From assembly GCA_002724735.1 (NCBI GenBank), contig PBPT01000016.1, positions 71,674 through 135,673 of the forward strand: 64,000 nt of DNA, given 5' to 3'. This DNA is from Fidelibacterota bacterium. Its GTDB lineage: Bacteria > Fidelibacterota > Marinisomatia > Marinisomatales > TCS55. This document shows positions 1 to 64,000 of this stretch, in pieces. Every line of letters begins with the position of its first letter. Within the stretch, counting starts at the first letter, position 1. The position numbers were made by a program, and so were the translations under genes. The notes beneath the pieces are model-generated. The model saw only the letters and a program-made list of their open reading frames with translations, ran no database searches and had not been told where the DNA came from.

Positions 1-1
1 T

Positions 2-331
2 GAAAGATGGGATACACCTTGGCATTGGGGTGCTGGTCCTTATGCTGTATTAGTTGCAACGAAGCACTCAGACAAAATACATTTGCTTGGGTTTGATTTA
101 TATAGTAAAGACCAGTTTATCAACAACATCTATAAGGACACTGCTAATTACAATATAGCTACTAAAAGAGCAGTTGATCCTAGCTATTGGATACATCAAA
201 TTGGTAGACTTTTTAAACACTATAAGGACAAAAAGTTTATTATACATCAAGAAGAAGATTGGATTTTGCCAAAAGAATGGACACATAGCAATGTATCGGT
301 TGACATTTTAGTTAATCTATATTATAATTAG
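2..331 (+). CDS. 3' part of a CDS entering from upstream; unknown function
   Basis: Frame open from base 2 (ERWDTPWHWGAGPYAVLVATKHSDKIHLLGFDLYSKD...) to the stop at 331; the listed ORF at 83 is only its internal Met. Confidence 0.7.
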   Translation, partial: ERWDTPWHWGAGPYAVLVATKHSDKIHLLGFDLYSKDQFINNIYKDTANYNIATKRAVDPSYWIHQIGRLFKHYKDKKFIIHQEEDWILPKEWTHSNVSVDILVNLYYN

Positions 332-353
332 AAGTATAACAAGAGGTAAATGT

Positions 354-857
354 ATGGCATACTTTTCAACAAAAACTTACGGACACAACATCGGACTTTC
401 AGCGGTGTTCCGTCAACCAAACGCAGATCATTCACACTGTCATTTGCTACACGGCTACAGTTTACAATTTAAGTTTACATTTGGTTGCTCAGATCTTGAC
501 AACAAAAACTGGGCTGTAGACTTTGGTGGTTTAAAGCCTTTGAAGGCTTGGCTTGAAGATTCATTTGATCATAAGACTTGTGTTGATGTTAATGATCCAC
601 ACAAACAAGATTTTTATGATTTACAAGATAAAGACTTATGCGAAGTAAGAGAGTTTGATGGTGTAGGAGCAGAAAAATTTGCAGAGCATGCATGGCGATT
701 TGCAGACAATTTAGTACGTGAAGCTACTAACAATCGTTGTTGGTGTGAATCAGCAGAGTGTGCAGAACATGGTGCGAATAGTGCAATCTATACTCCTTTT
801 ACTACAAGGAAAATTTCTATGTCTGATGCTAATGAAAAAGTTTTTGGCAAAGGATAA
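354..857 (+). CDS. queD: 6-carboxy-tetrahydropterin synthase / PTPS-like (QueD)
   Basis: HCHLLHGYSLQFKFTFG...NWAVDFGGLKPLKAWLEDSFDHKT matches the QueD/PTPS layout (HGY-type zinc motif, DFG..K.L, DH). Confidence 0.85.
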   Translation: MAYFSTKTYGHNIGLSAVFRQPNADHSHCHLLHGYSLQFKFTFGCSDLDNKNWAVDFGGLKPLKAWLEDSFDHKTCVDVNDPHKQDFYDLQDKDLCEVREFDGVGAEKFAEHAWRFADNLVREATNNRCWCESAECAEHGANSAIYTPFTTRKISMSDANEKVFGKG

Positions 858-860
858 TGG

Positions 861-1385
861 ATGAGACAAGAATTTTGGAAAGAACTTAACGAAGCAAGAC
901 ATCAAGGAGTATGCAAATATTGGGAAAATGTTTTTCCAGAAGCTAATGTCATTGACTTTAATTTATTAGTAGAGTTAAATCAATATATAGTGTCAGTTAC
1001 TGGCCAAAATGTGCTTCGAAATGATAGTGCAAACATATCAGGAGCTCATGCAGATGCAAGAATCAAACCTTTCTTTACAGAGTTTATTAATAATTATAAA
1101 CGTATTGATACAGAGATAGATTTTAATAGTTTATTATTCTTTAGTTTTTCAGATAGTCATCATAGTGTAAATTTACATAGAGATACAGAAACTGTATTTT
1201 TAATACAAGGATACGGTGAATGTGTGTTTGTCGCAGTAAATGATGACGGATCTCAAAAAGATCTATATAGGATGAAAACAGGAGATGCAATTATACTTCC
1301 TCCTATGTATTCCCATAAATCAGTTCCATTAGGTCCTCGAGTAACTTTAAGTTTAGGTGGGTTGCCAAAGCAACATAGCCATTAA
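861..1385 (+). CDS. cupin-fold / 2OG-Fe(II) oxygenase-like protein
   Basis: HRDTETVFLIQGYGECVF ... GDAIILPPMYSHKSVPLGPRVTLSLG resembles a double-stranded beta-helix metal site (HxD...H). Confidence 0.5.
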   Translation: MRQEFWKELNEARHQGVCKYWENVFPEANVIDFNLLVELNQYIVSVTGQNVLRNDSANISGAHADARIKPFFTEFINNYKRIDTEIDFNSLLFFSFSDSHHSVNLHRDTETVFLIQGYGECVFVAVNDDGSQKDLYRMKTGDAIILPPMYSHKSVPLGPRVTLSLGGLPKQHSH

Positions 1386-2248
1386 TGAAAAAATATATTC
1401 CAGGCGAGACTAAAGCACAAAGAAAAGCAAGAAAAAATGCAAAAAAAGCGTCTAAGGAAAATGCACCGGTAGCTCAGCTGGATAGAGCATCTGGCTACGA
1501 ACCAGAAGGTCGGGGGTTCGAATCCTCCCCGGTGCGCCAAGATCAAAAAAACTTTGTATTATGTCTTAAATGGGGTACCAAATACAGCCCTGATTATGTT
1601 AATAAGTTGTATCGTATGGTGCAACGTAATCTAACACTTGATCACGAGTTTATTTGTATCACAGAAAATCCAACTAATTTAGATCCAGGAATTAAAATTA
1701 TGGATTTAGAACTGAAAGCTGGAATAGAAGGTTGGTGGTACAAGCCAATGATATTTAATCCACATCTAGGACTACAAGGAACAATACTTTTTTTAGATCT
1801 AGATATGATTATATTTGGAAATATGGATAAGCTCTTTTCTTACAAGCAAGGTGAATTTTGTATTATAAGAGATTTTAACAGACATATTATACCTAACTAT
1901 GACAAATTTAATTCTAGTATAATGAGATTTGAAACAGGCCAGCATTCGCAAGTTTATCACAAGTACATGGAAGATATGCAAGGAATTTCAAGAAGGTTTC
2001 AAGGAGATCAAGATTGGACAAGACACGCGATACAAAACGATTATAATTATTGGCCAGACGAATGGATACAAAGTTATAAATGGGAAATGCGTGGAAAGCC
2101 TAGGATGACTTCAGGTCCTCGAGGTACAAGAGATTTTGAATCTCAAGGTGAACCTGATATTTTACCTGAGACTTTTATAGCTGTATTTCACGGAGATCCT
2201 AATCCACATTACTGTAAAGATGAGTGGGTTCAAAAGAACTGGTGTTAA
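1385..2248 (+). CDS. glycosyltransferase-like protein whose reading frame runs through a tRNA gene
   Basis: NFVLCLKWGTKYSPDYVNKLYRMVQRNL...TILFLDLDMIIFGNMDKLF is typical of phage GT-A-like proteins (DLD). Residues about 27-51 are the translated tRNA (PVAQLDRASGYEPEGRGFESSPVR). Confidence 0.65.
   Translation: MKKYIPGETKAQRKARKNAKKASKENAPVAQLDRASGYEPEGRGFESSPVRQDQKNFVLCLKWGTKYSPDYVNKLYRMVQRNLTLDHEFICITENPTNLDPGIKIMDLELKAGIEGWWYKPMIFNPHLGLQGTILFLDLDMIIFGNMDKLFSYKQGEFCIIRDFNRHIIPNYDKFNSSIMRFETGQHSQVYHKYMEDMQGISRRFQGDQDWTRHAIQNDYNYWPDEWIQSYKWEMRGKPRMTSGPRGTRDFESQGEPDILPETFIAVFHGDPNPHYCKDEWVQKNWC
1463..1539 (+). tRNA. tRNA-Arg(ACG)
   Basis: GCACCGG...CCGGTGC acceptor, TCTGG-CTACGAA-CCAGA anticodon arm, GGGGG-TTCGAAT-CCTCC T arm, encoded CCA. 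Confidence 0.95.
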
Positions 2249-2251
2249 TGA

Positions 2252-2280
2252 TTGACAAATAGTATAATATCGTATATACT
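2252..2280 (+). promoter_or_regulatory. sigma70-like promoter
   Basis: TTGACA-N17-TATACT upstream of the 2316 CDS. Confidence 0.75.
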
Positions 2281-2285
2281 AGTAT

Positions 2286-2293
2286 TATAAATA
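2286..2293 (+). promoter_or_regulatory. T4-type late promoter motif TATAAATA
   Basis: TATAAATA about 22 nt upstream of the 2316 start, immediately after the sigma70-like promoter. Confidence 0.6.
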
Positions 2294-2315
2294 AAAAAAT
2301 AAAGAAAGGTACTAT

Positions 2316-2627
2316 ATGGGACGAGTTTTTGTCGAGGAGGCTATAAATGCTACAGGTATTGATAGAACTAATTTAGTTGTTGTAGCAACATACCTAGTAA
2401 GAACTAAGCAAGCTACAAGTGCTATAGATGCGATACGTAGACTAGAAAACGGAGAGTTTGACAAAGCAGAATTAGAAGAAGAAATGATTAGATTTTTTCA
2501 ACATGAAAAACCTAAACCTGTTGAAGAAGAACCAATTATAGATGTTGACTCTTTTAATAATAAACAACAAAAACACGAAGCAGAAATAGAAGAAATTTTT
2601 TCAAAAGAGGTTGACACAGATAAATAG
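2316..2627 (+). CDS. hypothetical protein
   Basis: Complete ORF with an AAAGAAAGG-type RBS and strong upstream promoters. Confidence 0.75.
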   Translation: MGRVFVEEAINATGIDRTNLVVVATYLVRTKQATSAIDAIRRLENGEFDKAELEEEMIRFFQHEKPKPVEEEPIIDVDSFNNKQQKHEAEIEEIFSKEVDTDK

Positions 2628-2639
2628 CTGTGTTATAGT
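2611..2639 (+). promoter_or_regulatory. sigma70-like promoter of the tRNA operon
   Basis: TTGACA-N17-TATAGT, overlapping the end of the preceding CDS. Confidence 0.8.
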
Positions 2640-2663
2640 ATATACATACTAAGGAATAGAGCA

Positions 2664-2729
2664 ATGATGAACACAATACAAATAATATCTTATATATGGT
2701 GCCCAACTTACGGGAGGGGTTTGTCTTGA
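2664..2729 (+). CDS. candidate leader peptide of the tRNA operon (MMNTIQIISYIWCPTYGRGLS)
   Basis: 21-codon ORF with an AAGGA RBS at 2651-2655, between a promoter and an attenuator-like terminator. Codons match all five downstream tRNAs. Confidence 0.65.
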   Translation: MMNTIQIISYIWCPTYGRGLS

Positions 2730-2764
2730 TGTGATTTATTGACATTAAGTTTGAAACAAGCCCC
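2716..2764 (+). promoter_or_regulatory. candidate antiterminator hairpin
   Basis: GGGGTTTGT (2716-2724) pairs with ACAAGCCCC (2756-2764); inner stem CTTGATG (2725-2731) pairs with CATTAAG (2743-2749). The 3' arm overlaps the terminator 5' arm. Confidence 0.6.
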
Positions 2765-2788
2765 AAGCGAAAGCAAGGGGCTTTTTTT
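2758..2788 (+). terminator. Rho-independent terminator (attenuator) just before the tRNA genes
   Basis: AAGCCCC-AAGCGAAAGCAA-GGGGCTT followed by a T run, ending one base before the first tRNA. Confidence 0.85.
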
Positions 2789-2862
2789 ATGGGTGTAGTG
2801 TAACGGTAGCACGACAGTCTCCAAAACTGTTAGTCGGGGTTCAAATCCCTGCACCTATGCCA
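2789..2862 (+). tRNA. tRNA-Trp(CCA)
   Basis: ATGGGTG/CACCTAT acceptor, anticodon loop CTCCAAA, CGGGG-TTCAAAT-CCCTG T arm, encoded CCA. Confidence 0.92.
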
Positions 2863-2867
2863 ACAAC

Positions 2868-2952
2868 GGGCGGCATGTTCACAAGGTGTGACATCGGACT
2901 GTAAATTCGACGCTGAAAAGCATGCCTGGTTCGATTCCAGGGTCGCCCACCA
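2868..2952 (+). tRNA. tRNA-Tyr(GTA)
   Basis: GGGCGGC/GTCGCCC acceptor, loop CTGTAAA, long variable arm, CCTGG-TTCGATT-CCAGG, encoded CCA. Confidence 0.92.
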
Positions 2953-2957
2953 AGAAC

Positions 2958-3034
2958 CGGAGTATAGCACAGCTTGGTAGTGCGCCTGGTTTGGGACCAG
3001 GAGGTCGTAGGTTCGAATCCTACTACTCCGACCA
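2958..3034 (+). tRNA. tRNA-Pro(TGG)
   Basis: CGGAGTA/TACTCCG acceptor, CCTGG-TTTGGGA-CCAGG anticodon arm, encoded CCA. Confidence 0.95.
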
Positions 3035-3038
3035 TTTT

Positions 3039-3113
3039 GTGAGCGTGGGGGAATTGGTTACCCATCGGATTGCAACTCCGCTTATGCAGGTTCGAGTCCT
3101 GTCGCTCACTCCA
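3039..3113 (+). tRNA. tRNA-Cys(GCA)
   Basis: GTGAGCG/CGCTCAC acceptor, loop TTGCAAC, GCAGG-TTCGAGT-CCTGT, encoded CCA. Confidence 0.93.
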
Positions 3114-3120
3114 ACATTAA

Positions 3121-3214
3121 GGTCCTGTAGTTTAATGGTAAAACACCCGGCTTATACTCGGCATAGTCTCCAGATTAGAGAGCGATGCAGGTTCGAATCC
3201 TGCCAGGACTACCA
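3121..3214 (+). tRNA. class-II (long variable arm) tRNA with anticodon TAT, probably decoding AUA (Ile)
   Basis: GGTCCTG/CAGGACT acceptor, loop CTTATAC, variable hairpin TCTC-CAGATTA-GAGA, GCAGG-TTCGAAT-CCTGC, encoded CCA. Confidence 0.8.
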
Positions 3215-3234
3215 ACTTTATTTTACATTAGGGG

Positions 3235-3262
3235 TTGACAAGACTGTAATAGATGCTATACT
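3235..3262 (+). promoter_or_regulatory. sigma70-like promoter
   Basis: TTGACA-N16-TATACT upstream of the 3298 CDS. Confidence 0.65.
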
Positions 3263-3297
3263 ATATGTATAGTTAGAAATAAACAATAGAGGGTAAA

Positions 3298-3663
3298 ATG
3301 GAAAAACAAGCAGAATTATTTACAAGCGAATGGGGTGTTAGAAATGATGTTGAACATTTGTATAATGCACTCCAAGACAAAATACCAGCAATGGGTATGG
3401 TAAAGAATGCCAACAAGAATAGGCATCTTGAAACTTTCCGAAAAGCTCAAAACGTTACCTATGACATTTTCAATAACGGTCTAATAAATAGAGGCAAAAG
3501 CCTAAAGGTTCTTGGTCTTAAAAAAGATGATCTTCCCCTTCCAGAATACTATGGAAGAAATGGTTATTTTCCAGGTAACTGGGAAAGAATTGAATTCTTA
3601 GTAAGTGAGGCATTTGCACCTATTATCCAAAGGGCGGCTGAAGAGCAAGGTATGATCAATTAG
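3298..3663 (+). CDS. hypothetical phage protein
   Basis: Complete ORF after a promoter, RBS AGAGGG. Confidence 0.75.
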   Translation: MEKQAELFTSEWGVRNDVEHLYNALQDKIPAMGMVKNANKNRHLETFRKAQNVTYDIFNNGLINRGKSLKVLGLKKDDLPLPEYYGRNGYFPGNWERIEFLVSEAFAPIIQRAAEEQGMIN

Positions 3664-3674
3664 GAGTTGGCAAG

Positions 3675-4373
3675 ATTTATTTTATAAGTGCTCCATTTGG
3701 TAATTTTTTACAACATTCAACCTTTGCATCAAATGCGACTTGTGTTACAGGAACATTTACTTTAAAACCACGTCCTGGCAGACTAAAACAAATACTTCGC
3801 ACACTCAGATATGTAAGAACAGAAGAAGGCTGGACATGGCGTAATCAATTAGGATTACGTAATCCAGGAATATTTGAAGGCATAGAAAATACATCTTCGA
3901 ACAGTATAATGAGTTTTGCTTGTTTAGAAGAAGATGATTGGAAAATCTTACATGCAATTATTCCCAAACATATGAATATTGAATTGAATATTAGTTGTCC
4001 AAATGTTAACGAACACCCAAATTTAAAAAATTACTTCGCCTTAGATAAACGTAAATGGTGTATTGTTAAAGTGCCGCCAACTATTACACAAAAACAACTT
4101 GACAAAATAATTAGTTTAGGGTATAATAGTATACATGCAAGTAATACTATACCGACGGCAAAAGGCGGATTATCAGGTAAAATGATAATGCCATATACTT
4201 TAAAAATAATTGACTATATAAAAAGTAACTATAGAGATATTAAAGTTATTGCAGGCGGTGGAGTGTATTCTAAACAAGATGCAAACAAATATTTAGATGC
4301 CGGTGCTGATCATATTAGCTTAGGCAGTGTGTGTTTTACTCCTTGGAAGATAAAAGGTATAATTAATGACTAA
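3675..4373 (+). CDS. dihydroorotate-dehydrogenase-like flavoprotein (short form), probable ATT start
   Basis: Frame open from 3642 with KIYFISAPFGNFLQHSTFASNATCVTGTFTLKPRPGR before the listed Met at 3909. NISCPN, GGLSG and IAGGGVYSKQDANKYLDAGADHISLGSVCF are DHODH-type FMN/phosphate motifs. AGGAG at 3662-3666 precedes ATT at 3675. Confidence 0.65.
   Translation: MYFISAPFGNFLQHSTFASNATCVTGTFTLKPRPGRLKQILRTLRYVRTEEGWTWRNQLGLRNPGIFEGIENTSSNSIMSFACLEEDDWKILHAIIPKHMNIELNISCPNVNEHPNLKNYFALDKRKWCIVKVPPTITQKQLDKIISLGYNSIHASNTIPTAKGGLSGKMIMPYTLKIIDYIKSNYRDIKVIAGGGVYSKQDANKYLDAGADHISLGSVCFTPWKIKGIIND
4099..4127 (+). promoter_or_regulatory. intragenic consensus sigma70 promoter
   Basis: TTGACA-N17-TATAAT inside the DHODH-like CDS, about 240 nt upstream of the UV endonuclease gene. 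Confidence 0.6.
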
Positions 4374-5436
4374 ACGAATTGGCTTTGCATGCAAATACAT
4401 GCATCCAGATCAAACACAAAAAAAGAAACTGCTAGAAGAAATTCAGCGTCCGCTAAATACTCGTAGTACAACTGTTCAGTGGCTGAATAGACAAACAGTA
4501 GATGTAGCAGAAGAACGCTTGTGGGATATTATGGTCCACAATATTGCGTCATATGGGAGACTAATTGAGTATGTTGGATCTTTACCTGAACAACTTAGAA
4601 TGGTCAGATTGGGTAGCGATGTCCTTCCTGTTTATACCGAGCCTACTTGGAGTTATTTTTGGCGTAAGCCTGATGTGGTTGCGTACTGTGAAAAACACTT
4701 CGCAACAGTCGGAGAAACAGCAAGACAACGAGATGTTAGACTCTCCATGCACCCAGGCCAATTTACAGTCCTTGCTTCAGATACTGAAGAAATAGTTGAA
4801 CGTAGTATAGAGGAGTTTGAATATCATGTGGATTGCATCAGATGGATGGGCTACGGCCTACAATTCCAGGACTTCAAGTGTAACGTACACATCTCCGGCC
4901 GTAAGGGTCCAGCCGGCATCAAAGCAGTCCTCCCAAGATTATCTCAAGAAGCGAGAAACTGTATTACGATCGAAAACGACGAAAACAAGTGGGGGATCGA
5001 GGCAAGCCTCGAACTGCAAAAAGATGTCGCACTCGTTTTGGACATACACCACCACTGGGTTAGGGAGGCTGAATACATACAGCCCTCCGACGATAGATTT
5101 ACTCGCATAATTGATTCGTGGCGAGGTGTCAGGCCCGTAATACATTACAGTTACAGTCGTGATGAACATTTGCCTGCAGACTTTGCACATGACTCAATGC
5201 CTAGCATGAACAAGCTATTAGAAGCAGGACACAAAAAAGCTAAACTACGAGCACACAGTGATTACTATCCGAATCAGCTTGTAAATGATTATGCACTTTC
5301 ATTCTTAGATTACGCGGATATTATGTGTGAAAGTAAATGTAAAAATCTAGCTAGTATTGAGCTTTATAAATACTATACAGGAGAAAAGTATGACATACTT
5401 GAACAAGATGTACGGGCGTACAGCGCCGTCGCTTAA
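4366..5436 (+). CDS. uvsE: UV damage endonuclease (UvdE/UvsE family)
   Basis: IGFACKYMHPDQ... RLSMHPGQFTVLAS... VHISGRKG...LPRLSQEARNCITIENDEN...VLDIHHHW matches UVDE motifs. Confidence 0.9.
   Translation: MTKRIGFACKYMHPDQTQKKKLLEEIQRPLNTRSTTVQWLNRQTVDVAEERLWDIMVHNIASYGRLIEYVGSLPEQLRMVRLGSDVLPVYTEPTWSYFWRKPDVVAYCEKHFATVGETARQRDVRLSMHPGQFTVLASDTEEIVERSIEEFEYHVDCIRWMGYGLQFQDFKCNVHISGRKGPAGIKAVLPRLSQEARNCITIENDENKWGIEASLELQKDVALVLDIHHHWVREAEYIQPSDDRFTRIIDSWRGVRPVIHYSYSRDEHLPADFAHDSMPSMNKLLEAGHKKAKLRAHSDYYPNQLVNDYALSFLDYADIMCESKCKNLASIELYKYYTGEKYDILEQDVRAYSAVA
5365..5372 (+). promoter_or_regulatory. late promoter motif TATAAATA
   Basis: TATAAATA 25 nt upstream of ATG 5390. Confidence 0.6.
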
Positions 5437-5686
5437 AAAAGAATCAGGAAAAAATCCCAACAGAGTTGCAGGAGGAATAAGAGGTCAAGGGGCTGACACT
5501 ATTGCTATGCTAGGTGAAGATGGGATTGAAAGAATTTTACCCACACAAAAATATGTGCAGGCGTTAGAAGAGCAAATTCGAAAACAACAAGCGGCTATAA
5601 ATGTTCTTGAACGTAAATTAGCTAGAATCACTAAAACACAAGATGCACTTGCTGTAAGGATTACTTCTTCGAATATTCCTTCTTAA
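5390..5686 (+). CDS. hypothetical phage protein (MTYLNKMYGRTAPSLKKESG...)
   Basis: ATG 5390 has RBS AGGAGA and a late promoter upstream, so it is preferred over ORF start 5357. Confidence 0.7.
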   Translation: MTYLNKMYGRTAPSLKKESGKNPNRVAGGIRGQGADTIAMLGEDGIERILPTQKYVQALEEQIRKQQAAINVLERKLARITKTQDALAVRITSSNIPS

Positions 5687-5897
5687 AATCACTTATCATA
5701 TTTACTTTGGTTTTACGTCTGTCCAATTCAATACCATAATTTCGAGCTGATTCTTCTAACTCTTTCTTGGTTAATCCTTTTAAAACGCTATCTGCAGGAA
5801 ATTTTTTAGGTTCTTTTCCTGTTTGTACTACACCTGCTTTAATTACAGGTTCTTTGGGCTCAGAAGTGCCAAATAACTTTGCCAAAAACTTAAACAT
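5661..5897 (-). CDS. small phage protein with SAP/HeH-like C-terminus
   Basis: LKGLTKKELEESARNYGIELDRRKTKVNMISDFKKEY; RBS and late promoter on the minus strand. Confidence 0.65.
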   Translation of the reverse strand: MFKFLAKLFGTSEPKEPVIKAGVVQTGKEPKKFPADSVLKGLTKKELEESARNYGIELDRRKTKVNMISDFKKEYSKK

Positions 5898-5926
5898 AAT
5901 CCTTTCTCCAGTTTGGTTAATATCTT

Positions 5927-5934
5927 TATTTATA
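5927..5934 (-). promoter_or_regulatory. late promoter motif TATAAATA (minus strand)
   Basis: Plus strand reads TATTTATA, upstream of the minus CDS starting at 5897. Confidence 0.6.
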
Positions 5935-6003
5935 AGTACATATATTATAGGGCATCAGTATTGAATTAAATACTATGCATTATCAAATAACCGGAGAAAT
6001 ATC

Positions 6004-6174
6004 ATGAACCCAATTAATTGGATAAAAAGTAGAATCGAAGAACGTACAACATGGGACGGAGCCGCACTTATTTTAATAGGTGTAATTGTATTAATTGCAG
6101 GTCCTTTTGCAAAGATTGCTGCCTACGGTGCTATTGCATATGGCGCATGGACTATTTGGAAAAAAGAAGATTAG
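6004..6174 (+). CDS. small membrane protein (56 aa)
   Basis: MNPINWIKSRIEERTTWDGAALILIGVIVLIAGPFAKIAAYGAIAYGAWTIWKKED; RBS CGGAG. Missing from the ORF track because it is below 60 aa. Confidence 0.75.
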   Translation: MNPINWIKSRIEERTTWDGAALILIGVIVLIAGPFAKIAAYGAIAYGAWTIWKKED

Positions 6175-6178
6175 TTAG

Positions 6179-6406
6179 TTGGCAAAACCTAATACAACTT
6201 TTAAATTATCAATTAGAGATGTAGAAATTATTGAACACGCCTTAAGAGCAAAAGCTGGTCGGAGAGGGCTAGCTATTGCTCAAGGCGAAACTTCTCCTGA
6301 ACTTAGAAAAGAAATGAACGAAATACAAGAAGTTCTTGGTAGAATACATGAACAAAAAGAATTTTATGCTAGCTTTCCAGATGGCAAACCATATGTAAGT
6401 GGCTAG
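6179..6406 (+). CDS. hypothetical phage protein (TTG start)
   Basis: Complete ORF; MAKPNTTFKLSIRDVEIIEHALRAKAGRRGLAI... Confidence 0.65.
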   Translation: MAKPNTTFKLSIRDVEIIEHALRAKAGRRGLAIAQGETSPELRKEMNEIQEVLGRIHEQKEFYASFPDGKPYVSG

Positions 6407-6726
6407 AGCTTTCCAATAGGCATTGTTGAGCTTGCACTTAAATTCCATACTTGTTTCTTTTCAACACCCTTCTTTTGTGCAAATTTTTTAGCATCACAGT
6501 TACTACAAACATGGAAATAATTGTTGTTTAGACGTTTAGGATCCATACTACCGCGTGGCCTAGTAAATTCAGTATCACAACTGTCGCATCTTAGTAATAC
6601 AAAAGTTTGAAACCTATTGTATTTGTGTGTTTTCCCTAGCTTACTAGACCTCGTATGCCGGGTTTCTTTTTTGAATTCTTTTAAGAACATAACTATATTT
6701 AACATTAAGATTATAAAAAAATTCAA
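6403..6726 (-). CDS. zinc-ribbon-like protein
   Basis: CDSCDTEF...CSNCDAKKFAQKKG (two CxxC pairs); the start may be an internal Met. Confidence 0.6.
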   Translation of the reverse strand: MNFFIILMLNIVMFLKEFKKETRHTRSSKLGKTHKYNRFQTFVLLRCDSCDTEFTRPRGSMDPKRLNNNYFHVCSNCDAKKFAQKKGVEKKQVWNLSASSTMPIGKL

Positions 6727-6753
6727 TAAATACTATTGATTAAAGGAGCTCCA

Positions 6754-7125
6754 ATGACCATCTGCACACTAACTGAACAAGCAAAAAAACAAGTAAACAT
6801 ACTTTGCGAGGAAAATAATTGCTTCGCGGTTAGTCTAAACCTTACTGGCGGCGGCTGTGCAGGGTTTCAGTATGACTGGGATTCTGTAGAAAAAGAAGAA
6901 GATGTAGAAAAAATGGATATTGTTATTAATACAGGGTCAGGAAATTTTGTTATTGGCGCACACAGTATAATGTTTTTAGCAGGCACAGAAGTAGATTATG
7001 TAAAATCTTTTGTAGGGCAAACATTTGAAATAAGAAATCCAAACACAAAGTCAGAATGTGGTTGCGGAGTAAGTATAAACTTTGATATGGATAAACTAGA
7101 TAACTCGCTGGCTACAGCAGTATAA
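6754..7125 (+). CDS. A-type Fe-S cluster carrier (IscA/ErpA/HesB-like)
   Basis: LTEQAKKQVN...LTGGGCAGFQYDW...NPNTKSECGCGVSINF; conserved C...CGCG. ATG 6754 follows AAAGGAG. Confidence 0.9.
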   Translation: MTICTLTEQAKKQVNILCEENNCFAVSLNLTGGGCAGFQYDWDSVEKEEDVEKMDIVINTGSGNFVIGAHSIMFLAGTEVDYVKSFVGQTFEIRNPNTKSECGCGVSINFDMDKLDNSLATAV

Positions 7126-7140
7126 CGGAGCATTTAAAGA

Positions 7141-10100
7141 ATGGCAAAGCAAAATATTGATATTGGTGTAGAAGGTAATGACGGCACCGGCGATAGTATT
7201 AGAGAATCGTTTCGTAAAGTAAACGAAAATTTCCAAGAACTATATGCAGTATTTGGTATTGGTGGACAGATATCTTTTACAGACCTTAGTGACACGCCAA
7301 ATACATATCAAGGTAATGAAAACAAAATACCAGCAGTAAAAAGCGATGGTAGTGGTGTTAGCTTACTTCAGCTAGCTTCAAATAATGCTTTAGACGGCAC
7401 TATTGATACTATTGGCTTTGATTATACTGTAGATGGTAAACTAGTAATTAAACAACTAGTTTCTAAGGTTTCTAACGACCCAGTTCCAACACTAGGTGGT
7501 CCATTAGATGCGGCTACACAGCCTATTGCAAACGTAGCTGTTACGCAAGCCGCAATTGATACATTTAACTCTGTACATAATACATCTTATACTATATCAG
7601 ATTTAGTTATTAATAAAGCTTATGCAGATAGTAACTATCAACAAAAAGATGTTGCAGGTGGAGGTTTAAGACTAGGCGACGAACCAACTGATGTTTCTGC
7701 TTATACACTTACTGTTGGTTCATTAAATTTAGGTAATCTTGTTATATCAGGACACGGATTAACAGGAAGTTATACTGGTGCAGGATTTAAATGGAAATCA
7801 ACTGGAACTGATCCAAGTAATGTTGTAACCGGAAATACTTACTTTACAAGGATTATAGATGATAATAACATTAGCTTGCATACAACATCTGCAGGAGCTA
7901 TTGCAAATACAGGAAGAATACTATTAAGTGGTGGCACAGGTACATTTACAATTACAGATGCGGCATATGATGCTACACTTACAGGCAATTGGTTAGATAA
8001 CGTAGCACTACCTAGAAAGTCTGTTGTACGTAGACAAGGCGATACAATGGCTGGCACATTAAACTTATTTGATCATCCAGGTGAACTAGCTGGTAAAGGT
8101 ACACCATACGGTCCTGATGATCTACAAGCAGTATCTAAATTATATGTCGATAATGTTGCGGCTACAAGTGATGTAAACATCTTTGTTACAATGAAAGGTG
8201 ACGATACGCAACGTTACACACCAGACGGTAAACAAGGTAGAGCAATTGGTTATGCATACAGAACTATAAATGCCGCGGCTAGAAAGGCTGAAGAAATAAT
8301 TGTTTCAGCACCTCCTGAGCCAGGTCCTTATATGCAAACACTTACATTTAATACTGGTGCAACTAATTCTACTGTGAACACAGCAGGTATTACTTCTCCA
8401 ATAAGTGGCAGAACAAATGCTAGAACACTTGTAATAAACAACAAAGAGTTTGTTGCAAAAGAAACAACTGCATATATGAATGCAACATACCCCGACCATA
8501 AAGGAAAGTATGATGAAGAAGCATTTGAAAAGCGTATAGAAGAAATACTAGATAGTGTTTCATTAGATGCATTATTAGGAAACAATGCAAACTTCTTATC
8601 AAGGTATGCAGGATTAACTTACTATGCAAGTGTTGAAGGGCAAATACTTATAGGCACACAAAAAACAGAAACTGTAGCTGGTATTACATACGCTAAAACC
8701 ATTGTTAAAAATAATATCCTAACTAATACAGCAGTTTCAACAAACTATCAAACACAAGTAACACAATTTATTAATAATGCTATTGTTCCAGATGCACAAG
8801 CTGATGATGCAATTGATGCTAAGTTTCAAATTGTACTAGATGTTATTAATAATGGTGCATTAAACGCACCTGCTATTGTTGATGGAACTACTACATACAA
8901 AATTAACGCAAATAATGGTAACTTTGGTTACTTAGATCAAGCTAATCCAAACAACACTGATGCTATTCCTGGTAAAGTTCTTAGAGGTAGAACTTCAGGT
9001 GCTATAGGCTTAATGGTTGACTATAAACATGAGTCTGGCACAAGAGCAGTTAGTATTGCAACCACTGATGAAATTGAGTTACAACTTCTTACGCCAGTGG
9101 AATTTATTCCTGGTGAAGAATTAGAATATGGAAACGTTCAAAATTCAACACAAGTTGTATTAATTGTTGAATCAGGAATATACGAAGAAGACTTTCCTAT
9201 TAAAGTTCCAACTAATGTTTCCATTAGGGGAGACGAGCAAAGACGAGTAATTGTTCGTCCTAAGAAACGTGTTTCACAATCCCGTTATGCTGACACATAT
9301 TTTTACAGAGATGCTGAATTTGATGGTTTAGTTTTAGGTGTATCTGAAATAAACTCATTAAAATTTGAAACACAGATTAATTCTTCAAGAACAGCAGGAA
9401 CTTATACTGTAACAAGTTCTAACATGACTACTAGCAAGCTAGGAAAAAATGCAACAATTACTGTAGTCATTGACAGCAATGGTGCAGTTGAATCTGCAAC
9501 ACCAACTGTAAAAGGTGAGGATTTTGTAAAAGACGAAACAATAACTATAGAAGATTCTCAATTAGGTGCAGGTGGAGCACCATCTGTTATATTAACAGTT
9601 GATACAATTTTAAATGGAGATGTTTATAAAAATCCATTAACAGGAACATTTGATGGATACTTTGGTTACCATTATTTAGAAAAACCAGGAAGTTTAAAAA
9701 ATATTGGTGCTGGCTATACCAACGTAGGTAATTGGGAAACATCAGCACTTACGTTTATAGACAACAAAGAATTCATTCAAGAACAAGTTGTAAACTATGT
9801 AGAAACAACTTATCCAGCTTTGCCGGCAGGTGCAATTTATTCTAGGGCAAAATGGTTTGGATGGGTAGGTAAAATTGTTGATGCTATTATAAAAGATTTA
9901 AGACTTGGTGGTAATGAATTTATTTTAGAAGAACAAGGTGATATTTACTGGGAAGGTAAAACAGACTCTTCTTTACCAAGTGATTACTATGATGAATGGG
10001 TAGCTGGTGTTAGTCATATCTATACTATGGCTAATAAACTATTACAAGGACAGGCTCCAACAACATTATATAATCAATCAGGAGGAAGTGCAAGTGATAG

Positions 10101-13100
10101 AGTTTATGCACAAGATTTAACAAATGGAGATTCTGCTCCTGCTAATTGGTCTGCAGGAAAATTATATAGATTGCAAGATGTTGTTAAATTTACATCAGCA
10201 GGAGTTGTTAGATATTATATTCCAAAAATCCAGCACACATCAGGAAGCACTTTTGATGCAACTGAAATTGCTACATTTTGGACTGAAATAGATACAATTG
10301 ATACAACTGTACAGAATTTTATTAATAGCGTTAACTTTGCATTTAACGCCGCATACAATCCACCGAAGCGTAACCAAGATTTAGATGTATTCTTGCTTAA
10401 TGATGCAACAATTTTAAGAAACATGACTGTACAAGGTCAGGGCGGATTTATGGGTGTACTTGATCCAGACGGACAGGTCCTTACAAAATCTCCATATATT
10501 CAAACAGGTTCTAGCTTTGCGGCATCGTTAAACAAACAAGCATTTAGAGGCGGATTATATACAGACGCATTTGTAGGTAACTCAGCAATTAGAGTAACAG
10601 GTAGGGTTGCAAATGATCCATTTAGATTGACCATTCAAAGTTTAGGCTCACAAGCTGATCCACAAGGCTTATTTGTAAGACGTCCGCAAACTCCATGTGC
10701 ATTTTACATTGATGGTAGACGTTTCCAAGTTAACGCCCTAACAAATTACGATAAGTCACTAGGTACAGCAGAAATTGTATTGGATAGAAGTTCAAACGGT
10801 GGAATAGGTTTTACAGGAACTACTAGTGAATTAATAACTGGATTTAACTTAACGCAAGTAGGTACGTTTAACTTTGACGAAACTAAATGTGAAAGAGATA
10901 CTGGATACATTTTAGATGCGGTGGCTTTTGATTTAGCGTTGAATACAAACTACAACCAAGTTACAAATGGTCTAGCTTATCAGCGTAATGGTGTTAGCAC
11001 TTATTTACAATCAAATCAAAAAACACAGACTATTGCGGCTATTCAAGTTGCAAAAGCGGCGACAGCGGCCTTATCTAACGTAGCGTCTGATGCTACTGCA
11101 CTGTCTAGGTCAAACGCCGCATTTGATGAAATAATTGATATTATTGATAATGGTGCTTTGGGTACAGAACAAGCCGCAGATACTATTACTTTTTCTACCC
11201 CAGGATCTTTACCCACAGCAAATGCAGTAGAAGCAAGAACAAAGCTACAAGAAAACAGAGTTTTCTTAGGCGCAGAAGCAGTAGCATACATAAATTTAAA
11301 TAGTCCTGCACCAGGATACGATCAAGTTAAATGTGCTAGAGATGTAAGATTTTTAATTGATGCTTTATCATACGATATTAACTACGGTGGTAACCAAGCA
11401 TCAAGAATTGCGGCAAGATCATATGTAGACGACGGTGTTCCTGTACTGGCAGCCGCAGAAATAACACCTACTGCAAATGCTTTGAATCATATCAAGGGTT
11501 TACTATCTGATATTATTCAAGGTAATGCTATTACAAAATCAACAGGCAATACTGAAACACAGGTCACTGCTGGTCTAACAGCAACAGCAACCGAAGCTAC
11601 ACAGTTGGTTAGCTTGTTTGATATTACAATAAATGTTATCCAAGCATCTAATCTTAATAGTGTACCAGCTTTAATTAATCCAGATGTTACATGGGCTACT
11701 AGTGCATTACAAACTGCAAAAAGTTCTATAGAAAGTAATAAAGCACTTATCATAAGAAAAACTGTCCAGAGTGTTGCGGCACCAATTGATATTACACTAC
11801 AAACAGCTGGTAACAGAAGTATGTTAGGTAATGACTTTACACAAATAAATGATCTAGGTTATGGATTAGTTGCTGTTAACGGTGGTATATCAGAAATGGT
11901 ATCTATGTTTACATACTATTGTCATGCAAGTTACTATTCTAAAAACGGATCACAAATTAGATCACTTACGGGTTCAAGTTGTTACGGCGAATTTGGATTA
12001 GTTGCAGAAGGATCTGATCCAAACGAAATACCAGATGCTGTATCCTTAGCAGAAGATATGGTAATGCCAGGCAAAATATTCTCAGCTTCGGTTGTTTTAC
12101 AGTTAACAGGACCTGTACAGGCTGTAGCAGGTGAAACATTTACACAGGCCAGTTCAGGTGCAACAGGTGTAGTAGTTATTTCAACTGGCGCTAACGGAAG
12201 TGTAAACATCTATCTTAGAAATAGTTCAGGATCATTTGATACAACAAATCAAATTACAGGATCAACCACAGGTGCATTAGGTGCTAATTCAGTACCGTTA
12301 TCAGTAGATGCAACAGGTTATACTAATGCGGCTACTACAGCTTACATGTATGTGTACGATTTTAAAGATATTCCATCGAATAGATCAGAGTTTGATATCT
12401 ATCATACAAATGCTTCACCTAATCCTGTGCAAGGAAGATATGAAGTTTCTAATATTGAATTAGCAACACCTTACTTGGCTGGTTACAATGGAGTAGGCGT
12501 AGGAGGAAGTCCTCCTATTACTGCAACACAAACAGTAGCAGTAGGTACAGCTAACAATGCACGTTTTCAAATACGAAAGACAAAAACCGATGGCTATTCT
12601 GTTGTAGTAACTACACCAGGAACTGACTATAGAGAAAATGATACGTTTTTAGTTACAGGCGATCTATTAGGTGGTGCAACACCTACTAATGATGCAACTA
12701 TTACAGTTACCCAAGTAGACAGTGGAGATAGTACACCTAGCACAGGTGCAATTACAGGAGCATCTATTGCAGGTACAGCAGATACAACATCAGACGAAAC
12801 ACCGACTTATAGTGGTGCAATTTACAAATTAAACTTTAGTACTTCGTCTGCTCAATATGCACAAAATGGGGTAATTGCTCAACCATCCCATAATGATATA
12901 GTTAACTATAGACGTAATGAAACACATATTTTAAATGATTTGGCACAGCCAGACTTGTTAACTATTAGACCAAGCACTGCGGTACTATTTAATGAAAATC
13001 TTGGTTTCTTTTATAGATCAATTTCGTTTTTAACAAGTAATAGTTTAGGCACTGCTTTAGGTGCAAATAGTATTCAAGCAGGATTTGATAGTGCATTTGA

Positions 13101-15939
13101 TTATATTAGATTAACAATTGATAACACTAGGGCAACTGAAACTGCACTAAGTGGTACAGGGACAACTAAAGGATCCACAGCAGGAGATGTAAGACTAGCA
13201 CTTCAAGCAGTAGCAGATGCTAATGAAAAATTTAGACTTAACAATAATGTTAGGACACCAGAAGCTTACAGACCCGCTGGCTGGACAAGTTCATCATTAA
13301 CTGAAGCTCCAATTATAACTTGGGCAGGTAAAAAACACTATGTATACAATTATAGAGGTGTCAACGGAGCAGGAGCAGAACAAGTATCAGCTTCTGATGA
13401 TGTTTACGCTATAGTCGATCTTGCAGATGTAGGGGAAACAATTAATTCTACAAATGCAACAGGTATACATAGTACAGTTATATTAGGTAATCTAACTAAT
13501 ACAATACGTGCAGGTCTACAAGCAGGTGCGACTGGTGATGTTACTGTTAACATTTCAACATGTAGAGCTACAGGACATGATTTCTTAGATATCGGTACAG
13601 GCGGCTTTAATGCTACAAACTATCCAAACTTTATTTTTGGTCCTCCGGGTGAAAAGAATGCCGCTCAAGAAGTTGTTGAGAAAAACAAAGGTAGAGTTTT
13701 CTTTGTTAGTACAGACCAAAATGGTATTTTTAGGGTTGGTAAATTTTTCCAAGTTGACCAAGGTACAGGTACTGTAACATTTAGTGCAAGTATAGCGTTA
13801 TCAGATGTTGACGGACTTGGATTTAAGCGAGGAGTTGTGATTACTGAATTCTCAACAGATACAGCAATGACAGACAACGCTAGTGATACAGTTCCAACAG
13901 AAGGTGCTGTCAGAGGATATGTCAACAGACGTTTAGGTTATGATGTTAATGGTACAGCAGTAGCAAACAAGTTAGGGCCAGGTGTACTTGCTCCTAATGG
14001 TGTTGTACCAATGACTGGTGACTTAAATGCCGCGAGTAACACAATTACAAACTTAAAAACACCAGCACAAGACAGCGATGCGGCTACTAAATCTTATGTT
14101 GATAATATTGGTGGTAGTATTGACGTACCAGCACTTAGAAGTTCTGAATATAATGATTATTCTGCAGGTAACTTATTTGTTGCCACAGGAGAAAAGAAAC
14201 TTATTATTAGTGCAGGTTCTATTGTAAGTGGACCGTTTGTTCAAGGACAAACTATAAGCGGTAATAACAGTGGTGCAACTGGTACTATAGTTGACTTAAA
14301 AACAACAACAAATGTTGAAGGTAATGTTGTTGAAATAACTTACACTCCAGTAACAGGAACATTTACAGATGGTTTACCAGCAGGTGGCGGCGAAACACAA
14401 GATACAGTTAGTGTAGTTGGCGGCGCCCAAGGTACACTTGTAAAAGGACCAATTGACGTCTGGGCAAACGGTATTGCAACAACTTCAAGTGATATAACAT
14501 TTACGCCTACAAGACAAAGAACTATTGTCGGAGGAGTTGTAACAGATAGATATGTAGATTTAGACATACAATACAAAGTAGGCTCTATTGTTAATGCTGA
14601 CGTAAGTGGTTCAGCAGGGATTTCACAAAGTAAACTTGCAATGACTGCCGCAGGCACTAGAGTAAATGCTGTAAATATTGATCAATCTGATTTAGGTTTA
14701 AGTGCATACGATCAAGCAGTATTTACAACAACAAATGGATTTGTTAGTATTGCTGATGGCCAACTTAACCTTAAGAAGATTCAACGTATTAGTGATGGAA
14801 CTGTATTAGGTAATTGGAGTGGAGATAGTAGTGACAATGATATAGATGAAATATCATTTTCAACAGTAGTTTCACAAGGCGGCGGTATAGGCGATGCTGA
14901 CTTAACTACAACAGTAGGAGCAGCCGCAGATCCAGGTGAAGCTGTAATTAAAACAGGTTCAGGAACATATGCTGTAAGTAATGTAACAAAAACTGGTGAA
15001 GTAAACAGTATTGTTAAGACAGATACTTCCGGAAGTATACAAGTAAATTCATTGATACTTGGTGGTGATCCAACATATGAAATTTTATCACTAGATACTA
15101 CAACAGTCATTATGAAAACACCTGCACAAGGTGAAATACTTAGGGCAACAGGTACAAATGGTACAAGCTCAAACGGTGCACCTGATATACTAATGGCAGG
15201 TAGTCTTAACATAGACGGCACTGGTGTTGCAGAAAGTACATTACAAAATGCTTCAAACTTTAATGGCGAAGCTGTCTTAGGTGTTGATTGGATTTATTCT
15301 AGCTTTATTGAAGCTCCAGGCGAAAAGGGAGCGGCAAGTACAGCTATTGCAATTGGTGCTAATACAGGTAAAACTGCGGCAGGACAAGTAGGTATTGTTA
15401 CAGCTGATAGCGGAACTTCTTCTAGTGTTGTACCATTTATTTTTAGTAGTACAGGTGCTTTACCAGATGTTACAAATACATACGATATTGGTAGTGCAAC
15501 ATTAAAATATAAAGACATTTATGCTACTACGTTTTATGGAACAGCTACAGAAGCTTACTACGCTGACTTAGCTGAGAATTACATAGCGGATCAAGATTAT
15601 GAAGCAGGTACGGTACTTGTGTTTGGTGGTGAAAAAGAATTAACAACAACACAGGCAAAAGGTGATAGAAGAGTTGCAGGTATAGTATCTACTGAACCAG
15701 CACACTTAATGAATTCAGCTTTAGAAGGTAAGCATGTGACACCTTTAGCACTACAAGGTAGAGTGCCTTGTAAAGTGATAGGCTTGGTTATGAAAGGCGA
15801 CATGTTAGTTACAAGTGCTATTCCAGGATATGCTATTGTAGACAACAATCCAAAAGTTGGTACTGTCATTGGTAAGGCTGTAGGAAGCAAAACAGATAGC
15901 GACCGTGGCGTAGTTGAAATTGTAGTAGGTAAGCATTAA
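7141..15939 (+). CDS. giant tail-fibre/adhesin structural protein (2932 aa)
   Basis: N-terminal module IDIGVEGNDGTGDSIRESFRKVNENFQELY shared with neighbouring virion genes; beta-rich repeats; C-terminus YYADLAENYIADQDYEAGTVLVFGGEKELT typical of marine myophage fibres. Confidence 0.85.
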   Translation: MAKQNIDIGVEGNDGTGDSIRESFRKVNENFQELYAVFGIGGQISFTDLSDTPNTYQGNENKIPAVKSDGSGVSLLQLASNNALDGTIDTIGFDYTVDGKLVIKQLVSKVSNDPVPTLGGPLDAATQPIANVAVTQAAIDTFNSVHNTSYTISDLVINKAYADSNYQQKDVAGGGLRLGDEPTDVSAYTLTVGSLNLGNLVISGHGLTGSYTGAGFKWKSTGTDPSNVVTGNTYFTRIIDDNNISLHTTSAGAIANTGRILLSGGTGTFTITDAAYDATLTGNWLDNVALPRKSVVRRQGDTMAGTLNLFDHPGELAGKGTPYGPDDLQAVSKLYVDNVAATSDVNIFVTMKGDDTQRYTPDGKQGRAIGYAYRTINAAARKAEEIIVSAPPEPGPYMQTLTFNTGATNSTVNTAGITSPISGRTNARTLVINNKEFVAKETTAYMNATYPDHKGKYDEEAFEKRIEEILDSVSLDALLGNNANFLSRYAGLTYYASVEGQILIGTQKTETVAGITYAKTIVKNNILTNTAVSTNYQTQVTQFINNAIVPDAQADDAIDAKFQIVLDVINNGALNAPAIVDGTTTYKINANNGNFGYLDQANPNNTDAIPGKVLRGRTSGAIGLMVDYKHESGTRAVSIATTDEIELQLLTPVEFIPGEELEYGNVQNSTQVVLIVESGIYEEDFPIKVPTNVSIRGDEQRRVIVRPKKRVSQSRYADTYFYRDAEFDGLVLGVSEINSLKFETQINSSRTAGTYTVTSSNMTTSKLGKNATITVVIDSNGAVESATPTVKGEDFVKDETITIEDSQLGAGGAPSVILTVDTILNGDVYKNPLTGTFDGYFGYHYLEKPGSLKNIGAGYTNVGNWETSALTFIDNKEFIQEQVVNYVETTYPALPAGAIYSRAKWFGWVGKIVDAIIKDLRLGGNEFILEEQGDIYWEGKTDSSLPSDYYDEWVAGVSHIYTMANKLLQGQAPTTLYNQSGGSASDRVYAQDLTNGDSAPANWSAGKLYRLQDVVKFTSAGVVRYYIPKIQHTSGSTFDATEIATFWTEIDTIDTTVQNFINSVNFAFNAAYNPPKRNQDLDVFLLNDATILRNMTVQGQGGFMGVLDPDGQVLTKSPYIQTGSSFAASLNKQAFRGGLYTDAFVGNSAIRVTGRVANDPFRLTIQSLGSQADPQGLFVRRPQTPCAFYIDGRRFQVNALTNYDKSLGTAEIVLDRSSNGGIGFTGTTSELITGFNLTQVGTFNFDETKCERDTGYILDAVAFDLALNTNYNQVTNGLAYQRNGVSTYLQSNQKTQTIAAIQVAKAATAALSNVASDATALSRSNAAFDEIIDIIDNGALGTEQAADTITFSTPGSLPTANAVEARTKLQENRVFLGAEAVAYINLNSPAPGYDQVKCARDVRFLIDALSYDINYGGNQASRIAARSYVDDGVPVLAAAEITPTANALNHIKGLLSDIIQGNAITKSTGNTETQVTAGLTATATEATQLVSLFDITINVIQASNLNSVPALINPDVTWATSALQTAKSSIESNKALIIRKTVQSVAAPIDITLQTAGNRSMLGNDFTQINDLGYGLVAVNGGISEMVSMFTYYCHASYYSKNGSQIRSLTGSSCYGEFGLVAEGSDPNEIPDAVSLAEDMVMPGKIFSASVVLQLTGPVQAVAGETFTQASSGATGVVVISTGANGSVNIYLRNSSGSFDTTNQITGSTTGALGANSVPLSVDATGYTNAATTAYMYVYDFKDIPSNRSEFDIYHTNASPNPVQGRYEVSNIELATPYLAGYNGVGVGGSPPITATQTVAVGTANNARFQIRKTKTDGYSVVVTTPGTDYRENDTFLVTGDLLGGATPTNDATITVTQVDSGDSTPSTGAITGASIAGTADTTSDETPTYSGAIYKLNFSTSSAQYAQNGVIAQPSHNDIVNYRRNETHILNDLAQPDLLTIRPSTAVLFNENLGFFYRSISFLTSNSLGTALGANSIQAGFDSAFDYIRLTIDNTRATETALSGTGTTKGSTAGDVRLALQAVADANEKFRLNNNVRTPEAYRPAGWTSSSLTEAPIITWAGKKHYVYNYRGVNGAGAEQVSASDDVYAIVDLADVGETINSTNATGIHSTVILGNLTNTIRAGLQAGATGDVTVNISTCRATGHDFLDIGTGGFNATNYPNFIFGPPGEKNAAQEVVEKNKGRVFFVSTDQNGIFRVGKFFQVDQGTGTVTFSASIALSDVDGLGFKRGVVITEFSTDTAMTDNASDTVPTEGAVRGYVNRRLGYDVNGTAVANKLGPGVLAPNGVVPMTGDLNAASNTITNLKTPAQDSDAATKSYVDNIGGSIDVPALRSSEYNDYSAGNLFVATGEKKLIISAGSIVSGPFVQGQTISGNNSGATGTIVDLKTTTNVEGNVVEITYTPVTGTFTDGLPAGGGETQDTVSVVGGAQGTLVKGPIDVWANGIATTSSDITFTPTRQRTIVGGVVTDRYVDLDIQYKVGSIVNADVSGSAGISQSKLAMTAAGTRVNAVNIDQSDLGLSAYDQAVFTTTNGFVSIADGQLNLKKIQRISDGTVLGNWSGDSSDNDIDEISFSTVVSQGGGIGDADLTTTVGAAADPGEAVIKTGSGTYAVSNVTKTGEVNSIVKTDTSGSIQVNSLILGGDPTYEILSLDTTTVIMKTPAQGEILRATGTNGTSSNGAPDILMAGSLNIDGTGVAESTLQNASNFNGEAVLGVDWIYSSFIEAPGEKGAASTAIAIGANTGKTAAGQVGIVTADSGTSSSVVPFIFSSTGALPDVTNTYDIGSATLKYKDIYATTFYGTATEAYYADLAENYIADQDYEAGTVLVFGGEKELTTTQAKGDRRVAGIVSTEPAHLMNSALEGKHVTPLALQGRVPCKVIGLVMKGDMLVTSAIPGYAIVDNNPKVGTVIGKAVGSKTDSDRGVVEIVVGKH

Positions 15940-16106
15940 TGAACGAAGAACATCAAAATCTATTAAGTAAACAATATTTAAAACAACTTGTAAAAGAAGG
16001 AGCTCCCTTATCGCAAGATAGAAAAAATGAGCAAAAACGTGAAGTAATTGTTACGGCAGGAAAAATTAGAATACAAGTTGATAAAGGGAACCTAACAAAT
16101 GGCTAG
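15939..16106 (+). CDS. small hypothetical protein (55 aa)
   Basis: TAATG overlap with the upstream gene; MNEEHQNLLSKQYLKQLVKEGAPLSQDRKNEQKREVIVTAGKIRIQVDKGNLTNG. Confidence 0.6.
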   Translation: MNEEHQNLLSKQYLKQLVKEGAPLSQDRKNEQKREVIVTAGKIRIQVDKGNLTNG

Positions 16107-16638
16107 ACAAACTATAAACATAGGTACAAGTGCAAACAAAGGTGACGGGGATCCTTTACGTACAGCGTTTACAAAGATTAATAATAATTTTAGTGAACTT
16201 TATGGCGGGAACTTTGCAGAACCAACAGCGTTAAATACAAATCTTGCAAGTTCGCAAGACGGTGTACATGATTTAGGCACATCTGGTAAACAATGGCGCA
16301 ATCTACATGTAAAAGACTTTGTTTACATAGGAGGTACTAGATTAAGTGTTAGTGCAACAGGAACTTTACTTGTAAATAATGCGGCTATTACAGCAGATGC
16401 TATTAAAGGTTCTGTATTTGCGGACGACTCATCCTTGTTAGTTGATGGGATAAATGGAAAATTTTATGGGCACTTGACAGGAGATGTAAATGGTAGTGTA
16501 TTTGGTGACGATAGTACAATATTAGTAGATGCAGTAAATGGAAACATACCCGGGTATGTTAAATTAAGTGTATTAAAATCAGAAGTTGCGGCTAGCACAA
16601 GTTTTGCTGATTTTCAATTAAGGATTGCGGCACTATAA
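16099..16638 (+). CDS. tail-fibre-like structural protein
   Basis: N-terminal INIGTSANKGDGDPLRTAFTKINNNFSELYG module; GSVFADDSSLLVDGINGK repeats. Confidence 0.8.
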   Translation: MARQTINIGTSANKGDGDPLRTAFTKINNNFSELYGGNFAEPTALNTNLASSQDGVHDLGTSGKQWRNLHVKDFVYIGGTRLSVSATGTLLVNNAAITADAIKGSVFADDSSLLVDGINGKFYGHLTGDVNGSVFGDDSTILVDAVNGNIPGYVKLSVLKSEVAASTSFADFQLRIAAL

Positions 16639-16646
16639 TGGGTTAC

Positions 16647-16654
16647 GATAAATA
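16647..16654 (+). promoter_or_regulatory. late promoter motif GATAAATA
   Basis: 27 nt upstream of the 16681 CDS. Confidence 0.6.
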
Positions 16655-16680
16655 TATAAAACAGCAGGATGTAAATTAAC

Positions 16681-19600
16681 ATGGCGAATAGATATCCACT
16701 AATAATAGACACGCTTGATGCAAACAAGATAAAAGAGCTTCAAACAGGAGACAACCTTAATCTTGCTGACAATAGTATTGTAGGTGTTCAAAATATTACA
16801 GCGTTAGGCACAATAGAAGCCGCGGTACTTACTGTAAATGGAAATAGAATTGTAGCTCAAAACTTTTTACAACTTTCAGATACACCAAGTACGTACACAG
16901 GTAACGCAGACAAGTTTGTTGCTGTAAATACAGCAGGCACAGGAATAGAATTTAGACCGCTGAGTGCATTTGGTAATGTTGATGTATCAAGCTTAGATAT
17001 TTCTGGAAATATATTACCAGTTACTAATAATACTTCAAACATAGGAAGTAATACGCTTAGATTTGCTCAAGTTTGGGCAACAGATGTGTATGCCAATATA
17101 AAATCTTTCAGTGGTACAACAATATTTGATGCAACTACAGGACTTATTCCTTACGCCGCACTACAAGGAAATCCTACTAACGTTTCAGAATTTATTAATG
17201 ATAGCGGTTTTGCAACCACAAGCGAAGTTAATAGTTTAATAGGAAACTTCTTCGGAGGTGGAGGCACTCTTACTGCTGATATCACAGGAAGTGTATTTGC
17301 AAATGATTCCACTATGCTTGTTGACGGGACAAGTGGTACATTAGTTGGTAATATACATTATCCTACAACAGGATCAATTACGGCAGGTACAAAAGTACAA
17401 TTAGGAACAACTGAATTAACATCTACAATAGAGCCGCCGACTGCTAACACAGGCGCAATAGGAACTACAACAAAACGTTTTGGTATAGGGTATTTCCAAA
17501 ATATAAACGCAAGTGGAAATATAACTGCGGCAACTTTTAATGGTACGCTTAATGGTGTATTAATTGGTGAGCATGTTGGTAGTGTATATGGAGACGATTC
17601 AACTGTATTAGTTGATGGAGTTAATTCTACACTTAGAGGACATCATATTGGCGATCACACAGGTTCAGTATTTGCAGACGACTCAGGAGTTGTAATTGAC
17701 GGTATTACTGGTACTGTAGTAGGACCTGTTAACAGTTCAGATTTAAGATCAACAAGTCCAAATGTTAGAATAGGTTTAAATGCTGGTTTAACTAATCAAG
17801 GCACTTATAGTATTGCAATAGGCGAACGGGCAGGTAATTTAAATCAATCCGCTGATGGTATTGCTATAGGTTATGCGGCAGGTAGAGATGATCAACAGAC
17901 AGACGGTATTGCTATTGGACAAAATGCAGGGCAAGTTAATCAAGGTGCTAGTTCTGTTGCTATTGGTACAATGGTTGGTAAAACAAACCAACACGCAAAT
18001 ACTATTATGCTTAGTGCTACTGGTGCTGAATTTAATTCTACACAAGCAAATTCATTTTTTGTTAAACCAATTAGAGAAGCAATTAATGATTCATTTTTAA
18101 GGTATAATACTGCAACAGGTGAAGTTACTTATACATCATCTGCCGCTGGTACATTTGACGGGGACCTCACAGGCTCTGTATATTCAGATAATAGCACACT
18201 TTTAGTTGACGGTATAAATGCTAGACATAATTTCCCTAACAACGTACTAGCTGATTTAAGTGATGTAAGTAATACAACACCAAGTGCAGGAGAAGTGCTT
18301 AAATGGGATGGTTCTCAATGGGCGCCAGGCGCTGACGCTACATCGGGTGGCGGTGGAACAAACGCTGATACATTAGATGGTTTTGATAGTCCTTATTTCT
18401 TAAATTGGACAAACTTTACTAATACACCAACTACACTTGCAGGTTATGGAATAACAGATGCAATTGGTTCTCTTTCAGCTGATACAACTCCTTCATTAAG
18501 TGGAGAATTAATAACAGGACAAAATAGAATTGCTTTTGCAGATACTGGTACAGTTAGTTTCTTAGATTTTACTGTTACACATTTAGGACAAAATAATAAC
18601 ACAGTCCTAAGCAGTGTAAAAAGTATTAACTTTTTCTTAGATAGTAATGGCGGCGACTCAGGTCAAGCATTTAGAATTTTTAATAATATAGATCCAGATA
18701 GTACACCTACTGAAACAGACCGCATTTTTAAAGTAAGTGAAAACGGTGATGTAAACATAGGCAATCACTTGATTATGGATCAAGGTTCAATTGTGTTTGA
18801 AGGAACATCAGCTGATGATCATGAAACAACATTGACTCCAGGAAATCCAACACAAGATAATACTATTACACTACCTGATGCATCTGGAACTATTGCACTT
18901 TTATCTACTGTGCCTGGACAACTTTCTGCACAACTAGGAGCCGCAAGTGGCAGTGGAGGCGGATCTTATGATAGTGCTACAGGAGTTATTACTTTTACTC
19001 CAGCAGACTTAGCTACTATTAATATTGTTACTGATGCTACTCCACAACTTGGTGGTACACTAGATGCAAATGGTAATACTATTAATATGGGCACTAACGT
19101 TATTACCGACACAAAAGTTGGAAACTGGGATACATCATACGGATGGGGTAATCATGCTAGTGCAGGTTATTTAACAGGTATAACTACACAATCAATTTAC
19201 GAGCTAAGTAATGTTAACACAACAGCTAGTCCAACAAACAATCAAGTTTTAACTTGGGACAGTAGTAATAGCTATTGGAGCCCTGCAGATCCACAAGGTG
19301 GCGGCTCAATAGGAGCTTTTACATTTACCGGTAGTGTTATGGACACTAATGACAGTAGTAGTATTACTGTAACTCCAGCAATGACACTCAGCAGTGATTT
19401 AACAGTACAAAATGACCTAGTAGTAAATAATACCGTTAGAGCAAATAAACTTGTTAGTACAGCCGCTGGCGTGCCAAAATTTACATCAACAACTAACATT
19501 GAATTAAATGCACAAGGCGCAGTTATTATTGGCTCTAGCCAACTTAGAATAAAAAGTTTTACTACAGCAGAGCGTGATGCTCTTACTGCATCTACAGGAG

Positions 19601-20064
19601 ATATTATATATAATACAACGCTTTCTAAAATGCAATTAAGAATAGGAAGCAACTGGAAATCAATTGCAATCACAGATGATATTCCAACAAATAACAATCA
19701 ACTTACAAATGGTGCAGGATACCTTACAACTGCAACAGATATACACACATTTACAATGACTACAAATGGATCGGATTACATTTTTGCACAAGATTCAAGA
19801 TATTTTCCATTAGGTGCAGAAAACGATCCAGTTCTTTATGTGCGTAGAGGAGAAACTTACCACTTTATTAATAATACAGGAGGTAGCCATCCATTCCAGA
19901 TAAGAACAAGTAACGGTGGGTCAGCATATAATACAGGAGTTACTAATAATGGCGCCGCTAGCGGAACTATTGTTTGGACAGTGCCTATGACTGCACCAGC
20001 TTCAGTATACTATCAGTGTACTGTTCACAGTAATATGGGTAACACTATTAATATTGTAACATAA
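16681..20064 (+). CDS. tail-fibre protein with YadA-head-like repeats and C-terminal cupredoxin-like domain
   Basis: SIAIGERAGNLNQSADGIAIGYAAGRDDQQTDGIAIGQNAGQ repeats; GSVFADDS repeats; C-terminal GSHPFQIR...YYQCTVHSNMGNTINIV. Confidence 0.85.
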   Translation: MANRYPLIIDTLDANKIKELQTGDNLNLADNSIVGVQNITALGTIEAAVLTVNGNRIVAQNFLQLSDTPSTYTGNADKFVAVNTAGTGIEFRPLSAFGNVDVSSLDISGNILPVTNNTSNIGSNTLRFAQVWATDVYANIKSFSGTTIFDATTGLIPYAALQGNPTNVSEFINDSGFATTSEVNSLIGNFFGGGGTLTADITGSVFANDSTMLVDGTSGTLVGNIHYPTTGSITAGTKVQLGTTELTSTIEPPTANTGAIGTTTKRFGIGYFQNINASGNITAATFNGTLNGVLIGEHVGSVYGDDSTVLVDGVNSTLRGHHIGDHTGSVFADDSGVVIDGITGTVVGPVNSSDLRSTSPNVRIGLNAGLTNQGTYSIAIGERAGNLNQSADGIAIGYAAGRDDQQTDGIAIGQNAGQVNQGASSVAIGTMVGKTNQHANTIMLSATGAEFNSTQANSFFVKPIREAINDSFLRYNTATGEVTYTSSAAGTFDGDLTGSVYSDNSTLLVDGINARHNFPNNVLADLSDVSNTTPSAGEVLKWDGSQWAPGADATSGGGGTNADTLDGFDSPYFLNWTNFTNTPTTLAGYGITDAIGSLSADTTPSLSGELITGQNRIAFADTGTVSFLDFTVTHLGQNNNTVLSSVKSINFFLDSNGGDSGQAFRIFNNIDPDSTPTETDRIFKVSENGDVNIGNHLIMDQGSIVFEGTSADDHETTLTPGNPTQDNTITLPDASGTIALLSTVPGQLSAQLGAASGSGGGSYDSATGVITFTPADLATINIVTDATPQLGGTLDANGNTINMGTNVITDTKVGNWDTSYGWGNHASAGYLTGITTQSIYELSNVNTTASPTNNQVLTWDSSNSYWSPADPQGGGSIGAFTFTGSVMDTNDSSSITVTPAMTLSSDLTVQNDLVVNNTVRANKLVSTAAGVPKFTSTTNIELNAQGAVIIGSSQLRIKSFTTAERDALTASTGDIIYNTTLSKMQLRIGSNWKSIAITDDIPTNNNQLTNGAGYLTTATDIHTFTMTTNGSDYIFAQDSRYFPLGAENDPVLYVRRGETYHFINNTGGSHPFQIRTSNGGSAYNTGVTNNGAASGTIVWTVPMTAPASVYYQCTVHSNMGNTINIVT

Positions 20065-20075
20065 GGAGAGCTAGT

Positions 20076-20555
20076 ATGGCAACAATCAAGTGCAAAGGTT
20101 TAACAGGTGTAGTATTTGATTTGACAGTTACTATGGGTAGCACCACTATGAATGGGTTGACTGCACTAGCACAAGCTATAGAAGGCCAAGAAATCACTAC
20201 AACAGAATATGAAGAAATTGTAGCAACTAAAGATCCTTCAATTAATCAAACTACTAATGGAAATATGGATTTACTAGCGGCTGGTTTAGTTGAAGGCGAC
20301 ATGGTACAATGCGTACCATTAGGCAGAACAACTTCTAGAACCAAGAGACAACGACAAGAACAAATACTTAAAATTGCAGTAACCAAACGCAAAGGTTTAG
20401 CCGCAGGTGATACTAATGCAAATTATTATAGAGCTTTAAATACAAAAACGAAAGGCAATCTACCAACACTTTACAAAGCAGGAGATAATCGTACAGCAAA
20501 CGTAATTGACAATGATAATTCAGGAGGGTTGGTCACAGGTAGACCTTGGACATAA
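20076..20555 (+). CDS. virion-locus hypothetical protein
   Basis: Complete ORF with RBS AAGGAG inside the fibre cluster. Confidence 0.7.
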   Translation: MATIKCKGLTGVVFDLTVTMGSTTMNGLTALAQAIEGQEITTTEYEEIVATKDPSINQTTNGNMDLLAAGLVEGDMVQCVPLGRTTSRTKRQRQEQILKIAVTKRKGLAAGDTNANYYRALNTKTKGNLPTLYKAGDNRTANVIDNDNSGGLVTGRPWT

Positions 20556-20558
20556 TAA

Positions 20559-23500
20559 ATGGCTGAAAAAGAATATATTATAAGTCTTAAGCGTGGTGTA
20601 GACTATGAAGCTTTTGATAGCGAAATGCAAGAAGGTATTGGACGCGGGCTTATCAAAGATAGAACTGTAGATGTTGCAAATGCAAGACCGCTATCTCAAC
20701 GTAACACACACTATATGTTAGAAGAATCAGAAGTTACTGAACTTCTCAAAGATGACCGTGTTGCTGATATACAAGAACCTCCAGAAAACAGAGACGATAT
20801 ACAAATTGGTATTAGAGCTACTCAAACAGGAACTTGGCGTAAGACTTCATCTGTTATAAGCAGTGATCTAAATTGGGGTATGCTTAGAGCTACTTCAAGA
20901 GAAGACGTATGGGGTAGCGGAGTAGTTAGTTCAACAAGACCTTTTAATTACAATCTAACAGGCAAAGGTGTTGATGTTGTTATTCAAGACTCAGGAATCG
21001 ATACAGGACATATAGAATTTACTGATGCTAACGGGGTATCAAGAATAAAACAAATAAATTGGTATGACGAGAGTGGTATTGCCGGTCCACAGTCTGCGAA
21101 TCATTATAAAGATACTGACGGTCATGGTACACATGTTGCAAGCACAGTAGCAGGTAGAACTTTAGGCTGGGCCAAGGATGCTCACATATATGCATTAAAG
21201 GTAAACGGATTAGAAGGATCAAATGATACTGGAACAGGTTATCCTGTTGGAGATTGTTTTGATGTAATTAAAGGTTGGCATAACAATAAACCAATAGACC
21301 CTGCAACAGGCTACAAACGTCCTACTATTGTAAACATGAGTTGGGGATATTCTGGAACCAATACACAAACACCAACAAGTGGTAATTTTAGAGGGGCAAA
21401 CTGGACATACGGAGATTCAGGATTTGCATCAGATAATAATTTAAGAGATAACGCAGGTATATTAACAAAAATATTTACAAGCGGTGGTAATCCAGTTAGG
21501 AAATTTAATGCTAGAGTCACTAGTGTAGATACAGATATACAAGAACTTATAGATGCTGGTGTGCATGTTTGCATTGCGGCAGGTAATAGTTATTATTACA
21601 TTGCGGCTGAAAATGATGGTGACTGGGATAATAGAGTTGTAGTAGGAGGAATAACACGATATTATCACAGAGGAGCAAGTCCTTACGATACGGAAGCATT
21701 TATGGTAGGTTCTTTGGATATTACATATACAGGAGGACTAGAACAAAAAAGTGAATTCAGTTGTTGCGGACCTGGTGTAGACATTTATGCTCCAGGTAAT
21801 AATATTATGGGAGCTAGTTCAGATGATAACTCAGGCTCAAATGATAAAGTCTTAGATGGAGTAACACGAGTAACACATCCTTTAGAGGGCTCACAACATA
21901 ATATGAAAATTTCAGGGACAAGTATGGCTACTCCTAATGTATGTGGCATGCTTGCAACAGTGCTTGAATCATCTCCGGGAATATCTCCTGCAGGATTAAA
22001 AACTTGGGCACATTCTAATAGCACTAAAGATTTAATGTATCAAGGCACAAAGGATAACTGGGACGATTATGACAGTATTAATTGTGCTGGCAATTCAGAT
22101 TATGAGTCTAAAGCTATTGTAACAAGCACTGAAATGCGACCATTTGCAAAGCATTTAGATGTGAGAGGTTTGCGTTTATGTGCATGGGGAGCAGTAGGTG
22201 GACAGCCAGCAGTTACAGATTCATTTTTAGAAAAAACTGCAAGATTGTATGAAATGCTATTAGACCCAACAGGCACTGATGTTGTTGCTTCCAATCAACA
22301 AGCGGCCATTGCAGGTATGAAATCATATAATGTAGCACAATTTGTAGGTTACAATCCTAGTGCTAGTTACGATCCTTCCGTTACAGCAGATAACGCAGGA
22401 AATTTTTATCTTGGACTAGATTTGATTAAAGATAGATTCCAAAATGTAGATTACATTTGGGAATATGATGATACAGGAGCAGGATACACAGCTAATACAC
22501 AAATAATGGAAAGTGTAGAACATGCATTACACACATTAACAGTTTATGCTTTACCTGCGGCATTTCCTACTGAATTTGCACAAAATAATCAAACAAGTGA
22601 TATTTATAATGCTTGTAACGAAGCAGTGAATAATGGAGTTTTTGACACAAGCAATTATGGTACATGGCCGGGATCAGACACAGAGTTACGTGCATTAATG
22701 ATGCGTGAATATTACTTCTTACTAACTTTAGGTATGTGGGAATGGTTTAGTTATGTTGACGGAGGGTCATTAAGTCCAGAATGGAATGACAATAGTAGAA
22801 CACAATCAGGCGTACAATCTAATAATCCTTTAGGGTATGCGTTATATAATAATTATGGAAGAAAAGTTATTTCTAAACCTAATGGTTCTATTATGACCAG
22901 TATGCATAATGTAAGCGGAGCTTCTGGATGGGCACCTAATTCAAATACAAATAGGATTGCATATACTCCCTATGCAACTTCTGATACTTTTAGCACTACA
23001 GTATGGCCGAACGCAGTAGCACAGCCAGGCGCCAGCTTCTTAGAAACCAACAGTATTTTTTCAACATCTTTGTATACTGGAAATGGTGCTACACAAACGA
23101 TAACCAATGGAATTAATCTTGCTGGTGAAGGTGGATTGGTTTGGATTAAAGATAGAACTTTGGCAAACGGGCATCGATGGACAGCTACAACTTTTACATC
23201 AAGTAATCCAGCATTGTTTGCTATTCAATGTCTAACTACAAATGGACAACATGATATGCTAGATTACCAAGACGGAATTTCACAATGGAATAGCGACGGC
23301 TTTAAATTAGAACAAGTTTCTGGTGTTGGCGGATCAGGCTTTAATATAAATGGAAATAATTACGCCTCTTGGACATTCCGCAAAGCCCCTAGATTCTTTG
23401 ATATAGTTTCTTACACCGGAGATACAAATTCACAACAGGTATTATCTCATAATTTAGATTCTGATCCAGGAATGGTTATTATAAAATCAACTAATACTAA

Positions 23501-24101
23501 CGGTACTAGTTGGTGGACTTGGCACAGAAGCTTTGGAGCAAATACTTCTGCTTCTGGCAAACAAATGGCCTTAGATTCTATAAAAGGAACTAGAGATACT
23601 GGCACTACATATTCAGGATCAGCATTTAATTGGACTGCTCCTAGCGGTGCTTATGTACAAGGTAGTTATTTACAAGGGACTTCAAGGAATAATATTACTG
23701 TAGGTTATGAAGCTAATCAAAGTACATGGCAATACGAAGCCTACCTATTCGCTCACAACGACGGCGACGGCGGATTTGGCACTAATGGTGATCTTGATAT
23801 TATTAAGTGTGGTAGCTACACTGGTAATAGTTCTGCTGATGGTCCAACAGTTGACTTAGGCTGGCAACCACAGTGGGTACTAATAAAAAGGTCTAATAGT
23901 GATGTAGGCAATTGGTATATATTTGACTCTGTTAGAGGTGTAGTTACTGGCGGCAACGATCAGTATCTTAGTGCTAATGCCACAGATATTGATCAAGCGG
24001 CATCACTTATAGACTTCACTAATACAGGATTTAAAATTACATCCACAAGTGGTGACATAAATACCGGCACTATGATTTACATGGCAATAAGATCTGCATA
24101 A
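20559..24101 (+). CDS. virion-associated subtilisin-like (S8) serine protease fused to a lectin-like C-terminus
   Basis: Catalytic triad blocks VVIQDSGIDTGH, DGHGTHVASTVAG, ISGTSMATPNVCGMLA; C-terminal SWTFRKAPRFFDIVSYTGD...HNLDSDPGMVIIKS phage module. Confidence 0.9.
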   Translation: MAEKEYIISLKRGVDYEAFDSEMQEGIGRGLIKDRTVDVANARPLSQRNTHYMLEESEVTELLKDDRVADIQEPPENRDDIQIGIRATQTGTWRKTSSVISSDLNWGMLRATSREDVWGSGVVSSTRPFNYNLTGKGVDVVIQDSGIDTGHIEFTDANGVSRIKQINWYDESGIAGPQSANHYKDTDGHGTHVASTVAGRTLGWAKDAHIYALKVNGLEGSNDTGTGYPVGDCFDVIKGWHNNKPIDPATGYKRPTIVNMSWGYSGTNTQTPTSGNFRGANWTYGDSGFASDNNLRDNAGILTKIFTSGGNPVRKFNARVTSVDTDIQELIDAGVHVCIAAGNSYYYIAAENDGDWDNRVVVGGITRYYHRGASPYDTEAFMVGSLDITYTGGLEQKSEFSCCGPGVDIYAPGNNIMGASSDDNSGSNDKVLDGVTRVTHPLEGSQHNMKISGTSMATPNVCGMLATVLESSPGISPAGLKTWAHSNSTKDLMYQGTKDNWDDYDSINCAGNSDYESKAIVTSTEMRPFAKHLDVRGLRLCAWGAVGGQPAVTDSFLEKTARLYEMLLDPTGTDVVASNQQAAIAGMKSYNVAQFVGYNPSASYDPSVTADNAGNFYLGLDLIKDRFQNVDYIWEYDDTGAGYTANTQIMESVEHALHTLTVYALPAAFPTEFAQNNQTSDIYNACNEAVNNGVFDTSNYGTWPGSDTELRALMMREYYFLLTLGMWEWFSYVDGGSLSPEWNDNSRTQSGVQSNNPLGYALYNNYGRKVISKPNGSIMTSMHNVSGASGWAPNSNTNRIAYTPYATSDTFSTTVWPNAVAQPGASFLETNSIFSTSLYTGNGATQTITNGINLAGEGGLVWIKDRTLANGHRWTATTFTSSNPALFAIQCLTTNGQHDMLDYQDGISQWNSDGFKLEQVSGVGGSGFNINGNNYASWTFRKAPRFFDIVSYTGDTNSQQVLSHNLDSDPGMVIIKSTNTNGTSWWTWHRSFGANTSASGKQMALDSIKGTRDTGTTYSGSAFNWTAPSGAYVQGSYLQGTSRNNITVGYEANQSTWQYEAYLFAHNDGDGGFGTNGDLDIIKCGSYTGNSSADGPTVDLGWQPQWVLIKRSNSDVGNWYIFDSVRGVVTGGNDQYLSANATDIDQAASLIDFTNTGFKITSTSGDINTGTMIYMAIRSA

Positions 24102-24104
24102 ATA
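24097..24104 (+). promoter_or_regulatory. late promoter motif CATAAATA
   Basis: 20 nt upstream of the 24124 CDS. Confidence 0.55.
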
Positions 24105-24123
24105 GTATATAAGGATAAAAGAG

Positions 24124-24921
24124 ATGGCAGTACAACTAATTAATATAGGTAATACAGCAAACGACGGAACTGGTGATGATTTAAGAGAAGCATTTGTAAA
24201 AGTAAATGCAAATTTTAACGAATTGGACCTACGTGATGATGAGCAAACGACAGTAACAAATCTTGGGTCAACTGGTGAAGGATTATTCAAAGAAAGAATT
24301 AACTATGATTTAAAATTTAAGAAAATTGTAGGCGGTGCAGGAATATCATTGACTGTAACAGATGATAATATTACCATTGCAAATGATAAAGTTTACGACC
24401 TAACACAAAGCACGGTAACAGGCGACCCATATGTTACAAAAGAATATGACTTTGCTGACGCTAGAATAAAGTATAACAACGTTTATCAAAACATTGCAGA
24501 TTTACCAAATCCAAGTACATACCACGGACTATTTGCACATGTCCATAGTACAGGAGGCGCTTATTACAGTCACGGTGGTGCATGGATAGAGCTTGCAAAT
24601 AAATCAGACGCATTAGAGTTATCAGAAGATACTACGCCTGTGTTAGGAGGCAACTTAGATGCGGCAGGTTATAACATAAGCAATGCAGGCACTATAGCTT
24701 CAACAGGATTTACTGGACCATTAACAGGTAATGTAACTGGCTTAGTAAATGGTGTTGACCCTGCTACCTATAGCAACAGATTTACTGAAATGGACTTTGG
24801 TGCATTTTCACAAACTGTAAGTAATATGATAGATTTTCGTATTGCACAATCAGATGTAGAGATGGGATCTATCACAGCTGAAGAAGAAGTAGAAGTCGAC
24901 TTTGGCCCTATTGCCGTATAA
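24124..24921 (+). CDS. tail-fibre-like structural protein
   Basis: N-terminal INIGNTANDGTGDDLREAFVKVNANFNELDL module. Confidence 0.8.
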   Translation: MAVQLINIGNTANDGTGDDLREAFVKVNANFNELDLRDDEQTTVTNLGSTGEGLFKERINYDLKFKKIVGGAGISLTVTDDNITIANDKVYDLTQSTVTGDPYVTKEYDFADARIKYNNVYQNIADLPNPSTYHGLFAHVHSTGGAYYSHGGAWIELANKSDALELSEDTTPVLGGNLDAAGYNISNAGTIASTGFTGPLTGNVTGLVNGVDPATYSNRFTEMDFGAFSQTVSNMIDFRIAQSDVEMGSITAEEEVEVDFGPIAV

Positions 24922-24930
24922 TCCTATTCC

Positions 24931-24938
24931 GATAAATA
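24931..24938 (+). promoter_or_regulatory. late promoter motif GATAAATA
   Basis: 18 nt upstream of the 24956 start. Confidence 0.55.
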
Positions 24939-24955
24939 CGTTGTAAGGAAATGAT

Positions 24956-27900
24956 ATGGCTAGATTACAATCTAATACAACGATCACTATAACTAAAACA
25001 TGGTTTCAACAGCCAAACGGATATACATATCCTATTGCTGTAAGAGTTCCTAGCCTATCTACTTTAAATAACAAACGTATTCCTGTTGCTATATTATTAC
25101 ATGGAATGGGCGGCACAGGACAAGGTATGCTTAACGAATGGAATACGTATCTACCTGATCATATACTAATCGCTCCAACTGGATACTTAAATAGTTGGAA
25201 TGTAGCTCATGAAGAATCTAAAGCACCAGACTTAAGAATGCTCGAGGATCTAATTGATAATTTAAAAGCATACGAAAATGTAGACGGAACAAAAATCAGA
25301 TTAGTAGGTTTTAGTAACGGCGCGGCTCTTTGTAATCGGGCTTATGTGCAATTATCAGATTCATCTGTTGATCAAATAGTTACAGTAGCAACAACATTTT
25401 TTAATCCTATGTATAGGAATAATAACTTTTACATACCTGTTAACGAAGCGTCTACAGGAATAAATGCTTCAAATTACCCAACAATTAAAATACCTTTTAG
25501 ACCACGTAAATTTGTAAGCTTTCATGGTACTACTGATACAGGATTTCCATATGCAGGAGGAGCTCATGAGTTTGGGTATACATTTTTATCTGCACAAGCT
25601 AGTGCATTTGTCGCGGCTAAAGGGCAAGGATTTACAGGTACCCAAATACCTGATCATGTAGGTGCATCTGATATAGGTGGCACTTTCAAATATACATATA
25701 ACACTCCACACGGAGATGTACTTCACTACAAATATCCAGGCGGGCATGAAGCAACAGCTTCTGTTAAAACTATTGTGCAAAATAACTTTGTATTTGTACA
25801 CGACAATCAACCAAGTATGCCTAGTGTAATTAGTGCAGTAAAATGGAATCCTAATAGACTTAATATTGTAGATGAGGAAGGAACTTATCCTAGTGCAACA
25901 CAATTTACCTTTAACGGACAAGTAATCACTGCTACGAGTAATGGCGATCCGTATCCTGCATTAGCAGGACAAAGTATGACAAACACAGGCGTAAGGGATT
26001 TTGGAGTCAATAAAAATGTTATAAAAGCACAAAATTATAATTTTAGAATAAAAAATAGAGCCGGAGAAAACACTGCTAATCCAGATAAAATGGAGTTAGG
26101 CGGAATGGGAATATTTGCAAATGGAGTACTTGCTACAAGTCCAAGTGCAGGTGATCATGCTATTCCTGGTACAAACATATTTCCACCTATAGGATTTAAT
26201 TTTAATGCAGTGCATCTAGGTTCTACATATGGAGTAGACAACGGGGGAGGGCATCCTGAAATAAACGGATCTTATCATTACCACAATGGATCTTTTTTAT
26301 ACAATAGTTGGAATACAAATAGGATATATTCTGCTAATGCTTATTACAACGCTACGGATTTTAACGGAGATAAATTTAGGCATATAGACGGACATAGTAA
26401 AATAATTGGATATTGCTTTGACGGTTATCCTATTTATGGACCGTACGGATATCAAACAGGAATAGATAACACTACAGCCGTTGTTCAAATGAAATCAAGC
26501 TATTTACTACATCCAAATGATGATCATAGACCGGGTGATTTTAAATATGATAGAGTAGTAGATGTAGAAGGTATAGGACAAGTTACACTGACAGCTGGAA
26601 GCTTTTTACAAGACTTTGTATACAAAGGAGGGCACGGTACTCTTGATAGGTACAATGGAAGATATGTAAAAACTCCAGATTTTCCAGATGGAACTTATGC
26701 ATATTTTTTAACATTCGAAGAAACGACAGCAGATACAAGCATATCTTCAGTTAAGCCTAGCTATCCTTACATATTTGGTACAGAGACAAAACAAAGCAGA
26801 ACACTTGTACCTGCAGAAGTAGATCAAAGACTATTACAAGATAGGCTTGATATAAATCATTTATGGAATATTCCTACAGGCACAAAACTTACTAATTTAA
26901 TTGAAAGGAGTGTAGTTGATATTCAACTACCTATTGCAAATGGTGTTACACCTACACTTGAACTTATAAGCGGAAGCTTACCTAATGGAACACGTTTAGA
27001 AGGAACAAGAGTAGTAGGAACTGTATATGAAGTTGCATACGATAAAACTTTTACAGCAGTTATTAGAGCAAATTATAAAGGATCATGGCAGGATCGTACA
27101 CTTGACTTTGCTGTTACTGGGCCAGATGATCCAGTATGGGGTACAGCCGCTGGTGATTTACCAGTAGGTCCTAATAATGTTTTTTATGTATTAGACAGTG
27201 CTCAAATAAATTTTCAATTAGCGGCAACAGATACAGATTTAGCGGCAGGCGATGAATTATCATTCTTTATTGCAGATGGAGATGGCACATTACCACCTGG
27301 TATATCTATGTCCGAAACAGGATTATTGACAGGTATAACTGATCCATTATTATCTTTAGACAAAAGATTTGAGTATGGGGGTTATGATTCGCAAGAATAT
27401 GGTACACTTCCGTTAGACTATGGTACACTGCCTAATAACGGCTTTTCAAGCTACTTTTATGATAGTCAGAATTATGATTACAGTGAACCTACATCTAATC
27501 CAAGAAAGTTAAATAGATATTATCCTTTTGCGGTAACAGTTACAGACGGTGAATCATTTGTAAGGAGAGAATTTTCAATTTATGTAGTAGGTGATGATTT
27601 CTTAAAAGCAGATAACACATTAATGAATGCAAGTACAGGTGTGTTTAAATCAGACGCAACAAATGTAAGACAACCTACTTGGATTACACCTGGTAATTTA
27701 GGATTTCGAAGAGCAAACAATTATCAAACTATTTACTTGGACGTTGTTGATAATCCTACATTAGAAGGAAAAATGTTTTATTCATTAGAAGATATAAACA
27801 GTGATGGAACACCAAGTATATTACCACCAGGTTTAGTATTAGATAAGGACTTAGGAGAGCTAGTAGGTAATATTCCTTATCAAGCGGCGATTACACAAGA

Positions 27901-30364
27901 CTATAAGTTTACAGTTCGTGCAACAAGGATGACAAATGACTTAGAAAGTGTAAGTATTGTAGGAACATTTTATGAAGAAACATTACTTGGTAAAAATAAT
28001 TTTAAAATAGGAAAATTAAATTTAACTGGTTCATTAGATGGTGTTAATGATCTGTTTGAGTTAGTGAACAGAGACATATTGTTAGAAAATAGATCATATA
28101 AAGTAACAAGTGTTGACGATAGGAATGCAGACTACGACATAATATTTGTGGATCAAACACTTGCACCTAGTATTAATTTAGTTCCTAGTCGTTCTGCAGT
28201 GTCAGGACAAGATTATGTGTTTGTAAACAGATTCAGTGAAGCTAATAAAGAAAAGTACAATAAAAGATATTTAAGATTTACAGAATCTGAAAGATATCAA
28301 ATTAATGAAATTACTCCTTATATTGAATATGAAATACAACAGCTTTCTCCTGCTAACGATCAAATTTATCCTGTAGGTATTCCAAGAAATATTGCATTAG
28401 GCACAAATTATTACGTAGGTGATATGATTGTTAATACTACAGCAACAGGTGGAGATGGAAAAATTTATAAATGTACAGTAGCTCATACAGTGCAGTCTGC
28501 AGGCACAAGTGTAAATGGCGTCACACAGCTGGTATTTACAGCTTCAAACTGGACAGAAATCGCAGAAACAGTAGCTGGCATGACACTTACAGATAGAGTA
28601 GAAGCAATGAAACAAGTTCTTCAAGCGGCATATGGTGGAGTAGCATATGTTAATGTTATGAATGACCAAGCAACTAGATGGAGAATACATGTTCCTAGTA
28701 CAGCAACAAGTAGAATAGTTTCTAATATAAAAGCACATTTTGCAACAGACGATAGTACACAACTTTTAGTTACGCTTTTGAGAGATAATGAAGATAGGCT
28801 ACTCTTTGATGTTAATTTATCAAGACAACTTACACAAGGTAACAATTACGGTGTTGCATTATTTAGAGGAGACTCATTTAGTGAAAATATTATTGTTGCA
28901 AATACTAAAGACATTCCAAGCACAACAAAAACATTTTCAGTAAAAATAATTGGGGAAATTGATAGTTCTATTAAATGGATTACAGCAGCCAACTTAGGAA
29001 GTATACCTGCAAATTATATTAGTAATTTAAAAGTTGAAGCAGAAACTACAGTCCCAGATACAAGAATGATTTACAATCTCAAGTCTGGAAAGTTACCTTT
29101 TGGAATGACATTAGCAATAGATGGTGAAATTATTGGAAATGCACAACAGTTTAACACACCTGGTTCATTAGGTTTAACAACTTTTGAAAAAAAAGCAGTA
29201 ACCTGGGACGGTGTTCTACCTGGTGATACTACATTTGATAGAAAATATAAATTCACAATTGAAGCAAGGGACAGATTTAATTATACAGCTATTGAAAGGG
29301 AGTTTACTTTAACTGTATCTGATGTTGATCCTAAAAAGTATACAGATATATACATGCGTCCTTTACTACCTAGTGCTGAAAGAACAACGTATGCAAACTT
29401 TATTTCAGATAGAACTATATTTGATCCTGATAAAATTTATAGAGCAAATGATCCCAATTATGGTGTTAGAAGAAATTTAGAAATGCTTGTGTATGCTGGC
29501 ATAGAATCTAAAAAAGTAGACAAATTTGTAGCCGCGGCCGCAAAGAATCATAAACGTAAAAAATATATTTTAGGAGATTTTAAATCTGCAAAGGCAACTA
29601 CAGGTATAGGATCTACAGCAACAGATGTGTATGAAATAATTTATATTGAAGTAATTGATCCTGCAAATTCTAAAACTGGCAAAACAAAATCCAGCTTTAC
29701 AATTAACACAAAGAAAGAGATTACAGTTGATAGTGTGCAATATAGTCCAAAAGATGACGAACAAAAATATAACCAAGGTTATGATGCCCTTCCTGTTTAT
29801 ACACGAGGCGTCACTAAATTTATATTCGAAGAATTAGAAGATGTGCTTATTGTTGAAACTAGAGATAGCAGTGATAGTAGTGAGAACCAATTTGTAGATA
29901 CAGATAATAATGATTTTGAAGTTACCCTAAAAGGTGGTGGCACTACAACTGTTACTTTACAACTTACAGATTCCGAACCTCAACGCTTTAGACCTGTTAC
30001 TAACACAATCAAAACAGATAGTAACGCAATCAAAGTTAGTCAGGGAAAAGATAATTTGAGATATATATCTAGTATAGACAATATGAGAGATAATATCAAA
30101 GGTATAGGTGCTAATGAAAGAAACTATTTGCCTTTATGGATGCGTACACCACAAGCAGGATTCCAAGAACTAGATTATGTTACAGCTATACCAATCTGTT
30201 ATTGTAAGCCTGGGCAAGCAGTAGAAATACTTAAAAATATAAGAAATAATGGATTTGACACTAAAACTATTACATTTGATATTGATAGATATATTGTCAA
30301 GTCAACAGAGGAAGAAAACAACGAACAATATATTCTATTCGCAAATTACGAATTTAACACGTAA
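24956..30364 (+). CDS. giant virion protein with alpha/beta-hydrolase (esterase/depolymerase-like) and YHYH domains
   Basis: IPVAILLHGMGGTGQGM...IRLVGFSNGAALCNRAY (nucleophile elbow GxSxG-like) plus a distal His; GSYHYHNGS...IIGYCFDGYPIYGPYGY (YHYH); cadherin/Ig-like repeats. Confidence 0.85.
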   Translation: MARLQSNTTITITKTWFQQPNGYTYPIAVRVPSLSTLNNKRIPVAILLHGMGGTGQGMLNEWNTYLPDHILIAPTGYLNSWNVAHEESKAPDLRMLEDLIDNLKAYENVDGTKIRLVGFSNGAALCNRAYVQLSDSSVDQIVTVATTFFNPMYRNNNFYIPVNEASTGINASNYPTIKIPFRPRKFVSFHGTTDTGFPYAGGAHEFGYTFLSAQASAFVAAKGQGFTGTQIPDHVGASDIGGTFKYTYNTPHGDVLHYKYPGGHEATASVKTIVQNNFVFVHDNQPSMPSVISAVKWNPNRLNIVDEEGTYPSATQFTFNGQVITATSNGDPYPALAGQSMTNTGVRDFGVNKNVIKAQNYNFRIKNRAGENTANPDKMELGGMGIFANGVLATSPSAGDHAIPGTNIFPPIGFNFNAVHLGSTYGVDNGGGHPEINGSYHYHNGSFLYNSWNTNRIYSANAYYNATDFNGDKFRHIDGHSKIIGYCFDGYPIYGPYGYQTGIDNTTAVVQMKSSYLLHPNDDHRPGDFKYDRVVDVEGIGQVTLTAGSFLQDFVYKGGHGTLDRYNGRYVKTPDFPDGTYAYFLTFEETTADTSISSVKPSYPYIFGTETKQSRTLVPAEVDQRLLQDRLDINHLWNIPTGTKLTNLIERSVVDIQLPIANGVTPTLELISGSLPNGTRLEGTRVVGTVYEVAYDKTFTAVIRANYKGSWQDRTLDFAVTGPDDPVWGTAAGDLPVGPNNVFYVLDSAQINFQLAATDTDLAAGDELSFFIADGDGTLPPGISMSETGLLTGITDPLLSLDKRFEYGGYDSQEYGTLPLDYGTLPNNGFSSYFYDSQNYDYSEPTSNPRKLNRYYPFAVTVTDGESFVRREFSIYVVGDDFLKADNTLMNASTGVFKSDATNVRQPTWITPGNLGFRRANNYQTIYLDVVDNPTLEGKMFYSLEDINSDGTPSILPPGLVLDKDLGELVGNIPYQAAITQDYKFTVRATRMTNDLESVSIVGTFYEETLLGKNNFKIGKLNLTGSLDGVNDLFELVNRDILLENRSYKVTSVDDRNADYDIIFVDQTLAPSINLVPSRSAVSGQDYVFVNRFSEANKEKYNKRYLRFTESERYQINEITPYIEYEIQQLSPANDQIYPVGIPRNIALGTNYYVGDMIVNTTATGGDGKIYKCTVAHTVQSAGTSVNGVTQLVFTASNWTEIAETVAGMTLTDRVEAMKQVLQAAYGGVAYVNVMNDQATRWRIHVPSTATSRIVSNIKAHFATDDSTQLLVTLLRDNEDRLLFDVNLSRQLTQGNNYGVALFRGDSFSENIIVANTKDIPSTTKTFSVKIIGEIDSSIKWITAANLGSIPANYISNLKVEAETTVPDTRMIYNLKSGKLPFGMTLAIDGEIIGNAQQFNTPGSLGLTTFEKKAVTWDGVLPGDTTFDRKYKFTIEARDRFNYTAIEREFTLTVSDVDPKKYTDIYMRPLLPSAERTTYANFISDRTIFDPDKIYRANDPNYGVRRNLEMLVYAGIESKKVDKFVAAAAKNHKRKKYILGDFKSAKATTGIGSTATDVYEIIYIEVIDPANSKTGKTKSSFTINTKKEITVDSVQYSPKDDEQKYNQGYDALPVYTRGVTKFIFEELEDVLIVETRDSSDSSENQFVDTDNNDFEVTLKGGGTTTVTLQLTDSEPQRFRPVTNTIKTDSNAIKVSQGKDNLRYISSIDNMRDNIKGIGANERNYLPLWMRTPQAGFQELDYVTAIPICYCKPGQAVEILKNIRNNGFDTKTITFDIDRYIVKSTEEENNEQYILFANYEFNT

Positions 30365-30368
30365 AAGC

Positions 30369-30376
30369 GATAAATA
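30369..30376 (+). promoter_or_regulatory. late promoter motif GATAAATA
   Basis: 20 nt upstream of the 30396 CDS. Confidence 0.55.
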
Positions 30377-30395
30377 ATAAAGTAGAGGAAATAAA

Positions 30396-30992
30396 ATGGC
30401 CAGTAATATTATAAGTGACACAATTGATGCGGCATATCCAATAGCGGGTGTGGATAACGATACGCAAGGATTTCGTGATAACTTTACAGTAATTAAAACA
30501 GGACTTGCAACAGCAAAATCTGAAATTACAACATTGCAATCTGAAAGTGCAAAACTTAATAAGTCAAATGACTTTAATGGTACTAATATTGCTGATGCAA
30601 ATATACAATTACAAACTAAACAATACCATAATGTTGGTACAGTAGTAACAGGTTTAAATGTAAGTTTTTTAAATGGTCATTATCAAACTATTACAACTAA
30701 TTTACCTGTAGGCACATCATCAATTGTTTTTAATCTTTCTGATTGGCCTTCCAGAGCAATGTATGCAGAAATGGTACTAAGCCTTTTAGGTAATGATACA
30801 GCAAAAACTGCTACATTTACAGTAGCAGGCGGCGGCACAATTAAATATGATACAAACTATCCAAGAGTATCAGGCGCAGGTAGTGCGGCACAACTTACAC
30901 TTGATAGTGCTACTAATCCATTACTTGTAAAATTTTGGACTTACAATAGTGGTACAACAGTATTTGCACAATACTTAGGTCAATACACTTAA
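30396..30992 (+). CDS. structural/tail-fibre-associated protein
   Basis: IDAAYPIAGVDNDTQGFRDNFTVIKTGLATAKSEI N-terminal module, beta-rich C-terminus. Confidence 0.75.
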   Translation: MASNIISDTIDAAYPIAGVDNDTQGFRDNFTVIKTGLATAKSEITTLQSESAKLNKSNDFNGTNIADANIQLQTKQYHNVGTVVTGLNVSFLNGHYQTITTNLPVGTSSIVFNLSDWPSRAMYAEMVLSLLGNDTAKTATFTVAGGGTIKYDTNYPRVSGAGSAAQLTLDSATNPLLVKFWTYNSGTTVFAQYLGQYT

Positions 30993-30994
30993 AA

Positions 30995-31234
30995 ATGATA
31001 AACCCTCATATAGATAGCTTAGAACATTTCTCTATTCAAGAGCTTGAATTAAAAGTGAGTGATTTACAAAGAAAATATTTCCAAACACGAAACTTATCTT
31101 TACAACAACAAATTGCAAATGTTTTGGACATTTACAAAATAGAATTACAAGACCGCAGAGCAAAAGAACTTAATCGTCAACAAAGTCAACAAAATGATGA
31201 TAATTCTCTTGACAATTTGATTAATATCAGTTAA
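30995..31234 (+). CDS. hypothetical coiled-coil protein
   Basis: Complete ORF. Confidence 0.65.
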   Translation: MINPHIDSLEHFSIQELELKVSDLQRKYFQTRNLSLQQQIANVLDIYKIELQDRRAKELNRQQSQQNDDNSLDNLINIS

Positions 31235-31243
31235 ACTATACAA

Positions 31244-31765
31244 ATGCTTATGAAAACAGATGAACTAGGTATACCACGATTCTCTAATAAAGATCTTATC
31301 GATATGATTTACAGCGGGCACGTTGATAAATGCCATGTTGTATTATGTGATGAAAGTGACGATATTGATTTGTTTAATAAAGCGGCTACTGAACAAGGAA
31401 TATCACAACTTACAAAATATATTCCACTAGACGTTAACAAAGATGAATTTGATGGCGTACTTCAATCTGAATGGTTTATGCCAGATGAATATAAAAACAT
31501 GGATATTTTTAGTTGGTTAGAACAACGATGTCCTGATCATGAGTCGGTAACAAGAGTTGAAATGGAAATTATAGAATACGAAGCTCGTGGTATGCTAGAT
31601 CTTCTATGCTATATGGTTTATCTTGTAGATTTTATGCGTGAAAATAATATTGTTTGGGGCGTAGGACGTGGATCTAGCGTAGCAAGCTATATTTTATATC
31701 TAATAGGCGTACACAAAGTAAACTCAATCCAGTATGGCCTGGACTTCAATGAGTTCATGAGATAA
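31244..31765 (+). CDS. DNA polymerase III alpha (DnaE)-like fragment protein
   Basis: VWGVGRGSSVASYILYLIGVHKVNSIQYGLDFNEFMR resembles the DnaE GRGS catalytic segment. Confidence 0.65.
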   Translation: MLMKTDELGIPRFSNKDLIDMIYSGHVDKCHVVLCDESDDIDLFNKAATEQGISQLTKYIPLDVNKDEFDGVLQSEWFMPDEYKNMDIFSWLEQRCPDHESVTRVEMEIIEYEARGMLDLLCYMVYLVDFMRENNIVWGVGRGSSVASYILYLIGVHKVNSIQYGLDFNEFMR

Positions 31766-31793
31766 GTAAGTATATAATAAAGGAGGCAAACAT

Positions 31794-32228
31794 ATGTCAA
31801 AAGTATCAGGTGGTAAAAAACAAATTAGAAGCCTACGTGGTAAAGTTGTCGACATGGATCTACTTCGCAAACGTAATGAACTTACACCAGCAGTAGGAAA
31901 TGCTAGGGTAAATGCACGTGGTGACGAATTAGGACCAGGAGGTAAAATTATCCGTAAGCGTGAAGAAATTGTTGCAGAACATTATGCAACAGCAGGTACT
32001 GTTTCACACGAATCAGGTGCTCCTGAACCAACACAAGAAGTTGTACAAGAAGAGCAACAACCTGCAGTAGCTAAAAAAACTAAAAAAGTTAAAGTAAAAG
32101 CAGATCCTGTAGTAGAAGCTCAACCAGAACTCACTGAAGAAGAACAAGAAATGATGGCTGAGGCTGAAGCAGATGATGAATGGATCGAAGACGCAGACGG
32201 CAATTTTGTAAAAAAGCAAGGTGACTAA
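31794..32228 (+). CDS. hypothetical acidic phage protein
   Basis: Complete ORF, RBS AGGAGG. Confidence 0.7.
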   Translation: MSKVSGGKKQIRSLRGKVVDMDLLRKRNELTPAVGNARVNARGDELGPGGKIIRKREEIVAEHYATAGTVSHESGAPEPTQEVVQEEQQPAVAKKTKKVKVKADPVVEAQPELTEEEQEMMAEAEADDEWIEDADGNFVKKQGD

Positions 32229-32230
32229 AA

Positions 32231-32641
32231 ATGGCTCAAAACATTAATGCAATTAAAGGAAATATCCGCGCCAAAGGCGAAGACGTACTAGTCGTAGATA
32301 TGTGGTTTGGTGAGCAAACTACGGCAAGTGGATTAATTATTAGCAGTGATGATGCTACAACACGTGGAATATATCCAAGATGGGGCAGAGTATATAGTAA
32401 AGGCCCTCGCAATAAAGATCCATACAACGAAGGCGATTGGATTCTAGTATCGCATGGACGTTGGACTAGAGGTCTAAAGGTTAATACCGATACAGAAGAA
32501 TTAGAAGTACGTAAAGTTGAGCTAGATAGTATACTTGCTTATAGCAACGAAAAACCAGCTGGTGTTAACATTGGCACCGAAGTTGGTCAAGGAGAGTCAT
32601 TAAGTATACCTTCAACTTTTGAACCAGCATTACACCATTAA
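32231..32641 (+). CDS. co-chaperonin GroES/gp31-like protein
   Basis: GEDVLVVDMWFGEQTTASGLIISSDDATTRGIYPRWGRVYSKGP..., consistent with a Cpn10-like barrel. Confidence 0.5.
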   Translation: MAQNINAIKGNIRAKGEDVLVVDMWFGEQTTASGLIISSDDATTRGIYPRWGRVYSKGPRNKDPYNEGDWILVSHGRWTRGLKVNTDTEELEVRKVELDSILAYSNEKPAGVNIGTEVGQGESLSIPSTFEPALHH

Positions 32642-32655
32642 AGAAAGAGGCTACC

Positions 32656-33066
32656 TTGAAAAATATTGATCTCAACAAGTATCAAGAATTCGTTGATGCA
32701 GTAACTAGCACTGAAAGTAAAAATAATAGCGATTTTCAAATGCGTTGGAACGGTTTGCAAAATGAACGCACTACTGATATGCCTAGACTATTAACAGCTT
32801 GTTTAGGACTTAGTGCCGAAGCAGGAGAATTTACAGAAATAATCAAAAAAATTGTTTTCCAAGGAAAACCTTTGGACAAAGATAACATTTGGCACATGCA
32901 ACGTGAGCTAGGTGATATTATGTGGTATTGGATGCAAGGGTGCATGGCTCTTGATATTGATCCAAATGAGGTTATCCAAATGAATATAGATAAGCTAAAA
33001 GCACGTTACCCAGGCGGAGACTTTGATGCTTACTACTCCGAAAACAGAAAAGAAGGCGATTTATAA
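32656..33066 (+). CDS. mazG: MazG-like nucleotide pyrophosphohydrolase
   Basis: LLTACLGLSAEAGEFTEIIKKIVFQGK...ELGDIMWYWMQG (EAGE...ELGD motif). Confidence 0.85.
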   Translation: MKNIDLNKYQEFVDAVTSTESKNNSDFQMRWNGLQNERTTDMPRLLTACLGLSAEAGEFTEIIKKIVFQGKPLDKDNIWHMQRELGDIMWYWMQGCMALDIDPNEVIQMNIDKLKARYPGGDFDAYYSENRKEGDL

Positions 33067-33075
33067 CAAAAACGC

Positions 33076-33104
33076 TTGACAAACTCCAAAATTTAAGTTA
33101 TAAT
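33076..33104 (+). promoter_or_regulatory. consensus sigma70 promoter
   Basis: TTGACA-N17-TATAAT. Confidence 0.8.
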
Positions 33105-33127
33105 AGTAATATTAATGAGGAGTAGCT

Positions 33128-33289
33128 ATGAAATTACCCACACAACTTAGCGGTTTAGGCACAACCGGATTAACTGGAATAGTGCTAATGGTTCTTCATG
33201 TGACTGGATATCTTACTGGTTGGGCATGGCCTATTCTATATGTATTTTTAATAATTACAGGAATTGGGCAAGAAAACAGGAAGGGTTAA
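33128..33289 (+). CDS. small membrane protein (53 aa)
   Basis: MKLPTQLSGLGTTGLTGIVLMVLHVTGYLTGWAWPILYVFLIITGIGQENRKG, RBS GAGGAG. Confidence 0.7.
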   Translation: MKLPTQLSGLGTTGLTGIVLMVLHVTGYLTGWAWPILYVFLIITGIGQENRKG

Positions 33290-33414
33290 TGGCAAGAAGA
33301 AACAGGCTAGAAAGAAAATTAGACGAATACAATCATACAATGGAACTTATTAGAACTATTGTTCCTATTGTTGTATTAATACTACAAATCGTAATTTTAA
33401 CAAAGTTGGCTTAG
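33289..33414 (+). CDS. small membrane protein (41 aa)
   Basis: ATG 33289 in a TAATG overlap is preferred over ORF start 33220; MARRNRLERKLDEYNHTMELIRTIVPIVVLILQIVILTKLA. Confidence 0.65.
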   Translation: MARRNRLERKLDEYNHTMELIRTIVPIVVLILQIVILTKLA

Positions 33415-33415
33415 A

Positions 33416-33952
33416 ATGACTACACATGCAATGATTGATTTAGAGACACTTGATACTAAACCAAGTTGTCAGATATTAAGTTTAGGCGCAGTAAAATTTA
33501 ATCCTATAACAAATGATGAACCTCATTCTGAATTATACATTAAGCCAGATATAGATCAGCAACACGATGCTGGTCGAACTACTTCAGATAGCACCATTGA
33601 ATGGTGGAGTAAACAAGACCCTAAGGTAATGGAAGAAGCATTTTCTTCAGATGGTCGTATGAACATAGATCTTATGCTAGATCAATTAACCAAATGGTTA
33701 GTTGGTACAGACGTAATATGGGGTCATGGTTATGGTTTTGACATAACAATTCTAGAAGATCTATACAGGAACTTCGATCGTCCGATTCCCTGGCAGTTTT
33801 GGCAAATAAAGGATAGCCGAACACTGTTTAGTTGTTGTAAAGAAGATCCAAGAAAGAAAATGCAAAGTGATCTTCACAATGCTCTTGCAGACTCTTATTT
33901 TCAAGCAAAATCTGTGCAAGAAGCATATAAAGAATTAGGTATAAAAAGATGA
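33416..33952 (+). CDS. DnaQ-like 3'-5' exonuclease (DexA-like)
   Basis: AMIDLETLDTKPSCQILSLGAVKF ... WGHGYGFDITILEDLY ... HNALADSYFQA (DEDD-type motifs). Confidence 0.85.
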   Translation: MTTHAMIDLETLDTKPSCQILSLGAVKFNPITNDEPHSELYIKPDIDQQHDAGRTTSDSTIEWWSKQDPKVMEEAFSSDGRMNIDLMLDQLTKWLVGTDVIWGHGYGFDITILEDLYRNFDRPIPWQFWQIKDSRTLFSCCKEDPRKKMQSDLHNALADSYFQAKSVQEAYKELGIKR

Positions 33953-34035
33953 GCAGTTTCTTTTACGCTTTAGCAAGTGCGAGCTTCATATTAGGTGTCT
34001 CCATATTAGCTATATCATATATAATATTAATATAA
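33949..34035 (+). CDS. 28-aa membrane peptide
   Basis: ATGA overlap; MSSFFYALASASFILGVSILAISYIILI. Confidence 0.5.
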   Translation: MSSFFYALASASFILGVSILAISYIILI

Positions 34036-34050
34036 CAGGAAGAACAATAA

Positions 34051-34968
34051 ATGAAAGATTTATGGGTAGAAAAGTATCGTCCTAAAACTGTAGATGGTTA
34101 TGTTTTTAGAGATGAAGCACAAAAGGCTCAGGTAAAAACTTGGATAAAAGATAAGACTATTCCCCATTTATTGTTTAGCGGAAATGCTGGTATTGGCAAA
34201 ACTACACTTGCAAAATTATTATTCAATGAACTTGAAATAAATGATTTAGATATATTAGAAATAAACGCATCACGAACAAACTCAGTTGACGATGTTCGTG
34301 ATAAAATTGTCAACTTTGTACAGATGATTCCGTTTGGTGATTTTAAAGTCGTATTACTAGACGAGGCTGATTACTTATCCCCTAACGCTCAAGCGGCGTT
34401 GCGTGGTGTTATGGAAGAGTATCATACTACTGCTCGATTCATTCTTACTTGCAACTATCCTAATCGTGTAATACCTGCATTACATAGTCGGTGCCAAGGA
34501 TTCCATATAGCAAAAATTGATCAAACAGAATTTACAGCAAGAGTAGCCGAAATTCTTATTACTGAAGGTGTTACTCCTGATTTAGATACTCTTGATACGT
34601 ATGTCAAAGCAACATATCCTGATTTACGTAAGTGCATTAACACAGTACAAATGAACTGTCAAGATGGTAGCTTGTTAAGACCAAATGAAGGCGACACAGG
34701 TGAAGCTGACTGGAAGCTTGACATGGTCGAATTATTTAAAGCAGGAAAAATACAAGAAGCACGTAAGCTCTTATGTGGAGCAGTCCGTCCAGAAGAGATG
34801 GAGGAAATTTATCGTTGGTTATATGACAATATAGAATTATTTGGTGATGATGCAAATCAAGATCAAGCAGTATTGTTTATCAAACAAGGACTTGTTGATC
34901 ATACATTAGTTGCAGATCCTGAGATTAATTTAGCCGCTACATTAATTAGACTGGCTAGCATTAAGTAA
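34051..34968 (+). CDS. 44: sliding clamp loader large subunit (gp44)
   Basis: WVEKYRPKTVDGYV, GNAGIGKTTLAK, LLDEADYLSPNAQAALRGVMEEY. Confidence 0.95.
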   Translation: MKDLWVEKYRPKTVDGYVFRDEAQKAQVKTWIKDKTIPHLLFSGNAGIGKTTLAKLLFNELEINDLDILEINASRTNSVDDVRDKIVNFVQMIPFGDFKVVLLDEADYLSPNAQAALRGVMEEYHTTARFILTCNYPNRVIPALHSRCQGFHIAKIDQTEFTARVAEILITEGVTPDLDTLDTYVKATYPDLRKCINTVQMNCQDGSLLRPNEGDTGEADWKLDMVELFKAGKIQEARKLLCGAVRPEEMEEIYRWLYDNIELFGDDANQDQAVLFIKQGLVDHTLVADPEINLAATLIRLASIK

Positions 34969-34975
34969 ATAACGT

Positions 34976-35314
34976 ATGACGTATCTAGTAAATGAAAATT
35001 GCATTAAGTGCAAGCATATGGATTGTGTAGAAGTATGCCCTGTGGATTGTTTTTACGAGGGTGAGAATATGCTTGTTATCAATCCAGATGAATGTATAGA
35101 TTGCGGAGTATGTGTGCCTGAGTGTCCTGTAGATGCAATAGTTCAAGATCACGAATCAACACAAAAAATATTTGACTTAAATGAAAAGTATAGTTTAATT
35201 TGGCCTAATATAACACAAATACGTCCTGAAGATGTTCCTGAAGATGCAAGTGAATGGGCAGAGGTTGAAGATAAGATGAAGTACTTTTCGGAGGAACCAG
35301 GTCGTGGAGACTAA
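34976..35314 (+). CDS. 7Fe/8Fe-type ferredoxin (FdxA-like)
   Basis: [47 protein letters not shown]. Confidence 0.93.
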
Positions 35315-35486
35315 ACACAAAAAACTTATAAATGATATTGTACGTATAGATGTAATAGAAGAAGAAATAGAATACTATAAAACACTACTACGCGAACATG
35401 ATACTGGACATATCCATACAACGATTGGATTTTTGAAAAGAAGGATAGAGGAACTAAAAGGAGAAGCCCCTTGGCCATTAGATTAG
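35304..35486 (+). CDS. hypothetical protein (GTG start)
   Basis: Overlapping ORF between ferredoxin and thyX, RBS GGAGG. Confidence 0.55.
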
Positions 35487-36148
35487 TAAGCTACACAGCA
35501 CCTAGCAAAGAATTTTTAAATGAAGGATTAGAGAATGTACAAGACTTAATTGCGTTTTGTGCTAGAGTAAGTAATCCTTCTGCACAAATTAATAGTGAAA
35601 CGAGTGAGAAGCTAATTAAATATTTAATTAAGCATCAACACTGGTCTCCACTTGAAATGGTAAATGCCGTTCTAGAGATTGACACTACTAGAGATATTGC
35701 ACACCAAATTGTAAGGCATCGTAGTTTTGCATTTCAAGAATTTTCTCAAAGGTATGCAGAACCAAAAGAACAAGGCGAGTATTTTGTAACAAGTGAAGCT
35801 AGATTACAAGATAAAAAGAATAGACAAAATAGTATAGAAATTAATCTAGCTGATGACGGTATGCCAGAGCTTATAAATCGGTGGGAAGAACTACAACAAG
35901 ATGTAATTTTTACAGCAGGCAGAGCATATGATTGGGCTATTAAAGCAGGTATAGCCAAAGAAGTTGCACGTAAAGTTTTACCTGAAGGTTTAACAAAAAC
36001 AAGACTTTACATGAACGGCACATTACGTAGTTGGGTACATTACATTGATCTTAGAAGTGCAAATGGCACACAAAAGGAACATATGGAAATAGCAAAAGAG
36101 TGTGCTAAAATAATTGCAGAAATATTTCCATTAATAGATGATCTTTAA
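35471..36148 (+). CDS. thyX: FAD-dependent thymidylate synthase ThyX
   Basis: HQIVRHRSFAFQEFSQRYAEP signature. Confidence 0.95.
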   Translation: MAIRLVSYTAPSKEFLNEGLENVQDLIAFCARVSNPSAQINSETSEKLIKYLIKHQHWSPLEMVNAVLEIDTTRDIAHQIVRHRSFAFQEFSQRYAEPKEQGEYFVTSEARLQDKKNRQNSIEINLADDGMPELINRWEELQQDVIFTAGRAYDWAIKAGIAKEVARKVLPEGLTKTRLYMNGTLRSWVHYIDLRSANGTQKEHMEIAKECAKIIAEIFPLIDDL

Positions 36149-36870
36149 TGGCAAAACCACAAATATATTTCGAAACAAATAATTATGCAGTAAGAAAGTT
36201 TGCTCCAATAAAGCCTGCTTCAGAATTTGTCCCTGAAAAATTTAGAAATTTACCAATTAAAATTAAAGAAGGTGACCATAGAATTGACGATATTTTTTCA
36301 GTAAAAATTTGTCCTGGAATACAAGACTATATAGGCTTAGGTTACGTTATTCCAGCATGGTGTGATATGGAATTTATTCCAAATAACGATGAGATGTTTG
36401 TAAGATATAGTGATCCAAATAATACCCATGCAGTGCATTATAAAGATCAAATTGGCGATTTTTTAGATACTAAATTTAAAGTAAGAACACCAATTAAACT
36501 TGATAATCCGTGGCTTACATATGCTGAAAAAAATTGGAGTATATTGTATTTGCCTATGCTATATCATGAAGATCAAAATTTTGAAGCTGTACCAGGCGTA
36601 ATAGACCATGATAAAGGTGCCCTTGTATCTCCTATCAATATAATGGTAAAAGAACATAAGCAATTTTTAATAAAACAAGGCACGCCTATAGTGCAAGCTA
36701 TTCCTTTTCAAAGACAAGTTGTAACTGCACGTACAGGAAAAGTAAGAACATCTACTTTGGATAGATTAAACGCAATAAATTCTTTATTTTCTATGACTTT
36801 CAAAGGTTGGAGGAAATTTATGACAGAAAAGAAAATCTTTAAAGTAGATTCAAACGATACTAAATTGTAA
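36148..36870 (+). CDS. hypothetical phage protein
   Basis: Complete ORF overlapping thyX by 1 nt. Confidence 0.7.
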   Translation: MAKPQIYFETNNYAVRKFAPIKPASEFVPEKFRNLPIKIKEGDHRIDDIFSVKICPGIQDYIGLGYVIPAWCDMEFIPNNDEMFVRYSDPNNTHAVHYKDQIGDFLDTKFKVRTPIKLDNPWLTYAEKNWSILYLPMLYHEDQNFEAVPGVIDHDKGALVSPINIMVKEHKQFLIKQGTPIVQAIPFQRQVVTARTGKVRTSTLDRLNAINSLFSMTFKGWRKFMTEKKIFKVDSNDTKL

Positions 36871-36918
36871 TCTTTTGTAACAACGCTTGCAAATCTCTTG
36901 ATTTTATAATATACTAAT

Positions 36919-36926
36919 TATAAATA
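36919..36926 (+). promoter_or_regulatory. late promoter motif TATAAATA
   Basis: 33 nt upstream of GTG 36959. Confidence 0.55.
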
Positions 36927-36958
36927 TTTTTATATCCTAACATAGCGAGGTAACATGC

Positions 36959-38257
36959 GTGAAAACGAACAAATCCTTATTGGCGATAGACCTACTTGTG
37001 CTTATGGGCTTGATGTATTTTACATCTGGAGTGCATGCACAAACTTACACAGATGATGTAGCAAAGATAATCAATAATAATTGCTTAATATGTCATAGAC
37101 CAGGCGGTATAGGCCCTATGAGTTTTGAGGGCTACGAACAAGTTCGTCCTTGGGCACCATTAATTAAAATGAAAGTAGCTAGTAGAGAAATGCCTCCGTA
37201 TGCTTACGACCACGGAATAGGCATACAAGACCTACAAGGTGATTGGCGACTGTCACAAAAAGAAATAGATACAATAGTAGCTTGGGTAGACTCAGGCTCC
37301 CAATACGGAGATACCGACATAGTCGTACAACCTCCTAATCTTGCTGATCCAGACCAATGGAATTTTGCTGGAGACTTTGGTCCACCGAATCTAATAATTC
37401 CTAGCGTTCCTATAGATATTCCAGCAAGTGGTAACGATCTGTGGCACAAGCATCTAGTACCAACAGGACTCACAGAAGACAGATGTATTAAAGCAGTGCA
37501 AGTAAAACCTAGAGGCGATGCAAAGTCTGTAGTTCATCATGCTAATTCTAATGTAGTTATTGATGGAGGTCGTGAAGGTATGCTTACGGAATACGCTATG
37601 GGAAAGTGGGGAGAGATTGTCCCGGAAGGAGTTTGCAGAACACTTCCTGCAAATTCACAAGTTCGTTGGGACATACATATGTTTCCTGGCGGTTTAGGAA
37701 CAATGGCTCCAGGTACAGTTATCAAAGACAACGTGGTGGAAATTGGACTTTGGTTATACAGCGAAGAGGAAAGCCAAGAACTGAAATACAAACAAGATTT
37801 AAGTTTATATCGGCTAGGCAATCAAGACGATATCGTTATTCCTCCACATGGCTATCATATGACACAAGGTTTCCACAGTTTTGATCATCCTGTGCGTTTA
37901 GATAGCTTTCAACCACATGGACATTTGAGAATGAATGCGGCTAGTTTAGAAATATTTTATCCAGAAACTGGTCGTACAGAACCTGTGAGTCAAATATCTA
38001 ATTGGAGTGCAACATGGCATCACAGTCATTTATTTGAACCACATGTAGCCCCATTAATACCTGCAGGTGCAGTTATTATATTGAAGCAGTGGTATGACAA
38101 TACCGCAAATAACCCAAACAATCCTGATCCTGACATGTGGGTAATGGGTGGTAGTAGGACAGGAGATGAAATGACTCATGCCTGGCTTGCAATTACACAC
38201 TTAGATGAGGAAGGATACAATGAGCTAAAAGCTCAAAGGATGTTAGCAGAAAAATGA
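36959..38257 (+). CDS. secreted c-type cytochrome / copper type II (ascorbate-dependent monooxygenase-like) protein
   Basis: Signal peptide (LLAIDLLVLMGLMYFTSGVHA-Q); heme motif NNNCLICHRPGGIGPMSF...REMPPY; HHAN, QPHGHLRMNAASLEIFYPETGRT, QWYDNTANNPNNPDP, TGDEMTHAWL match the cytochrome/Cu-monooxygenase family layout. Confidence 0.8.
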   Translation: MKTNKSLLAIDLLVLMGLMYFTSGVHAQTYTDDVAKIINNNCLICHRPGGIGPMSFEGYEQVRPWAPLIKMKVASREMPPYAYDHGIGIQDLQGDWRLSQKEIDTIVAWVDSGSQYGDTDIVVQPPNLADPDQWNFAGDFGPPNLIIPSVPIDIPASGNDLWHKHLVPTGLTEDRCIKAVQVKPRGDAKSVVHHANSNVVIDGGREGMLTEYAMGKWGEIVPEGVCRTLPANSQVRWDIHMFPGGLGTMAPGTVIKDNVVEIGLWLYSEEESQELKYKQDLSLYRLGNQDDIVIPPHGYHMTQGFHSFDHPVRLDSFQPHGHLRMNAASLEIFYPETGRTEPVSQISNWSATWHHSHLFEPHVAPLIPAGAVIILKQWYDNTANNPNNPDPDMWVMGGSRTGDEMTHAWLAITHLDEEGYNELKAQRMLAEK

Positions 38258-38427
38258 AAAGACTAATACTTACATGTATTTTATTAACTGGCTGTAGTAA
38301 TTTGCCAGAAAGGTCGGCACAAGACTGGTCTATGCAAACTATGAGAAATCAAGATATCTTCATGCAGAGTTTAAGGCCTAATGTTAGCATGAATTATAGA
38401 GAAATACAACAAAGGATGATTAGATGA
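38254..38427 (+). CDS. small lipoprotein (57 aa)
   Basis: MKRLILTCILLTGCSNLPERSAQDWSMQTMRNQDIFMQS...; lipobox LLTGC; ATGA overlap. Confidence 0.75.
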   Translation: MKRLILTCILLTGCSNLPERSAQDWSMQTMRNQDIFMQSLRPNVSMNYREIQQRMIR

Positions 38428-38645
38428 AAAAACTTTTATTAGTTTGTTTTTTACTAGCCGGTTGCCATACACCTGGCCCAACAGATTTTTTGGAATACTA
38501 CGATGATCCACAACCTATGAACTTTATAGATCCTCTTAGATTCCAGAGAAACCTAAGAGATTGTAGGTCTGCACCACATTGTGCTGCCGAAGATCTCTTT
38601 AAAATTGCACAGGAGAAAAACTATGTGGACAAAACCAACGTATGA
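38424..38645 (+). CDS. lipoprotein (73 aa)
   Basis: [26 protein letters not shown]; lipobox LLAGC; ATGA overlap. Confidence 0.8.
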
Positions 38646-38694
38646 AAATATAAGACTTGGCTTCGAAATCACAATGTATGCTAAGAGCAACTAA
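38623..38694 (+). CDS. pqqA: PqqA-like coenzyme PQQ precursor peptide (23 aa)
   Basis: [23 protein letters not shown] matches the PqqA pattern (MWxKP...RLGxExTxY) with the Glu-x3-Tyr pair; AGGAG RBS at 38611-38615. Confidence 0.85.
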
Positions 38695-38697
38695 GTG

Positions 38698-38778
38698 ATG
38701 GGTGAATTAAGTCCTATAATTATAGGTATAGCATACATCGTATTTGCTATGATAGTGATACACCTATTTCCGGATTAA
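38698..38778 (+). CDS. 26-aa membrane peptide
   Basis: MGELSPIIIGIAYIVFAMIVIHLFPD between pqqA and the terminator. Confidence 0.55.
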   Translation: MGELSPIIIGIAYIVFAMIVIHLFPD

Positions 38779-38806
38779 TAGTGGGGGATTTCTCCCCCAC
38801 TATTTT
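38777..38806 (+). terminator. bidirectional Rho-independent terminator between convergent genes
   Basis: AATAGTGGGGGA-TTTC-TCCCCCACTATT, perfect 12-bp stem. Confidence 0.9.
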
Positions 38807-39531
38807 CATTCATCTCCGTATATTTCCAGGACCTCCTTAACTGCTTGATGTCGCTCAATATCTCCTTGAGCGAAGTGGACTATGTCCAAATGGCTAAGGT
38901 TACTATTTGTTAGCTTGCGAGCAAAGTCAATTAAGCCGTTTTCATTCAAGCGATCAGCTTGTGCTAAATCGCCTGTTACAGCCATTTGGCTTCCTTCGCC
39001 AAGTCTAGTTAGTAACATTTTCATTTGATTAGGGGTAGCATTTTGCATCTCATCAGCTAAAATAAAGCTGTGTTTAAAAGTACGCCCACGCATATATGCT
39101 AATGGCGCAATTTCAATGATGCCTTCATCAATCATACCTTCTATTTCCCTTGCTTGAAAATATTCTCTTAAAACATCGAATATAGGTCTTGTCCATGGTG
39201 CCATTTTTTGTTCTAATGTACCAGGTAAAAACCCTAGATCTTCATCAGCTGAGACTGCTGGTCTAGTTACAATAATTTTATCAATAACGCCTGCCTTAAA
39301 TAATTTTACTGCGACCTGAACTGCTAGTAGTGTTTTTCCTGTACCAGCCGGACCGATTCCAAAGACTATGTCCTTGGTGTCATCTAACAGTTTTAAAACA
39401 TAAGTTTCTTGATTTTTATTTCGGGGAATTATTGTAACGTTTCGTTGTTTTTGATATGTGTTGAGTTCTACTACATTGCTGTAGTTATTGCTTGAGTTAT
39501 GTCTCTTACGAGAGGCTCGTTTTGCACCCAT
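38806..39531 (-). CDS. phoH: PhoH-like P-loop ATPase
   Basis: FGIGPAGTGKTLLAVQVAV...TRPAVSADEDLGFLPGTLEQKMAPW...FILADEMQNATPNQMKMLLTRLG. Confidence 0.95.
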   Translation of the reverse strand: MGAKRASRKRHNSSNNYSNVVELNTYQKQRNVTIIPRNKNQETYVLKLLDDTKDIVFGIGPAGTGKTLLAVQVAVKLFKAGVIDKIIVTRPAVSADEDLGFLPGTLEQKMAPWTRPIFDVLREYFQAREIEGMIDEGIIEIAPLAYMRGRTFKHSFILADEMQNATPNQMKMLLTRLGEGSQMAVTGDLAQADRLNENGLIDFARKLTNSNLSHLDIVHFAQGDIERHQAVKEVLEIYGDE

Positions 39532-39653
39532 AAATTGTCCTCCTTTGGGATATTAAAGAAGTAAGTCGTTCAACCGTAGAGGCTAAACGTCCCTACACTA
39601 ATATTTAGTATGTTAAGGATCACCGAAAAAAGGTAAGTTAACTCTAAAAAGTC

Positions 39654-39661
39654 GATAAATA
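39654..39661 (+). promoter_or_regulatory. late promoter motif GATAAATA
   Basis: 33 nt upstream of the 39694 CDS. Confidence 0.55.
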
Positions 39662-39693
39662 AGTATAGAACAGAAAAGCTTGGAATATTTAAA

Positions 39694-40194
39694 ATGCAAG
39701 ATGTAGTAGATATTATTAAAAACATTGAGTCGATATACGACAATAATACTTCTTTCCAAGTACTGAAAGACTATGAAAGAGTATTAGACGAATTAGATCT
39801 ATATGTTTACTCTAATTGGAAAGATGGCGAATTATGTTCTGGTCCGAATATAGATAGACATTGGGTAACTTGTTCATTTATGTGGCCAAGAACTGAAATG
39901 CCTGATCCTACGGGTGGCAAGCGATTACTTGACTATGATTGTAAAGTTTCATACCAAAAATCACACTTAGTAGTACCAAGGAAAATAGAAAGCCCAGATG
40001 ATATTAGACCAGGCACAAAAAAGGGTAAACTTGACAGAAAACCTATCTGGATTGTACAAATACAAATGCCAAAAAAACTTATTGCTGATATCTACACAGG
40101 ATATACAGAGCAAAATATGATTAATGTAGCTCCTCCAGCACCACAACAAACAGCAGACGAAACTGCAGAAGCACCTGAGGAGGCGGCAGTATAA
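39694..40194 (+). CDS. hypothetical phage protein
   Basis: Complete ORF after a late promoter. Confidence 0.75.
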   Translation: MQDVVDIIKNIESIYDNNTSFQVLKDYERVLDELDLYVYSNWKDGELCSGPNIDRHWVTCSFMWPRTEMPDPTGGKRLLDYDCKVSYQKSHLVVPRKIESPDDIRPGTKKGKLDRKPIWIVQIQMPKKLIADIYTGYTEQNMINVAPPAPQQTADETAEAPEEAAV

Positions 40195-40919
40195 TGACAC
40201 TACAACAAAACGATTTAAAAGATTTAGTTGATAGCATTTTAGAAATAGATTCATACAAATCAAAAATGGGTGATGACAAAGATATTGTAACTGTAGCAAT
40301 TAGCACAATTACAAAAGAATCAGCAAAAGATCTTGAAGAATTTTTAGAAAGAGGATATACTTTTGTATTAGATGCTGACTCTACAAATAGTGAGCAAAAT
40401 GATGGCACATATAAAGTATTCGTAGAATTAGAAAGATCCAAGAAAGCTGGTGAGCAAATTATGGAATTAGCCGATGGCATGAAAAATCTAACAGGACGTG
40501 ATGATTTTAGATTCCGTTATTACAAAAATTTTCGTAGTTTAGATCTTACACAAGAAGCATTAGATGAAAATATACCTACTAGTGCCGACGACTATGGAAT
40601 TAGTGTTTCAGTAAATGAAAATAGTATTAACAATTATAAAAACTTTTTTAATAAAAGTTATTTAGAATCTGTTGAGCTAAGAAAAACAACTTTAACACTT
40701 AAAAAGAAATGGGCTGATCCTATACAATTTAAAGTTGTAGATTTTGGTCCTACACAAGAGACTCTAGATAGTATCAAAGAGTCTTTTAATGCTAATGACT
40801 TTGCAGAAATTATTTTTTTAAGCAAGTATATTGGCGATTACAATATCACTAAGTACGGTAACAAACTTACATTCGAAAATGACAAACACGTTCTGGTTAC
40901 TGAAAGAATACAAAACTAA
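40194..40919 (+). CDS. hypothetical phage protein
   Basis: Complete ORF in ATG/TAATG overlap. Confidence 0.75.
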   Translation: MTLQQNDLKDLVDSILEIDSYKSKMGDDKDIVTVAISTITKESAKDLEEFLERGYTFVLDADSTNSEQNDGTYKVFVELERSKKAGEQIMELADGMKNLTGRDDFRFRYYKNFRSLDLTQEALDENIPTSADDYGISVSVNENSINNYKNFFNKSYLESVELRKTTLTLKKKWADPIQFKVVDFGPTQETLDSIKESFNANDFAEIIFLSKYIGDYNITKYGNKLTFENDKHVLVTERIQN

Positions 40920-40968
40920 CTTTAGGCGTTTTCCGCGACCTATATCAAGCTAACTGAAAGGAAGAAAA

Positions 40969-41481
40969 GTGGCAAGTGAAAATTATGACAAATGTTTAAA
41001 AGCTATTTTACATCACGAAGGCGGATATGTAAATCACCCAAAAGATCCAGGAGGAGAAACTAATTTAGGAGTTACTAAAAGAGTTTACGAAGAATGGGGC
41101 GGTAATAAAAACATGAAAGATCTAACTGTAGAAGATGTAGCACCAATTTATAGGAAAAACTATTGGGATAGAATGAAGTGCGATGATCTACCAAGAGGTT
41201 TAGATTTATGTGTTTTTGATTTTGGAGTTAATGCAGGCACTGGAAGATCGGCTAAATACTTACAACGTATGATTGGTACAACTGTTGATGGCGGAATAGG
41301 GCCAAATACACTTAGAGCTGTAGCAAATTACGTTGATGAAGTAGGTTTAGAAGGTGCTATTAAAACTTTCCAAGATAATAGACAAAGTTATTATGAAAAA
41401 TTAAAAACTTTTGAAACTTTTGGAAGAGGTTGGACTAGAAGGAATACAGAAACAACCGAATTAGCAGTTAGTATGATTTAA
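40969..41481 (+). CDS. endolysin, GH108-like lysozyme
   Basis: ILHHEGGYVNHPKDPGGETNLGVTKRVYEEW ... CVFDFGVNAGTGRSAKYLQRMIG. Confidence 0.9.
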   Translation: MASENYDKCLKAILHHEGGYVNHPKDPGGETNLGVTKRVYEEWGGNKNMKDLTVEDVAPIYRKNYWDRMKCDDLPRGLDLCVFDFGVNAGTGRSAKYLQRMIGTTVDGGIGPNTLRAVANYVDEVGLEGAIKTFQDNRQSYYEKLKTFETFGRGWTRRNTETTELAVSMI

Positions 41482-41499
41482 CTTTGGATAATTAAATAT

Positions 41500-41964
41500 A
41501 TGTTCGGATCGATTAAAGTAGTGCTTATCCTGATGTTGCTCGCAGGAGCAGGAGGAGCCTACACCTATGTAACCAATTTACAAAAAACTGCCGAGATACA
41601 CAGACTAAATGCCGAAAAATTACAAATTGCTGTAGCACAAAATGAAGAAGCTTTAAGAGTACAAAAAGAAAGCTACGAAGCTTTGCAAAAAAACTTAGAA
41701 GAAGTAAATTCTGAATTTAGAGCCGCAAGAGCCCAAAACAATGTGTTATCTCAAAAGTTAGCTGAACATGATTTAAACTCATTAGCCGCAGAAAGACCAA
41801 AAAGTATCACAAGATTGATTAACAGAGGGACAGTCAATGCTGGAAGATGTTTTGAAATATTAAGTGGCGCACCGTTAACCGATAAAGAAAAGGAGGCGAA
41901 AAGTGGAAAAGCGTTCAATAATGAATGTCCTTGGCTCTGGCCTGGTCCTACTACTACTGACTAG
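41500..41964 (+). CDS. inner-membrane spanin (Rz-like)
   Basis: N-terminal TM, coiled coil, followed by an overlapping lipoprotein ORF. Confidence 0.7.
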   Translation: MFGSIKVVLILMLLAGAGGAYTYVTNLQKTAEIHRLNAEKLQIAVAQNEEALRVQKESYEALQKNLEEVNSEFRAARAQNNVLSQKLAEHDLNSLAAERPKSITRLINRGTVNAGRCFEILSGAPLTDKEKEAKSGKAFNNECPWLWPGPTTTD

Positions 41965-42379
41965 CTGTGCATCTGTACCACCTAGCATTACTGTAAGCAC
42001 AAAACCTATTGAAAAACCCTCATTAATAGTACCACCTGTAGATACTGTTACAATGAAAGAGGTAAAATGGATAATTGTAACCGAAGATAACCTAGAAGAA
42101 GTCATTGCAGATCTAAAAGCTTCAGGGCAACCTTTAGCAATATTTGGATTATCTGGCCAAGGCTACGAAAACCTAAGTACAAATTTTAGTGCTATTAGAG
42201 CTTTAGTGCAACAACAGCAAACAATAATTGCGGCATACAAACAATATTATGAAAAATCTAGTGAAGCATTAGATAGTGCTAATAAAAGAATTGAATCTAC
42301 ACAAGATGAAATTAATGAACAGCAACAAAAGAATAACAATAGCGAATCTGTGCTAGATAAATTAAATCCCTTCAAATAA
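41903..42379 (+). CDS. outer-membrane spanin lipoprotein (Rz1-like)
   Basis: LVLLLLTSCASVPP lipobox; start embedded in the Rz-like gene in another frame. Confidence 0.65.
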   Translation: MEKRSIMNVLGSGLVLLLLTSCASVPPSITVSTKPIEKPSLIVPPVDTVTMKEVKWIIVTEDNLEEVIADLKASGQPLAIFGLSGQGYENLSTNFSAIRALVQQQQTIIAAYKQYYEKSSEALDSANKRIESTQDEINEQQQKNNNSESVLDKLNPFK

Positions 42380-42393
42380 TACCTCCAAATAGT

Positions 42394-42401
42394 TATAAAT
42401 A
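42394..42401 (+). promoter_or_regulatory. late promoter motif TATAAATA
   Basis: 24 nt upstream of ATG 42425. Confidence 0.55.
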
Positions 42402-42424
42402 CATATAACTAACAGGAGTACCGA

Positions 42425-42709
42425 ATGTGGTTATGGATAGTATCAAGTATTGCAGGCAGTCTGCTCGGAGCGGCGACTACCAGGTGGTTCAAAGATACTA
42501 AAGCAGGCGTTTGGTGTTACAAAAAATACGAAGCTATAGCTGTTTGGGCAACCGATCGGTATGGCATTGATATTCTCAATAAGGAGGATATAGCATGGAG
42601 GACAAAGTATCCTAATGTAGCGAAGCGAACTGATGAACTGGAAGAAAGAATTAATTTTCTTGAGTTAGAAATCAGAAGGTTACAGAAAGGTAAGGGCGAT
42701 GGAAAATGA
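42425..42709 (+). CDS. membrane protein
   Basis: N-terminal TM, coiled-coil C-terminus, RBS AGGAG. Confidence 0.7.
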   Translation: MWLWIVSSIAGSLLGAATTRWFKDTKAGVWCYKKYEAIAVWATDRYGIDILNKEDIAWRTKYPNVAKRTDELEERINFLELEIRRLQKGKGDGK

Positions 42710-43118
42710 AATAATGGACGTAGCAACACTAGCAAATGATATAACTTTATTAATAATGCCGTTTATAAGTGTACTTATAATGGTGGTAATTACCTTGTGG
42801 TTTAAAGATTTTGCAGGGAAGATTGCTAAAGGTTTAGCTTTTAGTATGAACAAACAATTCCAAGAAGGTGATAAAGTTATACTCGACGGCGAACGTGCAT
42901 TAATTGTAAAGATTGGTATTACCCAAACAGTATTCGGTGTTACGAAAACTTCGGGTGAATTTGATGGAGATTATGTATGGAGGTATGTTCCTAATGAGCG
43001 TATACCTTTCCTTAAACTAGAAAAGGTTATATTTGATACAAAACCAGAGCATAACGAAAATAAAATACATGAAAACGCACAAGAAATTAACAAAATTAAA
43101 AACGGAGGGAAGAAGTAA
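42699..43118 (+). CDS. membrane protein with MscS-like beta segment
   Basis: TM followed by FSMNKQFQEGDKVILDGERALIVKIGITQTVFGV, resembling an MscS beta domain. Confidence 0.5.
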   Translation: MENEIMDVATLANDITLLIMPFISVLIMVVITLWFKDFAGKIAKGLAFSMNKQFQEGDKVILDGERALIVKIGITQTVFGVTKTSGEFDGDYVWRYVPNERIPFLKLEKVIFDTKPEHNENKIHENAQEINKIKNGGKK

Positions 43119-43492
43119 TGGCAACAGGAACTAGTAAAGATACAGTAAATGTAAGCAGGGCCGATTATGATGCAATGCGTGATAGAATCGCAGAGTTAGA
43201 AGCAGATGCTCCTGCTCCTGCCGATTCAGACGGATGGTGGAAAACAAAACCTGTATCAAAAGATGGATGGTTGTGGATAGCACCTGAATACTTTAGTCGT
43301 TGGAGAATATTTCCAAGAGTGTTCATAAGCATGTACATCTATCTACTTTATGCAGTTACTATGTGGTTCATGGCACTACCTGATCCTAACACACAACAAG
43401 CAGGACTTGTAAGTGTTGTTGTAGGTGCAGGTGCGGCTTGGTTTGGATTATATGTAAATTCAACTTCTACAAATCATAATAAAGAATCGTGA
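43118..43492 (+). CDS. putative holin / two-TM protein
   Basis: Two hydrophobic helices near the C-terminus, located in the lysis neighbourhood. Confidence 0.45.
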   Translation: MATGTSKDTVNVSRADYDAMRDRIAELEADAPAPADSDGWWKTKPVSKDGWLWIAPEYFSRWRIFPRVFISMYIYLLYAVTMWFMALPDPNTQQAGLVSVVVGAGAAWFGLYVNSTSTNHNKES

Positions 43493-43529
43493 CTAGTAAA
43501 CACTAATACTACTACAAATAAGTAGTAGT

Positions 43530-44396
43530 ATGAGTGACTTTTATGATATACTTGGTGTAAGTAAGCAAGCTTCTGACGCGGAATTAAAAAAAGCTTACAA
43601 AAAACAAAGCATGCAACACCACCCTGATAGGGGAGGTGACGAAGAGCAATTCAAAAAAGTTAATGAAGCTTATGCAACATTAAAAGATCCAAGCAAGCGT
43701 CAAATGTACGACCAATACGGTACTACTGATCCCCAGCAACAACGTCCACAAGGTTTTAATTTCCATTTTAATGCAGACGATTTAAGTAATGGGAATCCAT
43801 TTGCAGGCACTCCATTTGACGGCATGTTTCAAGGCGGACATCCTTTTGCAAATATGCGTAGACAACCTCCAAGAAATCAAGACATGCGTATTGTTGCAAA
43901 TATTGATTTACATGATGTTGTAAATGGTAAAAATTTAGTTGTTCAAATACAACTTGGTTCAGGTAGAACGGAAACATTAAATATAGATATTCCGCCTGGA
44001 GCCAAAGACGGAGATACTATCCAATATCAAGGGCTCGGTGACGATAGACATAAGGAATTAAGGAGGGGAAATCTGCATGTTGTTATTCAAGTTAGTCCAG
44101 TTCAAGGTTGGGAGCGAAAAAATAACGATTTAATTACAAGAAAAGTAATAAATCTATTTGACTTATTGCTAGGATGTGCTATAATAGTAAACACATTAGA
44201 CAATAGGCAAGTAAAATTAACAATACCACCAGGCACAAATCCAGGCCAAAGATTTAGTATTCCAGGTTATGGAATAACTGACATACATTCAAAACAACGT
44301 GGTAACATACACGTTATTATTGATGTCGAAACACCTAAAATAGCAGATGAGAATTTGTTAAATAAAATTAGAAATTTAAAAGAAGAGATAAAATAG
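43530..44396 (+). CDS. dnaJ: DnaJ/CbpA-like co-chaperone
   Basis: DFYDILGVSKQASDAELKKAYKKQSMQHHPDRGGDEEQFKKVNEAYATLKDPSKRQMYDQYG (HPD) plus CTD; no Zn-finger repeats. Confidence 0.93.
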   Translation: MSDFYDILGVSKQASDAELKKAYKKQSMQHHPDRGGDEEQFKKVNEAYATLKDPSKRQMYDQYGTTDPQQQRPQGFNFHFNADDLSNGNPFAGTPFDGMFQGGHPFANMRRQPPRNQDMRIVANIDLHDVVNGKNLVVQIQLGSGRTETLNIDIPPGAKDGDTIQYQGLGDDRHKELRRGNLHVVIQVSPVQGWERKNNDLITRKVINLFDLLLGCAIIVNTLDNRQVKLTIPPGTNPGQRFSIPGYGITDIHSKQRGNIHVIIDVETPKIADENLLNKIRNLKEEIK

Positions 44397-44397
44397 T

Positions 44398-46644
44398 ATG
44401 GTAGAACCGTCTAAAGAGTTACAGTTAGTTTTTGATAAAGCAATTAATGATGCCAAAAAGCTTCAGCATGAATATGTTACATTAGAACATTTACTTTATG
44501 CAATTTTTTGCGAAGAAAAGTTCTGTAATATTATTACTATGTTTGGTGCAGATATTGAGTACATAAAAGGAAATTTAGAGCATCATTTAAAAAATAATAT
44601 GCAGGACATTATTACTGATAACGAAAAATTTAAACCAAAAAAAACCCATACTGTGGAAAGAGTATTGAATAGGGCATTTACACAAGTATTATTTGCTGGT
44701 AGAAATACTATTGATCTTACAGATGTAGTATTAAGTATGCTGAATGAGAAGAAATCAGTTTCAGTATATTATTTAGAAAAAGGCGGAGTAACAAAACCAG
44801 GATTTGCAGAATTCCTTGATGCAGAAATTGCACATGATCTTTACGATGAAGAAGAAGTAAGTGGAGAAGCTAAAAGGGCTTTAAGAGCCTTTACAACAAA
44901 TCTAAATGATCAGGTTAAAAGAGAAAAAATAGATCCAATTATAGGACGTGGAAATGAACTAGAAAGTTTAGCACTTGCATTAGGACGCAGGCAAAAAAAT
45001 AATGTCCTAATGGTAGGGGATCCAGGTGTTGGTAAAACAGCTATTGCAGAAGGTTTGGCATATAATATAGAAAATGACAAAGTTCCTTCTTTTCTTAAAG
45101 AATACAAGGTGTATAATTTAGATATAGGCGCAATGCTAGCAGGGTCTAAGTATAGAGGCGACTTTGAAGAAAGGTTTAAATTAGTTTTATCTGCACTAAT
45201 CAAGCAAGGCAAGACTATAATGTTTATCGACGAAGCACATATGATGAATGGTGCAGGCACAGGCGGCGGTAATAACTCTAATGATCTAGCAAATATGTTA
45301 AAACCTGCTTTGACAAAAGGTGATTTAAAAGTGGTTGCATCAACCACGTGGGAAGAATATAGAAAGTACTTCGAGTCAGACCGTGCATTAATGCGTAGGT
45401 TTCAAAGAGTAACTATAGGAGAACCTACAAAAGAAACTACCAAAGATATTTTAGTTGGTATTAAAAAATATTATGAAAAGTTTCACGAGACAACAATTAC
45501 AGAAGAAGCAATAGATACTGCTATTAAATTAAGTATAAAATATCAGTCAGATAAAAAACTTCCTGATAAAGCAATAGACTTAATTGATATTGCATGCTCT
45601 AGATTCAAAGTAAACGATATTGCAGAACAAGAAAAAGTAGTAGGCGCAGAGCAAATAGAGTTTGAGCTTGCAAAAATAGTTGATATGCCTACAGAAAGAA
45701 TTGCAGAAAAAGAAACTGAAAGTTTAGCAAATCTAGAAAAGAATATTAAAGGTTCTGTATATGGTCAAGATGAAGCAATAGAAAGTATTGTAGACAAAGT
45801 GCTAGTAAGTCAAGCAGGACTTAAAGCAAACGATAAGCCCATAGGTTCTTTTGTGTTTATGGGTCCTACTGGTACAGGTAAAACTGAAACTGCTAAACAA
45901 CTTGCAAAAGGATTAGGAGTCAAACTTGTTAGATTTGACATGAGTGAGTATCAGGAAAGACATAGTGTAGCAAAACTAATTGGTTCTCCTCCAGGATATG
46001 TTGGATATGAAGAAAATAATGGATTGCTTATTACTAAGTTACAGGAATTTCCTAATTGTGTTTTATTGCTAGATGAAATTGAAAAGGCTCACCCTGATGT
46101 AAGTACGATTTTACTGCAACTTATGGACAACGGTAAAGTTACAGGCTCTAATGGTAAAGTAGCTGATGCTAGAAATTGTACTTTAATACTAACAACAAAT
46201 TTAGGATCAGAAAAAGCCGAACAAAACACTATTGGGTTTACCAAAACATTAGAACAAGAGTATGAAGATACCGACTTAAAACGTTACTTTGCTCCTGAAT
46301 TTAGAAATAGATTAGATGGTGTGATTACTTTTGCTAAATTAAGCAAAGAAGTAATGATGAAAATAGTAGGTAAGTTTCTACTGGAACTTAAACAAATGGT
46401 TATTGAAAAAGATATTGCAATTACTATCACTGACGACACATTAGATTACTTGGTCGAAAAAGGATTTGATCCTAAAATGGGTGCAAGACCTTTACAAAGA
46501 GTAATTGATCAAGATATAAAACGTAAACTTGCAAGAGAGATGTTATTTGGTGATCTTAAAAATGGTGGCTCTTTAACTATTGATTATAGAGATAAAGAGA
46601 TTAAATTGGATTGTGTAAAAGATGAAATCGTTGAAACAGTATGA
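44398..46644 (+). CDS. clpA: ClpA-like AAA+ unfoldase
   Basis: Clp N domain, GDPGVGKTAIAEG and GPTGTGKTETAKQ Walker A motifs, GSPPGYVGYEE pore loop, NTIGF ClpP-binding-like tripeptide. Confidence 0.93.
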   Translation: MVEPSKELQLVFDKAINDAKKLQHEYVTLEHLLYAIFCEEKFCNIITMFGADIEYIKGNLEHHLKNNMQDIITDNEKFKPKKTHTVERVLNRAFTQVLFAGRNTIDLTDVVLSMLNEKKSVSVYYLEKGGVTKPGFAEFLDAEIAHDLYDEEEVSGEAKRALRAFTTNLNDQVKREKIDPIIGRGNELESLALALGRRQKNNVLMVGDPGVGKTAIAEGLAYNIENDKVPSFLKEYKVYNLDIGAMLAGSKYRGDFEERFKLVLSALIKQGKTIMFIDEAHMMNGAGTGGGNNSNDLANMLKPALTKGDLKVVASTTWEEYRKYFESDRALMRRFQRVTIGEPTKETTKDILVGIKKYYEKFHETTITEEAIDTAIKLSIKYQSDKKLPDKAIDLIDIACSRFKVNDIAEQEKVVGAEQIEFELAKIVDMPTERIAEKETESLANLEKNIKGSVYGQDEAIESIVDKVLVSQAGLKANDKPIGSFVFMGPTGTGKTETAKQLAKGLGVKLVRFDMSEYQERHSVAKLIGSPPGYVGYEENNGLLITKLQEFPNCVLLLDEIEKAHPDVSTILLQLMDNGKVTGSNGKVADARNCTLILTTNLGSEKAEQNTIGFTKTLEQEYEDTDLKRYFAPEFRNRLDGVITFAKLSKEVMMKIVGKFLLELKQMVIEKDIAITITDDTLDYLVEKGFDPKMGARPLQRVIDQDIKRKLAREMLFGDLKNGGSLTIDYRDKEIKLDCVKDEIVETV

Positions 46645-47320
46645 GACAAAGAAGTTATTTTTTAAACAATACTTATTTAAAGTCGAGCTTAAAAATCAAC
46701 TCAACATAATATTTAGATCAGAAAATCAGAAAAGTAAATCTTTAGATTTTGCAAGAGAACAGTTAGACTCTTTTGCAAGCAATTACCGTAATGGACAACC
46801 ATTAGTACAAAAAGTTTTTAGAACAGAACGTGAAGTACCTATGGATGATTATTTAGGTGCAAAAAATTTATATTTGCTATTAAAAGATGAAAAAGAGTAT
46901 AAAATAAGAGTAGAAACTGGAGCTAGTATTTCTGTTTATACAAACAATGACACACTTTTATACAAATTAATAGACAAATTAGAAAATTCTATACACGGAA
47001 TTTGGCGACCTGCTCCAGCAGTAGGACATATCCTCAAAGAAGATAATATTATTGTAAACACTAAGACGGAATTTCCTATCAGAGTAATATTTAAAGACGA
47101 AAAAGTTGCTCCTGATTTTGCTAATTGGCTACGTGCAAATAGAGATAAATCAAGGATAGGTGATAAAGCTCTACAATCAATAGATGATAATTTAAATTTG
47201 GGTGGTTTTTACTTTCATGTAAGAGACGAGAAAGTATTATCTATTGTGCAAATGTTAGTAGGACACGCTATAAGAGGCACATACAATTTAGTGTACATGC
47301 CTCCAACTATTGATAAATAG
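46622..47320 (+). CDS. hypothetical phage protein
   Basis: Complete ORF overlapping the clpA end. Confidence 0.75.
   Translation: MKSLKQYETKKLFFKQYLFKVELKNQLNIIFRSENQKSKSLDFAREQLDSFASNYRNGQPLVQKVFRTEREVPMDDYLGAKNLYLLLKDEKEYKIRVETGASISVYTNNDTLLYKLIDKLENSIHGIWRPAPAVGHILKEDNIIVNTKTEFPIRVIFKDEKVAPDFANWLRANRDKSRIGDKALQSIDDNLNLGGFYFHVRDEKVLSIVQMLVGHAIRGTYNLVYMPPTIDK
47312..47319 (+). promoter_or_regulatory. late promoter motif GATAAATA
   Basis: Ends 5 nt before ATG 47325. Confidence 0.5.
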
Positions 47321-47324
47321 TTAT

Positions 47325-47666
47325 ATGAGCAGTAATAGTGAAATAATTTTATCAGCAAATACGCATCCAGGCGATAGTACACAAACCTTTATAACAGGCG
47401 AACAATTTAAAGGTGACGGGTACTACGGCCGCAGTGATGGCCTTCATACTGTACAATACAACTATACTGGGTTTACAGGAACCTTAAAAGTAGAAGCAAC
47501 ACTTGCAACAACACCCGGCACCGCTGATTGGTTTCATGTAGATAGTGTTGTATTATCTAATGATACTGGCTCAACTATAAACAATTTTACTGGAAACTAT
47601 ATTTGGCTTAGAGCCCATGTGTCTTATACGGATGGCACTATAAACAGTATTGTAATGAATCATTGA
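47325..47666 (+). CDS. hypothetical structural protein
   Basis: MSSNSEIILSANTHPGDSTQTFITGEQFKGDGYYGRSDG... Confidence 0.65.
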   Translation: MSSNSEIILSANTHPGDSTQTFITGEQFKGDGYYGRSDGLHTVQYNYTGFTGTLKVEATLATTPGTADWFHVDSVVLSNDTGSTINNFTGNYIWLRAHVSYTDGTINSIVMNH

Positions 47667-47676
47667 GGAATTAAAA

Positions 47677-48243
47677 ATGGAAAATTTTGTAAGAGTAGTA
47701 ATGGAAAAACATGAATCACTAACTAAATTAGATGAATCAATTTTTCCTAGTAGCGAAGTATACGAATCAGAACAGGGTGCAACAGTTATTGAAATACCTT
47801 TGGCTAGATTACTTTCAGAAGACGAAGCTACAGAATATGCAAATCGTTTAGCTAACTATATGTTTGAACAAGGGCATGAAGATTTTGATATTGAAATAAG
47901 CACTGATTTAGAAGACGACCTCGATGAAGAAACATATGACGGTGATGACTTTTACGAAGAATATGGAGTAATGTGGTTTAACGAAGATGACGATTTAGAT
48001 GAAGCAGAGTACAGGGGGCGTAAAGTAAAATTGGGAAAGCCAACCCGTGGGGATGTCAAAAAGTTTAAAGTTTATGTAAGAGACCCCAAAACAAAAAATA
48101 TCAAAAAAGTAAACTTTGGTGACCCAAACATGAAAATTAAAAAATCTAACCCTGCAAGACGTAGGAGTTTTAGAGCTAGACATAATTGCGACAATCCAGG
48201 ACCAAGAACAAAAGCGAGGTATTGGAGTTGCCGTAAATGGTAG
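47677..48243 (+). CDS. phage protein with DUF5872-like C-terminus
   Basis: MKIKKSNPARRRSFRARHNCDNPGPRTKARYWSCRKW. Confidence 0.7.
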   Translation: MENFVRVVMEKHESLTKLDESIFPSSEVYESEQGATVIEIPLARLLSEDEATEYANRLANYMFEQGHEDFDIEISTDLEDDLDEETYDGDDFYEEYGVMWFNEDDDLDEAEYRGRKVKLGKPTRGDVKKFKVYVRDPKTKNIKKVNFGDPNMKIKKSNPARRRSFRARHNCDNPGPRTKARYWSCRKW

Positions 48244-48410
48244 ATGGTGGTTATACAGAGTACGGCTATAGAGGATTAGAAGAAGTGAGAGCAAAAGACA
48301 TAGAAATTACAAAGCTCAAAGAAGAAATTAGTAAATTAAAAATGCAACTACAAGGTATGGAAAATCGTTGCAATGATTTACAGGCTAAAGCAAGTATACC
48401 TCGATATTAG
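48237..48410 (+). CDS. small coiled-coil protein (57 aa)
   Basis: MVDGGYTEYGYRGLEEVRAKDIEITKLKEEISKLKMQLQGMENRCNDLQAKASIPRY. Confidence 0.6.
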   Translation: MVDGGYTEYGYRGLEEVRAKDIEITKLKEEISKLKMQLQGMENRCNDLQAKASIPRY

Positions 48411-48427
48411 GAAGTTAGAGAGAAAAA

Positions 48428-48757
48428 ATGAAAATAAATGAATTCGCAACACCACATACTGATAATTTACCTTATGACGTTGTAGATGATCTATCTATTT
48501 TCATGCGTAACGACCCTATGTTTTACCGTAAAAGAATGTATCCATGTATTATGAAAATGAAAGATATGCATGATGGGCAAAAGAGTATTGTACCACAGCA
48601 AGTATTAGGTCCTATTGTAGATGAAGCTATGGACAAATACTGCGAAAAGTTTAAATTAGGCAGTAGAGATAAAATATTTAAACTGCAAGATCGTGACGAA
48701 GCCATAAACAAAATTTTTGGTGAAGAAATGAAACAGATTGAAACTGGAGCATACTAA
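48428..48757 (+). CDS. hypothetical phage protein
   Basis: Complete ORF, RBS nearby. Confidence 0.7.
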   Translation: MKINEFATPHTDNLPYDVVDDLSIFMRNDPMFYRKRMYPCIMKMKDMHDGQKSIVPQQVLGPIVDEAMDKYCEKFKLGSRDKIFKLQDRDEAINKIFGEEMKQIETGAY

Positions 48758-50068
48758 ATGCTGGTCAGGGAATTATATGAAGCCGAAAAGGCGGCAACAC
48801 TAGCATTTGGGAGAATGAATCCTCCCACTATAGGTCACAAAAAGTTAGTTGACGTTGTAGCTTCCCAGCAAGGTGATCCTTTTCTGTTTATAACCCAAAC
48901 ACAAAAACCAAAAACTGACCCTTTAGATTTTCAAACAAAGCTTAAATTTGCAAAGCAATTTTTTCCCAATGTTACAGTAGGTGATAGTAGTGTTAATACT
49001 ATTATAAAAGCATTACAAAAATTGGAGTCTTTAGGTTATACCAGTATAACTTATGTAGCTGGCAGTGACAGAGTAGATGATTTCAAAGAATTAATTACAA
49101 AATATAATGGCAAGGAGTATAATTTTAAAAATATACAAGTTGTAAGTGCTGGAGAACGTGATCCTGACGCTGACGGTGCAGAAGGAATGAGTGCTAGTAA
49201 AATGAGAGCCGCGGCAATGTCAGACGATTTTGATTCTTTCAAACAAGGTGTAATAGATCAAAAATTAGCCAATGCTTTATATGATGCAGTACGCAAAGGA
49301 ATGGGAATTACAGAACGAGAACTTACAAAAGGTGAAGAAAAAGAAAAAGAACGTATTGTAAAGGGTATGAAAAAAACAAAAAGTAGTTTTAAAAAGCGTT
49401 ACGGAAAAGATGCTGATGCTGTAATGTATGCAACAGCAACTAAACTTGCAAAAAACCAAGAAGATATTGCAGAACTTAAAGTAGCACAACAAAGACCTAA
49501 GATAGATGTTTTAACAAATATAAGTGCAAGAAAAGATCAGAATCCTTGGCCACTAAGTTATAAAGATACAGGTGATATGACAGCAAGTTCAGGAGGCAAA
49601 ATTTTTATTGGTCCTAAAGAAGCAACAAAATTTATTAATTTTTATGATACTAGAGCAGAAGATGAACAAGAGCTTATGCAAAAAGCATTAAAGACTTTTC
49701 AAGGTGCTCAGAATTTATTTAAAAATTTAGGAATACGTGTACAAGTAGAGGAAAACGCAAACGAAGGTGATCTTGTTTTAGACAGATCAGCATTAATAGC
49801 ACACTTACAAAGAGAAATTGAAAAATTTGCAAGTCAAGAAACTGATGTAGAAAAACTAAGCTTTATACTTAAACAATTAAGTGGTCAAAAAGTAAAAACA
49901 AGAAATAAAAAATACTTTACTGTTACAGATGAAGATATTTTAGAAGGAATAAAGAAGGCATTAAAAAATTTAAAAGGACCTGGATACTATTCATTGGATA
50001 AAGATAATCCAGATCACGCGGCAGATGATATAGATAAACTTAGAAGACGTTTAAAGAAGAAAAAATGA
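48758..50068 (+). CDS. nucleotidyltransferase (NMNAT/cytidylyltransferase-like) fusion
   Basis: TLAFGRMNPPTIGHKKLVD ... YVAGSDRVDDF ... GMSASKMRAAAM. Confidence 0.85.
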   Translation: MLVRELYEAEKAATLAFGRMNPPTIGHKKLVDVVASQQGDPFLFITQTQKPKTDPLDFQTKLKFAKQFFPNVTVGDSSVNTIIKALQKLESLGYTSITYVAGSDRVDDFKELITKYNGKEYNFKNIQVVSAGERDPDADGAEGMSASKMRAAAMSDDFDSFKQGVIDQKLANALYDAVRKGMGITERELTKGEEKEKERIVKGMKKTKSSFKKRYGKDADAVMYATATKLAKNQEDIAELKVAQQRPKIDVLTNISARKDQNPWPLSYKDTGDMTASSGGKIFIGPKEATKFINFYDTRAEDEQELMQKALKTFQGAQNLFKNLGIRVQVEENANEGDLVLDRSALIAHLQREIEKFASQETDVEKLSFILKQLSGQKVKTRNKKYFTVTDEDILEGIKKALKNLKGPGYYSLDKDNPDHAADDIDKLRRRLKKKK

Positions 50069-50271
50069 ATATTGAACGTTTAAAAGAACTAGCAGGTGTA
50101 AATGAATTTAAAGGTTACACAGAATATACTTTGGAGAATATGAGTAAAACTGCAAATGAGCTAAAAAAGAAAGAAAAGGAAAACAATATTAAGCCTGGAG
50201 ATAAGGAATGGTTTGAACTATGGTTTAGCAAGCCTTATATGACAGGGGCAACATTTAGAGGAAGGAAGTAA
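50065..50271 (+). CDS. hypothetical protein
   Basis: ATGA overlap. Confidence 0.6.
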   Translation: MNIERLKELAGVNEFKGYTEYTLENMSKTANELKKKEKENNIKPGDKEWFELWFSKPYMTGATFRGRK

Positions 50272-50516
50272 TGAGCTTAAGAACTTGGTGGCAACGAGTT
50301 ACTAAAGAAGAGTATGAACTTATATTAACAGTACCAAACGATACATTGGTTCATGCTGACGGAACTAGGACTGAATCCACAAAACAGGTTAAATACAAAG
50401 CAAAGAAATTAATAAAGGTAACACCAAAGCACATTATTTTTAAAGATCTAGATAATAATAGGAATGAATTGAAATTTTTGAAGCCGATAGAATATCATAT
50501 TAAGAAGGTTTGGTAA
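50271..50516 (+). CDS. hypothetical protein
   Basis: Coupled ORF, RBS GGAAGG. Confidence 0.6.
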   Translation: MSLRTWWQRVTKEEYELILTVPNDTLVHADGTRTESTKQVKYKAKKLIKVTPKHIIFKDLDNNRNELKFLKPIEYHIKKVW

Positions 50517-50517
50517 A

Positions 50518-50712
50518 ATGAAAACAAATGAAGTAACAGAACAAAAACTTGTAACAGAAGCAGAATTTGATGAAGCCGCTGGCAAAAAAGATGCTTGTTA
50601 TCACAAAGTTAAAAGTCGCTATAAAGTTTGGCCAAGTGCATATGCAAGTGGTGCATTAGTACGTTGTCGTAAAGTAGGCGCAAAAAACTGGGGGAATAAG
50701 TCAAAAAAATGA
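50518..50712 (+). CDS. conserved small phage protein
   Basis: KKDACYHKVKSRYKVWPSAYASGALVRCRKVGAKNWG. Confidence 0.7.
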   Translation: MKTNEVTEQKLVTEAEFDEAAGKKDACYHKVKSRYKVWPSAYASGALVRCRKVGAKNWGNKSKK

Positions 50713-52994
50713 GATACAGTGATTTCAAAGAAGGAACACGTTGCTGGAAGGGCTACAAAAAGAAGGGCATGAAAACTATGTTCGGAAAACGTGTGCCTAA
50801 TTGTGTAAAAAATGAAGCAGACCTTGAAGAAGCTAGTATTAGTAGCACAAGAGATGCTATAGAAGTACTTGCCCAACTTAGAGGTAAAGGAAAACAGCTT
50901 GAAAGAGGGCAACAAGAATACAAAGGCAATCTACCAAATGAATATGTAAACGATGTATATGACGTATATACTTGGATGGAAAACAAATTAGGCGGATTTC
51001 CTGCAGGTGCTCCTGACAAATTAAAACCTATTTTAAAAGATGTAATGGCTTTACGGGGCGAAGCTAAAAAAATGGAAAGAATTTACAAACCCGATTTACA
51101 GCATAGCAATGATCATATGGGTGCGGCAGCTTTTGCTAATTTAGTAGTCAATACACTTTATCCTTTGATGCAATGGCTAGATATGAATGACCAAATGTTC
51201 GAAGGCACAACAGGCGAAATAAAAAAAAACTCTGAACAATGTAAAGACGGTGAATACTACTGTAACGATAGTAAGCAATGTAAACCCATACCTCCAGGAC
51301 ATTATGTAGACGATACTGGATATCTCGTAAAGGAAGATCTACGTGCATGGTTTGGTAAAGGTAAAAAAGGCGGTGCAGGTGGTGGCGGCTGGGATAGATA
51401 TAACACTAAAGGTGAGCGTATAGGTAAGTGTGGTGATTCTAAACCTGGTGAGGGCAAGCCAAAGTGTTTAAGTAAGTCAAAAGCCGCAAGTCTAAGATCA
51501 AGTGGTGGCAAAAAAGCTATAGCAAATGCTGTTAAACGCAAAAGGAAAAAAGATCCTAATCCAGATAGACGCGGTAAAGCTAAAAATGTAAAAAACAAAG
51601 TTAAAGAATACGGTGTTGGCATTGTAACAAAACAAAATGCTACAAAGGATGTTCCTGTTGGTGGTGAATATATGAATGTTAAAAAACTTTCATTAGATAA
51701 GAAACCTAAAAAAAAACGTAAACTTAAATCAAATTACACTAGAAACGAACTACCGCAAATTAAAAACAAGCAACTTGAAAATATCAAACATAGTCTTGAA
51801 ACTATAGATATAAAAAAGCTTATTCCTGTACAAGAGGAACGTATACTAGAAAATTTTAAAAAACAAGTTGACAATATTGTTGCAGGCGACTATAATCCTA
51901 TTATTATAGATAGTAAAAATAGAATAGTAAACGGACATCATAGATATACTGCACTACAAATGTTAGGAATTAAAGAAGCAGATGTTGCTAGATTACCTTT
52001 TACACTAGAAAAAATACTAGAAATATTTGAAGCAGATCATTTTAAGAATCCAAAGAATACTTTTCTTACAAAAGCAGATACTGCTTATGACTTTCTTCGT
52101 ATAGGAAAGCATGTTGCTAATATCAAGAGTGTAAAAAAAGGAGCAAACAGAGATGAACCAGATGTAATGGTTGTTCCTTTTGGTGGAGAAAAAGAAAAGA
52201 AACATTTAAAAAAGCATTTAAATCGTATAGGTTATAAAACACAAGACGCAGATAAGCACGGTGATGACGGTCACGTAGATGAAAGTCTTAGGGAAGCTTT
52301 AGGCGAAATAAAAAAAAACTCTGAAATTTATGTAGACATGGATGGTGTACTTGCTGACTTTTTCGGTGAATGGTCAAAGTCACAAGGCGTTGATAATTGG
52401 AAAGATATAAAAGATCCTGCACAAGCAATAGGTGATATCAAAGATATAGATGACTTTTGGTTAAATTTACCATTACTTCCTAAAGCAAAAGAGCTATTAG
52501 GATTAATAAAACAAGTAAAAGGTAGTTATAGTATATGTACCAGTCCACTAGCAGATGATCCACGTAGCGAACCACACAAACGTGAATGGATTAAAAATAA
52601 TTTAAGTTTTTTTCCGCCAAAAAATGTTTTTGTAACACATAACAAAGCACAATTTGCAACACAAAAAGACGGCACACCTAATATACTAATAGATGACTTT
52701 GGCAAAAATATAGAGTCCTGGGAAAACGCTGGTGGTATAGGTTTTAAATACAAAGATTACAAGTTCCAAAGGACAGCAAAAGAAATAAAACAAAAAATCA
52801 AAGAACCTGCAACCGAAAATTTTGCAGATGGTAAGAAAAAAGGCAAAAGCAGACCAGGACGTGTGAAACGTTCAGGTGCAAGTTGTAAAGGTTCTGTCAC
52901 TGATTTACGTAAAAGAGCCAAAAATTCCTCAGGCGAAAAACGTGCTATGTATCATTGGTGCGCCAATATGAAAAGCGGTCGCTCTAAAAAATAA
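50709..52994 (+). CDS. multidomain protein: ParB-like nuclease domain plus HAD/5'-nucleotidase domain plus Lys-rich structural modules
   Basis: ILENFKKQVDNIVAGDYNPIIIDSKNRIVNGHHRYTALQMLGI (ParB-like); EIYVDMDGVLADFFGEWSK (HAD); RRGKAKNVKNK; KRSGASCKGSVTDLRKRAKNSSGEKRAMYHWC. Confidence 0.75.
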   Translation: MRYSDFKEGTRCWKGYKKKGMKTMFGKRVPNCVKNEADLEEASISSTRDAIEVLAQLRGKGKQLERGQQEYKGNLPNEYVNDVYDVYTWMENKLGGFPAGAPDKLKPILKDVMALRGEAKKMERIYKPDLQHSNDHMGAAAFANLVVNTLYPLMQWLDMNDQMFEGTTGEIKKNSEQCKDGEYYCNDSKQCKPIPPGHYVDDTGYLVKEDLRAWFGKGKKGGAGGGGWDRYNTKGERIGKCGDSKPGEGKPKCLSKSKAASLRSSGGKKAIANAVKRKRKKDPNPDRRGKAKNVKNKVKEYGVGIVTKQNATKDVPVGGEYMNVKKLSLDKKPKKKRKLKSNYTRNELPQIKNKQLENIKHSLETIDIKKLIPVQEERILENFKKQVDNIVAGDYNPIIIDSKNRIVNGHHRYTALQMLGIKEADVARLPFTLEKILEIFEADHFKNPKNTFLTKADTAYDFLRIGKHVANIKSVKKGANRDEPDVMVVPFGGEKEKKHLKKHLNRIGYKTQDADKHGDDGHVDESLREALGEIKKNSEIYVDMDGVLADFFGEWSKSQGVDNWKDIKDPAQAIGDIKDIDDFWLNLPLLPKAKELLGLIKQVKGSYSICTSPLADDPRSEPHKREWIKNNLSFFPPKNVFVTHNKAQFATQKDGTPNILIDDFGKNIESWENAGGIGFKYKDYKFQRTAKEIKQKIKEPATENFADGKKKGKSRPGRVKRSGASCKGSVTDLRKRAKNSSGEKRAMYHWCANMKSGRSKK
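51212..51236 (+). repeat. 25-nt direct repeat, copy 1 (AGGCGAAATAAAAAAAAACTCTGAA)
   Basis: Identical to 52301-52325; contains A_AAA_AAC in frame. Confidence 0.9.
52301..52325 (+). repeat. 25-nt direct repeat, copy 2
   Basis: Identical to 51212-51236. Confidence 0.9.
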
Positions 52995-53005
52995 TAATTA
53001 CTTAC

Positions 53006-53296
53006 ATGAAATTGGTTAATACAGGCTTAATCATAGCTATCTTTTTTTGGTTTTGGCCTGTAAGGTTTTTTACTAAAAAAAATAATTGTTATCATTGGAC
53101 CCTCGAACAACTCATTACAAAAGGCGGCAGTACAGAATGGTATCCTTCTCGTAGGTGGGCAGGTTATCATGTAGTATGGATTGATAAAAACAATGTGGCG
53201 TGGGAATATACAAGAAAAATGCCTAGAAATGCACCTTGGTATACCATGATTTTTTACGAAGGACACGTAAGAAGATTTCGTGGCAAAAGAAAATAA
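53006..53296 (+). CDS. membrane-anchored hypothetical protein
   Basis: N-terminal TM, complete ORF. Confidence 0.6.
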   Translation: MKLVNTGLIIAIFFWFWPVRFFTKKNNCYHWTLEQLITKGGSTEWYPSRRWAGYHVVWIDKNNVAWEYTRKMPRNAPWYTMIFYEGHVRRFRGKRK

Positions 53297-53300
53297 TTAG

Positions 53301-53308
53301 GATAAATA
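53301..53308 (+). promoter_or_regulatory. late promoter motif GATAAATA
   Basis: Upstream of the 53328 mini-ORF. Confidence 0.55.
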
Positions 53309-53327
53309 TATTATAAGGAGATTTATT

Positions 53328-53408
53328 ATGTGTGCAAATCCAAATTGCAAATGCGAAAATTGTACTTGCTCACCCTGCACTTGTGCAGGTTCTGATTGCG
53401 GGTGCTAA
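53328..53408 (+). CDS. metallothionein-like Cys-rich mini-protein (26 aa)
   Basis: MCANPNCKCENCTCSPCTCAGSDCGC: 9 Cys in 26 residues with CxC pairs; RBS AAGGAG and late promoter. Confidence 0.75.
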   Translation: MCANPNCKCENCTCSPCTCAGSDCGC

Positions 53409-53627
53409 ATGAAAATTAAAGAAATATTAGAAACTAGTGAATCTGGTGTAACCGTCGCGGGTAGTATTGCAACCATTGCAAGTGTGCCTGGAGCAAAACG
53501 CAAAGTAAAGAAAAAAGGCAAGTATGGAGCACCTGAAGCACCGCAAGCTACAAATTCAGACGGCACAGCTAAAAATGCACTAGATCTCAAGGCCAACGTA
53601 ATGGGCGGCAAGGCTATAAAACGATAA
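53409..53627 (+). CDS. hypothetical phage protein
   Basis: Starts directly after the mini-ORF stop. Confidence 0.65.
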   Translation: MKIKEILETSESGVTVAGSIATIASVPGAKRKVKKKGKYGAPEAPQATNSDGTAKNALDLKANVMGGKAIKR

Positions 53628-53630
53628 ATA
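53623..53630 (+). promoter_or_regulatory. late promoter motif GATAAATA
   Basis: Overlaps the stop of the preceding gene, 25 nt before 53655. Confidence 0.55.
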
Positions 53631-53654
53631 CGTATAGAACAACGGGAACCTAAA

Positions 53655-54134
53655 ATGAGAAAAGCAGAAATAGAAGAAGGATTAGGCGAACTAGCAGACA
53701 TTGCTGAAAGAGATCACGAAGTGCAAATGGCCCGTGCTCAGCTTTACAAATCCGCAAAGTATTCAATAAAGCTTCACGAGATGCTTAAAAATGTAAGCGA
53801 AGCTGATGGCCTTGAAGGTTGGATACAATCTAAAATTACAAAAGCTAGTGAAATGCTAGGTTCTGTTTATCATCATTTAGATTATGAAAATAGCCCAATG
53901 TCAGAATCACAAAAAGATACACATTGCAAAGATGAGTGTTGCGGTAGTGATGTAAAAAGAGAAGACTGCGAATGTCCTCCAAACTGCAAACACTGTAATT
54001 GCAACGATGATAGTATACCGGAAGAAAAAACTTACAAAGAGCAACTACATGCAAAACTAGAAGGTAAGTTTAAATCAGCCGCACATCGTAAAGCTGTACA
54101 TGCTGGGAAAGCTTCTGGCAAAAGAAAAAAATAA
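53655..54134 (+). CDS. phage protein with Cys-rich insertion
   Basis: HCKDECCGSDVKREDCECPPNCKHCNC embedded in a helical protein. Confidence 0.7.
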   Translation: MRKAEIEEGLGELADIAERDHEVQMARAQLYKSAKYSIKLHEMLKNVSEADGLEGWIQSKITKASEMLGSVYHHLDYENSPMSESQKDTHCKDECCGSDVKREDCECPPNCKHCNCNDDSIPEEKTYKEQLHAKLEGKFKSAAHRKAVHAGKASGKRKK

Positions 54135-55030
54135 TGGATTATCATGCACTCCAACAAAAGTTATTTGAACTTGATCCTGCAGATCCTGCGGAAGATATAC
54201 GAAAAATTAGAGAGATGGCTGAAGGAGAAGCACCCTCTGGACATGAAGTTTTAAATAAAACAATTACAGAAACTGTAGAAGTTGAACCAGGATCGGTTCC
54301 AGTAGATAAAGATTATAGTGTTAGCGATTTTGCTAAACTTGCCGGAGTGCAATTGAATGAAGCTACTCCGTTAGATGCTATTAAACATGGTTTTAAAAAT
54401 TATAACAAAGTAGATGCACTTAATGTTAAATTAGATGCTCCAAAAGATAAGCCTGCTCCTGTAAAAGGTACTACACCTGCACCTAAGCCAAAACCAGGAG
54501 AACCTGCACCAAAGCCACAAGGTGGTGATTGGCCAACAAGTAAAGAAGGTCATACTTTAGCTAAAGGTGATCTAGTTTCATATAAGAATGCAAAAGGACA
54601 ATTTAGAAAAGATGTACCTGTAGTTGACCTAATCCAAGGCAAAGTTGATGGTGAAGGCAAACCACAAATCCAACTTAATATGAAAGGTGCTACTTACGCT
54701 ATAAGCCGTAAACAAATAATGTCGGTAAATGGTAAAAAGTTTACATTAGTAGACGCAAAAGCAGGCACTGGTACTATTGAAGCATTAGAAGCAAGAATAG
54801 CTTATCTTGAAGATGTAATAAAAGAATTTGTAGAAGGCAAAAAGAAGCCAAAACTTATGAAAGCTAGAGATCCAAATTGGCGTGATATGGAAGCTTTACG
54901 TAAAAGTGGAGCCGCTGGTAAGCATAAAGATAAGAAAAAAGATGCCAAAGCAGGTATTACAAAACATAAAAAAGATTACGCTACAGAATCTATCAAGTCC
55001 CAACTCTGGGCGGCACTTAAAGCAAAATAA
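54134..55030 (+). CDS. hypothetical structural-type protein
   Basis: Complete ORF, Pro/Lys-rich linker. Confidence 0.7.
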   Translation: MDYHALQQKLFELDPADPAEDIRKIREMAEGEAPSGHEVLNKTITETVEVEPGSVPVDKDYSVSDFAKLAGVQLNEATPLDAIKHGFKNYNKVDALNVKLDAPKDKPAPVKGTTPAPKPKPGEPAPKPQGGDWPTSKEGHTLAKGDLVSYKNAKGQFRKDVPVVDLIQGKVDGEGKPQIQLNMKGATYAISRKQIMSVNGKKFTLVDAKAGTGTIEALEARIAYLEDVIKEFVEGKKKPKLMKARDPNWRDMEALRKSGAAGKHKDKKKDAKAGITKHKKDYATESIKSQLWAALKAK

Positions 55031-55033
55031 TAG

Positions 55034-55062
55034 TTGACAACCTCATAAAATTGTAGTATAAT
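55034..55062 (+). promoter_or_regulatory. consensus sigma70 promoter
   Basis: TTGACA-N17-TATAAT upstream of the 55097 CDS. Confidence 0.8.
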
Positions 55063-55096
55063 AGATACAATTACACAAATACCTAATGGAGGAATT

Positions 55097-55357
55097 ATGA
55101 GTGATCGTACTTATGGACCTGAAGAGAAGGCCAAATTAGAACGCCTTGTGAACGAAGGTGTTACAGTATTACAAGAAATAGAAGATTTAAACACGGGTCT
55201 AAAAGAAACTGTAAAAGCAGTTGCTGAAGAATTAGACATTAAACCCACTCTTATAAACAAAGCAATCAAAATTGCACAAAAAGGCGATTGGGCGGCACAT
55301 GCCGACGCTTTTGACGATCTTGAAACTTTAGTTGTGACAGTGGGTAAAGATAAGTGA
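55097..55357 (+). CDS. small early protein, possibly DsbA-like dsDNA-binding
   Basis: MSDRTYGPEEKAKLERLVNEGVTVLQEIEDLNTGLKETVKAVAEELDIKPTLINKAIKIAQ; size and context only. Confidence 0.4.
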   Translation: MSDRTYGPEEKAKLERLVNEGVTVLQEIEDLNTGLKETVKAVAEELDIKPTLINKAIKIAQKGDWAAHADAFDDLETLVVTVGKDK

Positions 55358-55632
55358 ATGGAGTCGTTAGATATTTTAAGGAAAGCTACCGGCTAAGTCC
55401 GTTTGCATTTTACTGTGAGTTTTTTGAAACTTTATTTTTAGTAAGTGCTAGTGCGGTGCTAACTTGGACAGTGCTAGATCCTGCTACTGAAATTTTTATT
55501 CCTATGTACTTAATAGGAAGTATATTGGGCTTGATAAGCACAGTGATAAGAAAGGCCGCATTTACAATTTTCTTATGTAGTTGGTTTGTTGTAATGAATA
55601 CTATTGCGTTAATACAAATTGTGGTAAATTAA
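55354..55632 (+). CDS. membrane protein (3 TM)
   Basis: Hydrophobic segments, ATGA-type overlap. Confidence 0.65.
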   Translation: MNGVVRYFKESYRLSPFAFYCEFFETLFLVSASAVLTWTVLDPATEIFIPMYLIGSILGLISTVIRKAAFTIFLCSWFVVMNTIALIQIVVN

Positions 55633-55739
55633 TGATTACAACCACAAATACTTTACAAGGTAAAATACTTGAATAAGTACAATATCGCCCACAGGGCATG
55701 TAGACGGTTAAGTTGGCCAAAAGCAACGAGGAGAAAAAA

Positions 55740-58412
55740 TTGAGTTACGTAGACGCACTATTTGATAGGGACTCTGACATTATTAGAGTCGTTGAGCGTA
55801 AAGAAGGCAAAAGACATTATACTGAATATCAGGCAAAGTACACATTCTATTATAAAGACCAAAGAGGCAAATATAGAAGTATATATGATGACCCTTTGAG
55901 TCGAATTGTTTGCAAAAACACAAAAGACTTTCGTAAAGAAGTTGCAATTAATCGAGACAAACAACTTTTCGAAAGCGACATTAATCCTATATTCCAATGT
56001 TTAAGCGAAAATTATCTTAATCAAGATGCACCAAAACTAAACATTGCATTCTTTGATATCGAGACTGACTTTGATCCAGAGAGAGGTTTTGCTGATCCTG
56101 CTGATCCATTTATGCCTATTACCTCTATTGCTGTATATTTACAGTGGCTAGAAACAATGGTCTGCTTGGCAGTCCCTCCAAAGACCCTTACAATGGATCA
56201 AGCTAAAAAAGAACTTGAAGGTATTGATAATGTAATGCTTTTTGAAAAAGAAAGCGAAATGATCGATACTTTTTTAACACTAATTGAAGATGCTGACATA
56301 CTAAGTGGTTGGAATAGTGAAGGATATGATATTCCTTACACAGTAAATAGAACAAGTAGAGTATTAAGTAAAGACGATACAAGAAGATTTTGCTTATGGG
56401 GGCAACTGCCTAAAAAACGTGAGTATGAAAAGTATGGAAAATCAGCTGTTACCTTTGACCTAATAGGCAGAGTGCATTTAGATAGTTTAGAATTATATCG
56501 TAAATACACATATGAAGAAAGACACAGTTATAGACTTGATGCTATTGGTGAAATCGAAGTTGGTGAGAACAAAGTGCCTTATGAAGGAACTTTGGATCAA
56601 TTGTACAACAATGACTTTAGAAAATTCATTGAATACAACATACAAGATACCGCACTACTGGACAAGCTGGACAAAAAACTAAGATTCATTGATCTAAGTA
56701 ACGAACTTGCACATGCAAATACTGTTTTGCTACAGACCACAATGGGTGCAGTAGCAGTTACAGAACAAGCTATTGTTAATGAAGCACATCATAGAGGCAT
56801 GCAAGTTCCAAATAGACCTAAAAGAGATGATAGCGAAAACACAGCCGCGGCAGGTGCGTATGTTGCATTTCCTAAAAAAGGACTTCATAAATGGATAGGT
56901 AGTATGGACTTAAACAGTCTATATCCGAGTGTTATTCGTGCATTAAATATGGATCCAGCAACTATCGTAGGACAAATACGTCCTGAAATAAGTGAAGCTC
57001 GTGTACACGAAGATACAACTTTAAAGAAGAAATCATTTGCAGGGAGTTGGGAAGGTAAATTTGCTACAGAGGAATATGATGCAGTTATGGATCAACGTAA
57101 AGATGTTGCACTAACAGTTGACTTTGAAAATGGTAATACTGAAGTAGTAAGTGGTGCAGAACTTTACAAAATTATCTTTGATAGTAACAAACCTTGGATG
57201 CTAAGTTCGAATGGTACAATTTTTACTACAGAGCATGAAGGTGTTATTCCTGGACTGCTAAAACGTTGGTATAGCGAACGTAAAGAACTACAAGCACAAC
57301 TTAAAAAAGCAAAGGATGCTGGAAATGCAATCGAAACAGAGTACTGGGACAAAAGACAACTTGTTAAAAAAATTAATCTTAATAGCTTGTACGGCGCTAT
57401 TCTCAACCCTGGCTGTCGTTTTTTCGATAAACGTATTGGTCAGTCTACTACACTGACAGGTAGAACTATTGTAAAGCATATGTCAGCAGAAGTAAACAAA
57501 GTAATTACTGGAAAGTATGATCATGTTGGCGAAGCTATGATTTATGGTGATACTGACTCTTGTTACTTTAGTGCATATCCTACATTGAAAAATGATATTG
57601 AAAGCAAAAAGATTCCTTGGTCGAAAGACAACGTAATTACTTTATATGATCAAGTATGCGAAGCGGCAAATACTACATTTGAAAAGTTCATGTTACAAGC
57701 ATTCCATTGTCCAAAGACACGATCAGATGTAATTGCGGCAGGTAGAGAGATTGTTGCTGAAAGCGGATTATATATTACAAAAAAACGTTATGCGGCACTG
57801 GTTATTGATAACGAAGGTTTTAGAACAGACGTAGATGGTAAAGCAGGAAAAGTAAAAGCAATGGGCTTAGACTTGCGTAGATCAGATACTCCTGTTTTTA
57901 TGCAAGAGTTTCTCAGTGAATTACTACTTATGGTACTTACAAATGCACCTCAAGAAGATGTACTAGAACGTATTACTGTATTCAGAAAAGAATTCAGTGA
58001 ACGTCCTGGCTGGGAAAAAGGTTCGCCGAAACGTGCAAATAAAATTGGTCACTATCAGAGACTGGAGGAGAAACAGGGAAAGGCAAATATGCCTGGCCAT
58101 GTAAGAGCGAGCATTAATTGGAATACACTTAAACGTATGAACGGCGACAAATATTCTCAAGAAATTGTAGATGGTATGAAAGTAATTGTGTGTAAGCTAA
58201 AACAAAACCCGTTAGGTTATACAAGTGTAGCATATCCAACAGATGAATTACATATTCCTGATTGGTTTAAAGAACTTCCGTTTGATGATGCCGCAATGGC
58301 TGAAACTATAATTGATAACAAACTTGACAATTTAATTGGTGTGCTTGATTACCCACTTGAAGATACAAAGCAACACAATACATTTAACAGCTTATTTGAT
58401 TTTGGAACTTAA
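55740..58412 (+). CDS. 43: family B DNA polymerase (gp43)
   Basis: MDLNSLYPSVIRALNMDP, NLNSLYGAILNPGCRFFD, IYGDTDSCYFS. TTG 55740 after GAGGAG is preferred over 55713. Confidence 0.95.
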   Translation: MSYVDALFDRDSDIIRVVERKEGKRHYTEYQAKYTFYYKDQRGKYRSIYDDPLSRIVCKNTKDFRKEVAINRDKQLFESDINPIFQCLSENYLNQDAPKLNIAFFDIETDFDPERGFADPADPFMPITSIAVYLQWLETMVCLAVPPKTLTMDQAKKELEGIDNVMLFEKESEMIDTFLTLIEDADILSGWNSEGYDIPYTVNRTSRVLSKDDTRRFCLWGQLPKKREYEKYGKSAVTFDLIGRVHLDSLELYRKYTYEERHSYRLDAIGEIEVGENKVPYEGTLDQLYNNDFRKFIEYNIQDTALLDKLDKKLRFIDLSNELAHANTVLLQTTMGAVAVTEQAIVNEAHHRGMQVPNRPKRDDSENTAAAGAYVAFPKKGLHKWIGSMDLNSLYPSVIRALNMDPATIVGQIRPEISEARVHEDTTLKKKSFAGSWEGKFATEEYDAVMDQRKDVALTVDFENGNTEVVSGAELYKIIFDSNKPWMLSSNGTIFTTEHEGVIPGLLKRWYSERKELQAQLKKAKDAGNAIETEYWDKRQLVKKINLNSLYGAILNPGCRFFDKRIGQSTTLTGRTIVKHMSAEVNKVITGKYDHVGEAMIYGDTDSCYFSAYPTLKNDIESKKIPWSKDNVITLYDQVCEAANTTFEKFMLQAFHCPKTRSDVIAAGREIVAESGLYITKKRYAALVIDNEGFRTDVDGKAGKVKAMGLDLRRSDTPVFMQEFLSELLLMVLTNAPQEDVLERITVFRKEFSERPGWEKGSPKRANKIGHYQRLEEKQGKANMPGHVRASINWNTLKRMNGDKYSQEIVDGMKVIVCKLKQNPLGYTSVAYPTDELHIPDWFKELPFDDAAMAETIIDNKLDNLIGVLDYPLEDTKQHNTFNSLFDFGT

Positions 58413-58422
58413 AGGAGAAATA

Positions 58423-58752
58423 ATGAAAGTAAACATTGACGACATCGGTGGTTATATTGCTAAACAGGATGATAGGTATGTTGTTAAAGACAATCCCTTT
58501 GGTAATACACTTGTTCTAAGTAGTACGAGATTGCATGGGCATAAACAAACAAGTGGGCATAGTCATGATGGTCAAGAAGAAGTTTATTTCTTTATTGAAG
58601 GGGCAGGACAAATGCAATTGGATAATGAATTTATTAAAGTAGAAGCAGGCGATGTAGTACCTATCCAAGATGGCGTATTTCATAAGGTAATGAATTTACG
58701 TGATTCGGACATGTATTTTGTTTGTGTCTTCGATGGAAAAAGGAAACACTAA
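58423..58752 (+). CDS. cupin-domain protein
   Basis: HKQTSGHSHDGQEEVYFFIEGAGQMQLDNEFIKVEAGDVVPIQDGVFHKVMN; ATG 58423 after AAAGGAG. Confidence 0.85.
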   Translation: MKVNIDDIGGYIAKQDDRYVVKDNPFGNTLVLSSTRLHGHKQTSGHSHDGQEEVYFFIEGAGQMQLDNEFIKVEAGDVVPIQDGVFHKVMNLRDSDMYFVCVFDGKRKH

Positions 58753-59168
58753 TGAAAGTAGGATTTACATGCTCAACTTTTGATTTGTTACATGCTGGAC
58801 ATGTAATAATGTTGCGTGAAGCAAAAGAACAATGCGACTATTTGTTAGTAGGATTACAAGTTGATCCTAGTGTAGATAGAAAAGAAAAAAATGCTCCTAT
58901 ACAAAGTATTGTAGAAAGGTATACACAACTTAATGCAGTTGAATATGTAGACGAAATTATTCCTTATGGCACAGAAAAAGATTTAGAAGATATTTTACAA
59001 ATGTATCCTATTAATGTAAGAATACTAGGAGAAGAATATCGAGACAAAGATTTTACAGGTAAAGATATATGTCGTAGTAGAGATATTGACTTACATTTTA
59101 ATAAACGAGATCACCGATTCAGCACAAGTGATTTACGTTCACGAGTTGCTGAAACGGAGGACAGATGA
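58752..59168 (+). CDS. cytidylyltransferase (TagD/RfaE-C-like)
   Basis: VGFTCSTFDLLHAGHVIMLREAKEQCDYLLVGLQVDPS ... RFSTSDLRSRV. Confidence 0.88.
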   Translation: MKVGFTCSTFDLLHAGHVIMLREAKEQCDYLLVGLQVDPSVDRKEKNAPIQSIVERYTQLNAVEYVDEIIPYGTEKDLEDILQMYPINVRILGEEYRDKDFTGKDICRSRDIDLHFNKRDHRFSTSDLRSRVAETEDR

Positions 59169-59347
59169 GCATTAACGATGAAAGAGAAAAAGAGAGAGCT
59201 GAAGATAAAAAATTAATAGACGAATGGTTAGCAAAAGGAAATAAAATTACAGTTTATCCTTATGGTGCTCGTTCTGAAGAGGTAGAATATACAAGCGGTA
59301 TGTATGCTAAAAGGAAGAAGAAAGGTGACAAAAAAACTAAAAAATAA
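59165..59347 (+). CDS. small hypothetical protein
   Basis: ATGA overlap. Confidence 0.55.
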   Translation: MSINDEREKERAEDKKLIDEWLAKGNKITVYPYGARSEEVEYTSGMYAKRKKKGDKKTKK

Positions 59348-60047
59348 ATTTATCTTTGATGTTGACGGAACATTAACTCCAAGTCGACAACCTATAGATA
59401 AAAGATTTGCAGTTTGGTTTAGAGATTTTTGTAACTCTAATGAGGTATATCTTGTGACTGGGAGTGATAGGCCTAAGACGATTGAACAAATTGGAGAAAC
59501 TATCTATAATAAATGTCAAAGGGTTTATAATTGTAATGGTAATGATGTTTGGGAAAAAGATGTAAATGTACGAACCAATGATTGGGTTTTACCTGAAGAT
59601 GCACATGAATGGTTAAGTATTCAATTAACTGAAAGCGATTTTAAAATTAGAACAGGTTTACATTTCGAACATCGACCTGGTATGGTAAATTTTAGTGTAG
59701 TAGGCAGAAATGCTAATAATGAACAAAGGGCAGACTATTTCAAGTATGATACACTTACAAATGAAAGAAACATAATTGCAAAAAATTTCAACTTCTTATT
59801 TCCTAATATTAAAGCAACTGTAGGTGGAGAAACAGGAATAGATATATCACCCGTAGGTACTGATAAAGCACAAATTATAAAAGACTTTGGTCCGCAAGAT
59901 AAGACATATTTCTTCGGAGATAGAATGGACGAAGATGGAAATGACTACCCTCTCGCACAAGTAGTAAGTGCAAGTAGATCGGTAATGAACTGGTCGCAAA
60001 CAAAAGAATATCTTGAATATTTTAAAGAATTAGGAATAGCATTATGA
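59325..60047 (+). CDS. eukaryotic-type phosphomannomutase-like HAD protein
   Basis: FIFDVDGTLTPSRQPIDKRF ... VYLVTGSDRPKTIEQIG ... YFFGDRMDEDGNDYPL; GTG 59325 is a plausible start (ORF opens at 59304). Confidence 0.8.
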   Translation: MTKKLKNKFIFDVDGTLTPSRQPIDKRFAVWFRDFCNSNEVYLVTGSDRPKTIEQIGETIYNKCQRVYNCNGNDVWEKDVNVRTNDWVLPEDAHEWLSIQLTESDFKIRTGLHFEHRPGMVNFSVVGRNANNEQRADYFKYDTLTNERNIIAKNFNFLFPNIKATVGGETGIDISPVGTDKAQIIKDFGPQDKTYFFGDRMDEDGNDYPLAQVVSASRSVMNWSQTKEYLEYFKELGIAL

Positions 60048-60808
60048 TAGCTGTACAAAAGATATTAATTACAGGACATAGAGGTTTTATAGGCAGTAGG
60101 CTTTATGAAAAATTAATACATAATGAAGTTACAGGTTTTGATTTAATAGATGGTAACGATTTACTAACTTGTGAGTTGCCGAATGAAGAATTTGATTTAA
60201 TAATCCATTTAGCTGGTAAGTCTGGTGTCAGAGAAAGTTTAGACGACCCTGCTTCATATTGGCAAAACAATGTTGAAGCAAGTCGTAGATTATTTGAAAG
60301 ATATGCAGATACAAGAATACTTTATGCGAGTAGTTCGAGTGCATATGAGCCTGACTTAAATCCTTATGCGGCATCTAAATATATCATTGAGGAACTTGCC
60401 GCTAGGTATCCTAATACACTTGGAATGAGATTTCATACTGTGTTTAGTGAAACTCCTAGAAAAGGAATGTTCTTAGATAAAGTGTTAAACAATGAATTAG
60501 AATATGTAACTACTCATCATAGAGATTTTATACATTTAGATGACGTGTGTGATGCAATTAAAATACTAATTAACAAACCCCATGTAACTGGTATAGTGGA
60601 CATTGGTACTGGTAACCCGATTAGAGTTCGAGACTTAGTACCAAATGCTCCTATCCGTCTAAATACCCCACATGAAAGGAAATTTACATGTGCTAATATA
60701 GAAAAGATGAAAGTTTTAGGCTTTAAACCTAAATATACAATAGAAAACTTCTTGACAAAGCCCAACAAAGGCATTATACTTAATATAACTAATGGAGAAC
60801 CCGCATGA
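60044..60808 (+). CDS. NAD-dependent epimerase/dehydratase
   Basis: ILITGHRGFIGSRLYEKL ... YASSSSAYEPDLNPYAASKYIIEELA (GxxGxxG, YxxxK). Confidence 0.9.
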   Translation: MIAVQKILITGHRGFIGSRLYEKLIHNEVTGFDLIDGNDLLTCELPNEEFDLIIHLAGKSGVRESLDDPASYWQNNVEASRRLFERYADTRILYASSSSAYEPDLNPYAASKYIIEELAARYPNTLGMRFHTVFSETPRKGMFLDKVLNNELEYVTTHHRDFIHLDDVCDAIKILINKPHVTGIVDIGTGNPIRVRDLVPNAPIRLNTPHERKFTCANIEKMKVLGFKPKYTIENFLTKPNKGIILNITNGEPA

Positions 60809-61536
60809 AAGACATTTTACAAGACGTTGTTGCTAAAACACACGCACTAGGATTTTTAACTTTGGTAAAAGTTAATAGTGAAGCTGATACAACAACAATT
60901 GAAAGTATGGCAGAAGATCGTTCTGTGATTTTAAATTCTACAACACATAATAGTGTGTCTGAATTTAATGGCACATTTGGTATGCCTAACTTAGACAAAC
61001 TTGCATTACATTTGAAGAATCCAGAATATCAGAAAGATGCAAAGATTGACGTAGTGAATGCTGATAGGAACGGCGAAACAATTCCTACACATATTCACTT
61101 TGAAAACGCAAGTGGCGATTTTGAAAATGATTATCGATTTATGAATAAGCAAATTATCGATGAAAAACTAAAAAGTGTAAAGTTTAAAGGTGCGGCCTGG
61201 AATGTAACATTTCAACCAAGTGTTGCGGCAATTGGTAGAATGAAATTGCAAAGTGCGGCACATGCAGAAGAACCAACATTTAATGTTTCAACTAAAGATG
61301 GCGACTTAGTGTTTAGCTTTGGAGATCAAAGTACACACGCAGGTACATTTGTATTTGAAGCAGGTGTTGAAGGTACATTGGCACATACATGGAGTTGGCC
61401 AGTAGCACAAGTACAAGCTATTTTAAACTTAGATGGCGATATTACAATGAGTATTAGCGATCAAGGTGCAATGCAAATAAGTGTTGATAGTGGACTAGCA
61501 AAATATGATTACATTTTGCCAGCACAAAGCAAATAG
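60805..61536 (+). CDS. 45: sliding clamp (gp45)
   Basis: Clamp-like sequence next to gp43/gp44 context; ...VQAILNLDGDITMSISDQGAMQISVDSGLAKYDYILPAQ. Confidence 0.85.
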   Translation: MKDILQDVVAKTHALGFLTLVKVNSEADTTTIESMAEDRSVILNSTTHNSVSEFNGTFGMPNLDKLALHLKNPEYQKDAKIDVVNADRNGETIPTHIHFENASGDFENDYRFMNKQIIDEKLKSVKFKGAAWNVTFQPSVAAIGRMKLQSAAHAEEPTFNVSTKDGDLVFSFGDQSTHAGTFVFEAGVEGTLAHTWSWPVAQVQAILNLDGDITMSISDQGAMQISVDSGLAKYDYILPAQSK

Positions 61537-61544
61537 GAGGTAAC

Positions 61545-61658
61545 ATGAAGTTTAGTGAATTTAGAAAAAAGTATGGTGAAGGTACAGACTTTGACCTTGA
61601 CTATGGCAAGTTAGCAATACTTGCCCTTTGTGTGTATATTGCTGTGCAGGTAACATGA
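61545..61658 (+). CDS. 37-aa membrane-proximal small protein
   Basis: MKFSEFRKKYGEGTDFDLDYGKLAILALCVYIAVQVT; AGGAGG RBS; ATGA overlap with dpdA. Confidence 0.6.
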   Translation: MKFSEFRKKYGEGTDFDLDYGKLAILALCVYIAVQVT

Positions 61659-63124
61659 TCACAGACTTAACAACAGCTCAGAAAGATTACGCAACTTTCT
61701 TACCAGCATTGAGTGGTTTCTTTGCCACTTATATTGGTAAACAGCGTCATCCTGATCCTGTTAAAGGGCCTTATGTTGATCCAGCTAGAATACCTAGCAA
61801 TTTTCCTAACGGAGTAGAAAGCCTTAATTATCTTAATAACCAAGAAGGAATGTTTCAGTATAAATGGACACTATACTCTGCAGGACATGCTGATTTAGAT
61901 ACTAATAAATTTGTTCCTAAAGAAGATATGGTTCGTAATAGAGATAGGGCAAACACTTGGTTACTAGGCGATTCCGGTGGTTTCCAAATTGGTAAAGGTG
62001 TTTGGGAAGGTGATTGGAAGGATCCTAATTGTCCTAAAGCTCAAAAGAAACGTGATGGTGTTTTACGTTGGATGGATGCTTATATGGACTATGGAATGAT
62101 ACTTGATATTCCAGCTTGGGTTTCACGATCTCCTGAAGGTGCAAAAGCAACAGGCATTAGTACATATGCAGAAGCAGTTAAAGCGACACGAATCAATAAT
62201 GATTATTTTATGCAACACAGGACAGGTGATTGCAAATTTTTGAATGTTTTACAAGGAGAAAATCACGCAGACGCAGATGATTGGTATGATCAAATGAAAG
62301 ATTACTGCGATCCTAAAGTATATCCAGATAGACACTTTAATGGCTGGTCAATGGGTGGACAAAATATGTGTGATGTTCATCTAGTTTTGAAACGTTTGGT
62401 TGCTTTGAGATTTGATGGATTATTAGAAAAAGGCGTACATGATGTTATGCATTTTTTAGGCACATCAAAATTAGAATGGGCTACATTGTTAACTGACATA
62501 CAAAGAGCAGTTAGAAAATATCATAATCCTAACTTTATGGTTACATTTGATTGTGCATCACCGTTCTTAGCAACTGCAAACGGACAGATTTATTGTGAAC
62601 TAGAAACACAAGATAGAGCAAAATGGGTGTATCGAATGGTGCCTAGTATAGACGATAAGTCTTTAGCTAACGATTCAAGTCCGTTTGCAAGTGCATTTGT
62701 AAGAGAAGGTAAACATACAAGTTTTAAAGATTCTCCTGTGACGGCAGAATTACAAGCCAAAGATATATGTGTATATGGTCCAGGAGATTTAAATAAAATA
62801 GGTAAAGAAGGTAAAACTAGTTGGGATAGTTTTTCATATGCTATTCAAATGGGACATAATGTGTGGAGTCATATCAATGCAGTACAAGAAGCCAATAGAC
62901 AATACGACAATGGCGTCATTCCGAACATGCTTGTTGAAGAGCAATTCGACAGGTTATTTTTTAAAGATGTTGTGGAAGCAATATTTGCAACTGACAACAG
63001 AGACGAAGCGAACTTGGTAATAGAAGAGTTTTCAAGATTCTGGATGTCTATCATCGGCACTAGAGGTGCAATAGGCAAAAAAACTGTAAATGCGGCAACA
63101 AAGTTTAACGAACTATTTGGATAG
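61655..63124 (+). CDS. dpdA: DpdA-like tRNA-guanine-transglycosylase-family DNA 7-deazaguanine transferase
   Basis: WLLGDSGGFQIGKGVW ... WMDAYMDYGMILDIPAW ... LNVLQGE ... DVMHFLGTSKLEWATLLTDIQRAV ... TFDCASPF. Start 61655 (ATGA). Confidence 0.82.
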   Translation: MITDLTTAQKDYATFLPALSGFFATYIGKQRHPDPVKGPYVDPARIPSNFPNGVESLNYLNNQEGMFQYKWTLYSAGHADLDTNKFVPKEDMVRNRDRANTWLLGDSGGFQIGKGVWEGDWKDPNCPKAQKKRDGVLRWMDAYMDYGMILDIPAWVSRSPEGAKATGISTYAEAVKATRINNDYFMQHRTGDCKFLNVLQGENHADADDWYDQMKDYCDPKVYPDRHFNGWSMGGQNMCDVHLVLKRLVALRFDGLLEKGVHDVMHFLGTSKLEWATLLTDIQRAVRKYHNPNFMVTFDCASPFLATANGQIYCELETQDRAKWVYRMVPSIDDKSLANDSSPFASAFVREGKHTSFKDSPVTAELQAKDICVYGPGDLNKIGKEGKTSWDSFSYAIQMGHNVWSHINAVQEANRQYDNGVIPNMLVEEQFDRLFFKDVVEAIFATDNRDEANLVIEEFSRFWMSIIGTRGAIGKKTVNAATKFNELFG

Positions 63125-63127
63125 ATT

Positions 63128-63643
63128 ATGAAAAGAAACTATGACGCAGGCGAATTTGACAACATCACTTACTTCACTGGTACAGAAGTAGAGCATACTC
63201 CAGCATATGGTATGTATACTTTATTTGTAGCAGGAGTACAACCTGTAAAAGATATTGAAAAACAATTACTTGCATATTCTAATATTGAACATATTTTCTT
63301 TGGTGCTAACCATAGTGTACAACCTAATCGAGTTGGACCTGGATGGGCTGAGATGATTGTAACTTTTTTAAAGAAAGATTATTGGTGTAGTTTAGATATT
63401 CCAATTGCTTGTGCTGAAGAAATTTTAGAATACGGTCTCACAGAGTACAACAACTTTATTCCGCAAATCCGTGTACCAATTCCATATGTAAAACAATGGA
63501 ATTACAATACTATGGTTAAGATTGACGACAAAGGATTTGCTGAAACTAATCCAGGCGTTTGGAGTCACAGACTGCATGACTTAATGGATTCAAATAAATT
63601 TACGGATTGGGCCAAATATGGCCTTGACAAACCTGTTAAATGA
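63128..63643 (+). CDS. conserved phage protein adjacent to dpdA
   Basis: MKRNYDAGEFDNITYFTGTEVEHTPAYGMYTLFVAGVQPV... Confidence 0.7.
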   Translation: MKRNYDAGEFDNITYFTGTEVEHTPAYGMYTLFVAGVQPVKDIEKQLLAYSNIEHIFFGANHSVQPNRVGPGWAEMIVTFLKKDYWCSLDIPIACAEEILEYGLTEYNNFIPQIRVPIPYVKQWNYNTMVKIDDKGFAETNPGVWSHRLHDLMDSNKFTDWAKYGLDKPVK

Positions 63644-63656
63644 AAGTATACTGTAA

Positions 63657-64000
63657 ATGACATTAGATGAAACAACCAATGATCCCGAACCAGAAAGATA
63701 TTACGACTGGATGCTTTGGAAATTAAGACAAGAGGACAAAAAAAATATGAAACTAAATAATGCAGAACGAAGTATATGGGTTACATTCTCGAAGGAAGGT
63801 GTACATTGTTATCCGGCGGCACTAAATGATCCAAAACTTGCAACAGGTGATTGGGACGATGTTTCGTTCCTTGGTCATCCTCATCGTCATATATTCCACT
63901 TCAGGGTGCGTATCGAGGTGTTTCACGACGATAGAGACATCGAATTCATCCAATTCAAACGATGGCTTGAAAGACTTTATCAGCAGACTGAGGGCACAAG
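63657..64000 (+). CDS. hypothetical protein, truncated by window end
   Basis: Open from ATG 63657 (MTLDETTNDPEPERYYDWMLWKLRQEDKKNMKLNNAERSIWVTFSKEG...) to the window end; internal ATG 63747 is an alternative start. Confidence 0.65.
   Translation, partial: MTLDETTNDPEPERYYDWMLWKLRQEDKKNMKLNNAERSIWVTFSKEGVHCYPAALNDPKLATGDWDDVSFLGHPHRHIFHFRVRIEVFHDDRDIEFIQFKRWLERLYQQTEGT

Follow-up and report, generated by a model that had tools for sequence, protein, structure and literature searches.

The leader that precedes a five-tRNA operon in the window (the whole 64,000-nucleotide stretch analyzed) is best read as a trp-type ribosome-mediated attenuator that senses the decoding of its operon's own tRNA codons, a reading to which we give, from sequence analysis, a probability of roughly 0.88. 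Trp-type attenuation had been proposed in an earlier note on this DNA, and it is supported by the anatomy of the locus, its conservation in the listed relatives, the covariation of leader codons with tRNA genes, and the unmatched tRNAs upstream of the operon. More generally, we consider it likely that jumbo phages possess a programmable sensor of tRNA shortage whose codons have been edited by evolution to list the controlled tRNAs, such that depletion of any one of them, e.g., by a host anticodon nuclease, would turn on the whole replacement set.

Anatomy of the Leader

The promoter, ribosome-binding site, 21-codon reading frame, two hairpins, and row of tRNA genes claimed for the locus were all found, base by base, at the positions given in Table 1. 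The 5′ arm of the terminator is also an arm of the antiterminator (the shared GCCCC arm), so the two hairpins are mutually exclusive; the antiterminator has an energy of −21.7 kcal/mol (computed on L001, identical in sequence to the window). Folding of positions 2640–2790 with RNAfold, a check asked for in the earlier note, gave −34.0 kcal/mol, z = −2.3, and 6 of 200 shuffles as good. The leader terminator is absent from the output of the terminator scan, which accepts loops of 3–8 nt only, whereas the apical part of this hairpin measures 12 nt. In an Rfam search of the locus with E up to 5, the tRNAs were the sole credible matches, and neither an amino-acid leader family nor a T-box was found.

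Table 1. Features of the leader and the tRNA operon in window coordinates
Feature	Position	Strand	Details
Sigma-70-type promoter TTGACA-N17-TATAGT	2611..2639	+	TTGACA 2611-2616, TATAGT 2634-2639; 11/12 match
Leader ribosome-binding site AAGGA	2651..2655	+	Read in sequence
Leader peptide ORF MMNTIQIISYIWCPTYGRGLS*	2664..2729	+	21 codons + TGA; ATA x4, TAT, TGG, TGC, CCA, TAC
Core sensor codons TGG TGC CCA	2697..2705	+	19, 16, 13 nt 5′ of antiterminator arm
Antiterminator	2716..2764	+	GGGGTTTGT 2716-2724 with ACAAGCCCC 2756-2764; inner stem 2725-2731 with 2743-2749
Intrinsic terminator hairpin and T run	2758..2788	+	AAGCCCC(N)GGGGCTT 2758-2783, T run to 2788
tRNA-Trp(cca), first gene of regulated operon	2789..2862	+	ARAGORN
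tRNA-Tyr(gta)	2868..2952	+	ARAGORN
tRNA-Pro(tgg)	2958..3034	+	ARAGORN
tRNA-Cys(gca)	3039..3113	+	ARAGORN
tRNA-Ile(tat), long variable arm	3121..3214	+	ARAGORN
Next promoter TTGACA-N16-TATACT	3235..3262	+	Precedes protein gene 3298-3663

Given the promoter behind the tRNA row, tRNA-Ile is likely the last gene of the attenuated unit. A further gene, tRNA-Arg(acg) at 1463–1539 (ARAGORN), lies upstream of the leader promoter. It is contained in the 5′ portion of a predicted ORF (1385–2248), whose protein probably has its actual start downstream of the tRNA.

Conservation in Related Phages

Relatives were collected from IMG/VR in three scans. The first pattern, the conserved end of the leader, gave 40 stretches, 2 of them by chance; the second, designed against circularity, was free of leader codons, being made up solely of the T run, the terminator arms, and the antiterminator arm, and gave at least 120 stretches, from which chance matches and duplicates were then removed. 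After cleaning, at least 72 distinct combinations of leader and tRNA cluster were retained, in related large marine phages. Among the matches listed, the leader ORF has 15–24 codons and the antiterminator and terminator hairpins exclude each other in all 72 combinations, and TGG is located 10–22 nt 5′ of GGGGT in every one and 13–22 nt in 71. All 71 listed relatives have an RBS-like motif, and 63 of the 71 have a sigma-70-like promoter (at least 9/12 matching and no farther upstream than 75 nt), in comparison with 19% expected from shuffles. The earlier note named absence of the leader from relatives that share the tRNA set as a refuting outcome; the listed IMG/VR relatives carry it.

Of the 72 listed leaders, 68 share one frame relative to GGGGT, while L086, L107, L115, and L142 read into the arm in a different frame or end immediately ahead of it; the stop codon is inside or adjoining the arm. 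That the leader is translated we infer from the ribosome-binding site and the conservation of the frame. The tRNA-Trp gene comes first in all scored clusters listed but one, the exception being L106, where tRNA-Cys alone is visible; the cluster of L096 is cut by the contig end. These comparisons point to Trp as the invariant sensor, around whose TGG the remaining codons appear to have been added.

A divergent leader on the minus strand of L141 (1–1370), with TGT TAT CCA TGG followed by a similar arm, a terminator, and tRNA-Trp, at which point the contig ends, is possibly an independent second type. No homologue of the leader was found with blastn among 50,697 named phages, and the covariance model R1 gave nothing convincing in Phosso, Atu_ph07, Vibrio 2.275.O, XaC1, and GAP32. 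The XaC1 match turned out on inspection to be an ordinary terminator, as did two weak R1 matches in the remainder of the window's assembly. A search for DNA relatives of this assembly returned only tRNA matches and unrelated matches.

Covariation of Leader Codons and tRNA Genes

In 20-codon draws from the window's own long ORFs, codons of the right families for all five tRNAs occurred in 0.18%, and none of 200,000 draws contained all five exact codons; shuffling the leader's own bases gave a five-family match in 1.5% and the five exact codons in 0.12%. The codon match at this single locus is unlikely by chance, yet alone not overwhelming, and it is the comparative data that decide. For these we used 56 nonredundant loci with complete clusters, from the matches listed. 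A cognate leader codon was present for 109 of the 117 regulated non-Trp tRNAs, in comparison with 79.1 when tRNA sets were permuted freely and 86.5 ± 3.2 when they were permuted within leader lineages. The proposed covariation of leader codons with tRNA content was thus confirmed, and path-disjoint pairs agree. Chance expectation, for which a permutation test had been called for, was excluded, as the maximum in 5,000 permutations was 97; together with the draws from the window, the permutations rule out pure chance as the cause of the match.

The signal is clearest for isoleucine, where it extends to synonymous codons: in the 56 loci listed, ATA was found in 19 of 19 leaders with tRNA-Ile(tat) or a CAT-anticodon tRNA and in 4 of 37 without, and ATT and ATC showed the opposite trend relative to the AUA-reading tRNA. 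The corresponding numbers with and without the tRNA were 32/32 vs. 15/24 for Cys, 10/11 vs. 26/45 for Ser(TCN), and 4/4 vs. 20/52 for Tyr. When path-disjoint pairs were taken on a tree from nonleader sequence, the codon followed the tRNA in 9 of 9 pairs for Ile, 8–0 for Cys (4 ties), 6–0 for Ser (4 ties), and 4–0 for Tyr, with weaker outcomes for Pro (3–2) and Gln (2–1). Additional new loci had an AUA-reading tRNA in 2 of 3 cases of the ATA class, the third belonging to the exceptional L059 lineage, and in 0 of 8 of the ATT class. As a negative control, tRNAs upstream of and outside the operon were matched in 28 of 113 cases against a permutation mean of 26.9, and among the matches listed tRNA-Gly-tcc was accompanied by a Gly codon in the sensor region in 1 of 18 cases when upstream and in 3 of 3 when in the operon.

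Pro, Lys, Arg, and Ala showed no significant covariation among the listed relatives. Pro codons are nearly universal and uninformative, and tRNAs for Arg, Lys, and Ala mostly lack a matching codon near the sensor. The Gln association is accounted for by lineage and disappears within lineages, and Ser codons covary mainly in a zone predicted to be masked, where contact between a stalled ribosome and the arm is already expected. The match is stricter from tRNA to codon than from codon to tRNA: some Trp-only loci retain Cys or Pro codons, and L059, L072, and L253 have three ATA codons without a tRNA-Ile.

Sister loci show individual exchanges. Between L037 and L042, the sensor codon CCA is TCA, and L042 has tRNA-Ser(tga) (and Gln); between L077 and L100, AAT is GGT, and L100 has tRNA-Gly; between L252 and L064, TGT is GGT, and tRNA-Cys is replaced by Gly. 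L080, whose leader is nearest to the window's among the matches listed, lacks tRNA-Tyr and both Tyr codons (AAT for TAT and TTT for TAC). In L055, the Pro tRNA is outside the operon, and the leader has no Pro codon. L026 has Glu and Arg(acg) tRNAs in the operon with GAA and CGT in the leader, the sole such case among the matches listed. tRNAs with a CAT anticodon in the regulated operon (L053, L058, L064, L077, L080, L082, L083, L100, L103, L115, and L142) always occur with ATA leader codons and never with an interior ATG. This association suggests that they are tRNA-Ile2 (lysidine) rather than tRNA-Met, and leader codons can in this manner disclose the identity of a tRNA.

Hairpin Evolution and Modeled Switching

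The earlier note also asked for compensatory changes in both hairpins. Among the listed relatives these were evident in the terminator, with 36 cells of double changes against 7.7 in shuffled data, but not in the antiterminator, whose arms hardly vary and which showed no excess of double changes. The antiterminator was paired in 86% of cells, in comparison with 30–55% in slid controls. GGGG pairs with GCCCC in all 64 distinct segments folded from the matches listed, 56 of which exceed spacer shuffles in stability (P ≤ 0.05; mean z −2.9), and the mean energies of the two alternative hairpins are balanced (−19.6 vs. −19.2 kcal/mol in the listed relatives).

When modeled for a stall at TGG at a time when the 3′ arm is still to be transcribed, the antiterminator reached 0.97, and with a ribosome at the stop codon the terminator reached 1.00; in naked RNA, the terminator was at 0.98 on average and at 0.24 for the window's own sequence. 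At modeled equilibrium, the terminator wins in most of the listed relatives even with a stalled ribosome, although not at the window's own locus, and because of this preference we infer that the switch must be cotranscriptional. Cotranscriptional switching is generally accepted for trp. The toeprint of a ribosome extends ∼13 nt from the A-site codon, and the distance of at least 13 nt between TGG and the arm in 71 of the 72 listed relatives fits this. With TGG 13–22 nt before the arm and the stop codon in or beside it, a stalled ribosome would leave the arm free and one at the stop codon would cover it.

Proposed Mechanism and Alternatives

On the established anatomy, conservation, and codon–tRNA covariation, one can build a plausible course of events. 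A ribosome translating the leader would stall if the aminoacyl-tRNA for Trp, Cys, Ile(AUA), Tyr, or the like were scarce; the GGGG arm would then pair with the GCCCC arm once this is transcribed, the terminator would be blocked, and the tRNA genes would be transcribed. With fast decoding, the ribosome would reach the stop codon and cover the arm, the terminator would form, and transcription would end before tRNA-Trp. As the tRNA product would relieve the stall, the arrangement would amount to negative feedback on tRNA supply. The trigger is probably depletion of host tRNAs during infection or their cutting by host defense nucleases; host tRNA loss in phage infection and tRNA-cutting defense nucleases (PrrC, VapC, retron-Eco7 PtuAB, and PARIS) are documented, making such a trigger plausible.

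The constancy of Trp could also mean that the leader, like those of host trp operons, responds to a lack of amino acids, with Trp as the real signal and the other codons as passengers. TGG is in every listed leader, tRNA-Trp leads all scorable clusters but one, and the GGGGTNTGT and GCCCC arms recur in Bacteroidota trpE leaders with WWWH codons. However, leader codons and tRNA genes change together for Ile(AUA), Cys, Tyr, Ser, and Gly, down to ATA vs. ATT, and since additional tRNA would presumably not cure a shortage of amino acids, we regard starvation as an unlikely trigger. If instead the terminator merely insulated the tRNA cluster, the codon match could result from shared descent of leader and cluster. 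The leaders do fall into few lineages, and some loci have unmatched codons, but the association is still seen inside lineages and between independent pairs, and it breaks down for tRNAs that are not part of the operon, leaving this explanation highly improbable.

Two further alternatives concern the leader's role as a message. The nearly constant C terminus among the matches listed, RGMS or RGLS, could be that of a nascent peptide (W-C-P...RGMS) that itself stalls the ribosome. As four listed leaders differ in frame or stop earlier yet keep the arm, this constancy reflects a constraint on RNA, not on peptide; codons near the sensor also vary with tRNA content, and we rejected an arrest peptide as very improbable on account of the C termini in another frame. 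Codon-like words matching the tRNAs would be expected as well if, as in a T-box, translation played no part and uncharged tRNA paired directly with both a specifier codon and the antiterminator. This we hold to be scarcely credible, given the conserved ribosome-binding site and frame, the several codons used at once, and the absence of T-boxes from the Rfam matches up to E = 5.

Relation to Known Systems

We ran the antiterminator/terminator pattern on 85,462 prokaryote genomes and obtained 62 matches, with no phage-type tRNA leader among them. Thirteen of the 62 are Bacteroidota trp leaders (WWWH...), far above chance expectation, and at least 12 have a trpE-like reading frame behind them (L148, L149, L153, L159, L163, L170, L179, L186, L193, L194, L196, and L198), the record of the 13th (L158) ending too soon. 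The phage leader resembles these trpE leaders (e.g., L148, L149, L163, and L194) in its short length, the Trp codons before a GGGGTNTGT arm, the alternative hairpins, and the T run; the GCCCC/GGGGC terminator and the GGGGTNTGT arm are common to both. Descent from a trp attenuator or convergence with one is possible, and descent would fit the constancy of the Trp codon and tRNA-Trp. By target, the phage leader is not of the trp family, as no trp biosynthesis genes but tRNA genes lie downstream. Unlike in the trp operon (trpL), the controlled genes do not encode biosynthesis enzymes, the sensed molecule would be the output, and several codon types track the tRNA set.

The thr and ilv leaders are multi-amino-acid attenuators, and the pheST attenuator controls an aminoacyl-tRNA synthetase. 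The phage leader shares with them several codon types per leader, ribosome stalling as proposed here, and a translation-linked output, whereas those systems sense pathway amino acids or serve one synthetase and the phage codons are cognates of the downstream tRNA genes, with which they coevolve. T-box riboswitches perform tRNA-responsive antitermination with one specifier codon and no translation; the phage leader is proposed to be similarly tRNA-responsive but has a conserved ribosome-binding site, an ORF, and multiple codons, and lacks an Rfam match. It is most likely a known trp-type mechanism rebuilt into a self-sensing attenuator of multiple tRNAs, for which we found no described equivalent; none of the open-licence papers searched describes phage tRNA genes under the control of an attenuator, which does not show that no such description exists.

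Why phages carry tRNA genes has long been debated, with codon compensation, replacement of degraded host tRNAs, and evasion of tRNA-cleaving defenses among the explanations (PMC10264068, PMC11555353, PMC11025619). In the constitutive operons of T5/SP15, expression of phage tRNA-Tyr against retron-Eco7 is described as strong and promoter-driven (PMC11555353). As in those operons, phage tRNAs here would replace depleted host tRNAs, but the passages searched mention no attenuator (PMC11555353), and expression here is predicted to depend on tRNA shortage. The family offers evidence, written in genomes, in which the scarcity of certain tRNAs seems to control their own production by the phage. The leader names these tRNAs, and the family separates the regulated ones (Trp, Cys, Pro, Ile-AUA, Ser, Gln, and Tyr) from others that the phages encode at other sites (Thr, Gly, Leu, and Ser). 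It provides a natural multi-tRNA sensor and makes the question of phage tRNA function testable.

Genomic Setting

The window covers positions 71674–135673 of a 335,231-bp contig (G000:C57). Its genes include those for a clamp loader and a DNA polymerase of T4 type, the latter with its best matches in two jumbo phages, Sinorhizobium phage Phosso (50%) and Agrobacterium phage Atu_ph07 (46%), and family members in IMG/VR are on contigs of up to 275 kb; for these reasons we identify the contig as that of a T4-like jumbo phage binned with a bacterial assembly. Elsewhere it carries tRNA-Thr(tgt), tRNA-Leu(taa), and tRNA-Arg(tct) (G000:C57:40547–40619 and 333484–333644; L248 and L249), which lie directly 3′ of protein genes with no such leader in the stretches read. 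Two other proteins in the window resemble, by eye and from sequence motifs, a UV-damage endonuclease (4366–5436) and an IscA/HesB-like protein (6736–7125).

Follow-up and report, generated by a model that had tools for sequence, protein, structure and literature searches.

Phage-encoded PqqA, as such, is already known. Coutinho et al. (2020; PMC7678222) reported a single phage population from Lake Baikal, VP_266, that encodes PqqA together with methanol dehydrogenase, and assigned it to Methylophilaceae. More recently, a 2026 survey of reservoir sediment listed virus-encoded pqqA, pqqD and pqqE among auxiliary genes (PMC13188868); the accessible portion of that survey treats pqq genes as viral auxiliary genes, as we do here, but reads them in terms of phosphate solubilization and does not describe a solitary precursor matched to the host. 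Stand-alone pqqA genes are also found in cells. The methylotroph strain FJNU-6 has five pqqA copies, three of them outside operons, and a solitary one ranks in the top two for expression; in methylotroph cell extract, added PqqA peptide gave rise to PQQ at 70-80% (PMC9851590). Within the open-licence literature, the papers on OM43 phages do not mention PqqA in phages.

Here, we analyzed a 64,000-nucleotide stretch of DNA (the window) from a T4-like contig, in which an unannotated 23-codon ORF encodes a PqqA peptide. Like VP_266, this phage is T4-like, has a predicted aquatic PQQ-using host, and encodes a PqqA for which upkeep of PQQ enzymes is proposed. Whereas VP_266 carries methanol dehydrogenase and was assigned a Methylophilaceae host, the phage described here has no PQQ dehydrogenase, its pqqA is paired with a cytochrome c-copper monooxygenase gene, and a Pseudohongiella-type host is indicated. 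The solitary pqqA of FJNU-6 offers a second parallel, as a stand-alone copy that adds precursor for one shared PqqB-E set, but that copy is chromosomal and cellular while ours is phage-borne. Relative to the open-licence literature, what appears to be new is the breadth of viral pqqA, its near-universal and unannotated presence in methylotroph phages, the fit of the peptide to the host subtype, and the pairing with a copper/haem cassette. In our view the ORF is a genuine phage pqqA, and very probably it acts as an auxiliary metabolic gene whose sole contribution is the substrate peptide of PQQ synthesis.

The pqqA ORF lies at 38623-38694 on the plus strand (23 codons plus stop, ATG start). A preliminary description, made from the DNA letters, had matched it to the PqqA family by residue pattern, and profile searches bear this out: the ORF scores 40.0 bits against Pfam PF08042 (cut-off 21.1; E = 3.7e-10) and 44.4 bits against NCBIfam TIGR02107 (cut-off 20; E = 9.7e-12), roughly twice the curated cut-off in both cases. 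Judged by these two curated models, it is a genuine PqqA family member. At 23 aa it falls within the size expected of PqqA (~20-30 aa with an E-x3-Y pair), and the residues to be cross-linked, E15 and Y19, are both present, as first described; relatives keep the pair too, in searches whose patterns required both residues. The C-terminal tail reads AKSN where relatives have FSTR or FKTR. Also as first described, an AGGAG ribosome-binding site (38611-38615, plus strand) precedes the ATG, with a 7-nt spacer, and the 5' part of pqqA overlaps the 3' end of a small lipoprotein-like ORF (38424-38645), in this case by 23 nt. Thus, at the level of sequence, a Shine-Dalgarno (SD) motif, start, stop and codon-level constraint are all present as signs of translation. 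No homologue of PqqB, PqqC, PqqD or PqqE was found in the window, in agreement with the earlier account, and the 335 kb contig that surrounds it had none either, so that the usual pqqB-E company is missing; the sole hit was a partial radical-SAM match at 23% identity. Because pqqA is solitary, only PqqB-E of the host could use the peptide, which supports the original proposal that it would feed host enzymes.

To what extent is this small ORF maintained in viruses? We ran two scans of IMG/VR with degenerate DNA patterns and added loci fetched otherwise; the combined set has some contigs entered twice. W, K, P, G, E and Y were fixed by the patterns, which also limited certain further positions and left the stop codon and the ribosome-binding site free. 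At least 230 viral loci carry the PqqA peptide, and PqqB, PqqC, PqqD and PqqE were found in none of the loci searched. Among the matches listed, a stop codon falls 22 codons after the Trp in 230/230 loci, an ATG stands 1-3 codons 5' of the Trp in 227/230, and 217/230 have an SD-like motif. The position of the stop is constant although no pattern specified one, which excludes a chance ORF. Across 52 distinct window-type nucleotide sequences the raw pN/pS is 0.19, a figure that the pattern constraints inflate; those codons that are under less constraint give about 0.29 to 0.69.

The peptide is also present in cultured phages. When 50,697 phage records were searched by tblastn with three different PqqA queries (one of them a Pseudomonas-like type), each query returned the identical 12 records, ten of which are true phage records. 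Nine are Methylophilales phage isolates (Venkman, P19250A, MEP301, MEP401, MEP402 and four Melnitz strains), and the tenth is the spring-water podovirus ctXG6705. Every Methylophilales phage isolate record found thus carries the peptide (9/9), while the taxonomy names further Methylophilales phages. In these phage records the peptides are PqqA sequences of 23-24 aa with an SD motif and an ATG. The earlier account held that such an ORF falls below gene-calling cut-offs, and indeed the peptide has no annotation in Venkman, P19250A, MEP301, MEP401 or MEP402; in Melnitz, a hypothetical ORF is annotated on the opposite strand. MEP402 is unrelated to P19250A, MEP301, Venkman and Melnitz, and near pqqA it shares DNA with them only across the ~60-95 bp ORF. 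This limited sharing indicates that the mini-gene moved between unrelated phages or was separately acquired by them. The two remaining records, both labelled 'Acinetobacter phage MD-2021a', were rejected as phages, being mislabelled bacterial DNA that holds a full pqq operon; CAKLQF020000010.1 (L008) is one such contig.

The window is part of a contig of 335,231 bp (G000:C57) deposited within a bacterial MAG. Its size, together with the T4-like phage genes in the window (DNA polymerase, clamp loader, tail-fibre, PhoH and ThyX), identifies it as a jumbo phage. In family searches, the MAG and its relatives had no PQQ dehydrogenase or pqqE over the cut-off, and no cytochrome-monooxygenase gene apart from the one on the phage contig. 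We therefore rejected the MAG as the phage host: it lacks PQQ genes itself and has no second monooxygenase copy, and the phage contig was probably mis-binned into this unrelated bacterium. The binning within a bacterial MAG, and the two mislabelled Acinetobacter records, could be taken to mean that viral pqqA is a functionless passenger from the host, or that it sits on bacterial contigs mislabelled as viral. Yet carriage by bona fide phage genomes is evident from the phage genes of the window and from the complete genomes of isolates that encode this peptide too, and the ORF has survived in unrelated phages as an island of ~70 bp, with a low pN/pS. We regard this explanation as extremely unlikely, and a genuine phage pqqA as the better account.

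Upstream of pqqA, the window encodes a 432-aa cytochrome c-copper monooxygenase (PHM-like) fusion (36959-38257, plus strand; GTG start), predicted to be exported. Foldseek with the structural model (pLDDT 65.5) returned PHM or dopamine beta-hydroxylase for all of matches 1-31, and the CxxCH motif and the candidate copper ligands H193, H194, H240, H320, H322 and M405 are invariant in 24 homologues. The model, which is of modest confidence, shows a PHM fold in which HH, H, HxH and M would make up two copper sites, and a corresponding activity is predicted. At least 243 viral contigs encode the gene. Relatives have the first monooxygenase, then the second, then pqqA; in the window, the place of the second monooxygenase gene is occupied by two small lipoprotein-like ORFs on the plus strand, at 38254-38427 (lipobox LTGC) and 38424-38645 (lipobox LAGC). 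The fusion, usually followed by a second paralogue, is widespread and a candidate auxiliary gene. Neither the monooxygenase nor the PqqA peptide has a PHROGs family, PDB sequence searches with either gave nothing useful, and the monooxygenase is absent from the phage record collection. Among bacterial monooxygenase genes, a PQQ dehydrogenase adjoins in 9/75 loci only, at ~30% identity, and therefore no firm functional link between the two can be drawn.

The arrangement suggests that the monooxygenase is the first gene of a transcript shared with pqqA. A candidate T4-like late promoter, TATAAATA, lies at 36919-36926 on the plus strand, 40 nt 5' of the monooxygenase GTG. Since the window as a whole shows no enrichment of the motif, we used only its conserved position: TATAAAT occurs near the monooxygenase start in 21/67 viral relatives, mostly at -37 to -40, compared with 62/419 other plus-strand ORFs. 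Directly 3' of pqqA is a tentative 27-aa hydrophobic ORF (38695-38778, plus strand; GTG start), and a hairpin-like candidate intrinsic terminator at 38783-38797 (plus strand) would close the transcript. Where viral monooxygenase loci extend far enough downstream, pqqA is present in 13/53.

We next consider which bacterium this phage infects. The preliminary description had suggested a PQQ-using host, for example a methylotroph. For the wider group of phages a methylotroph host holds, as the nine Methylophilales isolates show, but for the phage of the window it is doubtful. The bacterial homologues of its monooxygenase, up to 77% identical, come from marine Gammaproteobacteria, some entered as Pseudohongiella and others as Pseudomonadales or unclassified, and its PqqA subtype fits the same group. 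From the neighbour gene and the peptide subtype, the host is likely a PQQ-making member of Pseudohongiella-type marine Gammaproteobacteria. Unlike the MAG, this candidate family is rich in PQQ dehydrogenases. Matches to the PQQ alcohol dehydrogenase model number 23-56 per genome, with at least one over the cut-off, in 28/28 candidate host-family genomes (G031-G058); a full pqqE is present in seven of the 28, and pqqA in those very seven. In the family of one of the seven (G045), pqqA was found in 34/137 genomes. The closest bacterial homologues of the monooxygenase are in genomes with no detected pqqA or pqqE.

The peptides themselves follow the host. In the candidate host family, pqqA heads a pqqABDEC operon (L308-L314, L318-L324), whereas phage pqqA stands alone or follows the cytochrome-monooxygenase pair, but the two are alike in length, SD motif, ATG and the subtype Y-E-x-[IV]-R-L-G-F-E-[IV]-T-M-Y. 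Among the matches listed, 62/102 window-type viral peptides are within two residues of a host-family PqqA, as against 2/128 of the other viral peptides. The best phage-host pair differs at one site in a 22-residue comparison, and the window peptide differs from the nearest host variant at 3/22 residues. As a separate observation, all genomes tested in this family have PQQ-dehydrogenase matches, yet pqqA is found in only about a quarter of the family; members lacking pqqA may import PQQ.

How could a phage benefit from a single 23-aa peptide? One PqqA is consumed for each PQQ made, while the PqqB-E enzymes turn over, and a phage that halts host transcription would therefore need to resupply the peptide only. 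As read from their sequences, phages with pqqA probably feed host PQQ synthesis during infection; we infer expression, cross-linking, conversion to PQQ and a benefit to the phage. In the mechanism that we propose, pqqA would be expressed late in infection, on the transcript shared with the secreted cytochrome c-copper monooxygenase. Host PqqD would bind the phage peptide, PqqE would join E15 to Y19, and a host protease, PqqB and PqqC would complete PQQ. For a phage shutting down host genes, PqqA, the smallest part of the pathway, would be the only one in need of replacement, and its resupply would sustain PQQ, and through it the periplasmic PQQ dehydrogenases and respiration. Related phages would perform the same service for OM43/LD28 methylotrophs. 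Many bacteria also import PQQ, and that infected cells require more of it is therefore an assumption.

Two other uses of the peptide could be considered. First, it could act as a decoy that occupies PqqD/PqqE and lowers host PQQ, so that periplasmic oxidation is starved or SAM and iron are saved. A chaperone could be titrated by a solitary substrate analogue, and a phage-carried PQQ dehydrogenase, which we also looked for, was found in 0/35 viral contigs tested. However, a decoy would gain by losing or altering E or Y, whereas the peptides retrieved, with patterns that required E and Y and would miss mutated decoys, are complete substrates, and they track host subtypes to within 1-2 residues; we therefore judge a decoy very unlikely. 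Second, PqqE could cross-link the peptide into a product other than PQQ, such as a signal, an inhibitor or a structural piece. The late-type operon context of its own and the tail after Y19, which varies between phages, would suit such a role, but the constant length, the subtype and the PQQ-dependent hosts of these phages fit plain PQQ supply, and nothing points to another product, so that this second use seems highly unlikely. Supply of the PQQ precursor is thus our preferred reading of the peptide.

If this reading is true, viruses sustain a host cofactor pathway through a sacrificial peptide alone, an economical form of metabolic takeover, and viral infection is tied to marine methanol and alcohol oxidation. 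For uncultured phages, the sequence of PqqA would also give a hint of a PQQ-making host. Since cultured OM43 phages carry pqqA without annotation, the idea is open to test now in existing phage-host pairs, namely Venkman and Melnitz on H5P1, and MEP401/402 on FZCC0133. More tentatively, and with somewhat less than even confidence, phages of PQQ-dependent aquatic bacteria may have a general strategy of feeding a host-matched consumable cofactor precursor peptide, which unrelated phages acquired separately and which went unnoticed since its gene has only 23 codons; in jumbo phages that infect Pseudohongiella-type hosts, it might form a cassette with cytochrome c-copper monooxygenases that rewires periplasmic oxidation in the infected cell.

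Several other features of the contig were observed. A 328-aa radical SAM protein (L023:17889-18872) has a score that rules out PqqE. Outside the window (L019:13938-17163), adjacent genes for a periplasmic binding protein and two ABC permeases resemble those of the phosphate transporter PstSCA. Within the window, six phage tRNA genes (Arg, Trp, Tyr, Pro, Cys and Ile) are located at 1463-3214.
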